45,810 nucleotides of DNA from Lachnospiraceae bacterium. GTDB taxonomy: Bacteria > Bacillota > Clostridia > Lachnospirales > Lachnospiraceae. A model generated the notes under the pieces. That model did not search any database and was not told where the DNA came from. It saw only the letters and a program-made list of their open reading frames with translations. The position numbers and the translations under genes are program-made. Positions within the stretch are counted from its first letter, which is position 1. Every line of letters starts with the position of its first letter. Shown here piece after piece: positions 1 through 45,810 of this stretch. The stretch is taken from the NCBI GenBank assembly GCA_021770755.1, contig JAETQI010000037.1, forward strand, positions 1 through 45,810, written 5' to 3'.

Positions 1-93
1 CGCATATAAGCAGCCAGATTTCAGGGCGGTTGAACTTCTATAATACGATTGCAAGCTTATGCTGACAGAATAAGGGAGACTATCCACTGCATC

Positions 94-115
94 CCCCAAG
101 TAAAGTTACACTATC
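94..115. repeat. 22-bp inverted repeat partner, probable IS end
   Basis: This 22-bp stretch is the exact reverse complement of 45697-45718. At the right-hand site it is followed by a promoter and a ribosome binding site running off the window, as at the left end of an insertion sequence. Here it would be the right end of another copy. A 13-codon open frame with no visible start ends at 43 just before it and may be the tail of that copy's transposase, but it is too short to identify. Confidence 0.5.
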
Positions 116-185
116 ATGCAAAACGGGTTGTTTTCTGGCTGAGATTTTCATATAATATAAGTGGACGAGAGGTGTATATAAAGAA

Positions 186-383
186 TGCCTTTTTGCCTAT
201 ATCATAGAATTTAAGGTGCACAAGCCCATGAAAGAAAAAGACCTTGCAGAAACGGTTGCAAATGCCCGCAACCAGATTGAGGAAAAAAGGTATGAGGCAA
301 AGCTTCTTGCAGATGGATTTATATCGGAGAATATCAGAAAGTATGGTTTTGCTTTTAAGGGGAAGGAATGTCTGATCGGGTAA
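186..383 (+). pseudogene. 3' remnant of a PD-(D/E)XK nuclease (AAA-ATPase/DUF1703-like) gene
   Basis: An open frame without a proper start encodes about 60 residues beginning with YIIEFKVHK and ending KYGFAFKGKECLIG. This matches the C-terminal nuclease domain of the AAA-ATPase-like/PD-(D/E)XK family common in Clostridia and Bacteroides: a core strand with the catalytic E-x-K (EFK), a helix with QIEEKRYEA, and the closing AFKGK motif. Intact members are about 500-580 residues. The upstream ATPase part is absent and replaced by the mobile-element end at 94-115, so this is a truncated relic. Confidence 0.65.
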
Positions 384-670
384 TGCGGTATGATCGTGAA
401 GAGTTGTCTGCTACATGGTTTTGCATGCGAGGTTTCCTTCAAAAGAATCCGAACCACATGAGCTGGTACAGTTGTTAAGGCTGGTTTGGATGTAAAAATT
501 TCATAGAAACAGTAACTTTAGGTGTATGGTATAGAGAAGATCAAAATCATGCACCTTTTTTGATCCATGACGTTTTGGATACTCTAAATACACAGCAGCG
601 ATATTATGATAAAATAAAATGTAACCTTTTGCTCGCTTTGTGCGTGTTTAAAGCAAAGGAGGTGAGACAC

Positions 671-1147
671 ATGGATAGCGGGAAGGACATAAGGGAAGCG
701 GTCATAAAATACAGCGATATCCTCTATAAGGTCTGTATCGTCATACTCTGCAATGAGCATGATGTTCAGGATGCCATACAGGATACATTTTGCCGTTATC
801 TGGAAAAGAAGCCGGAGTTTCGCGATGAGGAGCATGAAAAGGCCTGGCTGATCCGGGTGGCTACCAATATCTGCCGTGACATGATACGCTTCCGGATCCG
901 GCACCCAAAGGTTTGCATCGACGAAGTAGAAAACACTCTTGCGGCACCGGAGGATAAAGAGATATTAAGAGAACTTCTCGAACTGCCAGTCAGGCAAAAA
1001 ACAGTCCTTTATCTGCACTATGTAGAAGGGTATCAGATAAAGGAGATAGCGGATATTCTTGGAATCACGGAAAGCGCGGTTAAGACAAGATTGCTGCGGG
1101 GAAGGAAACAGATGCGGGATGCGGTTCGCATGGAAGGAGGCATATAA
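671..1147 (+). CDS. ECF-type RNA polymerase sigma factor
   Basis: A 158-residue sigma-70 family protein of ECF size. Region 2 occupies about residues 15-75 (core-binding helix with DVQDAIQDTFCRYLEK, then the WLIRVATNICRD stretch). Region 4 occupies about 100-155 (LPVRQKTVLYLHYVEGY, then the helix-turn-helix EIADILGITESAVKTRLLRGR). The ATG at 671 is chosen because AAAGGAGGTG lies just upstream; an in-frame extension to 560 has no ribosome binding site. The stop overlaps the next start by one base, so it is translationally coupled to a membrane protein that is probably its anti-sigma factor. The target promoters are unknown. Confidence 0.92.
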   Translation: MDSGKDIREAVIKYSDILYKVCIVILCNEHDVQDAIQDTFCRYLEKKPEFRDEEHEKAWLIRVATNICRDMIRFRIRHPKVCIDEVENTLAAPEDKEILRELLELPVRQKTVLYLHYVEGYQIKEIADILGITESAVKTRLLRGRKQMRDAVRMEGGI

Positions 1148-2043
1148 TGGACGGATATGAGGTAAAGAAAGTCATGGATCAGGTACATATTTCACCGGAA
1201 ATGCAGGAGGAGGTTATTATGAATATTCAGAGACGGATGGAACATGGAAATAAGAATACAGGTGTATGGAACTTTAGAAGGATGGCGACGGCTGCGGCAG
1301 CGTTCGTACTGGCGGCAGGTGTAGTCAGCTTTCCGGTGCGGGCGCTCGTGGCAAGCGTGGTACAGGAGAGAATGGAGAGCGTTCCCGAAGAGGAAATGAA
1401 AGGTCTTAACGATATGGTGCAGTCGCAGCATGATGTACTGGCGGACGGTTTCTCAAGGGCGTATTCCGACAGTGAAAAGGAACGAAACAAAGCACTCTGG
1501 CAGGCATACGAAAACGGGACATTCCCTGAAAAGGTCATCGCACAGGCAGACAGTGCGGAGGATGTGCCGGAGGGTACGCTCTGCTATATCAGGGCTACGG
1601 GCGTTTTCAATCTGCCGGCGCAGGAAATGACGGACGAGGAGATGCTTCAGATCATTGATTTCCAGCACAAGATGAGCCATGCCGTTGCGCATGGTCCGCA
1701 GGTGCAGGCAGCCGCAGCCGAGGCACGGGAAAAAACAGCACGGCTTGAAAAAGCCGTACAGGACGCAAACGGGATCAGCAGGGATGAAGCGGTAGAAATT
1801 GCAAAAAAGCAGTTATTGACTGACCTTGGCGATAAAGCGGATGAACTGGAATTAATGACGTACAATGACGGGACTCCCGGCGTGAGCCTGTTGGACGCAT
1901 CGGATTATTCGGAAGCAGCGTTTGTGGGTGAGAGCAAGGCGGGCGTGATATATGACGTAGGTTTCGGTAATCCGGATACCCATGCTGTTTATGGATACAT
2001 TATTGACGCTGTGGATGGAAGTATTCTGTACACATACAAATAA
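1147..2043 (+). CDS. membrane anti-sigma-like protein with PepSY-like C-terminal domain
   Basis: A 298-residue protein. A short cytoplasmic N-terminus (about 45 residues, the likely sigma-binding part) precedes one membrane helix near 46-68 (MATAAAAFVLAAGVVSF), then an extracellular region. That region has a conserved block AYSDSEKERN...SAEDVPEGTLCYI (about 105-145) and a C-terminal PepSY-like unit (ISRDEAVEIAKKQLL ... AVDGSILYTYK). AAGGAGG precedes the ATG, which overlaps the sigma stop. The same extracellular block recurs in the next two genes. The anti-sigma role is inferred from coupling to the sigma gene and topology; no zinc-finger motif is visible. Confidence 0.72.
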   Translation: MDGYEVKKVMDQVHISPEMQEEVIMNIQRRMEHGNKNTGVWNFRRMATAAAAFVLAAGVVSFPVRALVASVVQERMESVPEEEMKGLNDMVQSQHDVLADGFSRAYSDSEKERNKALWQAYENGTFPEKVIAQADSAEDVPEGTLCYIRATGVFNLPAQEMTDEEMLQIIDFQHKMSHAVAHGPQVQAAAAEAREKTARLEKAVQDANGISRDEAVEIAKKQLLTDLGDKADELELMTYNDGTPGVSLLDASDYSEAAFVGESKAGVIYDVGFGNPDTHAVYGYIIDAVDGSILYTYK

Positions 2044-2068
2044 GACTGGAAAAAGATTGCAGTGGCGG

Positions 2069-2099
2069 AGCCGGAAAAGTAACAGCGCTTTTTCCGGCT
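2069..2099 (+). terminator. hairpin after the sigma/anti-sigma pair
   Basis: AGCCGGAAAA (2069-2078) pairs with TTTTCCGGCT (2090-2099) across an 11-nt loop, 26 bases after the stop of the upstream gene. The U tract is only two bases long, so termination may be partial. A second small hairpin (GGACATGC/GCATGTCC) lies near 2150-2168. Confidence 0.55.
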
Positions 2100-2282
2100 T
2101 TGAGCCAGGGAATGACATACGTCAAAGATCCTTGCGGCAGTCGTCAAATGGACATGCCAGCATGTCCGCCTGGTTCGCTGCCCGCGGAAATAAATGAGAA
2201 ACGAGAGGATAAAATGTTGAAAGAAATGCACTTTCAACGATTGAATTTGAGTGTCTGCTGAAGCAGACAGATGGGAGTAGGA

Positions 2283-3107
2283 ATGAAGAAAAAGTCTCCA
2301 AAATTAGTAGCTGCTTTCGCCGCAGTGTTAACGCTTGCAAATATTTTCTCTCTGACAGGATGTGGGAAAACAGAGAATACCGGTTCACAGGCAAATCAGG
2401 AAGTACAGTTTCATATTTCAGAAACAGAACAGGAGATAACGTCAGCACAGACGGACGCGTCAGTCCAAACGGATGTGGATACTGCCCAGACACAGACTGA
2501 CGGGCAGGGTGTGGGAACGGGCGGTATGATGAGGGCATACTCTGACAAAGAAAAAGAGCGTATGGCGGATTTGCAGCAGTCCTATCAGAACGAAACCGCA
2601 AAGCCTGAAAAGATGATTCAGGAGGTGGACAGCGCGGATGATGTGACGGAAGGAACGCTCTGTTATATCGTATCCACCGGGGAATACTATCTGCCGGACA
2701 GGGAGCTTACCGATGAGGAACTTTTGGAGATTATTGACTGCAATTTTCGGATAGCCGTTGCACACAGCGGTGTGTCTGAGGAGGAGAAAGCGAAATATTT
2801 GGCGGAGATAGCACGACTTGAAAAAATCGTGCAGGACAACGATGGGATCAGCGTTGACGAAGCGGTAGAAATTGCAAGGAAAAAGCTAAAGGCTGACCTT
2901 GGAGATGCGGCTGCTACAATGGAATTAATGACATACGATGACGGCGCCGGCGCAGGTATATTTGACACCACGGATGAAGCCTATGAGGGGATAGACAGTA
3001 AGGCGGATGTGGCTTATGATGTGGGTTTTGGAAATCCGGATACGCATGATACTTATTCCTATATCATTGATGCTGTAGATGGGCGTATTTTGTATGCCTA
3101 TCATTAG
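2283..3107 (+). CDS. lipoprotein, paralogue of the neighbouring anti-sigma extracellular region
   Basis: A 274-residue predicted lipoprotein. The signal is MKKKSPKLVAAFAAVLTLAN followed by the lipobox SLTGC. A low-complexity Q/T/E-rich linker follows, then the block AYSDKEKERMADLQQSY ... DSADDVTEGTLCYI, and a C-terminal PepSY-like domain (ISVDEAVEIARKKLK ... AVDGRILYAYH). The start at 2283 is preferred over 2271 because GGGAG lies 5 bases upstream and the signal peptide then begins properly. It shares a 90-bp identical stretch with the next gene (2580-2669 against 3406-3495). It probably folds like the sensor part of the 1147-2043 protein, without the membrane helix. Function unknown. Confidence 0.75.
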   Translation: MKKKSPKLVAAFAAVLTLANIFSLTGCGKTENTGSQANQEVQFHISETEQEITSAQTDASVQTDVDTAQTQTDGQGVGTGGMMRAYSDKEKERMADLQQSYQNETAKPEKMIQEVDSADDVTEGTLCYIVSTGEYYLPDRELTDEELLEIIDCNFRIAVAHSGVSEEEKAKYLAEIARLEKIVQDNDGISVDEAVEIARKKLKADLGDAAATMELMTYDDGAGAGIFDTTDEAYEGIDSKADVAYDVGFGNPDTHDTYSYIIDAVDGRILYAYH

Positions 3108-3120
3108 AAAGGAAAAATAC

Positions 3121-3990
3121 ATGAAGAAAAAGTTTAGAAAAGCAATATATACAGTATTTACAATTTTAACGCTTGCAAATGTTATCTCTTTGACCGGATG
3201 CGGGAAAATGGAAAATGATGGAACGCGGATGGATAAACAAATACAGGCTGAGGTATCAGAAGCGGAGAAGGAGAATCCGAAAGTACAGATGGATACGGAT
3301 ACAGTTCAGGCACAAAACGACGAGCAGGTGCAGGGTGCAGAAACAGATATTGTGATCAGGGCATACTCCGATACGGAAAAAGGGCGTATGAAAGAATTGC
3401 AGGAATCCTATCAGAACGAAACCGCAAAGCCTGAAAAGATGATTCAGGAGGTGGACAGCGCGGATGATGTGACGGAAGGAACGCTCTGTTATATCATATC
3501 CACCGGAGAATATTATCTGCCGGATAGGGAGCTTACCGACGAGGAGCTTTTGGAGATTATTGACTGCAATTTCCGGATATCTCTCAACACGAATCGAAAG
3601 ACGCAGGCAGAATATGAGGCAGAGGATCGTGCTAAAAGAGCGGAACTTGAGGCAAAAGTGAAGGCGGCAGGCGGCATCAGCGAGGAGAAAGCGGTAGAGA
3701 TTGCACAGAAAGCAATGGAAACAGACCTTGGTGAAAAAGCAAAGGAATTAAAACTATGCATCAATACTTATGGATGGAGCTCGGATTTGCGTGTTTCGGA
3801 TTGGAGCGAAATTAAGGAAAAAGATAAGGGAGCGTTAGCATATTCCGTTGGTTTTAATAATGTGAAAGAGGGGATGGAGATAGAGGATTGGCTCAATTAT
3901 GTTTGCGTGGTCAATGCTGCGGATGGCAGCATTTTAGAGGCTTACACGATACAGGGATTGGGAGATAATACTGTCTGTTATGAGCACTAA
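3121..3990 (+). CDS. lipoprotein, second paralogue of the sigma-linked family
   Basis: A 289-residue predicted lipoprotein with signal MKKKFRKAIYTVFTILTLAN and lipobox SLTGC, then an acidic linker and the shared block (AYSDTEKGRMKELQESY; DSADDVTEGTLCYI; LPDRELTDEELLEIID). The C-terminal part has the ISEEKAVEIAQKAMETDLGE helix typical of PepSY-like units but diverges from its neighbour after that. GAAAGGA precedes the ATG; an upstream extension to 3079 overlaps the previous gene and lacks a ribosome binding site. It sits 13 bases after the previous stop, so the two lipoproteins are one transcript. Function unknown. Confidence 0.75.
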   Translation: MKKKFRKAIYTVFTILTLANVISLTGCGKMENDGTRMDKQIQAEVSEAEKENPKVQMDTDTVQAQNDEQVQGAETDIVIRAYSDTEKGRMKELQESYQNETAKPEKMIQEVDSADDVTEGTLCYIISTGEYYLPDRELTDEELLEIIDCNFRISLNTNRKTQAEYEAEDRAKRAELEAKVKAAGGISEEKAVEIAQKAMETDLGEKAKELKLCINTYGWSSDLRVSDWSEIKEKDKGALAYSVGFNNVKEGMEIEDWLNYVCVVNAADGSILEAYTIQGLGDNTVCYEH

Positions 3991-4005
3991 CTCTGATAAA
4001 TCCGG

Positions 4006-4042
4006 ACAGGAACGGAAATGATGTCTGCTTTTCCGTTCCTGT
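4006..4042 (+). terminator. hairpin after the lipoprotein pair
   Basis: ACAGGAACGGAAA (4006-4018) and TTTCCGTTCCTGT (4030-4042) form a 13-bp perfect stem with an 11-base loop, 15 bases after the stop codon. No strong U tract follows, so it may act as a 3'-end stabiliser as much as a terminator. Confidence 0.55.
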
Positions 4043-4103
4043 AATATAGGCTAAAGGACGGACGCATTATTTCATGCGGGAAATACAGAAGAGAGGAAGA
4101 AAA

Positions 4104-4181
4104 GTGGGACATGAGGATGCATCGAAACGACTGCTTGGCGATGTTTCAGAATATAAAGACAAAGTACGAAAAAATATTTAG
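4104..4181 (+). CDS. possible 25-aa mini-ORF
   Basis: A GTG start at 4104 preceded by GAGAGGAAG opens a 25-codon frame (GHEDASKRLLGDVSEYKD in its first part) that ends at the edge of a terminator hairpin. The polar, charged sequence has no recognised relatives. It may be a real micro-protein, a relic of a longer gene, or chance. Confidence 0.25.
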   Translation: MGHEDASKRLLGDVSEYKDKVRKNI

Positions 4182-4207
4182 GAGGCGTTTGTATGCCTCC
4201 TATTGTT
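4179..4207 (+). terminator. intrinsic terminator
   Basis: TAGGAGGC (4179-4186) pairs with GCCTCCTA (4195-4202) across an 8-base loop, followed by TTGTTTT. It lies between the rightward lipoprotein unit and the leftward kinase gene. Confidence 0.65.
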
Positions 4208-5504
4208 TTAAGGTAATAACCGTGTGAAACGTCAGCGTATCTTCATTATAATACATCTGCATATCCCCATGATAATTGCCAACAGTTTTCCGGATGCTTT
4301 TTATCCCAAAGCCGTGCCCGCGTTGGTCGGGTTTTGTGGTGACAAGACTCTGCTGTGAATCCGCAAAGGGGTTTCTCCTGCAGGAATTTACGACGGATAT
4401 TATGATCAGGGGCGTGTTGGCTTTCCGTGTGGTATTGACTTCGATAAAGGCATCGGGAATGCCGCAGGCAGCTTCATATGCATTGTCCAACAAATTGCAG
4501 AACAGGGAAGTAAGGTCGTTGTCCGCGATAAAGTCAATCGTTCCATGCCGGATATCCGCGTGGAAGGAAATCCGGTTGCTGTCACACCTGCGCTTATAGC
4601 GGCACAGAATGGCATTGAGCATTTCATGGTCACACAGGCGGGCGGATTCTTTCAGGTCGGAGGAAAGCAGCAGTTGTCCGACATAGGCGGCGATTTTATC
4701 ATTTTCTTTCTTGTCGCTCAATATGGCAATGGACTGGAGGTGCTTTTTCATATCATGGATTAAGATACTCTGGTTTTCGTTTTGGGCGAGCAGCATCGCA
4801 TAGTATTCGGCTGTGTTTGCCTCTTTTTGGAGGAGTAGCTGCATTTCTGTAAATTCCATATTCTTTTTCTGGTTGTACTGGTTGATTCCAAACACAAGCA
4901 GGTTCGTGAACAGCAAAAAGACGGCACCGAGCGTAATCATAAAGACCAGTGTGGTTGAAAGAGTGCAGGCGTCGCTAACAGACACAAAAATCAGCATGAC
5001 AAAAACGGAGGTCAGCGGAATGAACACAAGCAGCAGCGCGTATTTGTCCTGCCTTTGGCTTACGTCCTGACGTTCCCGTAATAAATGGATTAAAGTATAA
5101 ATAACGGTAAAAAATATCATTTTGCTAAAGACGGCAAAAAGGATAACATTGTGGGGACGGGTGGCTTCTGTAAAAAAATGGGGCGCAAAACGCCCGATGA
5201 TACTGTACACGGTCAGCTCGCACAGGGACATGACGGCAGTCAGTATGGCGGCGTGAAAGAGAGCCGAATGCCATTTTAGCTGGTGCATGGTAATCAGAAA
5301 GAGGAAACTGACAAGAAGGTACAGCAGTGCGTTCAGCCATTTGTAATCAAATACTGATACGGCAAACAGGATGAGATAAAGGACGCACAGAAAAAGAAGC
5401 CTTGTCTGCATTCGCTGTTTCGGGATAAAGAGTGTGGAAGTGTACTGCCAGAGAATCACTGCCTCCACCAAAAAACTGAAAAAATAGCAGATTATTGTAA
5501 TCAC
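4200..5504 (-). CDS. GHKL-family sensor histidine kinase (AgrC-like)
   Basis: A 434-residue kinase. The N-terminal 210 residues hold about six membrane helices. The cytoplasmic part has the AgrC-type phospho-acceptor box SILIHDMKKHL (His near residue 250), an N box FCNLLDNAYEAA (about 331) and a G box GHGFGIKSI. This is the architecture of peptide-sensing kinases partnered with LytTR regulators. The GTG start at 5504 is chosen because AGGAGG lies 6 bases before it; the frame extends to a TTG at 5546 without support. It is downstream of, and in the same direction as, the LytTR regulator gene. The ligand is unknown; no AgrB-type processing gene is present nearby. Confidence 0.85.
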   Translation of the reverse strand: MITIICYFFSFLVEAVILWQYTSTLFIPKQRMQTRLLFLCVLYLILFAVSVFDYKWLNALLYLLVSFLFLITMHQLKWHSALFHAAILTAVMSLCELTVYSIIGRFAPHFFTEATRPHNVILFAVFSKMIFFTVIYTLIHLLRERQDVSQRQDKYALLLVFIPLTSVFVMLIFVSVSDACTLSTTLVFMITLGAVFLLFTNLLVFGINQYNQKKNMEFTEMQLLLQKEANTAEYYAMLLAQNENQSILIHDMKKHLQSIAILSDKKENDKIAAYVGQLLLSSDLKESARLCDHEMLNAILCRYKRRCDSNRISFHADIRHGTIDFIADNDLTSLFCNLLDNAYEAACGIPDAFIEVNTTRKANTPLIIISVVNSCRRNPFADSQQSLVTTKPDQRGHGFGIKSIRKTVGNYHGDMQMYYNEDTLTFHTVITLKQ

Positions 5505-5613
5505 CAAATTCCTCCTCAATTCTTGCGAATTTGTGCCTTTGCACAAATTTGCCGTGTGAAGTTTTAGAATTTCTTAGTCTGCGTATTTTGCAGGCTTAGA
5601 AATTCTCTTCACA
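5505..5613 (-). other. hairpin-rich spacer between regulator and kinase genes
   Basis: The spacer holds two inverted repeats: AATTTGTGC/GCACAAATT around 5528-5550 and an imperfect one joining the GTGTGAAG region near 5554 to CTTCACA near 5607, with AGAATTTCT and AGAAATTCT as inner arms. A similar stem-rich spacer precedes the regulator gene. These may be transcript-processing or attenuation elements; no function can be assigned. Confidence 0.4.
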
Positions 5614-6321
5614 TTAACGTGAGCTTTCCAGGTAAAGAAGATAGGCTTCCTTAAATGTGTTGTATTTTCTTTTTGTCAGGTATGCGCGAAATTGTCCTCC
5701 TGTCATATGAATCAGGGTATGGTCAAAGTCTACGATGTGTTCAAAGTTAACAATGAAGCTGCGGTGTGTCTGGAAGAAACAGTTTTTAGGCAGCAATTCC
5801 AGCCAGTATTGCATATTATGGATGGAGTCAAAATCGCGCATGGTGGTATGGACGACTACTTTTCGTCCGAAAGCCTCTACCATGATGACAGCGGATGCCG
5901 GGAGCGTGTGTATGCCCTGTTTTGTTTCGATTGGGACTTTGATGGTCATGGTATTGTAAAGGCTGACAGCCTCTTTCATATTTCGGAAAAACCGGTGAAC
6001 GTCCAAAGGCTTTGACAGGTAGCGGAACACATGGAAACGCATGGCGTCGTCCAGATATTCGGCATAAGAGGTCACGACAAAGATAATGATATTCTCATTC
6101 TGCCTTTTTAGTTCATTTCCCACATAAATCCCATTGATTCCCGGCATTTCGATATCGAGGAAAAGGATGTCTTTCTCCCCTTTGTCCGAAAGCAGGGATT
6201 CCCCGTCGGAAAAGCAGACGATCTCAGGACATTTCACACAGGCTTTCTCAAAATAGGCTTTGATATATTTTTGAAGCTGCTCCCGCATCAGGGCATCATC
6301 ATCACAGACTGCTATACGCAT
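5614..6321 (-). CDS. LytTR-family response regulator
   Basis: A 235-residue regulator. The receiver domain occupies residues 1-120 (acidic pocket CDDD at 6-9, phospho-acceptor Asp near 56 in ILFLDIEMPG, a T-S-Y switch region and the conserved Lys in YLSKPL). A LytTR DNA-binding domain follows, about 135-235 (EAFGRKVVVHT, CFFQTHRSFIVN). The ATG at 6321 has GGAGGT upstream. The open frame runs on to 6477 but that part is hairpin DNA and not receiver-like. The kinase gene follows, so the two form an AgrA/AgrC-like pair. Likely targets are the divergent genes at 6520-8091. Confidence 0.88.
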   Translation of the reverse strand: MRIAVCDDDALMREQLQKYIKAYFEKACVKCPEIVCFSDGESLLSDKGEKDILFLDIEMPGINGIYVGNELKRQNENIIIFVVTSYAEYLDDAMRFHVFRYLSKPLDVHRFFRNMKEAVSLYNTMTIKVPIETKQGIHTLPASAVIMVEAFGRKVVVHTTMRDFDSIHNMQYWLELLPKNCFFQTHRSFIVNFEHIVDFDHTLIHMTGGQFRAYLTKRKYNTFKEAYLLYLESSR

Positions 6322-6374
6322 GGTAACCTCCATTTCAAAACAGTTCCTAACGTGCGGAGAATGCCGCTTTTCAG

Positions 6375-6470
6375 GCATTCTCCTGTGTGAGAAAGATTTG
6401 CCTTCGGCAAATCGTAGTAATTCTTCGCGAAGCAGCTTCTGCTGCGAGTGATTAGAATTACTTCCCACAC
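6375..6470. repeat. cluster of small inverted repeats upstream of the LytTR regulator
   Basis: The regulator leader contains consecutive short stems: GATTTGCC/GGCAAATC, TTCGCGAA and GCAG/CTGC, enclosed by AGTAATTCT (about 6416-6424) and AGAATTACT (about 6455-6463). This is one branched structure in RNA. It resembles the spacer at 5505-5613 and could be a regulatory leader or a small mobile repeat. Confidence 0.4.
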
Positions 6471-6519
6471 TTTTCACCCTATTATACTTGAGCCGGATAA
6501 AAAAGCATAGAAGGAATGT

Positions 6520-6675
6520 ATGAAAAGACGTTTTTTTGTTACTTTTGCAAAAAACGGTTTCAAAAGACGGCGGAAAATGTCGCTTCGCACAAAATGGGTT
6601 GAAAGGGCAGCAAAAACAGGGATAATAGGACTTACAAGAAATTTGATTGCTTGCAAAGGCAAAGCAGTTTTATAG
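6520..6675 (+). CDS. small highly basic peptide next to the LytTR pair
   Basis: An ATG at 6520 with AGAAGG five bases upstream opens a 51-codon frame starting MKRRFFVTFAKNGFKRRRK and ending at TAG 6675. The product is very rich in Lys and Arg, with a hydrophobic segment TGIIGL in the second half. No family is recognised. Its position between an AgrA/AgrC-like pair and a divergent lipoprotein gene makes it a candidate signal or antimicrobial peptide. It has no leader-type double-glycine motif, and the frame could be fortuitous. Confidence 0.35.
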   Translation: MKRRFFVTFAKNGFKRRRKMSLRTKWVERAAKTGIIGLTRNLIACKGKAVL

Positions 6676-6742
6676 CAAGTAATGAAAATTAATAGTACAA
6701 GGACGCGTTCAAAACACGTTCTGGAAAGAGAGGAATTAGAAG

Positions 6743-7936
6743 ATGAAAATCAAAAGATTATTTTGCACGGCAATGGCTTTCATGGTTCTGCCAATGTCAT
6801 TATATGGCTGCGGGAAAGCAGAGCAGGAATCTAATGCGGAATTGGTTTCTGAGAAGCAGGAACAAATAACAGAGTCCGCCATAAGTCCGGTTGAAGCCGC
6901 CGGAACAAATGCGGAATCAGACAGGAAGCCGGAGACGGAACTGGGCATCGCTTTCCCGGAAAATTTCAGTGAGACGATAGGAAATGTTACTTTTAACATG
7001 GCTATCGTTGTAAATGGCGACTTGACAGAAGGCTCTGTCGTGACGGCAAAAGCGCAGATGCAGAAGGTGAGTCAGGAAAAGGCATTCGAGCTGTTTTTCA
7101 GTGATATCGCAACTTATGATACATATGATTACGAGGAAGAGGATGAATATGGGAAGATGGCACATTCGGTAACTTATGTAAGTCCGGAAGAGACAACGCT
7201 GACATTTGGTCCGGTGTCCAGTAAACTGGAGTACATGGAAAGGGATCTGATGCCGGCTGTCCGCAACACGTTTGTGACATTCGGGGATAACCGGTATAAT
7301 GCAGATTTATATTCCACAGAGGGGCAGCTATCCTTTATGACGCGGGAGGAGGCTTTTGCAACAGTACAGAAAACCCTGCAGGCGCTGGATATCAATATGG
7401 AGACGGACTATACAGGATATGCTCTGGATCATGAAACGATGCAGACACAGGAATATTATGAGGATATGAACGGCAATATTGATAAGTCGCAGTATAAAGC
7501 GCAGTGGTCGGGGGCGGATGACTGCTATTATTTCTATATTGACCAGATTTACAGGGGACTGCCGTTTTACCATGTGTACAACAAGGTATTTGGAGATGCG
7601 GGGGAGATCCATGCCCCGGTACAGGCGGTAGTGTCGGCAGAGGGGATTGAGTATTTTGAGATAGAAAAAGTGTTTGCGGTTTCAGAGGAAAAAGGGGGCG
7701 TATCACTGGCGGACATGGATATGGTTGTGAAAACCGCAGCGGATAAGTTTAATCAGGTACTTGGTGATACCGACTATGAAATTACAAAGGCACAGTTGTA
7801 TTACTATGTAGACCTGTCCTCCGGTATGGGAATTTATGATGTCAAGCCTGCGTGGATTCTGAGCGGAAGTGAAAAAGGCGGTAAGAAAATGCAGATGATC
7901 ATAGACGCGCAGACGGCAGAGGAAATACTGCCATGA
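6743..7936 (+). CDS. lipoprotein of unknown function, linked to the two-component locus
   Basis: A 397-residue predicted lipoprotein. The signal sequence MKIKRLFCTAMAFMVLPMSL is followed by the lipobox LYGC; a polar linker to about residue 70 and a large extracellular domain follow. The C-terminal part (KAQLYYYVDLSSGMG, KPAWILSG, MIIDAQTAEEILP) has the look of YycI/PepSY-like regulators of kinases, but this is only a resemblance. The ATG has AGAGAGG upstream. The next gene, a broken permease, overlaps its stop (ATGA), so the two were co-translated. It may have been the sensor-associated partner of an ABC system controlled by the divergent kinase pair. Confidence 0.72.
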   Translation: MKIKRLFCTAMAFMVLPMSLYGCGKAEQESNAELVSEKQEQITESAISPVEAAGTNAESDRKPETELGIAFPENFSETIGNVTFNMAIVVNGDLTEGSVVTAKAQMQKVSQEKAFELFFSDIATYDTYDYEEEDEYGKMAHSVTYVSPEETTLTFGPVSSKLEYMERDLMPAVRNTFVTFGDNRYNADLYSTEGQLSFMTREEAFATVQKTLQALDINMETDYTGYALDHETMQTQEYYEDMNGNIDKSQYKAQWSGADDCYYFYIDQIYRGLPFYHVYNKVFGDAGEIHAPVQAVVSAEGIEYFEIEKVFAVSEEKGGVSLADMDMVVKTAADKFNQVLGDTDYEITKAQLYYYVDLSSGMGIYDVKPAWILSGSEKGGKKMQMIIDAQTAEEILP

Positions 7937-8165
7937 AGAAATTCTGTTCTTATCTGCGGGCAGACTTAAGAAGGCTGCTGTGTTCAGTAAAGATGATCCT
8001 GTCAGTGGCGTTGACTGTGGTCGTGCTGCTTCTGGCGACGCTGGAGGGGATTGTAATGCTGTCTGTACAGGAATTGCGTATTTTGCCATAATGCTGTTTT
8101 TGTATTTTATGCCGCTTAAAATCAGGCGTATGGTACGGTTTTGTCGGTTCATTGTGGGAGGATAA
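7933..8165 (+). pseudogene. deleted ABC-2-like permease
   Basis: The ATG at 7933 overlaps the previous stop and opens a 52-codon frame (MKKFCSYLRADLRRLL, then hydrophobic SVALTVVVLLLAT) ending at 8091. This is the typical start of an ABC-2 type permease: basic head, then first membrane helix. A second frame reaching 8165 supplies a typical last helix and tail (IMLFLYFMPLKIRRMVR). The central several hundred residues are missing and the two ends are out of frame, so this is an internally deleted gene. A further 24-codon fragment at 8171-8242 may be another relic. Confidence 0.55.
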
Positions 8166-8282
8166 CAGGATTGTGGGAACAGGCTGTTATCAATGAAACA
8201 GTCACACAGCCGCAGTACAGGCGAATATTGATAAACATGTAGATATCCGTCTGTAGGGGGAAGTGTGAACCGGAGTGATGCA

Positions 8283-8804
8283 TCAGCATCGCTCCGGTTC
8301 CGGGTACTCTACGCCGAACGTATCGACCGTAACGCTTTTCATCACCTGATCTTCCAGCGGTCTGTCGGAATAATCGGTGTTTGTGGTGGCGATCTTGTCC
8401 ACGATATCCAGTCCCTCGATCACTTTTCCAAACGCCGCATAAGCGCCGTCCAGATGCGGGCTTGTCTTGTGCATGATGAAGAACTGGCTTCCCGCGGAGT
8501 CGGGCATCATGCTTCTTGCCATGGAGAGTACGCCGGGCGTGTGCTTTAATTCATTCTCAAAGCCGTTCTGAGCAAACTCTCCGGCGATCGAGTAACCGGG
8601 ACCGCCCATTCCGGTGCCCTCGGGGCAGCCGCCCTGGATCATGAAGCCGTTGATGACTCTGTGGAAGATCAGTCCGTTATAGTAGCCCTTGTTGATCAGG
8701 CTGATATAATTATTGACCGTGTTTGGTGCGATCTCAGGATAAAGCTCTGCTTTGATGAGATCACCGTTTTTCATTTCGATCGTGACAACTGGATTCTGTG
8801 CCAT
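8283..8804 (-). CDS. peptidyl-prolyl cis-trans isomerase, cyclophilin type
   Basis: A 173-residue single-domain cyclophilin that isomerises Xaa-Pro bonds, with no signal peptide and so cytoplasmic. Family motifs in order: ELYPEIAPNTVNN, the catalytic FHRVINGFMIQGG (Phe-His-Arg), GPGYSIAGEF, the SMARSMMPDSAGSQFFI active-site loop, and HLDGAYAAFGKVIEGLD. Length matches bacterial PpiB-type enzymes. It is a single gene; AAGAGGAAATATTTT precedes the ATG. A stem (AACCGGAG/CTCCGGTT) overlaps its last codons and probably ends the transcript. Confidence 0.93.
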   Translation of the reverse strand: MAQNPVVTIEMKNGDLIKAELYPEIAPNTVNNYISLINKGYYNGLIFHRVINGFMIQGGCPEGTGMGGPGYSIAGEFAQNGFENELKHTPGVLSMARSMMPDSAGSQFFIMHKTSPHLDGAYAAFGKVIEGLDIVDKIATTNTDYSDRPLEDQVMKSVTVDTFGVEYPEPERC

Positions 8805-9039
8805 AAAATATTTCCTCTTTTCTTTTATTTTCTTTCAAGATCTTTTGTCAAAGATTTGAATCGATACCGGCTTATTATACAATGAAATGGGTTTAAATGG
8901 TAGGGCTGATTCAAAAATTCTCAAAAAAGATGCAACGAACCGGCTGCGGAATCCGAATATATATGCAGAAAACATCGAGAGATGTATTCAGAGGATATGC
9001 GCCTGGATTTTGCCGGGAAGGTACGGAGGAGGTGAGGGA

Positions 9040-9585
9040 GTGGACAAGGAGCAGAGATGGATCCGCCAGATCCAGCGCAGGGGGTCCCGGGAGGCCGCGG
9101 ACTGTCTGGTCCGGGCTTACTATGATGAGATCTACCGCTTTGTGTACCGCCAGGTGGGCAACAAGGAGGATGCCCTGGATCTGACGCAGAGCATTTTTGT
9201 GGCGGTGCTGCGCTCCCTGCCGGGATATCAGCCGGGGCAGGCAGGTTTCCGCACATGGCTGTATGCGGTGGCGAACAATAAAGTGATCGATGCGCGCAGA
9301 AAAGTGCAGCATGTGCCGATCTCGGCAATGCCGTTTGAGGAGCCGGAACCTCCGGCGCGCGATGATTTTGTTTCCCGCATACAGGACAGGATGCTCCTAG
9401 CGCAGATCGAGTCATATGTGTCCTGCCAGTCGCTGGAACAGCAGGAGGTGTTCCGGCTGCGGGTGTACGCCGGACGGTCGTTTCCCGAGATCGCGGAGAT
9501 CCTGGGCGAGCGGGAGGAAGCTGTGAAGGCGCGTTATTATCGGTTGATCAGAAAGATCAGAAAGGAGTTTTCGGATGATGAATGA
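9040..9585 (+). CDS. ECF-type sigma factor, first gene of an ABC operon
   Basis: A 181-residue sigma-70 family protein. Region 2 lies at about 20-85 (YDEIYRFVYRQVGNKEDALDLTQSIF; FRTWLYAVANNKVID) and region 4 at about 120-178 (LEQQEVFRLRVYAGRSF, PEIAEILGEREEAVKARYYR). The GTG at 9040 is chosen for the GGAGGAGG seven bases upstream; the frame runs back to 8887 without an initiation signal. Its 3' end overlaps the next gene by 11 bases. The five genes from here to 13576 run head to tail and probably form one autoregulated operon in which the sigma factor controls an ABC exporter. Confidence 0.88.
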   Translation: MDKEQRWIRQIQRRGSREAADCLVRAYYDEIYRFVYRQVGNKEDALDLTQSIFVAVLRSLPGYQPGQAGFRTWLYAVANNKVIDARRKVQHVPISAMPFEEPEPPARDDFVSRIQDRMLLAQIESYVSCQSLEQQEVFRLRVYAGRSFPEIAEILGEREEAVKARYYRLIRKIRKEFSDDE

Positions 9586-10351
9586 TCGGGAGATATTTCC
9601 AGTGGAAGTGCCCCTGCTGACGGAGGATGAGAAGAAAAGGGCGGTGGCGATGATCCTTGACACGGCAATGCCGGCGATCTTGCCAAAGAGCGCCATTTGG
9701 CGGGAACTGTGCCGGACGGCGGGCATGGTCGGCCTGCGCACACTGTTTTTTGGTGTCGGTGACTGCTTCTTTCTGGCGGCGCTGGTGATGTGCGTCTGCC
9801 TGTTTCCGGCAGCAGCGGTGATGGCAGGCATGGCACGCGCGGCGTCCTGCCTGTTTCTGATTTCGCCGGCTTTCTATGCTTTGTCACACCTGCTGACGTT
9901 GTGGAAGGAATACCAGACGCGGACGCTGGAGTGGAAATGGACATGGCGCATATCGTTCCGGACGATCCTGGCGCTCCGGATGCTGGTGCTGGGTGCGGTG
10001 TCCGTGGCGGGAAGCATTCTGGTCTGTGCGGTGCTGTGGAGTCTGGAAAGGCAGGCGGTGTCCTTTGTCTGGATGTTGTCGGTAGCATTTTCGGCGCTTT
10101 TCCTGTACGGCAGTTTATCTCTGCTGGGGCAGCGGCTGTGGGGAATGCGCGCGGTGCTGCCGGTGCCGCTTGCGTGGGTTATGGTCAGTCTGGTTCCTGT
10201 ATTCTGGGAGCCGGCAGCGGTCTGGCTGATGCAGATACCGGCTTATGTCTTTCTGGCGGCTGCGGCTGCGGGAGCAGGATTTTATCTGATACAGATGTAT
10301 TATTTTGTCGCGGCTGGTATATCGGGACTTGACCGGAGGCTGGGTATATGA
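9575..10351 (+). CDS. polytopic membrane protein, likely anti-sigma partner
   Basis: A 258-residue protein with a 45-residue N-terminal soluble segment and then about six hydrophobic helices (for example FFLAALVMCVCLFPAAAVM and MLVLGAVSVAGSILVCAV). AAAGGAG precedes paired ATGs at 9575 and 9578. It overlaps the sigma gene, an arrangement usual for ECF sigma/anti-sigma pairs, so sequestration of the sigma factor by its N-terminus is likely, but no zinc-binding motif is present. It could instead be an accessory subunit of the ABC transporter encoded next. Confidence 0.65.
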   Translation: MMNDREIFPVEVPLLTEDEKKRAVAMILDTAMPAILPKSAIWRELCRTAGMVGLRTLFFGVGDCFFLAALVMCVCLFPAAAVMAGMARAASCLFLISPAFYALSHLLTLWKEYQTRTLEWKWTWRISFRTILALRMLVLGAVSVAGSILVCAVLWSLERQAVSFVWMLSVAFSALFLYGSLSLLGQRLWGMRAVLPVPLAWVMVSLVPVFWEPAAVWLMQIPAYVFLAAAAAGAGFYLIQMYYFVAAGISGLDRRLGI

Positions 10352-10373
10352 TGATTTGGAAAGGAGAGGGATC

Positions 10374-11231
10374 ATGCTGTCAGTAGAACGGGTTACGAAA
10401 TGTTATGGGAATCTTACGGCGCTGGAGGATATCAGTCTGGATCTTGCACAGGGGGTTTACGGGCTGCTGGCGCCAAACGGCGCCGGTAAGTCCACGCTGA
10501 TGAAGATGCTGGCGACGCTGCTGTTTCCCACGAAAGGGAGGATACTGTGGGACGGGGAGGAGATCGTTGCCATGGGGGAGCGCTACCGCGGGCTTCTGGG
10601 ATATCTGCCGCAGGATTTTGGATATTATCCGAACAGTACGCCGCGGCAGTTTATGCGCTATGCGGCAGCGCTGCAGAAGATACCGCGCGCGGAGACGGAT
10701 CGGCGGATCAGCCGTCTGCTGGAGCTGGTGGGATTGTCCGACGCGGCGGACAGGAAGCTAAAAAGGCTTTCCGGCGGAATGCTCCAGCGTGTGGGGATCG
10801 CGGTCGCGATGTTGAACGATCCGCGGCTGCTGATATTGGACGAGCCGACAGCGGGGCTGGATCCGGGGGAGCGGGTGCGGTTCCGGAACATGATCCATTC
10901 CCTGGCGGAAGACAGGATCGTGATCCTGTCCACGCATATCGTGTCGGACATCGAGACGATCGCGGGGCGGATCATCATGCTGCGTGATCATAGGCTGCTC
11001 TGCTGCGACACGCCGGCGCAGATCTGCGGCCGTTTCCGGGGAAAGATCTTTCAGCTTCCGGCAGATGCGCAGATCATGCCGCATCAGCATGTGCTCAGCG
11101 AGGGGCAGGGGGAAAATGGAACGGTGCTGCGCGTCCTGTCTGAGATGCCGCCTGAGGATGGCGTGGCTGTCGCGCCGTCCCTGGAGGATGCGTTTCTTGC
11201 GATCTATGCTTCAAAAAGGGAGGGTGCCTGA
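10374..11231 (+). CDS. ABC transporter ATP-binding protein
   Basis: A 285-residue ATPase of the ABC-2 exporter type. Visible motifs: Walker A APNGAGKST near residue 38, Q loop LGYLPQDFGYYPN, signature LSGGMLQRVGIAVAML, Walker B LLILDEPTAGLDPGE and the H loop ILSTHIVSD. Walker A reads APNG rather than the usual GPNG, a variant seen in this subfamily. The ATG at 10374 has AAGGAGAGGG before it; the frame extends to 10305 into the previous gene. It works with the two permeases that follow. Substrate unknown. Confidence 0.9.
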   Translation: MLSVERVTKCYGNLTALEDISLDLAQGVYGLLAPNGAGKSTLMKMLATLLFPTKGRILWDGEEIVAMGERYRGLLGYLPQDFGYYPNSTPRQFMRYAAALQKIPRAETDRRISRLLELVGLSDAADRKLKRLSGGMLQRVGIAVAMLNDPRLLILDEPTAGLDPGERVRFRNMIHSLAEDRIVILSTHIVSDIETIAGRIIMLRDHRLLCCDTPAQICGRFRGKIFQLPADAQIMPHQHVLSEGQGENGTVLRVLSEMPPEDGVAVAPSLEDAFLAIYASKREGA

Positions 11232-11232
11232 T

Positions 11233-12294
11233 GTGAGACTGATCGCATGTGAGATGAAGAAAGTGGTCTATTTCCCGGCGCTGTGGACATTTTTAATGTT
11301 GAGCCTCGTGCTGAACGGGCTGCTGATCCTCGGGAATGACGATGTACGGAATTATTTTGATACGGAAAAAGATGACAGCGGTGCGATTATAGACGCGTCG
11401 GAAAATGTCTTTGAGGGATATGACACGGGTGTGCTGGCGTCATTTTATGCGGACATCGTGAGGGAGTCGCCGACAGCGGCCGGCTGGATCCGGAAAAAGT
11501 ACAGTCTGCTGCAGCCGAGGGCGGAACAGCTTGCAAAGAGCGGTGCGGCGCTGGATCATTATGCCGGGAAAGCCACGTACGAGTCGCATCAGCTTCTCTT
11601 TGGGACACTGATGCGCGCCATACTTGCGGAGGGCAGTATCTGTGCGATGCTTGTGATCCTGTATCTGATGGGGTACGAGCAGCTCAACCGCACGGAGGGG
11701 CAGGTGTGTGCAAGCTGCAAGGGGCGGCGGTTATGGATGACAAAGCTTGCGGCGGCAATGCTGTCGGCGGAAGCGCTGTATGTCCTGCTTGCCGGGATGA
11801 CACTGGCGTTTTACCTTGGCAGGTGGGATTACGGAGGAATATGGGGGGACAGTGTGTCCAGCCGTTTCAATTATCTGACGGATATGCTGTATAAACGCCC
11901 GTTTCTCACCTGGCATAACTTTACGGTGGGCGGGTATCTTGCGGCTTCGCTGAGTCTGGGCGCCGGACTTGTGGCGGTGTTTGGCCTGCTTGCGGCAGTG
12001 TGCGCGATGCTTTTGCGCAACGTTTACGCTGCGGCGCTGGTGCTTGGCACGGTGTTGTTTGGGGGGATCGGGCTGGGCAGCCTGTTCTCGCAGTGCAGGG
12101 TATGGGCAGCCTATTTTGTCATGACGCTGCAGCCGTCTGCGGTCTGGCTGGACGTAAACGTATGGTTTACGGAATCAGGGATCGCCGCATTCATTCCGTG
12201 GCAGGAGACTGTGGCTGTGGTTTTGAACCTGGCAGTGTGCGGCATGGCAGTATGCGGTATGTTCAGGCGCTTTATGCGCAGGGATCTGAGTTGA
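11233..12294 (+). CDS. ABC-2 type permease, first subunit
   Basis: A 353-residue membrane protein: a short basic head (RLIACEMKKVVYFPALWT), a first helix, an extracellular region of about 110 residues, then about five helices in the C-terminal half (AILAEGSICAMLVILYLMG, LAGMTLAFYLG, LVAVFGLLAAVCAMLL). This is the usual layout of large ABC-2 permeases. The GTG at 11233 follows GGGAGGG by eight bases and overlaps the ATPase stop region; the longer open frame back to 10984 lies on top of the ATPase gene. It pairs with the next permease. Confidence 0.82.
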   Translation: MRLIACEMKKVVYFPALWTFLMLSLVLNGLLILGNDDVRNYFDTEKDDSGAIIDASENVFEGYDTGVLASFYADIVRESPTAAGWIRKKYSLLQPRAEQLAKSGAALDHYAGKATYESHQLLFGTLMRAILAEGSICAMLVILYLMGYEQLNRTEGQVCASCKGRRLWMTKLAAAMLSAEALYVLLAGMTLAFYLGRWDYGGIWGDSVSSRFNYLTDMLYKRPFLTWHNFTVGGYLAASLSLGAGLVAVFGLLAAVCAMLLRNVYAAALVLGTVLFGGIGLGSLFSQCRVWAAYFVMTLQPSAVWLDVNVWFTESGIAAFIPWQETVAVVLNLAVCGMAVCGMFRRFMRRDLS

Positions 12295-12370
12295 GGATCT
12301 GCAGAAGGAGAGGATGAAAATTTGGATTAAGGATTTGTAGAAGGAGAGGATGAAGATGGAGATTTGGAAA
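12294..12370 (+). repeat. duplicated ribosome-binding and start region
   Basis: The segment GATCTGCAGAAGGAGAGGAT at about 12296 is repeated with few changes at about 12331 (GATTTGTAGAAGGAGAGGAT), each copy followed by ATGAA. The first copy opens an eight-residue frame (MKIWIKDL, 12314-12340) whose stop lies inside the second copy. The second starts the real permease gene at 12350. It looks like a short tandem duplication leaving a mini-ORF in front of the gene. Confidence 0.6.
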
Positions 12371-13576
12371 TGGGAACTGCGTAAGATCGCTAATCCGGGG
12401 ATCCTGGCGGCGGTCGTGCTGCTCGGGATCGTATATTACTATATGTTTCCGTCATTTTATATCCGGTATTTCCGCAATGGTCCCAATGCGGAGGCGGAAT
12501 TTGCGCTGTCCGCGGAGTGGGCGGCGAAGTATGGGGTGACAATGGAGCCTTCCGAGCGGGAGGAGCTTGATGGACAGCTTGCCGGGGAAAAGGCGGATTT
12601 TCAGGAGATGCTCCTTGCGATCGCGGAGGCGTCGGACGCGGGGATCGCGGACTATGACAGCTTTTGCGCTTATAGGGACAGCTATTATGACCAGACTGCC
12701 GCGGCTGGAAGTGTGGCGGACATGGAGCAGGAGTGGCTGCTCCACCGGATCATGGATGGAACGAATTATTACAGGGTCCAGACGCTGGCAGGATTCATGG
12801 ACGCCTACGACAGGAGGGCTGAAAGGACGGCAGACCGCACTGGTACGGGTATCTGCCGGTCTGCGCCGGACGATGATACGGACGCCATGAGACGGCGTGA
12901 GAGCGGGCTGATGCAGTCTGCGCGCTGGTATGGATATCTGCCGGGCTGTGTGTGGCAGTCCACGTGCGAATATGCAAAGGATCTCGCGGTCTGGTGCGTG
13001 CTCTGCAATGTCCTGCTGCTCTCCCCGGTGCTGGTGCGCGACCGCATATACAGGACGCGGCCGATGCAGTGGAGTTCCCGCCATGGAAGGGCGGTGCTGC
13101 AGACACAGATGACTGCGGCGTGCATGACAGCGCTGGCAGTTACGGCGGTGAATCTGGTGCTGTACGGGATTCCTTTTTTGCGGCAGGGACCGTTGGTCTT
13201 TAGAACTTTTGGACTGGAAAGTATCTGGAGTGATGCGACGCCGTGGTTTGACTGGACTTATGGGACGTATCTGCTTGTGCTGGCGGCGCTGATCACAGTC
13301 CTGTCGGCAGCCGCCGCGCTGTTGACGGTATTTGTGTCGCAGTACAGCGGGAATTATATCGCCATGCTGCTGAAGGCGCTGCCACTGTTTGTCGCTGTGG
13401 GTGCCATGGCGGGAAGCTGGCTGCTGGATGGTTCCTTTTATTTCCGCAGCCTGTGGCAGAATGCACCAGTGTGGGGATTTTGCGGCATGGAGGCGGTGAT
13501 GGCTTGTCTGCTGCTGTTTTGTGGAATGGTGCTCTGCATGTCTGCAGTCCGCAGGCAGCGGCGGGCGGAGCTGTGA
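12350..13576 (+). CDS. ABC-2 type permease, second subunit
   Basis: A 408-residue membrane protein with a basic head (MKMEIWKWELRKIANPG), a first helix ILAAVVLLGIVYYYMF, a long extracellular segment (about 45-195) and five or so C-terminal helices (LAVWCVLCNVLLLSPVLV, YLLVLAALITVLSAAAALL and others). AAGGAGAGG precedes the ATG. It is the last gene of the 9040-13576 operon and probably forms a heterodimer with the 11233-12294 product. Nothing identifies the substrate. Confidence 0.8.
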   Translation: MKMEIWKWELRKIANPGILAAVVLLGIVYYYMFPSFYIRYFRNGPNAEAEFALSAEWAAKYGVTMEPSEREELDGQLAGEKADFQEMLLAIAEASDAGIADYDSFCAYRDSYYDQTAAAGSVADMEQEWLLHRIMDGTNYYRVQTLAGFMDAYDRRAERTADRTGTGICRSAPDDDTDAMRRRESGLMQSARWYGYLPGCVWQSTCEYAKDLAVWCVLCNVLLLSPVLVRDRIYRTRPMQWSSRHGRAVLQTQMTAACMTALAVTAVNLVLYGIPFLRQGPLVFRTFGLESIWSDATPWFDWTYGTYLLVLAALITVLSAAAALLTVFVSQYSGNYIAMLLKALPLFVAVGAMAGSWLLDGSFYFRSLWQNAPVWGFCGMEAVMACLLLFCGMVLCMSAVRRQRRAEL

Positions 13577-13590
13577 GGGCGCGGCGGCGA

Positions 13591-14259
13591 TCATAGGGAT
13601 TGAATATAGCGCAGGATCTCGTCAGCGGCGGACACGACAAAATGATCCAGTTCTTCCGGTGAAAGGTAGGCAGCGCGCTCGACGACATTCGCAGTGCCAT
13701 GCGCATAAAAGTCCAGGATAAAACGCCTGCGCTCCTCGAAGGCGTTTTCCGAAAAGAAATCCAGATAGGTATTCCGGACATCGGGGGCGTCCCGGTAAAT
13801 GCAGAATGCCTCAAAGGCGGGATGGGCTTTCAGGTACATAAAGTCGAGGTCGTACCAGTCCCGCTTGACCGTCTGCCAGAACAGCTTCCGGTCGCTTTGG
13901 AACAGCGCGCCCTGTTTTTCTTTTGCTGAGTAGACGATCTTTTCTGCCCAGAGCTTGTCTGTGAGCAGATGGGTCAGATAGCCGAGGAAAAAGGCGTATT
14001 CCTGATCGGTGCAGGCTTGGCGCCGCTCCGGCGTAAAATAGCGTGCGATAAACAGGTCCTCTTGTATCAGCTTGATCCCGTTTTCGTCCAGGGAACGGAA
14101 ATGGGATATTTCCGCGTCCGGTATAAATCCGGTGCCGTCCGCTGTGGGGACGCCGCTGTCGGGCGCGATATTTCCAAGGACAAAGGTGTCGACGGGTTCG
14201 ATATGTAATTGTTGGTAGAGCTGCTGTGCAACTCGCAGATGAATGATCCAGGATGCCAT
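13591..14259 (-). CDS. zinc-dependent phospholipase C-like protein
   Basis: A 222-residue protein with the N-terminus typical of the zinc-dependent phospholipase C/D family found in Firmicutes: MASWIIHLRVAQQL, then FVLGNIAPDSG, a central FFLGYLTHLLTDKLWAEK (the GYLTHL.TD element carries metal-ligand His and Asp) and a C-terminal region with DFYAHGTANVV. Such proteins are cytoplasmic here (no signal peptide), and their real substrates are mostly untested. AGGAGGTATCATC precedes the ATG. It is a single gene convergent to the ABC operon. Confidence 0.82.
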   Translation of the reverse strand: MASWIIHLRVAQQLYQQLHIEPVDTFVLGNIAPDSGVPTADGTGFIPDAEISHFRSLDENGIKLIQEDLFIARYFTPERRQACTDQEYAFFLGYLTHLLTDKLWAEKIVYSAKEKQGALFQSDRKLFWQTVKRDWYDLDFMYLKAHPAFEAFCIYRDAPDVRNTYLDFFSENAFEERRRFILDFYAHGTANVVERAAYLSPEELDHFVVSAADEILRYIQSL

Positions 14260-14411
14260 GATGATACCTCCTCTTAATAGGTTTCGAGAGCCTATCCTAA
14301 TTATAAAGGTTGACGGTAGGTCAAAGTCAAGTATTTTATGTGCACGGGCACACAGTGGTAATATGCTGGCATACTTTGACGGAGCGCGGGCAGGGAAAGG
14401 GATCTGCCGGA

Positions 14412-14440
14412 TTGCAATGCCTGTTATATTGTCTTATAAT
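14412..14440 (+). promoter_or_regulatory. sigma-A type promoter of the response regulator gene
   Basis: TTGCAA (14412-14417), a 17-base spacer and a perfect TATAAT (14435-14440), 50 bases upstream of the response regulator start. Confidence 0.6.
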
Positions 14441-14489
14441 AGAAAAAATGTCAGATATAGACTCTGATTGATGATGGGGAGGAATGGAA

Positions 14490-15194
14490 GTGGAGCAGGT
14501 GCAGGCGCCCGTGATCCTGATCGCGGAGGATGACAACGATATCAATCATATGCTTACTGAGCTGCTGGGCAGCCGCGGCTATCAGACGCAGTCTGCTTTC
14601 TCGGGCACAGAGGCGCTATTATATATAGAAAGAAATGCACCGGCAGCGGTGGTGCTCGATCTGATGCTTCCGGGTATGACAGGGCAGGAGCTGCTGGCGC
14701 GAATCCGGGAGATCGACGCGGGGATCGCGGTGGTCGTCGCCTCGGCGAAGGATGATGTGTGCACCCGGGTGGAGCTGCTGCGCGCAGGGGCGGATGACTA
14801 TGTGGTGAAGCCGTTTGACACGGAGGAGCTGCTGGCGCGGATCGAGGCGGTGCTGCGCAGGAAAGGGCAGGGAAAACGGCACGGGGGCGGAGACGAAAAG
14901 CTGGTGTACAAGGACATTGTGATGCTGCCGGACGAATTTGGCATCACCGTGTCGGGACAGGAGGTCGCGCTCACAAAGCGCGAATACAGGATCCTCGAGC
15001 TGCTGGTCCGCAATCCCGGGAAGGTATTTACCAGAAACAATATCTACGAGTCCGTCTGGAACGAGGAATATCTCGGCGAGGACAATGCGGTCAACGTGCA
15101 TATCAGCAATATCCGCCAGAAGCTTGCGCGGGCAAACGGAGGGGAGACCTATATCCAGACGGTGTGGGGGATCGGGTTTAAGATGAAACTTTAA
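14490..15194 (+). CDS. OmpR/PhoB-family response regulator
   Basis: A 234-residue regulator. The receiver domain has acidic residues AEDDND, phospho-acceptor Asp near 57 (AVVLDLMLPG), and Lys in YVVKPFD. A winged-helix DNA-binding domain follows at about 135-232 (ALTKREYRILELLVRNPGK, VNVHISNIRQKL, TVWGIGFKM). GGGGAGG at 14476-14482 suits the GTG at 14490 (7-base spacing) better than the ATG at 14484 (1 base). Downstream are an ABC ATPase, a permease and a histidine kinase, the order of bacitracin/lantibiotic-resistance modules; it probably activates that set. Confidence 0.9.
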   Translation: MEQVQAPVILIAEDDNDINHMLTELLGSRGYQTQSAFSGTEALLYIERNAPAAVVLDLMLPGMTGQELLARIREIDAGIAVVVASAKDDVCTRVELLRAGADDYVVKPFDTEELLARIEAVLRRKGQGKRHGGGDEKLVYKDIVMLPDEFGITVSGQEVALTKREYRILELLVRNPGKVFTRNNIYESVWNEEYLGEDNAVNVHISNIRQKLARANGGETYIQTVWGIGFKMKL

Positions 15195-15282
15195 ACTTTC
15201 TTTATGCTTTCCCTACTATTTCTAAAAATATCCGTGTTAAACTGAATGATATCAGGATAGGTACATAAGAAAGGAATATCAT

Positions 15283-16206
15283 ATGGAAATGAACACGGAA
15301 TACGCATTGAGAACATATGGTCTCACAAAGACATACAGGCAGCACAGGGCGGTCGACAATGTCAGTATGAATGTCAGAAAGGGCGATATCTATGGCTTTA
15401 TCGGCAAAAACGGGGCGGGAAAGACTACCTTCATGAAGATGGTGGCGGGTCTTGCCAATCCGACACAGGGGACGATTGAGCTATTTGGGAAAAAGGAGGC
15501 GCTGGAACGGCAGCGAAGCCGCGTCGGCTGTCTGATCGAGGAGCCGGGATATTATCCCTATATGACAGCGATGGACAATCTGGAGATCGTGCGCAGGAAT
15601 CTCGGGATAGCGGAGCGGGATATCACGCACGAGATGCTCGATCTTGTGAAATTGTCGGGTGCCGGGAAGAAAAAAATAGAACATTTCTCGATGGGGATGA
15701 AGCAGCGGCTGGGTATTGCCATCGCCCTGATGCGGAATCCGGATCTTCTGATCCTGGACGAGCCGATCAACGGGCTTGACCCTTCCGGCATCAGGGAGAT
15801 CCGCGATCTGCTCATACAGTTAAACAGAGAGCGGCAGACGACTATCCTGGTCTCGAGCCATATTTTGGGGGAGCTGTCAAAGATAGCGACGAGGTACGGG
15901 ATCATCAGGGAGGGTGTGCTCGTCGAGGAGTTTGACGCGGAGGCATTGGAGGAGCGGTGCAGGCGGTGCCAGAAGGTTGTGGTGGATGACACTGCCGCGG
16001 CAGCGGCAATCCTGGAGGTGCGCTTTGGCATCACCGATTATGACGTGCCCGACACGCATATGATCCGTATCTTTGAGCGGTACGACGAGGCGGAGGAGAT
16101 CAACAGGGCTCTGGTCACGGGAGGTGTCGCGCTGCGCGAGAGCGTGTTTGCGGGGCAGGATCTGGAGGGGTATTTCATGGAGCTGCTCGGCAGTACAATG
16201 GCATAG
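15283..16206 (+). CDS. ABC transporter ATP-binding protein, bacitracin-resistance type
   Basis: A 307-residue ATPase of the BcrA-like subfamily: Walker A GKNGAGKTT near residue 46, GCLIEEPGYYPYMTAMDNL, signature FSMGMKQRLGIAIALM, Walker B LLILDEPINGLDPSG and SSHILGELSK. The C-terminal 90 residues form the subfamily's extra domain. AAAGGAA precedes the ATG. Members export or detach lipid-II-binding antibiotics from the membrane; here it is placed between a PhoB-type regulator and a kinase. Its permease partner carries a premature stop. Confidence 0.9.
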   Translation: MEMNTEYALRTYGLTKTYRQHRAVDNVSMNVRKGDIYGFIGKNGAGKTTFMKMVAGLANPTQGTIELFGKKEALERQRSRVGCLIEEPGYYPYMTAMDNLEIVRRNLGIAERDITHEMLDLVKLSGAGKKKIEHFSMGMKQRLGIAIALMRNPDLLILDEPINGLDPSGIREIRDLLIQLNRERQTTILVSSHILGELSKIATRYGIIREGVLVEEFDAEALEERCRRCQKVVVDDTAAAAAILEVRFGITDYDVPDTHMIRIFERYDEAEEINRALVTGGVALRESVFAGQDLEGYFMELLGSTMA

Positions 16207-16247
16207 CGGGCTGCTGACATGTTTGGGTATGGAGGTGTTTTGTTTCG

Positions 16248-17081
16248 ATGTATAATTTAATGAGTTCTGAACTGTATAAATGGAGGAAGAGCAGGGCGTT
16301 TTATGTCTGTCTCCTCTCTGCGCTGGTCTGCATCGTGCTGGTCTGGCTGTCCTTCTGGGTGGAGGATCAGGTGGAGCGCGGAAATATCGAGAATGGGACG
16401 ATGGGTTTTGCCGTGATGGAGCCGGATGCGGAGGGCGGGGAGGCGACTGGCATTCTCGATGACCTTGACATCATGCTGATGATCCAGACTTTTGTGGGAG
16501 GCGGTTTTTCGACCTTGTTCATCGCGCTCTTTGTCTGTGTGTGGGTGGTTGGCTAGTACACGAACGGTGCGGTCAAAAACACGGTCGGAAAGGGATGCTC
16601 CCGCCTTCATGTCTTCATGGCGAAGTACATTTCATCAGTGGTGTCCGCACTGGCGCTGAATCTGGTGATCATTCTGGCAGTAGTGCTGACGGGGGCGGCA
16701 GTGACAGGGCCGGCGCGGATCGGTGAGACTTTCTGGCTGGATTGCCTGGTCTATGCCAGCCTGCAGTTGATGCTTGGTCTGGCTTATGCCGGTGTGATCG
16801 CCATGGTCGGTGAATGTACCAGAAACATGGCAGCCAGTATCGGGATCAGTATCCTGCTGGCAGCGCTGTCTCCCGCGCTGGCAAGTGCGGCGGATCTGAT
16901 TTTTAAGGCAGTGCACAGTGATTTCAGGGTGAGCGATTACTGGATCGTGAGTTTGATCGAACATTGCCCGTATGAAGGCATTGACATGGATTTTGTTGGC
17001 AGGGCGGTGTGTGCCGCGGCGATGTGGATGATCGTCTCGCTGTCCGCCGGACTGGTGCATTTTCGGAATGCAGATGTCTGA
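16248..17081 (+). pseudogene. ABC permease with one in-frame TAG
   Basis: Reading one frame from ATG 16248 (GGAGGTG upstream) gives 277 codons of a BcrB-like ABC-2 permease, with a single TAG at 16554-16556. The upstream part ends FVCVWVVG and the continuation begins YTNGAVKNTVGKG, a junction where this family usually has Glu, so GAG to TAG is the simplest change. Both halves keep membrane helices. There is no ribosome binding site before the internal ATG at 16617. Either the gene is inactivated or the base is a sequence error; readthrough is possible but unproven. Confidence 0.8.
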
Positions 17082-17125
17082 CAGCGCCGTGCTGAAAAGA
17101 TCGCGCATCAGAGAAGGAGGTAAGA

Positions 17126-18109
17126 ATGCAGGAGCTGTTCGGTGTGGTGGTTGTCTGGTCTGTGCTGATGACAGGCGCGTCATTTTTCTGTCTGATCCGT
17201 CTGGGGCGTTACAGGCGTCAGATCCGGCATATGGTGGAGGAGCTTTCGATGATGCAGCAGGAGGATACCGATCACAGGTTATCCTCCTGCTGTCGTGCCG
17301 GAAGGACGCAGGAGGTGATCCTGCTGATGAACCAGATTGTCGGGAGATACCGCAGTGAGCGGGTGTTGCTGCGGAGGGAGAACCGTGCATACAGGGAAAG
17401 CATCACAAGCATCTCACACGATATCCGGACTCCGCTCACGAGCGCAAAAGGTTATCTGCAGATGCTCTCAGAGGGCACACTGTCAGATCCGGCTTCGGTG
17501 AATAAATGCCGGGAGTACATCGCAGCGGTGGAGCGCAGGGTGGACGACGTGACAGACCTGTTGAACCAATTGTTTGAGTACACGCGGATCGAGGCGGGCA
17601 GTATGGCGTTTTCTATGGAACGGATTAATCTCACCAATCTGTTTGCGGATGCGGTCTCCATGTTTTATGATGATTTTGTGAAAAAGGGCTGCGAGCCGGT
17701 CGTCGATATCCCCCAGACGCCCTGCTATGTCCTTGCGGACCGGCATGCCCTTGTCCGGATCATCGAGAATCTGATCCGCAATGCGCTTGTCCACGGGACG
17801 GGGGATTACCGCCTTGCTTTGCTAAAACAGGACGGTGCTGTCTGCCTGTGTGTGTCGAACCGGACAGACAGTATTGAGGAGAGGGATCTCGACAGGATCT
17901 TTGATCGTTTTTACACGACAGATGTCTCGCGGACGCACAAGGCGACAGGGCTTGGACTGGCGATCGTCAGGCAGTTTGCAGAGCACATGGACGGGCGGGT
18001 GGAGGCATCGCTCGAAGGCGGTATATTTTCGATAAGTGTGAAATGCTCTTCTTGCATATCGCGCACAGATAGTGTAGACTGTAATAAGGAACTGTCAGGA
18101 AATAGTTGA
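17126..18109 (+). CDS. sensor histidine kinase
   Basis: A 327-residue kinase with one N-terminal membrane helix and a short linker (no extracellular sensing domain), typical of kinases that sense through an ABC transporter. Motifs: H box SISHDIRTPLTSAKGY (His near 97), N box IIENLIRNALVHG near 212, and G boxes LDRIFDRFYTTD and GLGLAIV near 275. AGGAGGTAAGA precedes the ATG. It partners the 14490-15194 regulator; sensing probably depended on the adjacent transporter. Confidence 0.9.
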   Translation: MQELFGVVVVWSVLMTGASFFCLIRLGRYRRQIRHMVEELSMMQQEDTDHRLSSCCRAGRTQEVILLMNQIVGRYRSERVLLRRENRAYRESITSISHDIRTPLTSAKGYLQMLSEGTLSDPASVNKCREYIAAVERRVDDVTDLLNQLFEYTRIEAGSMAFSMERINLTNLFADAVSMFYDDFVKKGCEPVVDIPQTPCYVLADRHALVRIIENLIRNALVHGTGDYRLALLKQDGAVCLCVSNRTDSIEERDLDRIFDRFYTTDVSRTHKATGLGLAIVRQFAEHMDGRVEASLEGGIFSISVKCSSCISRTDSVDCNKELSGNS

Positions 18110-18145
18110 CGATTCCTGAGAACAGTTGAAATATTGGAGGAGAAG

Positions 18146-19309
18146 ATGCAGACAAAGCGGATCAGGTCATTACATATCATTATCATATTGCTGCTGATCA
18201 TAACGATCATTTCACTGACTTTTGCGGGGGCGATGGGAGCGCTGTACGTGCGGGAGGTCAGGGAGGTAGGCCGCCTGCGCGGGGAGCGGGAACAGCTATT
18301 GGCGGACCAGGCTCTGCCTGCGCTGTCCGTCGACGTGGAGGATGGAACGTCCGGCAGTCAGGAGCCTGGAATGGAGGACGCGGAATCGGCGGGCGGCGTT
18401 GCGGCAGCCGGGCAGGATGCACCGCTGGATCTGGACGATGCGGGGATCGCGGCGCTCATGCAGTCGAAGGAGGCCGAGGTCGAGCAGTCCATCAAGGACA
18501 GGATGCGGGAGCTTGTGACGGGGGAGGACGGCAGTCCGCTCAAAATGCTCCGCTCATTTTTTCCGGAAAATCTGATCTACAGTTTTGAAAATGAATATGT
18601 GTTTGCACCTGTGCTGGACGAGGTGACAAAGCACAGCCTTCTCGACGAGAATTTCCAGAAGACGGAAGAAGGGCTGATGCAGTATGTGGAAAACGGTACA
18701 GTCACGTCGCACAAGGGGATCGACGTGTCAAAATATCAGGGCGATATCGACTGGAACGCTGTCCGGGAGGAGGGCATCGAGTATGCTTTTATCCGGCTGG
18801 GACTGCGGGGATATGAGTCGGGCAAGATCGTGTTGGATGATTTTTATGATGCGAACATGAAGGGCGCCAACGAGGCAGGCGTCCGTGCCGGCGTATACTT
18901 CTTCACGCAGGCGGTCACGGTCGAGGAGGCGCAGGAGGAAGCGGCATTTGTGATCGAGCATCTGGCGGGGTATGATGTGTCCTGCCCGGTCGTGTTTGAC
19001 GTGGAGCGGATCTCCGGCGGCAAGGGGCGCGCGGATCAGATCACGAAGGAGGAGCGCACTGCCATCACGATCGCGTTCTGCGAGGCGGTCAGGGCGGCGG
19101 GATACACGCCGATGATCTACGGAAACGTTGTCTGTTTCACACAACTGCTCGACATGCCGCAGCTCAACGCCTATGAGAAGTGGTACGCATTTTATGACGA
19201 TTATATGTATATGCCCTACGAGGTGGCCTGCTGGCAGTACACGGAGAAAGGGCGGGTGGACGGCATTCCGAACAATGTGGATCTGAACATATCATTTAAA
19301 GTGTGGTAA
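18146..19309 (+). CDS. membrane-anchored GH25 lysozyme-like muramidase
   Basis: A 387-residue protein: one N-terminal membrane anchor (about 10-35, IIIILLLIITIISLTF), a linker of about 150 residues rich in Glu/Asp/Ala, and a C-terminal glycoside hydrolase 25 domain from about 190. The catalytic pattern is visible: GIDVSKYQGDIDW at the start of the domain, YAFIRLGLRG, GVYFFTQA, and the acidic pair in PVVFDVE near 285. It would cut peptidoglycan between MurNAc and GlcNAc outside the membrane. The ATG at 18146 has GGAGG five bases upstream; the TTG at 18134 lies within that signal. Confidence 0.9.
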   Translation: MQTKRIRSLHIIIILLLIITIISLTFAGAMGALYVREVREVGRLRGEREQLLADQALPALSVDVEDGTSGSQEPGMEDAESAGGVAAAGQDAPLDLDDAGIAALMQSKEAEVEQSIKDRMRELVTGEDGSPLKMLRSFFPENLIYSFENEYVFAPVLDEVTKHSLLDENFQKTEEGLMQYVENGTVTSHKGIDVSKYQGDIDWNAVREEGIEYAFIRLGLRGYESGKIVLDDFYDANMKGANEAGVRAGVYFFTQAVTVEEAQEEAAFVIEHLAGYDVSCPVVFDVERISGGKGRADQITKEERTAITIAFCEAVRAAGYTPMIYGNVVCFTQLLDMPQLNAYEKWYAFYDDYMYMPYEVACWQYTEKGRVDGIPNNVDLNISFKVW

Positions 19310-19323
19310 AGGAGTGTATGGAA

Positions 19324-20052
19324 ATGAGTAAGGAAATCGAAACATTGCAGCAGATGATCGACGCGAGCAGCAGGATCGTTTTTTTCGGGGGAGCGGGTGT
19401 GTCCACTGAGAGCGGGATCCCTGATTTTCGGAGCGTGGACGGACTCTACAACCAGAAGTATGACTATCCGCCGGAGACGATACTGAGCCATACGTTTTAT
19501 ATGAAGCGGCCGGACGAATTTTTCCGGTTTTACCGCGATAAGATGCTCTGTCTGGACGCGAAGCCAAACACCGCGCACAAGGTTCTGGCAAAGCTCGAGG
19601 CGCAGGGGAAGCTGACTGCGGTCGTGACACAGAATATCGACGGGCTGCATCAGGCGGCGGGCAGCAGGAAAGTGCTCGAGCTTCACGGCAGCGTCCTGCG
19701 CAATTACTGTGAAAAGTGCGGTGCGTTTCACGCGGTGGAGGAGATCGTGGACAGCACCGGCGTGCCGGCGTGCACGTGCGGCGGCAGGATCAAGCCGGAT
19801 GTGGTATTGTATGAGGAAGGGCTTGACCAGAGTATTCTGCAGGAATCGGTGCGCGTCATCAGCGAGGCGGATATGCTGATCATCGGCGGCACCTCGCTTG
19901 CGGTGTATCCTGCGGCGGGACTCATTGATTACTACCAGGGAAACAGGCTCGTGCTGATCAACAAGACGCCGACACAGCGCGACACCAAGGCGGATCTGGT
20001 CATCACAGGGAGCATCGGGGAAGTATTTGCACAGATCGATCTGCATGAGTAG
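19324..20052 (+). CDS. NAD-dependent protein deacylase, sirtuin (SIR2/CobB type)
   Basis: A 242-residue sirtuin. Motifs in order: NAD-binding GGAGVSTESGIPDFRS, TQNIDGLHQAAGS, the catalytic His in ELHGS, two Cys pairs of the zinc ribbon (CEKC and CTCG) and GTSLAVYPAAG. It removes acyl groups from lysines using NAD. AAAGGAG lies nine bases before the ATG at 19324; another ATG at 19318 has only three. It directly follows the lysozyme gene and may be cotranscribed with it and DUF951. Confidence 0.92.
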   Translation: MSKEIETLQQMIDASSRIVFFGGAGVSTESGIPDFRSVDGLYNQKYDYPPETILSHTFYMKRPDEFFRFYRDKMLCLDAKPNTAHKVLAKLEAQGKLTAVVTQNIDGLHQAAGSRKVLELHGSVLRNYCEKCGAFHAVEEIVDSTGVPACTCGGRIKPDVVLYEEGLDQSILQESVRVISEADMLIIGGTSLAVYPAAGLIDYYQGNRLVLINKTPTQRDTKADLVITGSIGEVFAQIDLHE

Positions 20053-20077
20053 ACAGTGCGGAAAAGCGAGATGGGTT

Positions 20078-20281
20078 ATGGGATTTGAATATGAAGTTGG
20101 CGATATCGTCAGACTGAAAAAGCCGCACCCCTGCGGCAGCCCGGAGTGGGAGATCCTGCGCGTGGGTGCGGATTTCCGGCTCAGATGCGCAGGCTGCGGG
20201 CATCAGGTCATGCTCCCGCGGCGCCAGGTCGAGAAGGGCACAAAGGGGTTAAGGAAAAAAAATAGTGACAATAATTTGTAA
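20078..20281 (+). CDS. DUF951 family protein
   Basis: A 67-residue protein with the DUF951 layout: VGDIVRLKKPHPCG, WEILRVGADFRLRCAGCGH, VMLPRRQVEKG. Three cysteines (one Cys plus CAGC) suggest metal binding. Function unknown; it is conserved in Firmicutes and usually lies beside rpsF. The start at 20078 is taken because family members begin just before the VGDIV motif; the ribosome binding site is weak. It lies 25 bases after the sirtuin gene. Confidence 0.88.
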   Translation: MGFEYEVGDIVRLKKPHPCGSPEWEILRVGADFRLRCAGCGHQVMLPRRQVEKGTKGLRKKNSDNNL

Positions 20282-20287
20282 AACAGC

Positions 20288-20316
20288 TTGCAAATTCAGG
20301 AAAAATATAGTATCAT
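20288..20316 (+). promoter_or_regulatory. possible promoter of rpsF-ssb-rpsR
   Basis: TTGCAA (20288-20293), 17 bases, then TATCAT (20311-20316). The -10 box is imperfect. The leader that follows contains a stem CTTCTTC/GAAG just upstream of AGAAGGAGG. S6-S18 leaders often carry a protein-binding RNA motif, but the match cannot be judged by eye. Confidence 0.35.
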
Positions 20317-20386
20317 AAACCATTGTGATATATAAATCCTTGCTTCTTCTTCGGGAAGAGGCCAGAGACCAGAAGGAGGTAACAAA

Positions 20387-20677
20387 ATGAACAAGTATGA
20401 ATTAGCCGTTGTTGTCAGCGCAAAGCTTGAGGACGATGAGAGAGCTGCCACCGTTGAGAAGGTAAAGAACATGATCACAAAGCATGGTGGCACGATCACA
20501 AATGTGGATGAGTGGGGCAAGAAGAGACTTGCTTACGAAGTGCGCAAGATGAGGGAAGCTTTCTATTATTTCATTCAGTTTGATGGCGAAGCAACTGTTC
20601 CGGCAGAGATCGAGTCAAGGATCCGTCTCATGGAGAACGTTGTCAGATATTTGTGCGTTAGACAGGACGAGAAATAG
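20387..20677 (+). CDS. rpsF: 30S ribosomal protein S6
   Basis: A 96-residue protein with the S6 fold pattern: MNKYELAVVVSAKLEDDE, WGKKRLAYEVRKMREAFYY, and the RLMENVVRYLCVRQDE tail. S6 binds 16S rRNA with S18, encoded two genes on. AGAAGGAGG precedes the ATG. The order rpsF-ssb-rpsR is the standard bacterial block and the three genes form one operon ending at the terminator at 21540. Confidence 0.97.
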   Translation: MNKYELAVVVSAKLEDDERAATVEKVKNMITKHGGTITNVDEWGKKRLAYEVRKMREAFYYFIQFDGEATVPAEIESRIRLMENVVRYLCVRQDEK

Positions 20678-20733
20678 GATGCGCGCCTGTTTCGGGGAAA
20701 AAGAGACGGGGCGTACAGTGGAGACTTCAATAT

Positions 20734-21216
20734 ATGAATAAAGTAATTTTGATGGGACGTTTGACAAGGGATCCCGAGGTGAGATACACACAGGGTGAGA
20801 ACCAGATGGCGATCGCAAGGTACACGCTTGCCGTGGACAGGCGGTTTGCCCGCGGCGGCAATAACAACGATGAGAACACGGCGGATTTCATTCCGTGTGT
20901 CGCTTTTAACAAAGCGGGCGAGTTTGCGGAGCGCTATTTCCGCAAAGGAACCAAGATTGCCGTGTCCGGCCGGATCCAGACCGGAAGCTACACCAACAAG
21001 GACGGTGTGAAGGTATATACCACGGAAGTCATTGTTGACGACCAGGAATTTGCTGAGAGCAAGAACAGCAGCAGCAACTCCGACGGCGGTTACGGAAATA
21101 ACAATTACGGAGGCGGCTTCGGAGGCGGAAACAGCCAGCCGGCGGCGCCGATGGCAGCAGGCGACGGCTTCATGAACATTCCGGACGGGATCGATGAGGA
21201 GCTGCCGTTTAACTAA
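20734..21216 (+). CDS. ssb: single-stranded DNA-binding protein
   Basis: A 160-residue SSB: OB fold in residues 1-105 ([58 protein letters not shown]), a Gly/Asn-rich disordered linker (about 115-145) and an acidic tip DEELPFN. Most SSBs end in PF; here one extra Asn follows, which could weaken partner binding slightly. It coats single-stranded DNA in replication and repair. It lies between rpsF and rpsR. Confidence 0.96.
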
Positions 21217-21263
21217 GATCTGTTTTTAACGTTTTTGAGTTTGAAAGAATAGGGGGCTTTATC

Positions 21264-21527
21264 ATGGCTTTTAATAAAACTGAAAAAGCGGATTCTCCGA
21301 TGAAGAGAAGAGGCGGGATCCGTAGAAGAAAGAAAGTTTGCGTATTTTGCGGCAAGGACAATGTGATCGATTACAAGGATACGGCGAAGTTAAAGAGATA
21401 TGTGTCTGAGAGAGGCAAGATCCTTCCCAGACGTATCACAGGAAACTGCGCAAAGCATCAGAGAGCGCTCACAGTGGCGATCAAGAGAGCACGCCATGTG
21501 GCATTGATGCCGTACACGATCGACTGA
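21264..21527 (+). CDS. rpsR: 30S ribosomal protein S18
   Basis: An 87-residue S18: basic N-terminus [20 protein letters not shown] (core CVFC zinc-type pair retained), then [19 protein letters not shown] and the [20 protein letters not shown] signature. It partners S6 on the platform of the small subunit. AGGGGG-type signal upstream, last gene of the operon. Confidence 0.97.
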
Positions 21528-21539
21528 TCTGATCATGAG

Positions 21540-21580
21540 GAACCAATGAACTGATAAGCGGTTTATTGGTTCTTTTTTTA
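21540..21580 (+). terminator. intrinsic terminator of rpsF-ssb-rpsR
   Basis: GAACCAAT (21540-21547) pairs with ATTGGTTC (21565-21572) and is followed directly by a run of T broken by one A. Confidence 0.85.
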
Positions 21581-21642
21581 TTTTCATTTTTTGGAAAAAC
21601 GTGGTATACTAGGAAATGGATTAGGAAAAGGAGAGATTGGCA

Positions 21643-22890
21643 ATGGCATATTCGAAGGTAGTAGAGAATTTTTTGAGGTATGTGAAGATCGACACGCAGT
21701 CGTCGGAGGAGTCGTCGGACAGGGTTCCCTCAACGGACAAACAGCGGGATCTGGCAAAGATGCTTGCCGGGGAGCTTGGAGCGCTGGGAGCGGAGGAGGT
21801 GCGGTATGACGAGGAGCACGGTTATGTCTACGCAGTGATCCCTTCCAATGTCGGGGGAACAGACGGGGGGAAAATACCGTCGGTCGGATTTATCGCGCAC
21901 ATGGATACTGCTCCGGCGGTGAGCGGTGCGCATGTCGAGCCGAGGGTGATCGAGGATTATGACGGAAATGATATCGTACTGAACGAGGATGCGCACATCG
22001 TGACATCTGTGTCAGATTTTCCGATGTTAGCGAAATGTAAGGGCAAGAGCCTGATCGTGACGGACGGCAATACACTGCTCGGCGGTGACGACAAGGCCGG
22101 CGTCGCCGAGATCATGGCGATGGCGGAGCATCTGCTGACACACCCGGAGATTCGGCACGGCAAAGTCTGCATCGGGTTCACGCCCGACGAGGAGGTCGGG
22201 AACGGTGTGGCGTATTTTGATATCAGGGGTTTTGGCGCGGATCATGCCTACACGGTGGACGGCGGTATGCTCGGCGATATGAGCTATGAGTGTTTTAACG
22301 CGGCGGGCGCGGTCCTGACAGTCACCGGGAAGAGCGTACACCCGGGCTATGCCAAGAATGTCATGAAGAACGCCATTAAGCTCGCGTATGAATTTCAGTG
22401 CGCACTCCCGGATGAATGCCCGGAGAACACGGAGGGGTATGAGGGTTTTTATCATGTGGATCATATGAAGGGCAATGTGGAAAAGGCTGTCGCGGAGTAC
22501 ATCATCAGAGACCACGACAGGGCAAAGTTCGAGGAGCGGAAAGCGGTCTTTGAAAAAACAGCGGCTGAGTTAAACAAGAAATATGGCGAGGGGACCTTCT
22601 GTGTGGAGATCACAGATTCCTACTGCAATATGCGCGAGATGATCGAGAAGGAGATGCACATTGTCGACCATGCGGTGGAGGCCATGAAGCGGGCGGGCGT
22701 GGAGCCTGAGATCTCACCGATCCGGGGCGGCACGGACGGCGCGAGGCTGTCTTTTGACGGCCTGCTGTGCCCGAATATATGTACGGGATCGGAGGGGCAC
22801 CATGGCAGAAATGAGTTTGCCTGCATACAGGATATGGAGAAGATCGTGGAGATCTTACTGAATATTGTCGCGATCGCTGCAGGCGCATAA
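21643..22890 (+). CDS. pepT: peptidase T (tripeptide aminopeptidase)
   Basis: A 415-residue M20-family zinc peptidase. Motifs: KIDTQSSEES near the start, metal-binding GFIAHMDTAPAVSG (His near 87), LLGGDDKAGVAEIM (bridging Asp), GFTPDEEVGNG (catalytic Glu), DGGMLGDMSYE, and SPIRGGTDGARLSF. It releases the N-terminal residue from tripeptides in the cytoplasm. The ATG at 21643 follows AAGGAG by nine bases. Monocistronic. Confidence 0.95.
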   Translation: MAYSKVVENFLRYVKIDTQSSEESSDRVPSTDKQRDLAKMLAGELGALGAEEVRYDEEHGYVYAVIPSNVGGTDGGKIPSVGFIAHMDTAPAVSGAHVEPRVIEDYDGNDIVLNEDAHIVTSVSDFPMLAKCKGKSLIVTDGNTLLGGDDKAGVAEIMAMAEHLLTHPEIRHGKVCIGFTPDEEVGNGVAYFDIRGFGADHAYTVDGGMLGDMSYECFNAAGAVLTVTGKSVHPGYAKNVMKNAIKLAYEFQCALPDECPENTEGYEGFYHVDHMKGNVEKAVAEYIIRDHDRAKFEERKAVFEKTAAELNKKYGEGTFCVEITDSYCNMREMIEKEMHIVDHAVEAMKRAGVEPEISPIRGGTDGARLSFDGLLCPNICTGSEGHHGRNEFACIQDMEKIVEILLNIVAIAAGA

Positions 22891-23024
22891 CAGGATTTTT
22901 GTGTTTGCGACCAGAACAGACAAAATCTGCTATGGAACTTTTTCGTATTTAATGATATACTATCTATGGATATGAGCATATAGAAAACCGCGTGGACGGA
23001 TGCCATTTGCGGGAGGTATTATAC

Positions 23025-25067
23025 ATGAAGCAAAAAGTGAAATTAAAGGGACACCTGAAAGCGTATCTTCAGACTACCCTGATCCTGGGAATATTGTTGA
23101 TATTGGTAAACATAGGAATCTATTTTCTGAATATAAGGGCCGGCATCTGCGTCTCGGGGTTTCTGCTGGTCTACCTGATCTCCATGCTTATTCTATTATA
23201 TAGAAACAGACCAGTTATTATGAATGAATTTATCAATTTTGCAACGCAGTATGGCCAGATCCAGAGAACGTTGTTGTGGGATCTGGAACTTCCCCATGTG
23301 CTGATGGATGATGACGGCAGGATCATATGGATGAATGCGGCGTTCGGGAAGGTGATCCATAAGGAGAAAGGCTATCATAAGCCGATCGACACGATCTTTT
23401 CTTCTGTCACGAAGGACAAGCTTGAGTTTGAGCAGGAGACACAGATAGAACTCGCCTTTGAGGAGCATGAGTATATTTTTAAGATGAAGCGGATCTCCAT
23501 CGAAAATGTGCTGGACAACAGTGAAGTGATCGAGAGCGCCGGCAATGAGAATTTTCTGATCGCGGGCTATCTGTTTGACGAGACGGCGCTCAAGCGCGCA
23601 CTGCGCGACCGTGATGAGCAGAGCCTTGCCATCGGTATGATCTATATCGATAACTACGACGAGGCGCTGGAGAGCGTGGAGGATGTCCGAAGGTCGCTGC
23701 TGATGGCGCTGATCGACAGGAAGATCAATAAATATATCGCATCGATCGACGGGATCGCGCGAAAGACCGAGAAGGACAAGTATCTGGTCATCATGCGCAA
23801 GAAGGCGCTGATCAATCTGAAAGAATCGCGTTTTGAGCTCTTAGAGGATGTCAAGACGGTGAACATCGGCAACGAGATGGCGGTGACGGTGAGCATCGGC
23901 GTCGGCGTCGATGCCCCTACATATGCGCAGAATGCTGAATTTGCGCGCACTGCGATCGATCTGGCGCTGGGGCGCGGCGGAGACCAGGCGGTGGTGAAAT
24001 CGCCGGATTCGATCGTCTATTACGGCGGCAAGAGCCAGCAGATGGAGAAAAATACGCGCGTGAAGGCGCGCGTGAAGGCAAATGCCCTGCAGGAGATCAT
24101 CACGAGCAAGGACAAAGTGCTCATCATGGGCCACCGGCTGGCGGACGCGGACGCGTTCGGGGCGGCGGTGGGTATCAGTTGCATTGCCAGGGCGCTTGGC
24201 AGGAAAACGCACATCGTGATCAACGATATCACGACTTCGGTGAAACCGCTGGTGGAGCTTTTCAGGGACAGGAATATCTACGAGGAAGATTTTATCATAG
24301 GAAGCACGGAGGCGCTGGAGATCGCGGACAGCAGTACGGTTCTGGTGGTCGTGGACGTCAACAAGCCGAGTATCACAGAGTGTCCCGATCTGATCAGAAG
24401 CTGCAGGACAGTCGTGGTGTTAGACCACCACAGGCAGGGCTCGGAAGTGATCGAGAACGCAACACTCTCCTATGTGGAGCCCTATGCGTCGAGCACCTGT
24501 GAGATGGTGGCGGAGGTCGTACAGTATATAGCCGGCACCGTCAAGGTGCGCAGCAACGAGGCGGACTGTATGTATTCGGGGATTATGGTCGACACCAACA
24601 ATTTTACGGCAAAGACAGGCGTCAGAACCTTTGAGGCGGCGGCGTTTCTGAGGCGGTGCGGGGCTGATGTGACGAGAGTACGCAAGATGTTTAGGGACGG
24701 CGCGCGCGAGTACAAGGCAAAAGCCGAGACCGTGCGGAATGCCGAGATCTACAAGAACGCATACGCCATGGGGATCTGTCCGTCGGAGGGGCTTGACAGC
24801 CCGACCGAGATCGGCGCGCAGGCTGCCAATGAGCTGCTGGGCATCAACGGCATCAAGGCAAGCTTCGTCGTGACAGAGTACAACGGCAAGATCTACATCT
24901 CCGCGAGATCGATCGATGAGGTCAATGTACAGATCATCATGGAGCGGCTTGGCGGCGGCGGGCACATGAATATCGCAGGCGCGCAGTTGACAGACACGAC
25001 GCCGGAGCGGGCAGTGTTCGTCGTGAAGGAGACGCTGAACCAGATGCTGGAAGAGGGCGCTATATAG
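23025..25067 (+). CDS. gdpP: cyclic-di-AMP phosphodiesterase, GdpP type
   Basis: A 680-residue membrane enzyme. Two N-terminal helices (about 15-60), a PAS-like domain (about 75-165), a degenerate GGDEF domain (about 170-310) and a DHH/DHHA1 phosphodiesterase (about 345-675) are in GdpP order. The DHH part shows MGHRLADADAFGAAVG, VVVDVNKP, VVLDHHRQG near 466 and LGGGGHMNIAGAQ. It hydrolyses c-di-AMP to pApA, setting wall and potassium homeostasis. GGGAGG lies 8 bases before the ATG at 23025. It is followed closely by rplI and dnaB, the classic Firmicutes order. Confidence 0.95.
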   Translation: MKQKVKLKGHLKAYLQTTLILGILLILVNIGIYFLNIRAGICVSGFLLVYLISMLILLYRNRPVIMNEFINFATQYGQIQRTLLWDLELPHVLMDDDGRIIWMNAAFGKVIHKEKGYHKPIDTIFSSVTKDKLEFEQETQIELAFEEHEYIFKMKRISIENVLDNSEVIESAGNENFLIAGYLFDETALKRALRDRDEQSLAIGMIYIDNYDEALESVEDVRRSLLMALIDRKINKYIASIDGIARKTEKDKYLVIMRKKALINLKESRFELLEDVKTVNIGNEMAVTVSIGVGVDAPTYAQNAEFARTAIDLALGRGGDQAVVKSPDSIVYYGGKSQQMEKNTRVKARVKANALQEIITSKDKVLIMGHRLADADAFGAAVGISCIARALGRKTHIVINDITTSVKPLVELFRDRNIYEEDFIIGSTEALEIADSSTVLVVVDVNKPSITECPDLIRSCRTVVVLDHHRQGSEVIENATLSYVEPYASSTCEMVAEVVQYIAGTVKVRSNEADCMYSGIMVDTNNFTAKTGVRTFEAAAFLRRCGADVTRVRKMFRDGAREYKAKAETVRNAEIYKNAYAMGICPSEGLDSPTEIGAQAANELLGINGIKASFVVTEYNGKIYISARSIDEVNVQIIMERLGGGGHMNIAGAQLTDTTPERAVFVVKETLNQMLEEGAI

Positions 25068-25121
25068 TGAAACCGGGTATCGTCGATAGAATATAGTTAA
25101 TATAGAAAGGATAAAGCGAGT

Positions 25122-25568
25122 ATGAAGGTAATATTGCTAGAGGACGTAAAATCCGTAGGGAAAAAAGGAGATCTGGTAGAGATCAAGGAAGGCTACGCCA
25201 AGAATTTTATCATTCCCAAGAAGCTGGGAGTGGAGGCGACGGACGCCAACAGGAATACCTTAAAGCTGCAGAAGAAGAACGAGGAGAAGATCGCAAAGGA
25301 GCAGCTTGAGGCGGCGCAGGCGCTGGCGGCAGAACTTGAGCAGATGACCGTCCGGATGGAGATCAAGGGCGGTGAAGGCGGAAAGACGTTTGGCTCCGTG
25401 TCCTCCAAGGAGATCGCAAAGGCAGTGGAAGAGCAGTACGGAAAGGAGATCGACAAGAAAAAGATACAGCTTGGCGAGACGATCAAGGCGGCAGGAACCC
25501 ATGAAGTTACTGTGAAACTGCACCCAAAGGTGACTGCGAAGCTGAGAGTGCATGTGGAGGCAAAATAA
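25122..25568 (+). CDS. rplI: 50S ribosomal protein L9
   Basis: A 148-residue L9: N-terminal RNA-binding domain MKVILLEDVKSVGKKGDLVE and GYAKNFIIPKKLG, a long connecting helix (about 45-75), and a C-terminal domain with GGKTFGSVSSKEIAKAV and HPKVTAKLRVHVE. AGAAAGGATAAA precedes the ATG. It lies between gdpP and dnaB in one operon. Confidence 0.97.
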   Translation: MKVILLEDVKSVGKKGDLVEIKEGYAKNFIIPKKLGVEATDANRNTLKLQKKNEEKIAKEQLEAAQALAAELEQMTVRMEIKGGEGGKTFGSVSSKEIAKAVEEQYGKEIDKKKIQLGETIKAAGTHEVTVKLHPKVTAKLRVHVEAK

Positions 25569-25583
25569 AAGGACAGGGGGACA

Positions 25584-26933
25584 TTGAACATAATGCCGGA
25601 AATGGATGAGGCAGTTTTAAAGAGAGTCCTGCCTCACAGTATCGAGGCGGAACAGTCCGTGATCGGTTCCATGCTGATGGACAAGGAGGCGATTACCATC
25701 GCGAGCGAGCAGATCAGCGGCGATGATTTTTACGGGAAACAATACGGTATTTTATTCGATGCCATGGTTGAGCTCAACGATGAGGGAAAACCAGTCGACC
25801 TGGTGACGCTGCAGGAGCGGCTCAAGGAAAAGGGGACGCCGCCTGAGATCTACAGTCTCGAGTACATAAAGGACGTCATGGCAGCGGTGCCGACCTCCGC
25901 GAACATCAAGCACTATGCGAATATCGTGGCGGAGAAGGCAATTCTTCGGAAACTGATCCGCGTCAACGAGGAGATCGCAAACAGTTGTTATGCCCAGAAT
26001 GACTCGCTGGAGTCGATCCTGGAGACTTCGGAGAAAAGTATTTTTGATATCATACAGAAGCGCAACAGCGGCGATTTTGTGCCGATCCGGCAGGTTGTCA
26101 TGAACGCGATGAATCTGATCGAGGAAGCGTCGAAGAGCAAGGGGGCAGTGACCGGGATCGCGACGGGGTTTCTTGATCTGGATTACAAGACAGCGGGAAT
26201 GCAGCCCTCTGATCTGATACTGATCGCGGCTCGTCCCTCGATGGGAAAGACCGCGTTCGTGCTGAATATCGCACAGCATGTGGCATTTCACGAGAGCAAG
26301 TCTGTCGCGATCTTTTCTCTGGAGATGTCCAAGGAGCAGTTGGTGAACCGTCTGCTGTCGCTGGAGTCCAAGGTGAACTCCCAGGCGATCCGGACAGGAA
26401 ATATGAAGGACGACGAGTGGGAGCGGCTGATCGAGAGCGCGGATGTGATCGGGCGATCCGGACTGCTGATCGACGATACGCCGGGCATCAGTATCGGGGA
26501 GCTGCGTTCCAAATGCAGGAAGTTCAAGCTGGAGTATGATCTGCAGATGATCATCATCGACTATCTGCAGTTGATGACCGGTTCGGGGAAGGGCAACGAG
26601 TCGAGACAGCAGGAGATCTCGGAGATCTCCAGATCCTTAAAGGCGCTGGCTCGTGAGCTGCATGTGCCTGTGATCGCGCTTTCCCAGCTATCGCGCGCCG
26701 TGGAGCAGCGGCCGGACCACAGACCGATGCTTTCTGATTTAAGGGAGTCTGGCGCGATCGAGCAGGATGCCGATGTGGTCATGTTCATCTACCGCGACGA
26801 TTACTACAACAAGGATACAGAGCTGAAAAATGTGGCGGAGATCATTATCGCGAAGCAGAGAAACGGTGCGATCGGCACGATCAATCTGGCGTGGCTGCCG
26901 GATTATACGCAGTTTGCCAATCTGGCGAAATAG
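25584..26933 (+). CDS. dnaB: replicative DNA helicase DnaB
   Basis: A 449-residue replicative helicase: N-terminal helical domain (LPHSIEAEQSVIGSMLMD), linker, and RecA-like domain with Walker A ARPSMGKTAFVLN, Walker B MIIIDYLQLM, arginine-rich LSQLSRAVEQRPDHRP and DLRESGAIEQDADVVMFIYR. No intein. The TTG at 25584 has AAAGGAC about ten bases upstream; the ATG at 25593 is the other candidate and would drop three residues. Last gene of the gdpP-rplI-dnaB operon, with a terminator just after it. Confidence 0.96.
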   Translation: MNIMPEMDEAVLKRVLPHSIEAEQSVIGSMLMDKEAITIASEQISGDDFYGKQYGILFDAMVELNDEGKPVDLVTLQERLKEKGTPPEIYSLEYIKDVMAAVPTSANIKHYANIVAEKAILRKLIRVNEEIANSCYAQNDSLESILETSEKSIFDIIQKRNSGDFVPIRQVVMNAMNLIEEASKSKGAVTGIATGFLDLDYKTAGMQPSDLILIAARPSMGKTAFVLNIAQHVAFHESKSVAIFSLEMSKEQLVNRLLSLESKVNSQAIRTGNMKDDEWERLIESADVIGRSGLLIDDTPGISIGELRSKCRKFKLEYDLQMIIIDYLQLMTGSGKGNESRQQEISEISRSLKALARELHVPVIALSQLSRAVEQRPDHRPMLSDLRESGAIEQDADVVMFIYRDDYYNKDTELKNVAEIIIAKQRNGAIGTINLAWLPDYTQFANLAK

Positions 26934-26953
26934 ATAAAATAATCATATTACAG

Positions 26954-26986
26954 AAGAGGACAGGGTGAGAGCCGGTCCTCTTTTTC
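26954..26986 (+). terminator. intrinsic terminator after dnaB
   Basis: AAGAGGAC (26954-26961) pairs with GTCCTCTT (26975-26982), followed by TTTCTAT; the right arm runs into five T. Confidence 0.75.
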
Positions 26987-27037
26987 TATATAGAATCGAC
27001 AAAATGACATCATAAATGACAAGAAAGGAGCTTACAA

Positions 27038-27991
27038 GTGGTAAAGGAAAAGTATTTGATCAATGAGGCTGCAAAGGAAGTTCATGTGGAATCGCATGTA
27101 TTGAGGTACTGGGAGGAGGAGCTTGCGCTCCCGATCAAACGCAATGAGCAGGGGCACAGGATCTATACGCAGGAGGATATCGACAGGTTTATCGTGATCA
27201 AGGATCTGAAGGATCAGGGGCTGCAGCTCAAGGCAGTCAGGACGGTATTAGACCAGATACATAGTGATGATGGAGGCGGGGAGGATATGAGAGCAGACAA
27301 TCCATTTGCACAAAAGCAGCTAACGAAAATATCAAAGACAGGAGAGGCAAAGATGGCGTCGATCAAAAATTCAGAGGATGTAAAATGGAACGAACGATTT
27401 GGAAAAAAGCATGAGGCGGCAGAAGATACCGCGTCCGATGCACAGGAGAGGAGCCAGGATCCGTCTGGGGAGGGCAGGGAGGATATGAGGAATATGATCG
27501 AGATCAAGGAAATGAAATCGCTTGACAGCAGACCGGACTATTCCCGGGACAGCCGGCTGCCGGAGGCGGGACAGGCTCAGACACTGCGGCTGCAGTATCT
27601 GTTCCAGAAGCTGATCAAGGATGCGGTGGCAGCCAACAATAAGGAGATGGCAGACCTTCTGGTGGAGCGCATCACGGAGAATGTGAAGGGCGATCTGTGC
27701 AAGGAGCTGGATTATCAGTTCCGGCTCATGGAGGAGCGCGATGAGGAGCGCGTGGCGAACCGGCATGAGCAGGAGGATCAGCGCAACGAAGAGTACTACA
27801 AGCGCATTGACGAGTTGCTGCGGCAGTACAGCGGCAAGTCATCGAAGCGAAAAGAGCGGAACAAGGCAAAGGAGAAAGCGAAGGAGAAGCAAAAGGAAAA
27901 GACGATCGAATTTCCAAATGCCCAGGAAAAAGGAGAGCCAAAGGCAAAGAAAGAGTTTCATTTTTTCAGAAAGGCTGTCGAGGCGAAATAG
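27038..27991 (+). CDS. MerR-type helix-turn-helix protein with coiled-coil C-terminus
   Basis: A 317-residue protein. Residues 1-70 form a MerR-like winged helix (INEAAKEVHVESHVLRYWEEE, RIYTQEDIDRFIVIKDLKDQG). The rest is charged: a linker, a helical segment around 180-230 (LQYLFQKLIKDAVAANNKEM), a predicted coiled coil, and a Lys/Glu-rich tail. GTG start with AAAGGAG upstream. Proteins like this are common next to dnaB in Lachnospiraceae; the regulon is unknown and there is no effector-binding domain of metal-sensor type. Confidence 0.8.
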   Translation: MVKEKYLINEAAKEVHVESHVLRYWEEELALPIKRNEQGHRIYTQEDIDRFIVIKDLKDQGLQLKAVRTVLDQIHSDDGGGEDMRADNPFAQKQLTKISKTGEAKMASIKNSEDVKWNERFGKKHEAAEDTASDAQERSQDPSGEGREDMRNMIEIKEMKSLDSRPDYSRDSRLPEAGQAQTLRLQYLFQKLIKDAVAANNKEMADLLVERITENVKGDLCKELDYQFRLMEERDEERVANRHEQEDQRNEEYYKRIDELLRQYSGKSSKRKERNKAKEKAKEKQKEKTIEFPNAQEKGEPKAKKEFHFFRKAVEAK

Positions 27992-27999
27992 AAAAAAAC

Positions 28000-28026
28000 G
28001 AGCAGGGAAGATGCTCTTCCCTGCTC
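28000..28026 (-). terminator. terminator of the ferredoxin gene (also facing the MerR-type gene)
   Basis: A 12-bp perfect stem (GAGCAGGGAAGA with TCTTCCCTGCTC, 3-base loop) lies between convergent genes. On the minus strand it is followed by seven T, a canonical terminator for the ferredoxin gene. On the plus strand there is no U run. A sequence relative lies at 31181-31211. Confidence 0.85.
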
Positions 28027-28043
28027 AACTATGTTATTGACCA

Positions 28044-28214
28044 TTATGCCTGGTCGATCGATCCTGTAGGGCATGCGCCTGCGCAGGAACCGCAGTCAAT
28101 GCACTTATCTGCATCAATCTCAAACTTGCCGTCCCCCATGCTGATCGCGCCAACAGGGCACTGGGACTCACAAGCGCCGCAAGATACACATGCATCTGAA
28201 ATCTGATATGCCAT
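28044..28214 (-). CDS. 2[4Fe-4S] ferredoxin
   Basis: A 56-residue clostridial ferredoxin with two CxxCxxCxxxCP clusters: CVSCGACESQCPVGAIS and CIDCGSCAGACPTGSI. It carries low-potential electrons in the cytoplasm, for example for pyruvate:ferredoxin oxidoreductase, hydrogenase or radical-SAM activation. The ATG at 28214 follows AGGAGG; the frame extends upstream without support. It sits just downstream of pflA with its own terminator; a role in reducing the activase cluster is possible but only inferred. Confidence 0.95.
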   Translation of the reverse strand: MAYQISDACVSCGACESQCPVGAISMGDGKFEIDADKCIDCGSCAGACPTGSIDQA

Positions 28215-28334
28215 AGTAAAAATTCCTCCTTTTATCATCAATAATATGTTGCTACAAATATTCTAATATATATTCATACGAAATACAAGGTAAAAAGTAT
28301 AAAATATTGTAAAGTATCTGATTTAATACATGGT

Positions 28335-29093
28335 CTATCTGGCCGGAAGCCCGCGTCTCTCGCGGATGCCGTTCAGGATATGCTGCTTTAATTCGGGTAC
28401 CTTGCCCTTGTCCATCTCAGGGACACCTTCAAGGCGGTACTTCATGCCAAGCTCGTCGTATTTCTTCTTGCCCATGGTGTGGTAGGGGAGGACATCGAGC
28501 GCCTTGAGGTTTTTGAGTCCTCCGATAAAGTAACCCAGCCTGTGCAGGTCGTCCGGATCGTCCGTGATGCCCGGAACGACGACATGGCGGATCCAGATCT
28601 CGACATTTTTGCGGTCGAGGTACTCCGCAAAGGCAAGGATGCCGTCGTTAGGCTGCTGTACCAGCTCTTTGTGCTTCTCGGGATCGATATGCTTGATATC
28701 AAGCATCACCAGGTCGGTCACCTCACAGAGCCTGTCCAGCTTTGCAAGCCACTCCGGATTGCCGTCCGGGCGGTAGGCGATGCCGGAGCTGTCCAGACAG
28801 GTGTGTATGCCGCGCCCGTGCGCCAGCGTAAAGAGCTCCAGCAGAAAATCGATCTGCATCAGCGGCTCGCCGCCGGTAACAGTGATGCCCCCGCCGTTGT
28901 AGAAGGGTTTGTTGCGCTCGTAATTTTCCAGAATTTCTTCCGGTTCCATGAGTGTGCCCGCATTCATCTCCCATGTGTCCGGGTTGTGGCAGTATGCACA
29001 TCTCATAGGACAACCCTGCACGAACACCACATAGCGCACGCCGGGACCGTCAACAGTTCCAAAGGACTCTAAAGAATGGATTCTTCCTTGCAT
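28335..29093 (-). CDS. pflA: pyruvate formate-lyase activating enzyme
   Basis: A 252-residue radical-SAM activase. GTVDGPGVRYVVFVQGC leads into the CxxxCxxC cluster motif (Cys 28, 32, 35 in CPMRCAYCHNPDTW), then GGITVTGGEPLMQ for SAM binding, VMLDIKHID and a C-terminal VLPYHTMGKKKYDELG. It abstracts hydrogen from the glycine of the pyruvate formate-lyase radical domain. In many genomes pflA follows pflB; here three rightward genes separate them. Its substrate glycine is on the separate 81-aa protein at 31833-32078. Confidence 0.94.
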   Translation of the reverse strand: MQGRIHSLESFGTVDGPGVRYVVFVQGCPMRCAYCHNPDTWEMNAGTLMEPEEILENYERNKPFYNGGGITVTGGEPLMQIDFLLELFTLAHGRGIHTCLDSSGIAYRPDGNPEWLAKLDRLCEVTDLVMLDIKHIDPEKHKELVQQPNDGILAFAEYLDRKNVEIWIRHVVVPGITDDPDDLHRLGYFIGGLKNLKALDVLPYHTMGKKKYDELGMKYRLEGVPEMDKGKVPELKQHILNGIRERRGLPAR

Positions 29094-29324
29094 AGTATCA
29101 ACCTTTCCTGTATCATTATAATCTAATATATCTATTATACCCTATTTTGGCGCGGGGGGATATATCAAAAGAAGTATTTTTTTATATTTGGGACACTTTT
29201 TTGCTTTCAGTCGTCTAATAAGTGTAGGGAACAGTGATGGGATAGCTGATCGCGGTTTCCGTGTACAATGATCATTGGCTACAAAATATGAGTAACGACA
29301 GTTACAGAATAGAGAGGAAAAGGC

Positions 29325-29855
29325 ATGAAAAACCTGGTAAAACGCGCCCGGAAAGGGGACGCAGATGCGTTTGCAGCGCTGATGCAGTCACAGATGCAGA
29401 ATATGTATAAGACGGCAGCGGCGATCTTAAGCAACGATGAGGATATCGCAGACGCCGTGGGAGATACGCTCCTTGCATGCTGGGAAAAGATCGGACAACT
29501 GCGGAGTGCAGAGTTCTTCCGGACGTGGATGACGAGGATCCTGATCAATAAGTGCAATGATATCCAGCGAAAAAAGAGAGAGCTGTATTACGGTGATGAT
29601 CAGCAGGAATTTCCGGAGGAAGTACAGGAATACAACAACATTGAATGGGTGGAAATGATGAAATGCCTGGATGAAAAGTACAGGCTGGTGATGGTGCTCT
29701 ACTATGTGGATGCGCTGACCACCGTGGAGATCAGCGAGACACTGAACATGCCGGCGAGCACAGTTCGCACGCGGCTTGCACGGGGCAGGGATCAGATGGC
29801 GTCGATCTATCAGATCGGGGAGAAGCGCAGGGCAGTAAACGGAGGTAAAGTATGA
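29325..29855 (+). CDS. ECF-type sigma factor
   Basis: A 176-residue sigma-70 family protein: region 2 at about 1-70 (AFAALMQSQMQNMYKTAAAIL, EDIADAVGDTLLACWEKI, FRTWMTRILINKCND) and region 4 at about 105-165 (LDEKYRLVMVLYYVDALTTVEI, LNMPASTVRTRLARGRDQM). AGAGAGG precedes the ATG. The stop overlaps the next start (ATGA), coupling it to a DUF4179-type membrane protein, its likely anti-sigma factor. Confidence 0.92.
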   Translation: MKNLVKRARKGDADAFAALMQSQMQNMYKTAAAILSNDEDIADAVGDTLLACWEKIGQLRSAEFFRTWMTRILINKCNDIQRKKRELYYGDDQQEFPEEVQEYNNIEWVEMMKCLDEKYRLVMVLYYVDALTTVEISETLNMPASTVRTRLARGRDQMASIYQIGEKRRAVNGGKV

Positions 29856-31039
29856 GTGAGGATAGGACGGCTGAAAGACTGCAGGAGACGATCGTGGTTC
29901 CGGACATTGTCCAGCAGAGGGCAGATCATGTATTGGCACAGATCAGGAAGGAAAGCATTACAGAACGAGAAGGGGGAAAACAGATGGGATATGCGGGAAG
30001 AAGAACGAGAAGAGGTATGTGGGCGGCTGTGGCAGCGGCAGTGCTGGTGCTTGGGTTAGGCACTGTGGCGTGTGCGGTATATCTGCATTGGAGCCGCGGG
30101 ATGGAGGAATGGTTCGAGGCTACACCGGAACAGAAGGAGTATCTGGAAGAGACTCAGATCACGGTACCGATGAACGACAGCGTCACACAGGAAGGTGTCA
30201 CGGTCACGGTGCAGCAGCGCATCGTGGATGCCCGCTTTGTATACCTGTCCTTCCGAATAGAGGGCTATCACGTTGAGGACGGCATCGAACCCTGCTTTGA
30301 GTATGTGGATACGACGGTGGATGGTGAGCCTGTCAATATGATCGGCGGACACTTTTTTGACAATCTGCATCGTGATGCGGACGGAAATATTACGTATACG
30401 GATGGCACGCCGGCAAAGGAGACTGCGGACGGCAGCATTATCGGGAAATATGTGGGTGATGACGGCAGCATGGAGTATCTCATGACGCTCATGACGGCAG
30501 ACGGCAGGAGCCTGATCGGACAGCCGGTCCACATAGAGTTCCGTAATCTGGGAATCGTCAGCAAGGCGGCGTATACGCCGGATATCGAGGCGGCATGGAC
30601 ATTTGATTTCCCACTGGATGCTTCCGAACAGGTCAGAAGCATCGAGCTGTCACAGCCAGTCGGGGACAGCGGCGCCACGTTAACAAAAGTGGAGATCTCA
30701 CCGATCTCGCTCTACGCCGAATTTGATTTTCCGATGCAGACAGTTCCGATCGAAGGGACCGATCAGAATGGAAATACCATCCAATCCACTACTTTTGCGG
30801 AGGTGCCCGGTCTTGTGGGCGTGCGCCTAAAAGACGGAACACGGCTGACAGGCATCATACAGGGCGGCTCTGATGGAGATGATGGAGATGACCACAATAC
30901 GTATATATTATCCCGCGGAATAGACCGCATCATTGATCCGGCAGAAGTCGATGCACTGCTGTTTATGAAAGCCGGGGCTGAAACGGATGAAGAGTATTAC
31001 AATATGCCGGAGGAGAAGCTGTATATCATATCGTTCTAA
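29852..31039 (+). CDS. DUF4179-type membrane protein, likely anti-sigma factor
   Basis: A 395-residue protein: about 55 cytoplasmic residues, one membrane helix near 57-78 (GMWAAVAAAVLVLGLGTVACAV), and a large extracellular DUF4179-like region (ITVPMNDSVTQEGVTVTVQQ, then IVDARFVYLSFRIEG) of about 300 residues. This domain commonly follows ECF sigma genes in Clostridia. Overlapping start and stop with the sigma gene support co-translation. It is presumed to hold the sigma factor until an envelope signal is perceived; the signal is unknown. Confidence 0.82.
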   Translation: MSEDRTAERLQETIVVPDIVQQRADHVLAQIRKESITEREGGKQMGYAGRRTRRGMWAAVAAAVLVLGLGTVACAVYLHWSRGMEEWFEATPEQKEYLEETQITVPMNDSVTQEGVTVTVQQRIVDARFVYLSFRIEGYHVEDGIEPCFEYVDTTVDGEPVNMIGGHFFDNLHRDADGNITYTDGTPAKETADGSIIGKYVGDDGSMEYLMTLMTADGRSLIGQPVHIEFRNLGIVSKAAYTPDIEAAWTFDFPLDASEQVRSIELSQPVGDSGATLTKVEISPISLYAEFDFPMQTVPIEGTDQNGNTIQSTTFAEVPGLVGVRLKDGTRLTGIIQGGSDGDDGDDHNTYILSRGIDRIIDPAEVDALLFMKAGAETDEEYYNMPEEKLYIISF

Positions 31040-31042
31040 AGT

Positions 31043-31060
31043 GTGTTTGAAAAATGCTTT
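31043..31060 (+). repeat. 18-bp match to the end of the MITE at 40228-40392
   Basis: GTGTTTGAAAAATGCTTT occurs here just after the DUF4179 gene and identically inside the left end of the MITE. The two preceding bases differ at one position (GT here, GC there). The rest of the MITE is not present, so it is a remnant or solo end. Confidence 0.5.
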
Positions 31061-31081
31061 TGAAAAGCAGCAGTATTAAGG

Positions 31082-31123
31082 AACAGTTCTGTTTTGATTA
31101 AAAAACAGGACTGTTTTTCTTTT
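31082..31123 (+). terminator. intrinsic terminator of the sigma/DUF4179 unit
   Basis: AACAGTTCTGTTTT (31082-31095) pairs with AAAACAGGACTGTT (31102-31115; 13 of 14 pairs), followed by TTTCTTTT. Confidence 0.8.
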
Positions 31124-31180
31124 ATGCACACGGGTACCCAAAGGAAGATTGTCAACATGCGCTGACGGGTGCCCGGCGCA

Positions 31181-31211
31181 CGAGTAGGGGAAGATGGCTC
31201 TTCCCTACTCG
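31181..31211. repeat. hairpin related to the 28000 terminator
   Basis: CGAGTAGGGGAAGA pairs with TCTTCCCTACTCG with one bulged G and a TGGC loop. It resembles the terminator at 28000-28026 in stem and loop, with the fourth base pair changed from C:G to T:A on both arms. It has no U tract here. Confidence 0.6.
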
Positions 31212-31296
31212 ATTAAGGCACGATCATGGACGGATGTCTTTCTGTTATGGTAAACTTTGAAAATTGACGGATAATGCAAAAACATGCAAAAAATGC

Positions 31297-31325
31297 TTTA
31301 CAGTTGTGCAAAAAGCAAGTAGAAT
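31297..31325 (+). promoter_or_regulatory. promoter of the BlaI-type repressor with flanking direct repeats
   Basis: TTTACA (31297-31302), 17 bases, TAGAAT (31320-31325), then the repressor start at 31391. TGCAAAAA occurs three times around it (about 31275, 31285 and 31308), the last one inside the spacer. TACAGTTGT at the -35 box resembles half of a BlaI/MecI operator. Autoregulation is plausible. Confidence 0.5.
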
Positions 31326-31390
31326 AGAATTGATAGATTAGTATGGTAGAATATTATCGTACCAGATTTCATTTAATGGAGGAAGTCATT

Positions 31391-31774
31391 ATGGAGAATA
31401 ATGTTAGATGTGAGATGTCGCAATCAGAGAGTCTGATTATGGATTATTTGTGGAAAAACGATGGCGGAAAAGGCTTTAGCGAGATTATGGAATATTTAAA
31501 TGGGGAATTACATAAGAACTGGAAAAAGCAGACGATCAATACCTTTATCCGGCATTTGATCGACAAGGGACTGATCGCTGTGGATACGAGTCAGAAGAGC
31601 AGGCGCTATTCCGCGGCATTGACAACAGCGCAGTATGCGCGCGGGAAAGCAAACAAGATCCTGGCGGACTATTATGACGGGTCGGTCGAGGTGTTCTTAT
31701 CGGCGCTGACCGGAGGAAAGCAGCCCAGTAAGAAGATGGTGGACGAGCTGAGCGAGATGATGAAAGGTGAATAA
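31391..31774 (+). CDS. BlaI/MecI/CopY-family repressor, orphan
   Basis: A 127-residue winged-helix repressor of the penicillinase-repressor family: SQSESLIMDYLWKNDGG, FSEIMEYLNGEL, KKQTINTFIRHLIDKGLI (recognition helix region), and a C-terminal dimerisation helix VEVFLSALTGGKQ. The usual partner, a BlaR1/MecR1 membrane protease, is absent nearby. The ATG at 31391 follows GGAGG by eight bases. It is alone between the sigma unit and the convergent pfl operon. Target genes are unknown. Confidence 0.85.
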   Translation: MENNVRCEMSQSESLIMDYLWKNDGGKGFSEIMEYLNGELHKNWKKQTINTFIRHLIDKGLIAVDTSQKSRRYSAALTTAQYARGKANKILADYYDGSVEVFLSALTGGKQPSKKMVDELSEMMKGE

Positions 31775-31775
31775 T

Positions 31776-31805
31776 AAAAGCCCTGAGAAAGTTCTCAGGG
31801 CTTTT
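31776..31805. terminator. bidirectional terminator between the repressor and the pfl operon
   Basis: A 14-bp perfect inverted repeat, AAAAGCCCTGAGAA with TTCTCAGGGCTTTT, ends in U runs on both strands and serves the two convergent units. Confidence 0.88.
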
Positions 31806-31832
31806 GTATGCCTTGCTATGAGATTAGGGCGA

Positions 31833-32078
31833 TTAGATCGCCTCGTGGAATGTACGGGAGATAACGTCTGCCTGCTGCTCCGGTGTTAACTTGATGAAGT
31901 TAACAGCGTATCCGGATACGCGGATCGTCAACTGGGGATAATTCTCAGGATGCTTCTGCGCATCTAACAGCGTGTCTCTGTTGAGTACGTTCACGTTAAG
32001 GTGATGACCACCCTTTGTAGCATAACCATCCAATAAAGAAACTAAGTTATCAACCTGTGCTGCATTATTCATTGCCAT
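31833..32078 (-). CDS. stand-alone glycyl radical domain of pyruvate formate-lyase (GrcA/YfiD-like)
   Basis: An 81-residue protein equal to the C-terminal domain missing from the adjacent Pfl[47 protein letters not shown] (radical glycine at residue 56) and [20 protein letters not shown] precedes the ATG at 32078. E. coli GrcA is a comparable free domain that repairs oxygen-damaged PFL, but there it accompanies a full-length PflB. Here the core lacks its own radical domain, so this protein should be essential for activity. It is last in the operon, before the bidirectional terminator. Confidence 0.92.
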
Positions 32079-32110
32079 CGTTATATACCTCCTGATATGA
32101 TCTATATATT

Positions 32111-32314
32111 TTACTCTTTGTCCAATCCCTCGTGGAGCGTTGGTACGCTGCACGCCATCGGATTGCTGGAACAGTCTGTACATCCAAGTGTCTGGACTTC
32201 TTTTGTGGACGCATCCTCACTGACATCTACATTGAAATGCCCCACAGCTTTCTCGCTGGAAAAACCGGCGTCAAGCTGGGCTACGAGGTCGTCGATCATT
32301 GATTTCTCATCCAT
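32111..32314 (-). CDS. 67-aa Cys-containing protein resembling the N-terminal half of the radical domain
   Basis: A 67-residue protein encoded between PflB core and radical-domain genes. Its residues 6-30 ([14 protein letters not shown]...VGHFNVDV) align with [13 protein letters not shown]...HHLNVNV of the 81-aa protein. The RVSGYAV glycine loop is absent; in its place is a Cys-rich tail, [11 protein letters not shown] (a CxxC and a third Cys). AGGTG lies six bases before the ATG. It could be a placeholder or regulator that docks on the PflB core, or a metal/redox protein. No named family is recognised. Confidence 0.8.
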
Positions 32315-32342
32315 CGGTTACACCTATTCCTCTCTTTGGATA

Positions 32343-32364
32343 CACAGGGGCATACGCCCCTGTG
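32343..32364 (-). promoter_or_regulatory. GC-rich hairpin between pflB and the 67-aa gene
   Basis: CACAGGGGC and GCCCCTGTG form a 9-bp perfect stem with a 4-base loop. There is no U tract, so it is more likely a transcript-processing or stabilising element, or a partial attenuator, than a full terminator. Confidence 0.55.
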
Positions 32365-32375
32365 CAGTTGTAAGA

Positions 32376-32501
32376 CTAATTGTTCAGATCTAACTCGATA
32401 TCGCCGGAGAAGACCGAGGGCTTCTCTGGCGCGTAGCCTTAGTTGTTGAGGTCAAGCTCGATATCGCCGGAGAAGACCTTCGCTTCCTTACCAAGTGCGT
32501 T
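32376..32501 (-). repeat. in-frame tandem duplication of the PflB C-terminal tail
   Basis: The codons for [12 protein letters not shown] plus stop at the end of pflB recur 63 bases downstream in the same frame, again ending in a stop (TAG at 32376-32378). If the first TAA (32439-32441) were read through, the tail would gain 20 residues ending in the same motif. Confidence 0.75.
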
Positions 32502-34478
32502 CGGAATGATCGTAAAGGTATTGGAGATACCGTCCTGAGCATCCTTGAACGGAAGCTTTGATACAGAAGACAGGGAAGCGACTGCACCATGTGTGTCACG
32601 TCCATGCATCGGGTTTGCACCAGGAGCAAACGGCTGTCCCTTCTTACGTCCGTCAGGTGTGTTGCCTGTAGCCTTACCGTATGTCACATTCGATGTGATC
32701 GTAAGGATGGAAGTCGTAGGGATACCATTTCTGTAGGTATGATGTCTTCTGATCGCTGTCATAAACTTGTGAACGATATCCTGTGCGATCAGGTCAACAC
32801 GGTCGTCGTCGTTACCATACTTAGGGAACTCGCCTGTTGTCTCGAAGTCAACGATGATGCCGTCCTCGTCGCGGATCGCCTTAACCTGCGCATACTTGAT
32901 CGCTGATAAAGAGTCGGCAACGATCGAAAGACCTGCAACACCTGTTGCGAAATATCTCTTGACATCTCTGTCATGAAGAGCCATCTCTGCTCTCTCATAG
33001 CAGTATTTGTCATGCATGTAGTGGATGATGTTGAGTGTGTTGACATACACGTCTGCCTGCCACTCCATCATATCCATGAATTTGCTGTAAACATCGTCAT
33101 AGTCAAGCACATCGCCTGCGACAGGGCGGTACTTCGGACCAACCTGCTTCTTCGTAACTTCGTCAACACCGCCGTTCAGCGCATAGAGCAGGCACTTTGC
33201 AAGGTTTGCACGAGCGCCGAAGAACTGCATCTCCTTACCGATGACCATGGAAGATACGCAGCATGCGATACCGTAGTCGTCGCCGTGTGTCACGCGCATC
33301 AGATCATCGTTCTCATACTGGATCGAAGAAGTCTGGATAGACATCTTTGCGCAGTATCTCTTCCAGTTCTCAGGAAGCCTTGTAGACCAGAGTACTGTCA
33401 GGTTCGGCTCCGGGCTGGGTCCGAGGTTTGTCAGTGTATTCAGATAACGGAAGGACATCTTTGTTACCATCGGACGTCCGTCAACACCGACACCGCCGAG
33501 GGACTCTGTCACCCATACAGGATCGCCAGCAAAGATCTGGTTGTATTCCGGTGTACGTGCAAATTTGACGCAGCGCAGCTTCATGATGAAGTGGTCAACG
33601 AACTCCTGGATCTGCTCCTCTGTGAATGTTCCGTTCTTTAAGTCTCTCTGTGCGTAGCAGTCAAGGAATGTAGATGTACGTCCAAGGGACATCGCAGCGC
33701 CGTTCTGCTCCTTAACGGAACATAAGTATCCGAAGTAAGTAGCCTGGATCGCTTCCTGTACATTCGTTGCCGGCTTGGAGATATCGCAGCCGTAAGAAGC
33801 AGCCATTTCCTTCATCATCTTGAGAGCGACCATCTGCTCGGAGAGCTCCTCGCGAAGACGGATCACGTCGTCTGTCATGACACGTCCTGTCGAATCCTTC
33901 TGAGCCTGCTTATCCTCGATCAGTCTGTCGATACCATAGAGGGCAACTCTTCTGTAGTCGCCGATGATACGTCCGCGTCCGTAAGCATCAGGAAGACCTG
34001 TGATGATGTGTGAGGAGCGGCATGCCCTCATCTCCTGGTTGTAAGCATCAAAGCAGCCTGCATTGTGTGTTTTTCTGTGCGTAGAGAAGAACTCACTAAC
34101 CTCAGGATCTACTTCGTAGCCGTTGTCTGAGCAAGCCTTCTCTGCCATTCTGATACCGCCGTAAGGCTGTAAAGAACGCTTGAAAGGCTTATCTGTCTGG
34201 AAACCAACGATCGTCTCCTTGCTCTTGTCGAGGTATCCGGGACCATGAGAAGTGATGGTAGAGATCACCTTTGTGTCCATGTCGAGAACACCGCCTGCTT
34301 CTCTCTCCTTCTTCTGAAGATCAAGAACCATGTCCCATAAATCTTTTGTGTTCTGTGTAGGTCCTGCTAAGAAAGACTCATCACCTTCATACGGTGTATA
34401 GTTCTTCTGGATGAAGTCACGCACGTTAATTTCGCTTTCCCATTTGCCACCTACAAAATCTGTCCATTCTGGTCTCAT
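32439..34478 (-). CDS. pflB: pyruvate formate-lyase catalytic core lacking its glycyl radical domain
   Basis: A 679-residue formate C-acetyltransferase. Motifs include [27 protein letters not shown], the catalytic Cys pair at 406-407 in [28 protein letters not shown] and [20 protein letters not shown]. coli PflB has about 760 residues; this one stops after [10 protein letters not shown] with a short tail [12 protein letters not shown], exactly where the radical domain should begin. That domain is a separate gene downstream. AGGAGG precedes the ATG. It converts pyruvate and CoA to acetyl-CoA and formate. The frame is clean, so this is a true gene split and not a frameshift. Confidence 0.93.
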
Positions 34479-34595
34479 TTTGCAAAGCCTCCTAAATATA
34501 AATAAAATTTTATGCGGTATGGCACCGCGGGTTACTGAAGTTTAGAATGTTGATTGTTACGAAAATGTGAAGTCCTGTCTAACATTCATAACTGT

Positions 34596-34625
34596 ATTAT
34601 ATCCTTAATTTTGTATACACGTCAA
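34596..34625 (-). promoter_or_regulatory. pfl operon promoter
   Basis: On the minus strand TTGACG (34620-34625), 18 bases, TATAAT (34596-34601), with a leader of about 110 bases before pflB. The leader contains the inverted repeat GCGGT/ACCGC near 34515-34530. A near-consensus promoter fits high expression. Confidence 0.75.
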
Positions 34626-34772
34626 CACTATTCTTTGTACTTTTTTGTGTACAGAGGGGTAAAAATTATTAAAAATTTGTGAATTATAACGGAGGTTTAT
34701 TTTCATAATCGTTTCACATTGTGTGCAGAGATGGTATAATATACTAAAATAAACAAAGGAGGAACAAATAAG

Positions 34773-35810
34773 GTGCTGAGAAAATTACGTATGGGACAAA
34801 TCAAAGGAGCGGTCGGGATCATCCTGTTCTGCGCTGTCGTGGGTATCTGGATGCTCTGTGATACAGGCTTATCCTGCATTACCGCCCTGATGGGGGCAAA
34901 GCCGCTGCCCGCGGAGGCAGAGCTTACGGACATGGTTGGAAAATATGTATCCTGGGAGGTCCGGTATCCTGTGGACGAATATATGGAAACCACCAAGACG
35001 ACAAAGATCAACGGCGTCTCCACCGGGACGAAGAAGGACCGCTCCTCGTGGCTGGTGCTGGATGAGGAACGGGGCATCGGCATCTCGGTCGAGGTTGCGT
35101 ATAAGCGCTATGACGAGATGGCTGATCAGGCGCAAGCGTTTTATGGTGCCATAGAACAGGATCAGGAGCTTCCGGAAACGGGCGTGAAGATCGCCGGTAC
35201 GCTGGAGGTTCTGGAGGGGGAAGAGCTGGATTATTATGAACGTGTGTCGAGACAGATGGGACTGGATCCGGACACGGTCGTGTATCACATCGGCGACGGC
35301 AGGATCCACGGGCAGAGTCTTGGCAATGTATACGGCATCACTGCGATCGGTTCCGTGTTCTTTCTGTTTGCCGTGCTTATCCTCATATGGACGATAAAGG
35401 ATTCGCCCCAAAAACAGATAAAGAAATACCTGGAAGCCAATCCCGCTGTCACGATGGAGGCGCTGGAAAGTGATTTTGCGTCTGCAGACAGGCAGGGCAG
35501 TGTCTTTATCGGAAGGAGGTGGACTTTCAGCGCGAAGCTGGATCCCCTGATCCTGGATAACAGCCAGGTGATCTGGGTGCACACCGCCAGCCAGCAGTCC
35601 AGATACGGGCTCACCTACTATGTGCTGTGGGAGATGCTGGATGGCAGCACACGGAAGGTGGTCCTGTCTTCCGAGAAAAAATGCAAGGCGCTCGTGGATG
35701 GCTACAGCGGATTTTCCCACATTGTCACAGGCAGTAACCCTGAATATTCCTATCTGTTCCGAAGTGACAGGGAAGCATTTCTGGATCTGAAATACCGGAC
35801 GCTGGAGTAA
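34773..35810 (+). CDS. membrane protein of unknown function
   Basis: A 345-residue protein: N-terminal membrane helix at about 12-32 (AVGIILFCAVVGIWMLCD), an extracellular domain of about 150 residues, a second helix near 190-212 (GITAIGSVFFLFAVLILIW) and a cytoplasmic C-terminal domain of about 130 residues (PQKQIKKYLEANPAVTMEAL, WTFSAKLDPLILDNSQVIWV). Similar uncharacterised proteins occur across Lachnospiraceae. The GTG follows AAGGAGG by about ten bases; TATAAT at 34735-34740 is a likely -10 box. Function not known. Confidence 0.7.
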   Translation: MLRKLRMGQIKGAVGIILFCAVVGIWMLCDTGLSCITALMGAKPLPAEAELTDMVGKYVSWEVRYPVDEYMETTKTTKINGVSTGTKKDRSSWLVLDEERGIGISVEVAYKRYDEMADQAQAFYGAIEQDQELPETGVKIAGTLEVLEGEELDYYERVSRQMGLDPDTVVYHIGDGRIHGQSLGNVYGITAIGSVFFLFAVLILIWTIKDSPQKQIKKYLEANPAVTMEALESDFASADRQGSVFIGRRWTFSAKLDPLILDNSQVIWVHTASQQSRYGLTYYVLWEMLDGSTRKVVLSSEKKCKALVDGYSGFSHIVTGSNPEYSYLFRSDREAFLDLKYRTLE

Positions 35811-35817
35811 ATAGTGA

Positions 35818-35871
35818 TATCAAAAACAAGAAAAAAGTCATTTTGAAATGACTTTTTTCTTGTTTTTGATA
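35818..35871. terminator. 26-bp perfect hairpin
   Basis: A perfect 26-bp inverted repeat with almost no loop lies just after the membrane protein gene, with T-rich and A-rich arms that could end transcription from either side. TTGTTT in its right arm (35860-35865) and TATAAT at 35884-35889 could be the promoter of the next gene, so terminator and promoter overlap. Confidence 0.65.
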
Positions 35872-35927
35872 CGGAAATAATGATATAATATTCAAAAAAA
35901 AGTACTTAAAAGGAGAACAGTAGCTGT

Positions 35928-37226
35928 ATGGAACGAAATATGATGCAGGAGTTGATCGAATGGAAGAACATGGGTGCAGGAAGAATGCCGCTTCTTCTGC
36001 ACGGAGTGCGCCAGGTTGGGAAAACATATATTCTGCGTGAGCTCGGCGACAGGTTTTTCCAAAATACGGTATATATCAATTTTGAGAGGATGCGTATCGT
36101 GTCAGACTATTTTCAGGGCGAGCTGTCCCCGGACAGGATCATCAGACTCTTGGAGGAGTATTTTAACCAGAAGATCATACCGGACAGGACACTTCTCATT
36201 TTCGACGAGATCCAGGCGTGCGAACGTGCGCTGACTGCGTTGAAATACTTTTGCGAGGAGGCGCCGGAGTACCATATCGCAGCAGCGGGAAGCCTGCTGG
36301 GAGTGGCGATCAACCGTGAAAAATATTCGTTTCCGGTTGGAAAGGTCCTTATGAAAACATTGTATCCGCTTGGCTTTGATGAATTTCTGCGCGCTGTAGG
36401 AAAAGGGTACTTTGTGGAAATGATAAGGGAACACTACAGCAGGATGCAGGAGCTGTCGGCGGCGGCGCACCAGGAATTGTCTGAATGGTACTACAGATAT
36501 CTATACATTGGCGGAATGCCGGCGGCAGTCAATGAGTATCTGGACAGAGGTTCGCTGATCAATGTGCCGGAGATACAGAGCCTGCTGCTGAACGCCTACA
36601 CTGCGGACATGGCAAAATACACCACAGACAGCGAGAGCACCAGGATTAGAAATGCCTATATGTCAATGCCGGCACAGCTTGCAAAGGAAAATAAAAAATT
36701 TCAGTATAAGCTGATCCGAAAAGGTGCGACGGCGGGACTCTTTGGGGACTCGATCGCGTGGCTCGTCTATTCGGGCGTCGTGCTCCGGTGCGACAGGGTG
36801 AGCAGGGGCGACATGCCCCTGACAGCTTTTCGCGATGTCTCCGCGTTTAAACTGTATCTGTCCGATGTCGGGCTGCTGTCGGCGTTTACAGGGATAACGC
36901 CGGAGAGCATCGTCAGAAAGGAACTGTCAGAGATCTACCGTGGCAGCCTGACGGAAAACTATGTCGCGCAGGCGCTGAGGACAAACGGCTATAACTTGTA
37001 CTACTGGACAAGTGATTCGCCGGCGGCGGAGGTGGATTTTGTGATACAGCAGCACGGGCGGGTGATCCCCATCGAAGTGAAGTCGGGAGAGCATGTCAGG
37101 GCAAAAAGCCTGCAGCATTATATCAAGATGTATGCACCTGAGAGGGCGATCCGGCTGTCGGAGAAGAATTTTGGCGTGGAGGGGGATCTCTGCGCCGTGC
37201 CGTTGTATGCGGCGTTTTGCATCTGA
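35928..37226 (+). CDS. AAA-type ATPase with DUF4143 C-terminal domain
   Basis: A 432-residue protein of the ATP-binding/DUF4143 family: Walker A GVRQVGKTYILRE near residue 30, Walker B TLLIFDEIQACERAL, sensor-type AAAGSLLGVA, and a C-terminal DUF4143 part ending in the nuclease-like EVDFVIQQHGRVIPIEVKSG (E-D-ExK pattern). AAAAGGAGAAC precedes the ATG. These proteins are widespread in anaerobes and their role is unproven, often thought to be defence or mobile-element related. The next gene begins 20 bases after its stop. Confidence 0.85.
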   Translation: MERNMMQELIEWKNMGAGRMPLLLHGVRQVGKTYILRELGDRFFQNTVYINFERMRIVSDYFQGELSPDRIIRLLEEYFNQKIIPDRTLLIFDEIQACERALTALKYFCEEAPEYHIAAAGSLLGVAINREKYSFPVGKVLMKTLYPLGFDEFLRAVGKGYFVEMIREHYSRMQELSAAAHQELSEWYYRYLYIGGMPAAVNEYLDRGSLINVPEIQSLLLNAYTADMAKYTTDSESTRIRNAYMSMPAQLAKENKKFQYKLIRKGATAGLFGDSIAWLVYSGVVLRCDRVSRGDMPLTAFRDVSAFKLYLSDVGLLSAFTGITPESIVRKELSEIYRGSLTENYVAQALRTNGYNLYYWTSDSPAAEVDFVIQQHGRVIPIEVKSGEHVRAKSLQHYIKMYAPERAIRLSEKNFGVEGDLCAVPLYAAFCI

Positions 37227-37246
37227 TGAATAAAGGGGAATTACTG

Positions 37247-39199
37247 ATGATGAAAAAGCGAAAAAATGTGTTGAAGGAACCGCTGCAGTCGGAGCAGGAG
37301 TTTGCCGTATTTCTAAAGCGGGTGCGTGAAGAATCGGGCGTAACGGGCGAGGAGCTGGCGGAGGGACTGATGGATGCCAGCCAGCTCTCCAGGATCGAGA
37401 GTGAGATCAGACCCGTCCCGAAAACGATGCGAGACCGCCTCCTGGGGCGGCTTGGCGTCACGTCGGACAGATATGAAAACCTGCTGAACAATGAGGATCA
37501 TGCGGAGTGGGAATGGCAGCACAGGATCCTGTGGGCGGTAGACCGGAGAGACTTTCCGAAGGCAGGGAATCTGATCAGGGATTACGAAAGGCAGGATCCC
37601 TCCGACCGGATGAGACGCCAGTTCTGCCTTATGATGCAGGCAGAATGCGTAAAGCTCCAGGGGGCGGACAGGGCGGAGCTTGCCCGCCTTTACGGGGAGG
37701 CAGTGCGGCTGACTGTGCCGGAGGTGGATCCGGTCTATATACAGCCAAAGCTGTTGTCCGTGCTGGAAGTGAACATGGTGCTGGAGTATGAGTGCTGCAG
37801 GGCGTCAGCGTCCGGTTTCGCTGACAAGTGCAGATACTGGCTGGAGTATGTGAAGGATTCCCTGTATGATGAGCTGTCCACAGCGCAGATCTATTCTAAG
37901 ACCGCGTATTATTATCTGAGGGAGATCCTGGCTGAGGATCATACGATGGCGCAGGCAGAGCTGCAGCAGTTACTGCAGCTCTGCGATGACGTGATCGAGC
38001 TATTGCGGAATACGGGGCGTGCGTTTTATCTGGTGGAACTGTTGGAGTATAAGGGAAAGATATTGACAGATATGGTCAGGCAGCTCGCGGAGAGCGGGAA
38101 ACAGCAGGAGGCCGTTTTGTATCAGAATGTCCTGAAGGAGAGCGCCGAACTGGAAGCGCTGCTGCGGGAACTCTATACAGCATACGGCATACCAGTCTAT
38201 ATGCAGGACTGTACGTACCTGTACCGACAAAGATGGGTGTACGCGGTCGGCGATGTCCTGCGCATCCGCAGAAATATGCTCGGACTGACGCAGGAGGAAG
38301 TCTGTGACGGGATCTGTTCTACCAAATCCCTCCGAAAGACGGAGCAGGGAAAGTCGGATATGCAGCGGGAACCGCTTGGCAGGATCATGAGGCGCCTGGG
38401 GTTGTCCAGGGAGGTTCAGAAGACAGCGCTTGTGACGAACGACAGGAGTGTGCTGGAGCTGATGACAGAGATGACATACAGCCGGAATAACCGTGATCCG
38501 GTCAAAGCCAGGTTACTGTTGGAGCGGTTAAAGGCAAAGGTCTGTCTTGAGATACCGGAAAACAAGCAGTATGTGATGGAGGCGGAGGCATCGCTTGACC
38601 TGATGGAAGGGAAGATCACGGAGGAAGCGTTTGCAGTAAGGGAGGCGGACGCACTCAGGTGTACGCTGAAAGCAGAAAAAATATATGAAGCCGAAGATGT
38701 GTACCTGACGGAAACAGAGATGTCATGTGTCTGCAAAAGGATTCAGGGGCTTGAACAGGCGGAAAAAAGGGAGGTGATCGGGTTCCTGATACACTTCTTT
38801 GAAAAGTTTGCAGAGAAAGATCAGCTGTCAGAGTATATTTCCATGTATGAATTTGTCATGGCTATTGTCGCGAGCGAGCTTGGCAATCTGGGAGAGTACC
38901 AGCTGGCAACAGAACTGGATAAAAAAGCTTTAAGAGAAGTATTAAGATGCAGAAGACTATATATGGTGAATGAGTTTCTTTATGATATGTTGTGGAATGA
39001 GAAGGAACAGAAGGCGTGTAACGGGCAGCAGATGGAGACAGTAAAAATGACTGATGGCTTGCAAGTTTGTCGCGCACTCAGTCATTTTAGTAAAAGAACA
39101 TTTTATGAAAAACTTTATAATGATAAAATAGATCAGTCTACACGAGTGTCTGAAGAAGGAGTATCATTACATGGTGCAATGGATTCTTCATCAGAGTAA
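37247..39199 (+). CDS. large regulator with two XRE-type HTH domains and helical repeats (RRNPP-like)
   Basis: A 650-residue protein. An N-terminal helix-turn-helix (about 18-72: FAVFLKRVREESGVTGEELA, DASQLSRIESEIRPVP) is followed by about 260 residues of helical repeats. A second XRE domain (about 336-392: GDVLRIRRNMLGLTQEEVC, STKSLRKTEQGKSDMQ) and another 250 residues of helices follow. HTH plus TPR-like repeats is the layout of peptide-responsive RRNPP/Rgg regulators, though two HTH units in one chain is unusual. AAAGGGG precedes ATG 37247. Its 3' end overlaps the convergent peptide gene at 39133-39297. Confidence 0.78.
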   Translation: MMKKRKNVLKEPLQSEQEFAVFLKRVREESGVTGEELAEGLMDASQLSRIESEIRPVPKTMRDRLLGRLGVTSDRYENLLNNEDHAEWEWQHRILWAVDRRDFPKAGNLIRDYERQDPSDRMRRQFCLMMQAECVKLQGADRAELARLYGEAVRLTVPEVDPVYIQPKLLSVLEVNMVLEYECCRASASGFADKCRYWLEYVKDSLYDELSTAQIYSKTAYYYLREILAEDHTMAQAELQQLLQLCDDVIELLRNTGRAFYLVELLEYKGKILTDMVRQLAESGKQQEAVLYQNVLKESAELEALLRELYTAYGIPVYMQDCTYLYRQRWVYAVGDVLRIRRNMLGLTQEEVCDGICSTKSLRKTEQGKSDMQREPLGRIMRRLGLSREVQKTALVTNDRSVLELMTEMTYSRNNRDPVKARLLLERLKAKVCLEIPENKQYVMEAEASLDLMEGKITEEAFAVREADALRCTLKAEKIYEAEDVYLTETEMSCVCKRIQGLEQAEKREVIGFLIHFFEKFAEKDQLSEYISMYEFVMAIVASELGNLGEYQLATELDKKALREVLRCRRLYMVNEFLYDMLWNEKEQKACNGQQMETVKMTDGLQVCRALSHFSKRTFYEKLYNDKIDQSTRVSEEGVSLHGAMDSSSE

Positions 39200-39297
39200 G
39201 GATATTCCGGCAGGTCAGGCAATAAAATAGATCCATGCTGCATAAAAAACACGAGTGTAAGAACTAACAGTACATTCCTCAAATTAAGATGTTTCAT
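39133..39297 (-). CDS. 54-aa secreted peptide precursor candidate
   Basis: A 54-residue ORF: basic start MKHLNLRN, a hydrophobic core VLLVLTLVFFM of signal-peptide type, then SILLPDLPEYPYSDEE and an acidic tail with one Cys. GGAGG lies nine bases before the ATG and a candidate promoter is at 39352-39380. Its last 67 bases are antisense to the end of the dual-HTH regulator. Layout and size match pheromone precursors of RRNPP systems (as SHP with Rgg). The mature signal and any function are inferred. Confidence 0.6.
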   Translation of the reverse strand: MKHLNLRNVLLVLTLVFFMQHGSILLPDLPEYPYSDEESIAPCNDTPSSDTRVD

Positions 39298-39351
39298 TCT
39301 TAAATACCTCCATATCCGTTTTTGTTTTGAAATTTTTCTTGGGATATTCTT

Positions 39352-39380
39352 ACTGTAAATAAGCAGAGGATTCATTGCAA
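39352..39380 (-). promoter_or_regulatory. candidate promoter of the secreted peptide gene
   Basis: On the minus strand TTGCAA (39375-39380), 17 bases, TACAGT (39352-39357). The -10 box is weak, as expected for an activator-dependent promoter. The inverted repeat at 39379-39420 touches the -35 box. Confidence 0.45.
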
Positions 39381-39420
39381 GGGACAGAATTGGAAAGTTA
39401 AATTGTTGATTCTGTCCCTT
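39379..39420. promoter_or_regulatory. operator-like 12-bp inverted repeat
   Basis: AAGGGACAGAAT (39379-39390) and ATTCTGTCCCTT (39409-39420) are perfect inverted arms 18 bases apart, directly upstream of the peptide gene's -35 box. There is no U tract and no upstream gene reading into it, so a protein-binding site for a dimeric regulator is more likely than a terminator. Confidence 0.5.
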
Positions 39421-39443
39421 GTATGATTGCCAAGGCAATGCTA

Positions 39444-40228
39444 GTATAACAAATATTAAGTTGTTGATAGTTTAAATAGTGGCTGCTTTATCGGGATTAA
39501 TTTCATCTATTTATATGTCCAATGATAAACAATCGGATCAGCATTGATTTCATAGAAGTAGCGGTATATCCACTCTGACAATTCATCCTTTGAATTCACA
39601 CGAATGCCCTTTAACATCTGCTTTGTCACTTTACTAAAGAAACTTTCGATCATGTTTAGCCATGAAGTGTGTGTCGGTGTAAATACAAACATAAAACGTC
39701 CCTCAGGTAATGTTGCAAGAAACCGGCGTGTTTCCTTTGATGTATGCGCCGAATGATTGTCCAGGATCAACCGTATGGTGTCACCCTCCGGGTATTTTGT
39801 ATCGAAAATCTTTAAAAATTCGATAAAATCACAACTTTTGTGTGTCTGGCTGACCAGCGGGATTGCTTCACCTGACAGCAGATCGATTCCGCAAGCAGAG
39901 ACAGCGTTTCAAGTCGCACATACTCGCAATCCCTGCAGACATAACCGTTTTCCTTTGTCGGGTTATGGTCGGGATATTTGTTGGCAATAGCTTGGATGCC
40001 GGGTTTTTCATCATAGGAAACTGTGTGTGTCAGATACCCGCATTCCGGTATGGTGACAGTCCCGTCTTCGCCAAACTGCATCTCGACCTGTTTGTAAACC
40101 AGAAGGACGTCATGCATCTTATTCTCAAAATCAGGATCTTTCCGTTCAAGATAATACTTGATCCTGAATGGCTTTATATCCATTTATACCACATATTGAA
40201 ACTATCAACAACTTGATTTGCGTTATAC
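39444..40228 (-). mobile_element. internally deleted IS630-family element
   Basis: Both ends are present: CTAGTATAAC then seven divergent bases then AAGTTGTTGATAGTTT at 39441-39473, repeated inverted at about 40199-40231. The TA dinucleotides at 39442-39443 and 40229-40230, each inside CTAG, are the expected IS630 target duplication. At about 785 bp it is shorter than the usual 1.1-1.2 kb, lacking the N-terminal third of the transposase. Confidence 0.82.
39507..40183 (-). pseudogene. IS630 transposase, 5'-deleted and frameshifted
   Basis: Two frames together give the catalytic half of an IS630 (DDE) transposase. The upstream frame (40183 to about 39890) starts at DIKPFRIKYYLERKDPDF and includes VSYDEKPGIQAIA with the first catalytic Asp. 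The downstream frame (about 39890 to 39507) has DLLSGEAIPLVSQTHKSCDF, LILDNHSAHTSKET (second Asp) and TPTHTSWLNMIESFFSK (Glu). Loss of one G near 39893 explains the switch. The N-terminal HTH domains are missing. It is not active by itself, but an intact copy elsewhere could mobilise it. Confidence 0.85.
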
Positions 40229-40395
40229 TAGAGCGTGTTTGAAAAATGCTTTCCGTCAGATGTGCGTCACAATTTGTGGGAGATTTGTGCCAGATGAAGG
40301 AGTCGTAGCGGGCTACGGCGACTGAATCTGGTGCAAATATCGCGCAAAGTGGGGCGTGCAGATAATGGGAATGATTTTTCAAACACGCTCTAGGA
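40228..40395. mobile_element. palindromic MITE abutting the IS630 remnant
   Basis: Ends AGCGTGTTTGAAAAAT and ATTTTTCAAACACGCT form terminal inverted repeats, bordered on both sides by CTAG (40228-40231 and about 40391-40394). The interior is also largely self-complementary (ATTTG.GCCAGAT...ATCTGG.GCAAAT around GTAGC/GCTAC), so the whole 160-bp unit can fold into one hairpin. It has no coding frame. The CTAG/TA borders suggest mobilisation by an IS630-type transposase. Confidence 0.82.
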
Positions 40396-40453
40396 GTCGA
40401 TACATTTTAATAATGAATTACATTCACAGAAAATATGGGTAGATATTAAAAAA

Positions 40454-41395
40454 ATGAAATATAAAAAGATAATAATTTGTTTGATGATTAGCTTAGTAAT
40501 GATAATCGGAGTATTCAGTCTATTTATATTATCAAAGGATAATATAAGTTCTGTTTATTTATTAGACTCCGAAATACATTTATATGATTGTGATGGAAAA
40601 GAAATCATAGAAGTTGAAAGTGAAAAAGGTGAAATTCAACTTTGGGGAGACTTTATCTTTAAATCTTCAGAAAATAAAGAAGGAACGTTAATACTTTTAA
40701 AGAATTTTAAGCCCTGTCCTTTTTCTTTAAATGGCAGTGAATATTTTGAGCGACATAATATAGAAATACCTTCGTCAAAAGAAAACTTATATTCTAGAGA
40801 TAATTGTATTGAGATTAAAGGACTAGATTTGAATAAGAATGATATGTGTTTAATTTTAACTATTGATAATATTATTGTGACGAAACGCTTTCAGGTAATA
40901 AATGTATCATCGGACAAGAAAAAAAATGTGAAAAGCGAAAATTGTTTTTTTGTTAATCAAACACTGGAAAGGAAAGTACAATATATGAAGGACAGATTGA
41001 CGTTAGTGGATTCAGAAAATGAACAATTCTTTTTAAATGAAGTTATTGAAAAAGGAACGTTATGTTGTGCTATCAATATAAATAAATGTTTTGCAGGCTC
41101 GCAGTTGCAAAATGAATTTGAAAATTGCAATAGAAACGAGATATCCTATGCTATTGTTCCAATTGCATATAGTTATAGTGGTGAAGTTGAATTCTGGGAA
41201 CCCTTTTCTGTAAAAACAGATTATGAAGCGTTTGGATTTGAAGCTAGAATAAATAGTATTAGTGATGTATATGGTATACGTTTCTTAATTTTTCCATTTG
41301 CCAACGAATATGATGACAATTTTTTAAAAACATTTAAGGCTTTTTTATGGTCAAATCCAATTACAACATATATAATTTTTAAGGAGGAAAAATAA
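40454..41395 (+). CDS. AT-rich orphan membrane-anchored protein
   Basis: A 313-residue protein with a basic start and one membrane helix (about 6-28, IIICLMISLVMIIGVFSLFIL); the rest is predicted outside the cell. No family is recognised. Codon use and base composition are strongly AT-rich compared with the surrounding genome, and no good ribosome binding site precedes the ATG, consistent with transfer from another organism. It is followed one base later by the secreted protein frame at 41397. Confidence 0.6.
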   Translation: MKYKKIIICLMISLVMIIGVFSLFILSKDNISSVYLLDSEIHLYDCDGKEIIEVESEKGEIQLWGDFIFKSSENKEGTLILLKNFKPCPFSLNGSEYFERHNIEIPSSKENLYSRDNCIEIKGLDLNKNDMCLILTIDNIIVTKRFQVINVSSDKKKNVKSENCFFVNQTLERKVQYMKDRLTLVDSENEQFFLNEVIEKGTLCCAININKCFAGSQLQNEFENCNRNEISYAIVPIAYSYSGEVEFWEPFSVKTDYEAFGFEARINSISDVYGIRFLIFPFANEYDDNFLKTFKAFLWSNPITTYIIFKEEK

Positions 41396-41396
41396 G

Positions 41397-41891
41397 ATGA
41401 AAAGAAAAATTACAGCACTGTTAGTAGCTTTGTCATTAAGTTTTGTAATGCCTAGTACAATATTTGCGTCAGAAACTTTAGATGATTCAAGTTCAGGTAC
41501 TTTACAAGCATTTCATAAAGAAAGTCAAGAAGAGATTAGTGGATATGAAAGTGATAAATTGACGCGAGGTTATGAGGAAGGCATTTGCTTTACTGGTGCA
41601 GATATTGAAAAAAAGTTTTAAAAAAAAGAATGGCGTGGAAGTGGAGAAGTGACTATTGTTGGCGATGTGACATGGGACATTACCATAAATTGTGATTTCT
41701 ATAAAGATGGTTCTTACTATACAGGAAATGATGAAACAGCATATAATACAAATCATGCTTACGTTGTAACTTCGTATGTATCAGGAAGCAAGGAGAGTCA
41801 ATTTGGGGTACATTGCCAATTTACTGTAAAAGATGATAATAATGTAAAGATACATGATAGTCAACTTTCAGCAGGAAATCCCTTTGATTGA
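41397..41891 (+). pseudogene. secreted protein frame interrupted by one in-frame TAA
   Basis: AAGGAGG precedes ATG 41397. The first part (74 residues) has a clear signal peptide (MKRKITALLVALSLSFVMP ... FAS) and a polar region, ending at TAA 41619-41621. The same frame continues from there to 41891 with KKEWRGSGEVTIVGDVTWD and a compact Tyr/Asn-rich domain. The stop lies beside runs of T4 and A8, a place where replication errors are common. The intact product would be about 164 residues. Family unknown; it was probably the partner of the 40454-41395 protein. Confidence 0.55.
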
Positions 41892-42578
41892 TTGTAATTA
41901 GTACTAGACCATAAAAAAGCAAAGATAAGTTGTTGTAATATTTCAAGTGTTATAACAACTTTATTACTATAAATGGGCAAATTTGAAATCTAGCACAAAT
42001 GTGTCTGCCATAAAACGACAGATTTGAGATTTTGTATTTGTTTTGTCCACGAGTGAAATACAAAATGCGGAATCTTTTGTGCAGTTTTCTAGGTTTGCTC
42101 ATTTTTAGTTTATTAATAAAATTGCAATACTTAAATGTGGTAGTTAGATAGTAAAAATCTCTTTTCTAAATAAGTTTTAGTGCCTTTGTTTAAATAATTT
42201 AACTATATTTTTCGGAATACTATAGTATTTATAGACATTTGGTAAAATTTTCTTAGTACTAAAATGTTATTTAGCTTGGTGATATTAGTCCCGCTATTAT
42301 GGAAACTACCGTTTATATTCAAGATGTTTTTTAGATATGATAAGGGCATTGACATTTGAATGAAAATAGGTTTCAAAAATTACTGGCGTGGGATATATGT
42401 CTAGATATCGCATGTCGCTTTCTGTATGCTTTATTCATTGTGAGGGCGGCAGCAAATCTTAGAAACAAGATAATTGGTTACATTCACGAGTTCTGTAATA
42501 AACCAATTGCCTGCAAGGTAATATGACAAAGACTCATAAAAGGCGAAAGTTTATCGGTGGCAGAGTTTCACAATTCCA
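41892..42578. other. AT-rich non-coding stretch
   Basis: No convincing gene is present in these 690 bases. It contains the inverted repeat at 41957-42124. A weak 56-codon frame lies around 42354-42525 (TTG start, FQKLLAWDICLDIA in it) without a ribosome binding site; it may be a fragment of a membrane protein. Confidence 0.5.
41957..42124. repeat. long imperfect inverted repeat
   Basis: Outer arms AACTTTATTACTATAAATGG and the CATTTTTAGTTTATTAATAA side, middle arms GGGCAAATTTGAAA/TTTTCTAGGTTTGCTC with GCACAAA/TTTGTGC, and an inner stem TTTTGTATTT/AAATACAAAA are nested in order, so about 165 bases fold as one long structure. It could be a MITE or a structured RNA. Confidence 0.5.
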
Positions 42579-42611
42579 TTGATGCTTTCCGCGGAAAGGC
42601 AGATTATAAAA

Positions 42612-42968
42612 ATGAGTAATAGAAGTAGCAGCATGGTTAATATTTTACTTCAAGAATATGCTGGAAAGCTGATTAAGCAAACTAGAGAGGAAAGTGTTGT
42701 CTATATAGATGATTTTATGATATTGGAAAAACTTTTTAATACTCAAGAAAAAGAAAGACAGAGTTATAATAGAAAACGATTGGAAACAAGACTAGAAAAA
42801 TTAAATTATGAAGAAAATACTCTTATTGGCAAATTGATTATAGTAAAAATATATTATTCAATTTATAATAATAAAACATCGTTCACAATATCTCCATCTT
42901 GTGAACGATTGGCATCAATATTAAAAACCAGTACCAGGTTTTCAATGAAAGGAATAATTAAAAAGTAG
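42612..42968 (+). CDS. AT-rich hypothetical protein
   Basis: A 118-residue frame starting MSNRSSSMVNILLQEYAGK, with a charged helical middle (LEKLFNTQEKERQSYNRKRL) and no signal or membrane segment. GGAAAGG lies eleven bases upstream, a loose fit. A TTG/ATG extension to 42579 is possible. No relatives are recognised; composition matches the foreign AT-rich island. It may be a fragment. Confidence 0.4.
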   Translation: MSNRSSSMVNILLQEYAGKLIKQTREESVVYIDDFMILEKLFNTQEKERQSYNRKRLETRLEKLNYEENTLIGKLIIVKIYYSIYNNKTSFTISPSCERLASILKTSTRFSMKGIIKK

Positions 42969-42993
42969 GTTAAGCTTTCTCTGGTGTTTATAT

Positions 42994-43620
42994 ATGAAAA
43001 AAGTGAATGTTACAATTATAGATAGTGGGATACAATTAGATAGTCCAGAGCAGTATCAATTGCTCACGCACAATCAGGATATCATGTCATATGAATTTAA
43101 TATTATAGATGGTCAGGAGGAGGAAGCGGAAGTATTCATGAAAAGAATTGTGACTGACAATCATGGAATTGATTATCAGTCTAAGGAAACGCTTGCAGAG
43201 GAATTTGAATCTATGAAATGGCTGATGGAAGTGATCAGTATTTCTCTGTGTGGTATATTGGCTTTTATCGCGATCATGAACCTTGTAAACGTGTTTGTGT
43301 CAAGTATCATTGTCCGCGAAAAAGAAATAGCAACACTACGGAGCATTGGCATGACACGAAAACAGCTGAAAACGATGTTGATGTGGGAAGTCTTCTACTA
43401 TACAGGAGCTGCATTTGGGTTTTCCGCAGTGCTTTCGCTGCTTCTCTCAGGTGCGGTTATGGGAGATCTGTGTAACGAAATTTCTTTTCTGACGTATTCG
43501 ATGCGGTGGGAGAGCTATTTCTTTATTCTGGCGGGAACGATGCTTGTCGGATATGGCACTGTCTCGCTTGTTGAAAGTTGGATCGGGACTGGGAATATTT
43601 CGGAACAATTGAAAGTGTAA
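42994..43620 (+). pseudogene. C-terminal part of an FtsX-type ABC permease
   Basis: A 208-residue frame holds the last half of an FtsX/MacB-type permease: a short extracellular segment, then three membrane helices with ISISLCGILAFIAIMNLVN, the FtsX loop VREKEIATLRSIGMTRKQ, and two closing helices. Intact proteins have a first helix and about 400-800 more residues. There is no ribosome binding site before the ATG, and base composition jumps from AT-rich to normal inside the frame (about 43100), marking a recombination joint. Confidence 0.72.
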
Positions 43621-43700
43621 TGGTATTAAGAGCAATATGCTTAACCTGACTTGCCTGCCAGAAAGCAGCGATCAGAAAGAAGATCTATCACGAAATGAAA

Positions 43701-44167
43701 AAATATATTCGATAAATCAAAAAATACATCATCGCGGAGATTTTGCCTGACATGCTCTGCACGGTCTTTGCGGAATATATTCCCGTACTTCAAAAGGAGA
43801 TGTTAAGGCGGGGCTGGAAGATAATGTGACAGTCTATGGAGCTTATCCCGGCGTCAGCAGACAGATTCTGGATCGGTTCTGGATCAGGAAGCAGGACAAC
43901 GGCGGGGAATCGGACTGTCAGAAAATGAGCGGCGGGGAGAAGCAGATCATAGCATTTCTCCGGGTTGTCGCAAGGGACGCTTCGATCCTTATCATGGATG
44001 AACCATTTGCGGCAATGGATGCAGAAAACACAGAGAAAATACAGGATTATCTGCTGCACAGCGAAGAGATGTCCGGCAAGACCGTGATCCTTATCACGCA
44101 TGATACTTCTGAGGAAACACTTGCAAAGTATGACCGTATTGTCAGGGTAAATGAATTTCATTGCTGA
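43701..44167 (+). pseudogene. remnant of an ABC transporter with its ATPase end
   Basis: A frame at about 43704-43819 (YIIAEILPDMLCTVFAEYIP) resembles the start of an ABC transporter membrane domain. It is followed in another frame by the C-terminal ATPase part up to 44167: signature MSGGEKQIIAFLRVVARD, Walker B SILIMDEPFAAMDAE and the H loop VILITHDTS. Walker A and most of the membrane domain are gone. A large internal deletion with frameshift is the simplest explanation. Confidence 0.65.
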
Positions 44168-44205
44168 TGCGGATCCGGCTGTTCGTGAGCAGGCGGCAAA
44201 AGCGG

Positions 44206-44234
44206 TTGACATTGTTAGAGCCGGGGCATATAAT
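44206..44234 (+). promoter_or_regulatory. consensus sigma-A promoter
   Basis: TTGACA (44206-44211), exactly 17 bases, TATAAT (44229-44234), 105 bases before the start at 44340. It lies inside what looks like decayed coding sequence (ADPAVREQAAKAVDIVRA frame, about 44165-44249). Confidence 0.65.
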
Positions 44235-44339
44235 GACAGTAATAGGTAAGTGCCTAGAATAGCGGAGCGGGCAGGCGCGGATGGTGTGATGCGGCTGGGA
44301 AGCCAGCGCAGGATTCTGAGGGAATGGAGGGATGAAGCA

Positions 44340-44867
44340 ATGAAGATCATTGTCACTTATGGACCAGTTATAGGTGCAGTTATCCTGGCAGTCTATGTAT
44401 TTGTTTTGCGGATCTACGTTTCTGTAAAGGAGAAAGATACGGTCGCTGAAACATGTAAGAGGATCTATAAACTGATGATCATTGCGGAAGTAGCGCTCTG
44501 TGGAATTGCTTTTTTGGTACCGCGTGTTACCGGAGAAAGTTATCTTCCGGATGGAGCGACACAGGGCGGCGTGATCGTCAACACAAAGAGTGCCTTTCAG
44601 ATTGCCTACAAGGAGTCCAACAGAGGATATAGCGATACGCTGGAACTGGATGAAGAAGATCTGGCAAGAGTGCGTGTTCGATGCAGCAGCGACGAGGGAA
44701 AGGTGTTTCTGCGGATCCAGCAGGAGCAGACACACAAGGAGATCGACATCACGAACACGGACAGTCTGCTCGATATGACAGATTTTCTGCCGGGCAGGAT
44801 CACATTCACGATGGTAAATGAAGATGGCAGGAATGTTGATTTTGAATTGGAATGGAGAGAGGCATGA
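44340..44867 (+). CDS. small membrane protein of unknown function
   Basis: A 175-residue protein with two N-terminal membrane helices (YGPVIGAVILAVYVFVLRIYV; LMIIAEVALCGIAFLV) and a C-terminal outside domain of about 110 residues rich in Asp/Glu. GGAGGG lies eight bases before ATG 44340; the frame continues upstream to 44250 in decayed sequence. One base separates it from the next gene, so the pair is one unit driven by the promoter at 44206. No family recognised. Confidence 0.65.
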   Translation: MKIIVTYGPVIGAVILAVYVFVLRIYVSVKEKDTVAETCKRIYKLMIIAEVALCGIAFLVPRVTGESYLPDGATQGGVIVNTKSAFQIAYKESNRGYSDTLELDEEDLARVRVRCSSDEGKVFLRIQQEQTHKEIDITNTDSLLDMTDFLPGRITFTMVNEDGRNVDFELEWREA

Positions 44868-44868
44868 C

Positions 44869-45540
44869 ATGAAAAAATATAGTATCATAGCACTTTTAAC
44901 AGTCATACTGCTATGTTCCTGCACTTCAGATAAGGGAAACGAAAATCTAGAATTTCCGAAAACAACATGGGATATGGGCAGGGAAGAGATCATGAAGGCG
45001 TGGGATCTCACAGAGGAGGATCTGACGGACTTCGAAAGAGAAGATGTGATATTCATAGAGGGACATAAGCTGTTTGGGGAAATGACAGATTCCATTAATT
45101 TTCAATTCTATGATTTTGGGGATGATGGATCCTATGAATTAATGCAGGTGTTCGTCAATTATCCGGCGGATGCGGATATGGACCATGTGTCAGAGGAGAT
45201 GCAGAAAATATATGGGAAGCCCGATCCGGATATGAGCTTTTATTATCCGTATTCGGCTTTGGAAAGTTTATCAGCCTATGAGGCAAAAGAACCCGGAAGC
45301 ATGACAAACTGGGGGCTTGGAGATGTAGGGGATCTGATTCCGGCAGAAGAGCAGGCGTATTACAGAGAGCAATGGGCGTTTTACCAGAGCGGATTAAACG
45401 AAGACAACTGGGACGAATTTATCCAGAATTCAAAGCTCGTGAGAATTTCCCTGCTTACAGACGGCGGATGGAACCGTGTGGAATTCAACGCAGCGAATCG
45501 GATGATATATGAGACGATCAAAAATTCTTTACAGGATTGA
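44869..45540 (+). CDS. lipoprotein of unknown function
   Basis: A 223-residue predicted lipoprotein: MKKYSIIALLTVILLCSC gives a signal sequence with lipobox LCSC, then an acidic, aromatic-rich domain (TTWDMGREEIMKAWDLTEED, SINFQFYDFGDDGSYELM, WNRVEFNAANRMIYETIK). Similar single-domain lipoproteins occur in Lachnospiraceae without known roles. GAGAGG precedes the ATG, chosen over an in-frame start at 44818 inside the previous gene. Probably co-expressed with the 44340-44867 membrane protein. Confidence 0.7.
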   Translation: MKKYSIIALLTVILLCSCTSDKGNENLEFPKTTWDMGREEIMKAWDLTEEDLTDFEREDVIFIEGHKLFGEMTDSINFQFYDFGDDGSYELMQVFVNYPADADMDHVSEEMQKIYGKPDPDMSFYYPYSALESLSAYEAKEPGSMTNWGLGDVGDLIPAEEQAYYREQWAFYQSGLNEDNWDEFIQNSKLVRISLLTDGGWNRVEFNAANRMIYETIKNSLQD

Positions 45541-45696
45541 TTTCACACGTGCACATGCGGAATTCTGGGAATATTTGTATTCATAAAGTCTATAATATGT
45601 AGAAAACGATTGATTTTGGACTGGGTATCTGATAGACTTTAGCAATGCAGGAGGAACAGTTCCGCATTTGACGAAACATAGGAAAGTATTATATAC

Positions 45697-45810
45697 GATA
45701 GTGTAACTTTACTTGGGGAATTTTTCCAAAAAGTAATATGGAGCACCTTCTTTTTATGTTATAATGTAATTACCAATAAAACATACACATAAAAAGAGGA
45801 GGTGCCCCTA
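45697..45810 (+). mobile_element. left end of an insertion sequence running off the window
   Basis: The 22-bp sequence at 45697-45718 is the inverse of 94-115. It is followed by an extended -10 promoter (TG at 45757-45758, TATAAT at 45760-45765) and a strong ribosome binding site GAGGAGGTG (45796-45804) whose start codon would be just outside the window. The transposase itself is not visible, so the family cannot be named. Confidence 0.55.
45740..45808 (+). promoter_or_regulatory. hairpin that would hide the ribosome binding site in read-through RNA
   Basis: Bases 45740-45759 pair with 45787-45808: eleven consecutive pairs next to the loop, a two-base bulge (45798-45799), six more pairs and two beyond a mismatch. 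The right arm includes the GAGGAGGTG signal, and the 27-base loop contains the element's own TATAAT. RNA begun inside the loop lacks the left arm; RNA entering from outside would fold and block translation. IS10 and IS50 use comparable arrangements. Confidence 0.6.

Follow-up and report, generated by a model that had tools for sequence, protein, structure and literature searches.

The window analysed here is a 45,810-nt stretch of DNA from a Lachnospiraceae bacterium. In it, the gene of a 650-aa regulator meets a convergent small gene for a 54-aa propeptide of the secreted type, and upstream of the latter lies a palindrome (Table 1). The regulator frame extends further upstream if a TTG start at 37217 is taken. 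Regulator, peptide and palindrome had originally been read, from the sequence of the window, as the receptor, signal and operator of a complete candidate circuit of peptide quorum sensing. As then noticed, the two genes overlap at their 3′ ends by 67 nt (39133–39199), and the small gene has a ribosome-binding site and a signal-like core; the peptide begins with a basic stretch followed by a hydrophobic core, charge and hydrophobicity being the sole criteria for its export signal. The inverted repeat, predicted to be 12 bp long, is perfect over both arms but measures 13 bp. Its outermost TTG starts the −35 box of the peptide promoter, which reads TTGCAA, 17 nt, TACAGT on the minus strand; the −10 box is poor, in line with the weak promoter predicted. 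On the side away from the peptide gene, the outer TTG likewise starts a promoter-like element, TTGTAT-17-TAGTAT. Between this outward promoter and the next plus-strand genes there is a remnant of a DDE_3 transposase with an adjoining minus-strand ORF (39507–40183), so the outward target of the window's own operator may be interrupted.

Table 1. Features of the regulator–peptide locus in the window, and features named at loci of relatives
Feature	Position or locus	Strand	Basis or remark
Dual-unit RNPP-type regulator, 650 aa	37247–39199	+	ORF, HTH domains, paralogues, relatives, alignment
First HTH, residues 18–74	37298–37468	+	Best Pfam HTH_31 stretch
Second HTH, residues 334–386	38246–38404	+	NCBIfam couple_hipB stretch, E 1.6e-5, far under the family cut-off and used solely to place this HTH
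Second RNPP-type unit, residues 319–650	38201–39196	+	Match of N-unit and C-unit profiles, PlcR match
Secreted-type propeptide gene, 54 aa	39133–39297	-	ATG start, convergent; equivalents in relatives, pN/pS
Candidate region of the mature signal: C-terminal block S-I-A-P-C-N-D-T-P, conserved	39157–39183	-	Pattern by eye
Ribosome-binding site GGAGG of the peptide gene	39307–39311	-	Sequence
−10 box TACAGT of the peptide promoter	39352–39357	-	Sequence; logo TAnAnT at the same spacing
−35 box TTGCAA of the peptide promoter	39375–39380	-	Sequence, logo
Operator palindrome, left arm, CAAGGGACAGAAT, 13 bp	39378–39390		Sequence, recurrence
Operator palindrome, right arm, ATTCTGTCCCTTG, 13 bp	39409–39421		Sequence, recurrence
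Outward promoter-like element TTGTAT-17-TAGTAT, reading right	39419–39447	+	Sequence; two-way arrangement in relatives
Gene of a 120–122-aa HTH protein	L049:7289–7657; L189:4440–4799; L197 near 6341		A-type subgroup
TIR protein behind operator	L189		Thoeris-like PADLOC matches; peptide gene on the other side of the palindrome
SLATT/DUF4062 operon behind operator	L178		
Metallophosphatase with STAND domain behind operator	L177		
FRG/TIR-TPR/ATPase operon behind operator	L197		
ABC-3C CTD1 protein	L172		Cap4 nuclease match under cut-off; LmuA 6e-27
NRPS-like protein behind operator	L166, L169		
Radical-SAM proteins behind operator	L186, L200		
Radical_SAM gene faced by B-type operator	L051, L076, L079, L086, L090		The window's genome is among the five
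Similar leader after single half-site promoters	L167, L174, L175, L183, L186, L188, L190, L192, L194, L195, L196, L199, L200, L201		

The regulator and its relatives

Pfam models for XRE-type HTH domains each matched two stretches of the 650-aa protein (HTH_31, 1.3e-12; HTH_3, 2.7e-8), and a Pfam search with this protein alone did not find RNPP_C or TPR. The score against the antitoxin family couple_hipB was 24.8 bits, well under its cut-off of 71.65. The protein divides into halves of 318 and 332 aa, and profiles of the N- and C-units were homologous with a probability of 99.7 (E 1e-26, 295 columns); the two halves also matched each other when only the members of the A1 alignment were used (E 5e-11, 153 columns). 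Outside the genus, two genomes have between them three loci (L105; L111 and L119) where the halves are encoded by separate, adjacent genes of 308–319 aa, and a convergent peptide gene comes after the second half gene. By these comparisons, the regulator is a tandem fusion of two RNPP-type units, each composed of an HTH and helical repeats.

Searched against PDB, a profile of eight single-unit relatives retrieved PlcR over its full length (E 9.5e-21), with profile positions 1–300 aligned to PlcR residues 1–283, and by this profile PlcR is the nearest solved relative. The further matches comprised RapH (1.8e-4) and entries labelled as ComR (from 5.7e-4), and TPR proteins unrelated to signalling, such as kinesin light chain and designed TPRs, also scored, although lower. 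RNPP_C was found at E ≤ 0.01 in five of the eight single-unit relatives (best E 1.9e-8), and a profile of the C-unit with the window protein as its first row matched PlcR residues 7–242 (E 5.3e-8). Through the single-unit and C-unit profiles, the helical-repeat domain is homologous to those of known RRNPP/RNPP members. The six best PDB matches of the fused-protein profile were one MutR-family entry, three labelled only 'Transcriptional regulator', which we take to be Rgg, and two ComR entries (E 0.002–0.016), a weak match confined to the HTH regions. The original prediction of two XRE domains joined to helical repeats, as in a doubled RRNPP/Rgg regulator, is therefore borne out for the doubled RNPP architecture; its likeness to Rgg holds for the fused profile, for which Rgg/ComR-type entries come first, but not for the single-unit profile, for which PlcR does. 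At 650 aa, the protein exceeds the empirical limit of 250–500 aa that RRNPP_detector sets for receptors, and for this reason we file it as a variant of RRNPP and not as a typical member.

The window's genome contains six matches to the regulator, including three strong paralogues besides the one in the window (53, 51, and 31% identity). Relatives were detected at E ≤ 1e-20 in 15 of 98 genomes, the window's own included, all from the same genus; in a wider sample of the family, 21 of 397 genomes (own included), or 19 of 334 genera, matched the profile at E ≤ 1e-25. A scan of named genomes yielded 37 regulator loci, every one titled Lachnospiraceae; the genome of Lachnospiraceae bacterium A4 has several of the copies. 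Viral contigs, scanned with the A1 pattern, contained no relative, and we discarded a phage-borne circuit on these grounds. In one A-type subgroup, the gene of a 120–122-aa HTH protein precedes the regulator, behind a copy of the operator (Table 1).

The convergent peptide gene

Convergent ORFs of 40–70 aa with a ribosome-binding site, a basic start and a hydrophobic core, and with their stop between −100 and +150 nt from the regulator stop, were present at 30 of 34 regulator ends from the same genus, 16 of 27 from other genera and 8 of 324 control ORF ends. With a widened criterion (35–80 aa, up to 520 nt past the regulator stop), which was set after the four same-genus exceptions had been seen, these figures became 34/34, 17/27, and 13/324; the same-genus ends include two C-terminal pieces of broken regulators (L019 and L021), and three loci (L083, L087, and L093) were placed among the other genera by judgement. 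An earlier control run gave 7 of 214. The idea that a secreted ORF always follows the regulator is thus sustained within the genus, but 10 of the 27 ends from other genera had no peptide ORF under either criterion.

The basic and hydrophobic start is conserved among the peptides of the relatives, and by eye the pattern [IV]xP[CLM]xD could be recognised in the C-terminal block of many of them; in the window this block, S-I-A-P-C-N-D-T-P, would be the region of the mature signal. The regulator is accompanied, like RRNPP receptors, by an adjacent small propeptide gene with an export signal, as judged by charge and hydrophobicity. In five loci (L003, L014, L016, L022, and L023), there is extra sequence between operator and peptide gene, which is partly alike between loci and resembles a small mobile insert.

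Among the 35 same-genus loci with the ORF (L009 counted), the two genes overlap by 4–22 nt in 23, by 41 nt in one and by at least 67 nt in three (the window, L011, and L069), and they are apart in the remaining eight, with a gap of up to 493 nt. The overlap of 67 nt is therefore unusual and common to few relatives. Convergent transcripts from genes that overlap in 27 of 35 loci could, in principle, produce an antisense RNA that controls the regulator mRNA in place of any peptide. We find this highly improbable, because the overlap is 4–22 nt in 23 of the 35 loci and absent from eight, and the ORF, its start site and its amino-acid sequence are kept despite a short or absent overlap. Within-group pairs of 33 peptide genes in nine groups had a pN/pS of 0.32 (pS 0.50, pN 0.158) after masking the last 9 codons, or 22 codons for the window, a masking that is incomplete for the longer overlaps of L011 (67 nt), L031 (41 nt), and L069 (101 nt). 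Values for single groups ranged from 0.15 to 0.56, and the weakest was that of the window's own group (0.56), with single pairs at 0.42–0.89 over 32–45 codons. Conservation of the ORF is hence seen with most overlap codons masked, and the peptide gene evolves as a protein, with weaker conservation in the window's own group.

The palindrome and the genes behind it

Across the 4.7 Mb of the window's genome, a palindrome of the form GGGACAGAAT-N10-35-ATTCTGTCCC turned up twice, once in the window and once adjoining the locus of a paralogue. The ORF and the operator are more than chance, because the palindrome is so rare in the genome and both recur in relatives. The A half-site, AATTCTGTCCCTTG, was found in 12 of 45 genomes: all ten with an A-type regulator, with 1–8 copies each and 50 in total (a full palindrome counting as two), and two of the 35 without it (G024 and G064), with one copy each; the reversed control pattern gave zero matches in the 45 genomes. 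The copy in G024 sits in 290 nt that are identical to a contig end of G014, and may be a mis-binned piece. B-type regulators pair with a different palindrome, CAATGCCCAGAGTTGTCCAAA...TTTGGACAACTCTGGGCATTG, whose half-site, searched with one mismatch allowed, was found in 12 of 60 genomes, corresponding to 12 of the 13 with a B-type regulator (the exception being G021) and none of the 47 without. In both the A and B types, the operator is conserved and goes with the regulator subtype; relatedness among the compared genomes means that the individual counts do not represent independent events.

A logo of 75 A half-sites showed a TAnAnT box in the place of the −10, after 17 nt from the −35, with the consensus TTGnnn-17-TAnAnT, where TTG was fixed by the pattern used for collection and the −10 was not. 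Several copies per genome, and the single ones in the regulator-less G024 and G064, might be expected if the palindrome were a terminator or a dispersed repeat unconnected with the regulator. The co-occurrence with regulator subtypes (10/10 vs. 2/35 for A, 12/13 vs. 0/47 for B) leads us to reject this explanation, to which we concede very little probability; also opposed to it are the different but similar palindrome that goes with the second subtype and the −10-like TAnAnT 17 nt from the −35.

An inner dyad, GnnCA-N4-TGnnC, is readable in the half-sites of both A and B, and two regulators that are more distant (L083 and L095) have similar palindromes nearby. Between regulator and palindrome of the first of these (L083:6980–7300), the start of a peptide is visible with an apparently broken frame. 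In L027, the B-type peptide gene lacks the B operator but is preceded by a different short inverted repeat, which hints that operator specificity may have switched. With two mismatches allowed, operator-like matches in the window's genome included C54:77202, C59:4912, and C88:56809, and the reversed control gave two matches in all. In G003 (C56), one exact half-site stands without a palindromic partner, and its promoter context is poor.

The original prediction considered the operator in front of the peptide gene; our searches extend it to further targets. In the window's genome, it precedes two paralogous regulators, one encoded in an operon and the other by a gene, and it also lies before a TIR operon, the gene of a 305-aa protein (PADLOC TIR effector, 2.9e-7; Pfam Response_reg) and a two-gene operon without assignment. 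Besides those in Table 1, the genes preceded by operators in relatives code for secreted-type proteins or form several operons without assignment. B-type operators face a Radical_SAM gene (E 6.8e-11 to 1.4e-13) in five of the ten loci read, and other genes, or none clear, in the remaining five.

In ten regulator-bearing genomes, 3 of 19 TIR_2 matches lie no more than 1.3 kb downstream of exact half-sites, against some 0.01 expected by simple arithmetic from the 50 exact half-sites, and both SLATT_1 genes sit just downstream of an operator (one exact half-site and one with two mismatches); these domains were picked after the targets had been seen. Enrichment in PADLOC families was not apparent at E ≤ 1e-5, with 34 families from 35 hand-picked operator-linked proteins and 32 from 57 controls. 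These controls came from 60 ORFs in unrelated stretches of the window's genome, after the removal of two ORFs with weak homology to the regulator and a third that lay at the end of a stretch. As many as 14 of the 34 operator-linked families were due to a single FRG protein, and common domains, those of ABC ATPases among them, are recognised by many PADLOC models; the names pVip, mad3, mad8, and AriA on radical-SAM/ABC proteins were set aside as non-specific. A link of the operator to defence genes is thus suggestive.

Such conflict-type genes behind the operators, the weak scores of the HTHs to antitoxin models and the position of a short hydrophobic ORF opposite an HTH protein would also agree with a membrane-active toxin or bacteriocin-like peptide, the HTH protein being its control or immunity partner. 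We deem this unlikely, considering that the polar C-terminal block of the peptide is conserved besides the hydrophobic core, that relatives match PlcR/RNPP across the repeat domain and beyond the HTH, and that the operator recurs at other promoters.

Single half-site promoters are followed at 14 loci by a similar leader (Table 1), with about 70 nt in common in most pairs by blastn and up to around 200 nt. The leader often has a small hairpin, GATAATC-n-TTATC, further on, after which the sequences diverge, and several copies are near contig ends. In an Rfam scan of six leader loci, none of the families reached the gathering score. The shared stretch could be a regulatory leader, or it could mark a point where gene cassettes insert.

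Proposed circuit and comparison with known systems

The conserved pair, the selection on the peptide and an operator that tracks the regulator subtype support the circuit of regulator, signal and operator first proposed. The conservation of the pair in the genus, the selection on the peptide at the protein level, the subtype-specific co-occurrence of operator and regulator, the tandem structure and the RNPP homology are all demonstrated at the level of sequence; secretion, import, binding, the sign of regulation and signalling itself we infer. We estimate at roughly 80% the probability that the locus is a peptide quorum-sensing circuit of the RNPP type, similar to those of PlcR and Rgg, whose receptor is a tandem fusion. 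The promoter under operator control would drive synthesis of the 54-aa propeptide, and the signal-like N-terminus would direct its export. Trimming would leave a C-terminal peptide around the conserved IAPCND block; once taken up again, this mature peptide would bind the helical-repeat domain of the 650-aa regulator. Two HTHs per chain and one inner dyad per half-site suggest one fused protein per half-site; from this geometry, the two HTHs of a regulator would read one half-site ending in the −35 TTG, such that a single fused protein might replace a dimer of PlcR or Rgg, and the full palindrome would be occupied by two of them.

Placed beside the −35 of a weak promoter, the regulator most likely activates the peptide gene, which would close a positive loop, and operons elsewhere that share the half-site would likewise be activated. 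The edge of the operator is the −35 TTG itself, and an operator that touches the −35 box is compatible with repression too; the same circuit could then work with the opposite sign, the free regulator blocking the −35 box and the peptide releasing the block. This is a possibility that we take seriously but do not favour, because the −10 TACAGT of the window is poor, as in an activator-dependent promoter, and because PlcR and many Rgg proteins are activators.

More broadly, and with the odds evenly balanced in our opinion, the Lachnospiraceae would contain a new branch of peptide quorum sensing with covalent-dimer receptors, each chain comprising two PlcR-like units, in which several paralogous circuits of one cell share nearly the same operator, a portable −35 element placed over scattered conflict/anti-phage-type, NRPS-like and radical-SAM operons. 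If so, TIR, SLATT, FRG, Cap4-like, NRPS-like and radical-SAM operons would be under the control of population density. The operator allows the regulon to be read from sequence, and through this regulon, genes for natural products and of the phage-defence type would respond to cell density. As a short peptide would serve as the signal, the idea is directly testable with a synthetic peptide.

The arrangement resembles PlcR–PapR of the Bacillus cereus group in the combination of HTH and helical repeats and in the small secreted propeptide encoded next door, and the PlcR box, a dyad with a 4-nt centre, is similar to the GnnCA-N4-TGnnC readable in the half-sites. The differences are the two units per chain, so that one fused protein may span what requires a dimer of PlcR, and the convergent peptide gene, since the PapR gene is co-directional with that of PlcR.

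As to the Clostridium systems Qsr and QssR, named in the large-scale RRNPP search (PMC10075063), they belong to the same superfamily and likewise come from clostridial relatives, with receptors of single-unit size versus the fused one here. According to that paper, validated receptors span 285–473 aa and the search used receptors of 250–500 aa; fused receptors of 620–680 aa lie outside this range, and therefore this branch of gut Lachnospiraceae may have been missed. The main text of that paper does not name Lachnospiraceae, and the terms 'fusion', 'two HTH' and 'Lachnospir' are absent from the main text of a study on RRNPPA evolution (PMC9765709). No report pairing RRNPP quorum sensing with Lachnospiraceae was found in the open-access literature, and the branch is undescribed as far as the literature searched goes.

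The peptide gene has its closest parallel in group III of the streptococcal Rgg-SHP systems, where it is likewise downstream of the regulator and convergent (PMC3679016) and overlaps it (PMC13361665). The control of radical-SAM peptide operons by Rgg-SHP, described in the latter account, is in turn comparable to the B-type operators that face a radical-SAM gene. Unlike in group III, the receptor here is about twice as long and the operator is different. The propeptides are of about 47–60 aa with a polar C-terminal block, versus short hydrophobic SHPs of 22–26 aa in the four examples of PMC3679016; the peptide of the window, with 54 aa and a polar C-terminal half, does not resemble a short SHP. 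Convergent downstream peptide genes and Rgg control of radical-SAM peptides are thus already known from group III in streptococci, whereas the fused double receptor, a family with a new type of propeptide and a target set defined by the operator are new.
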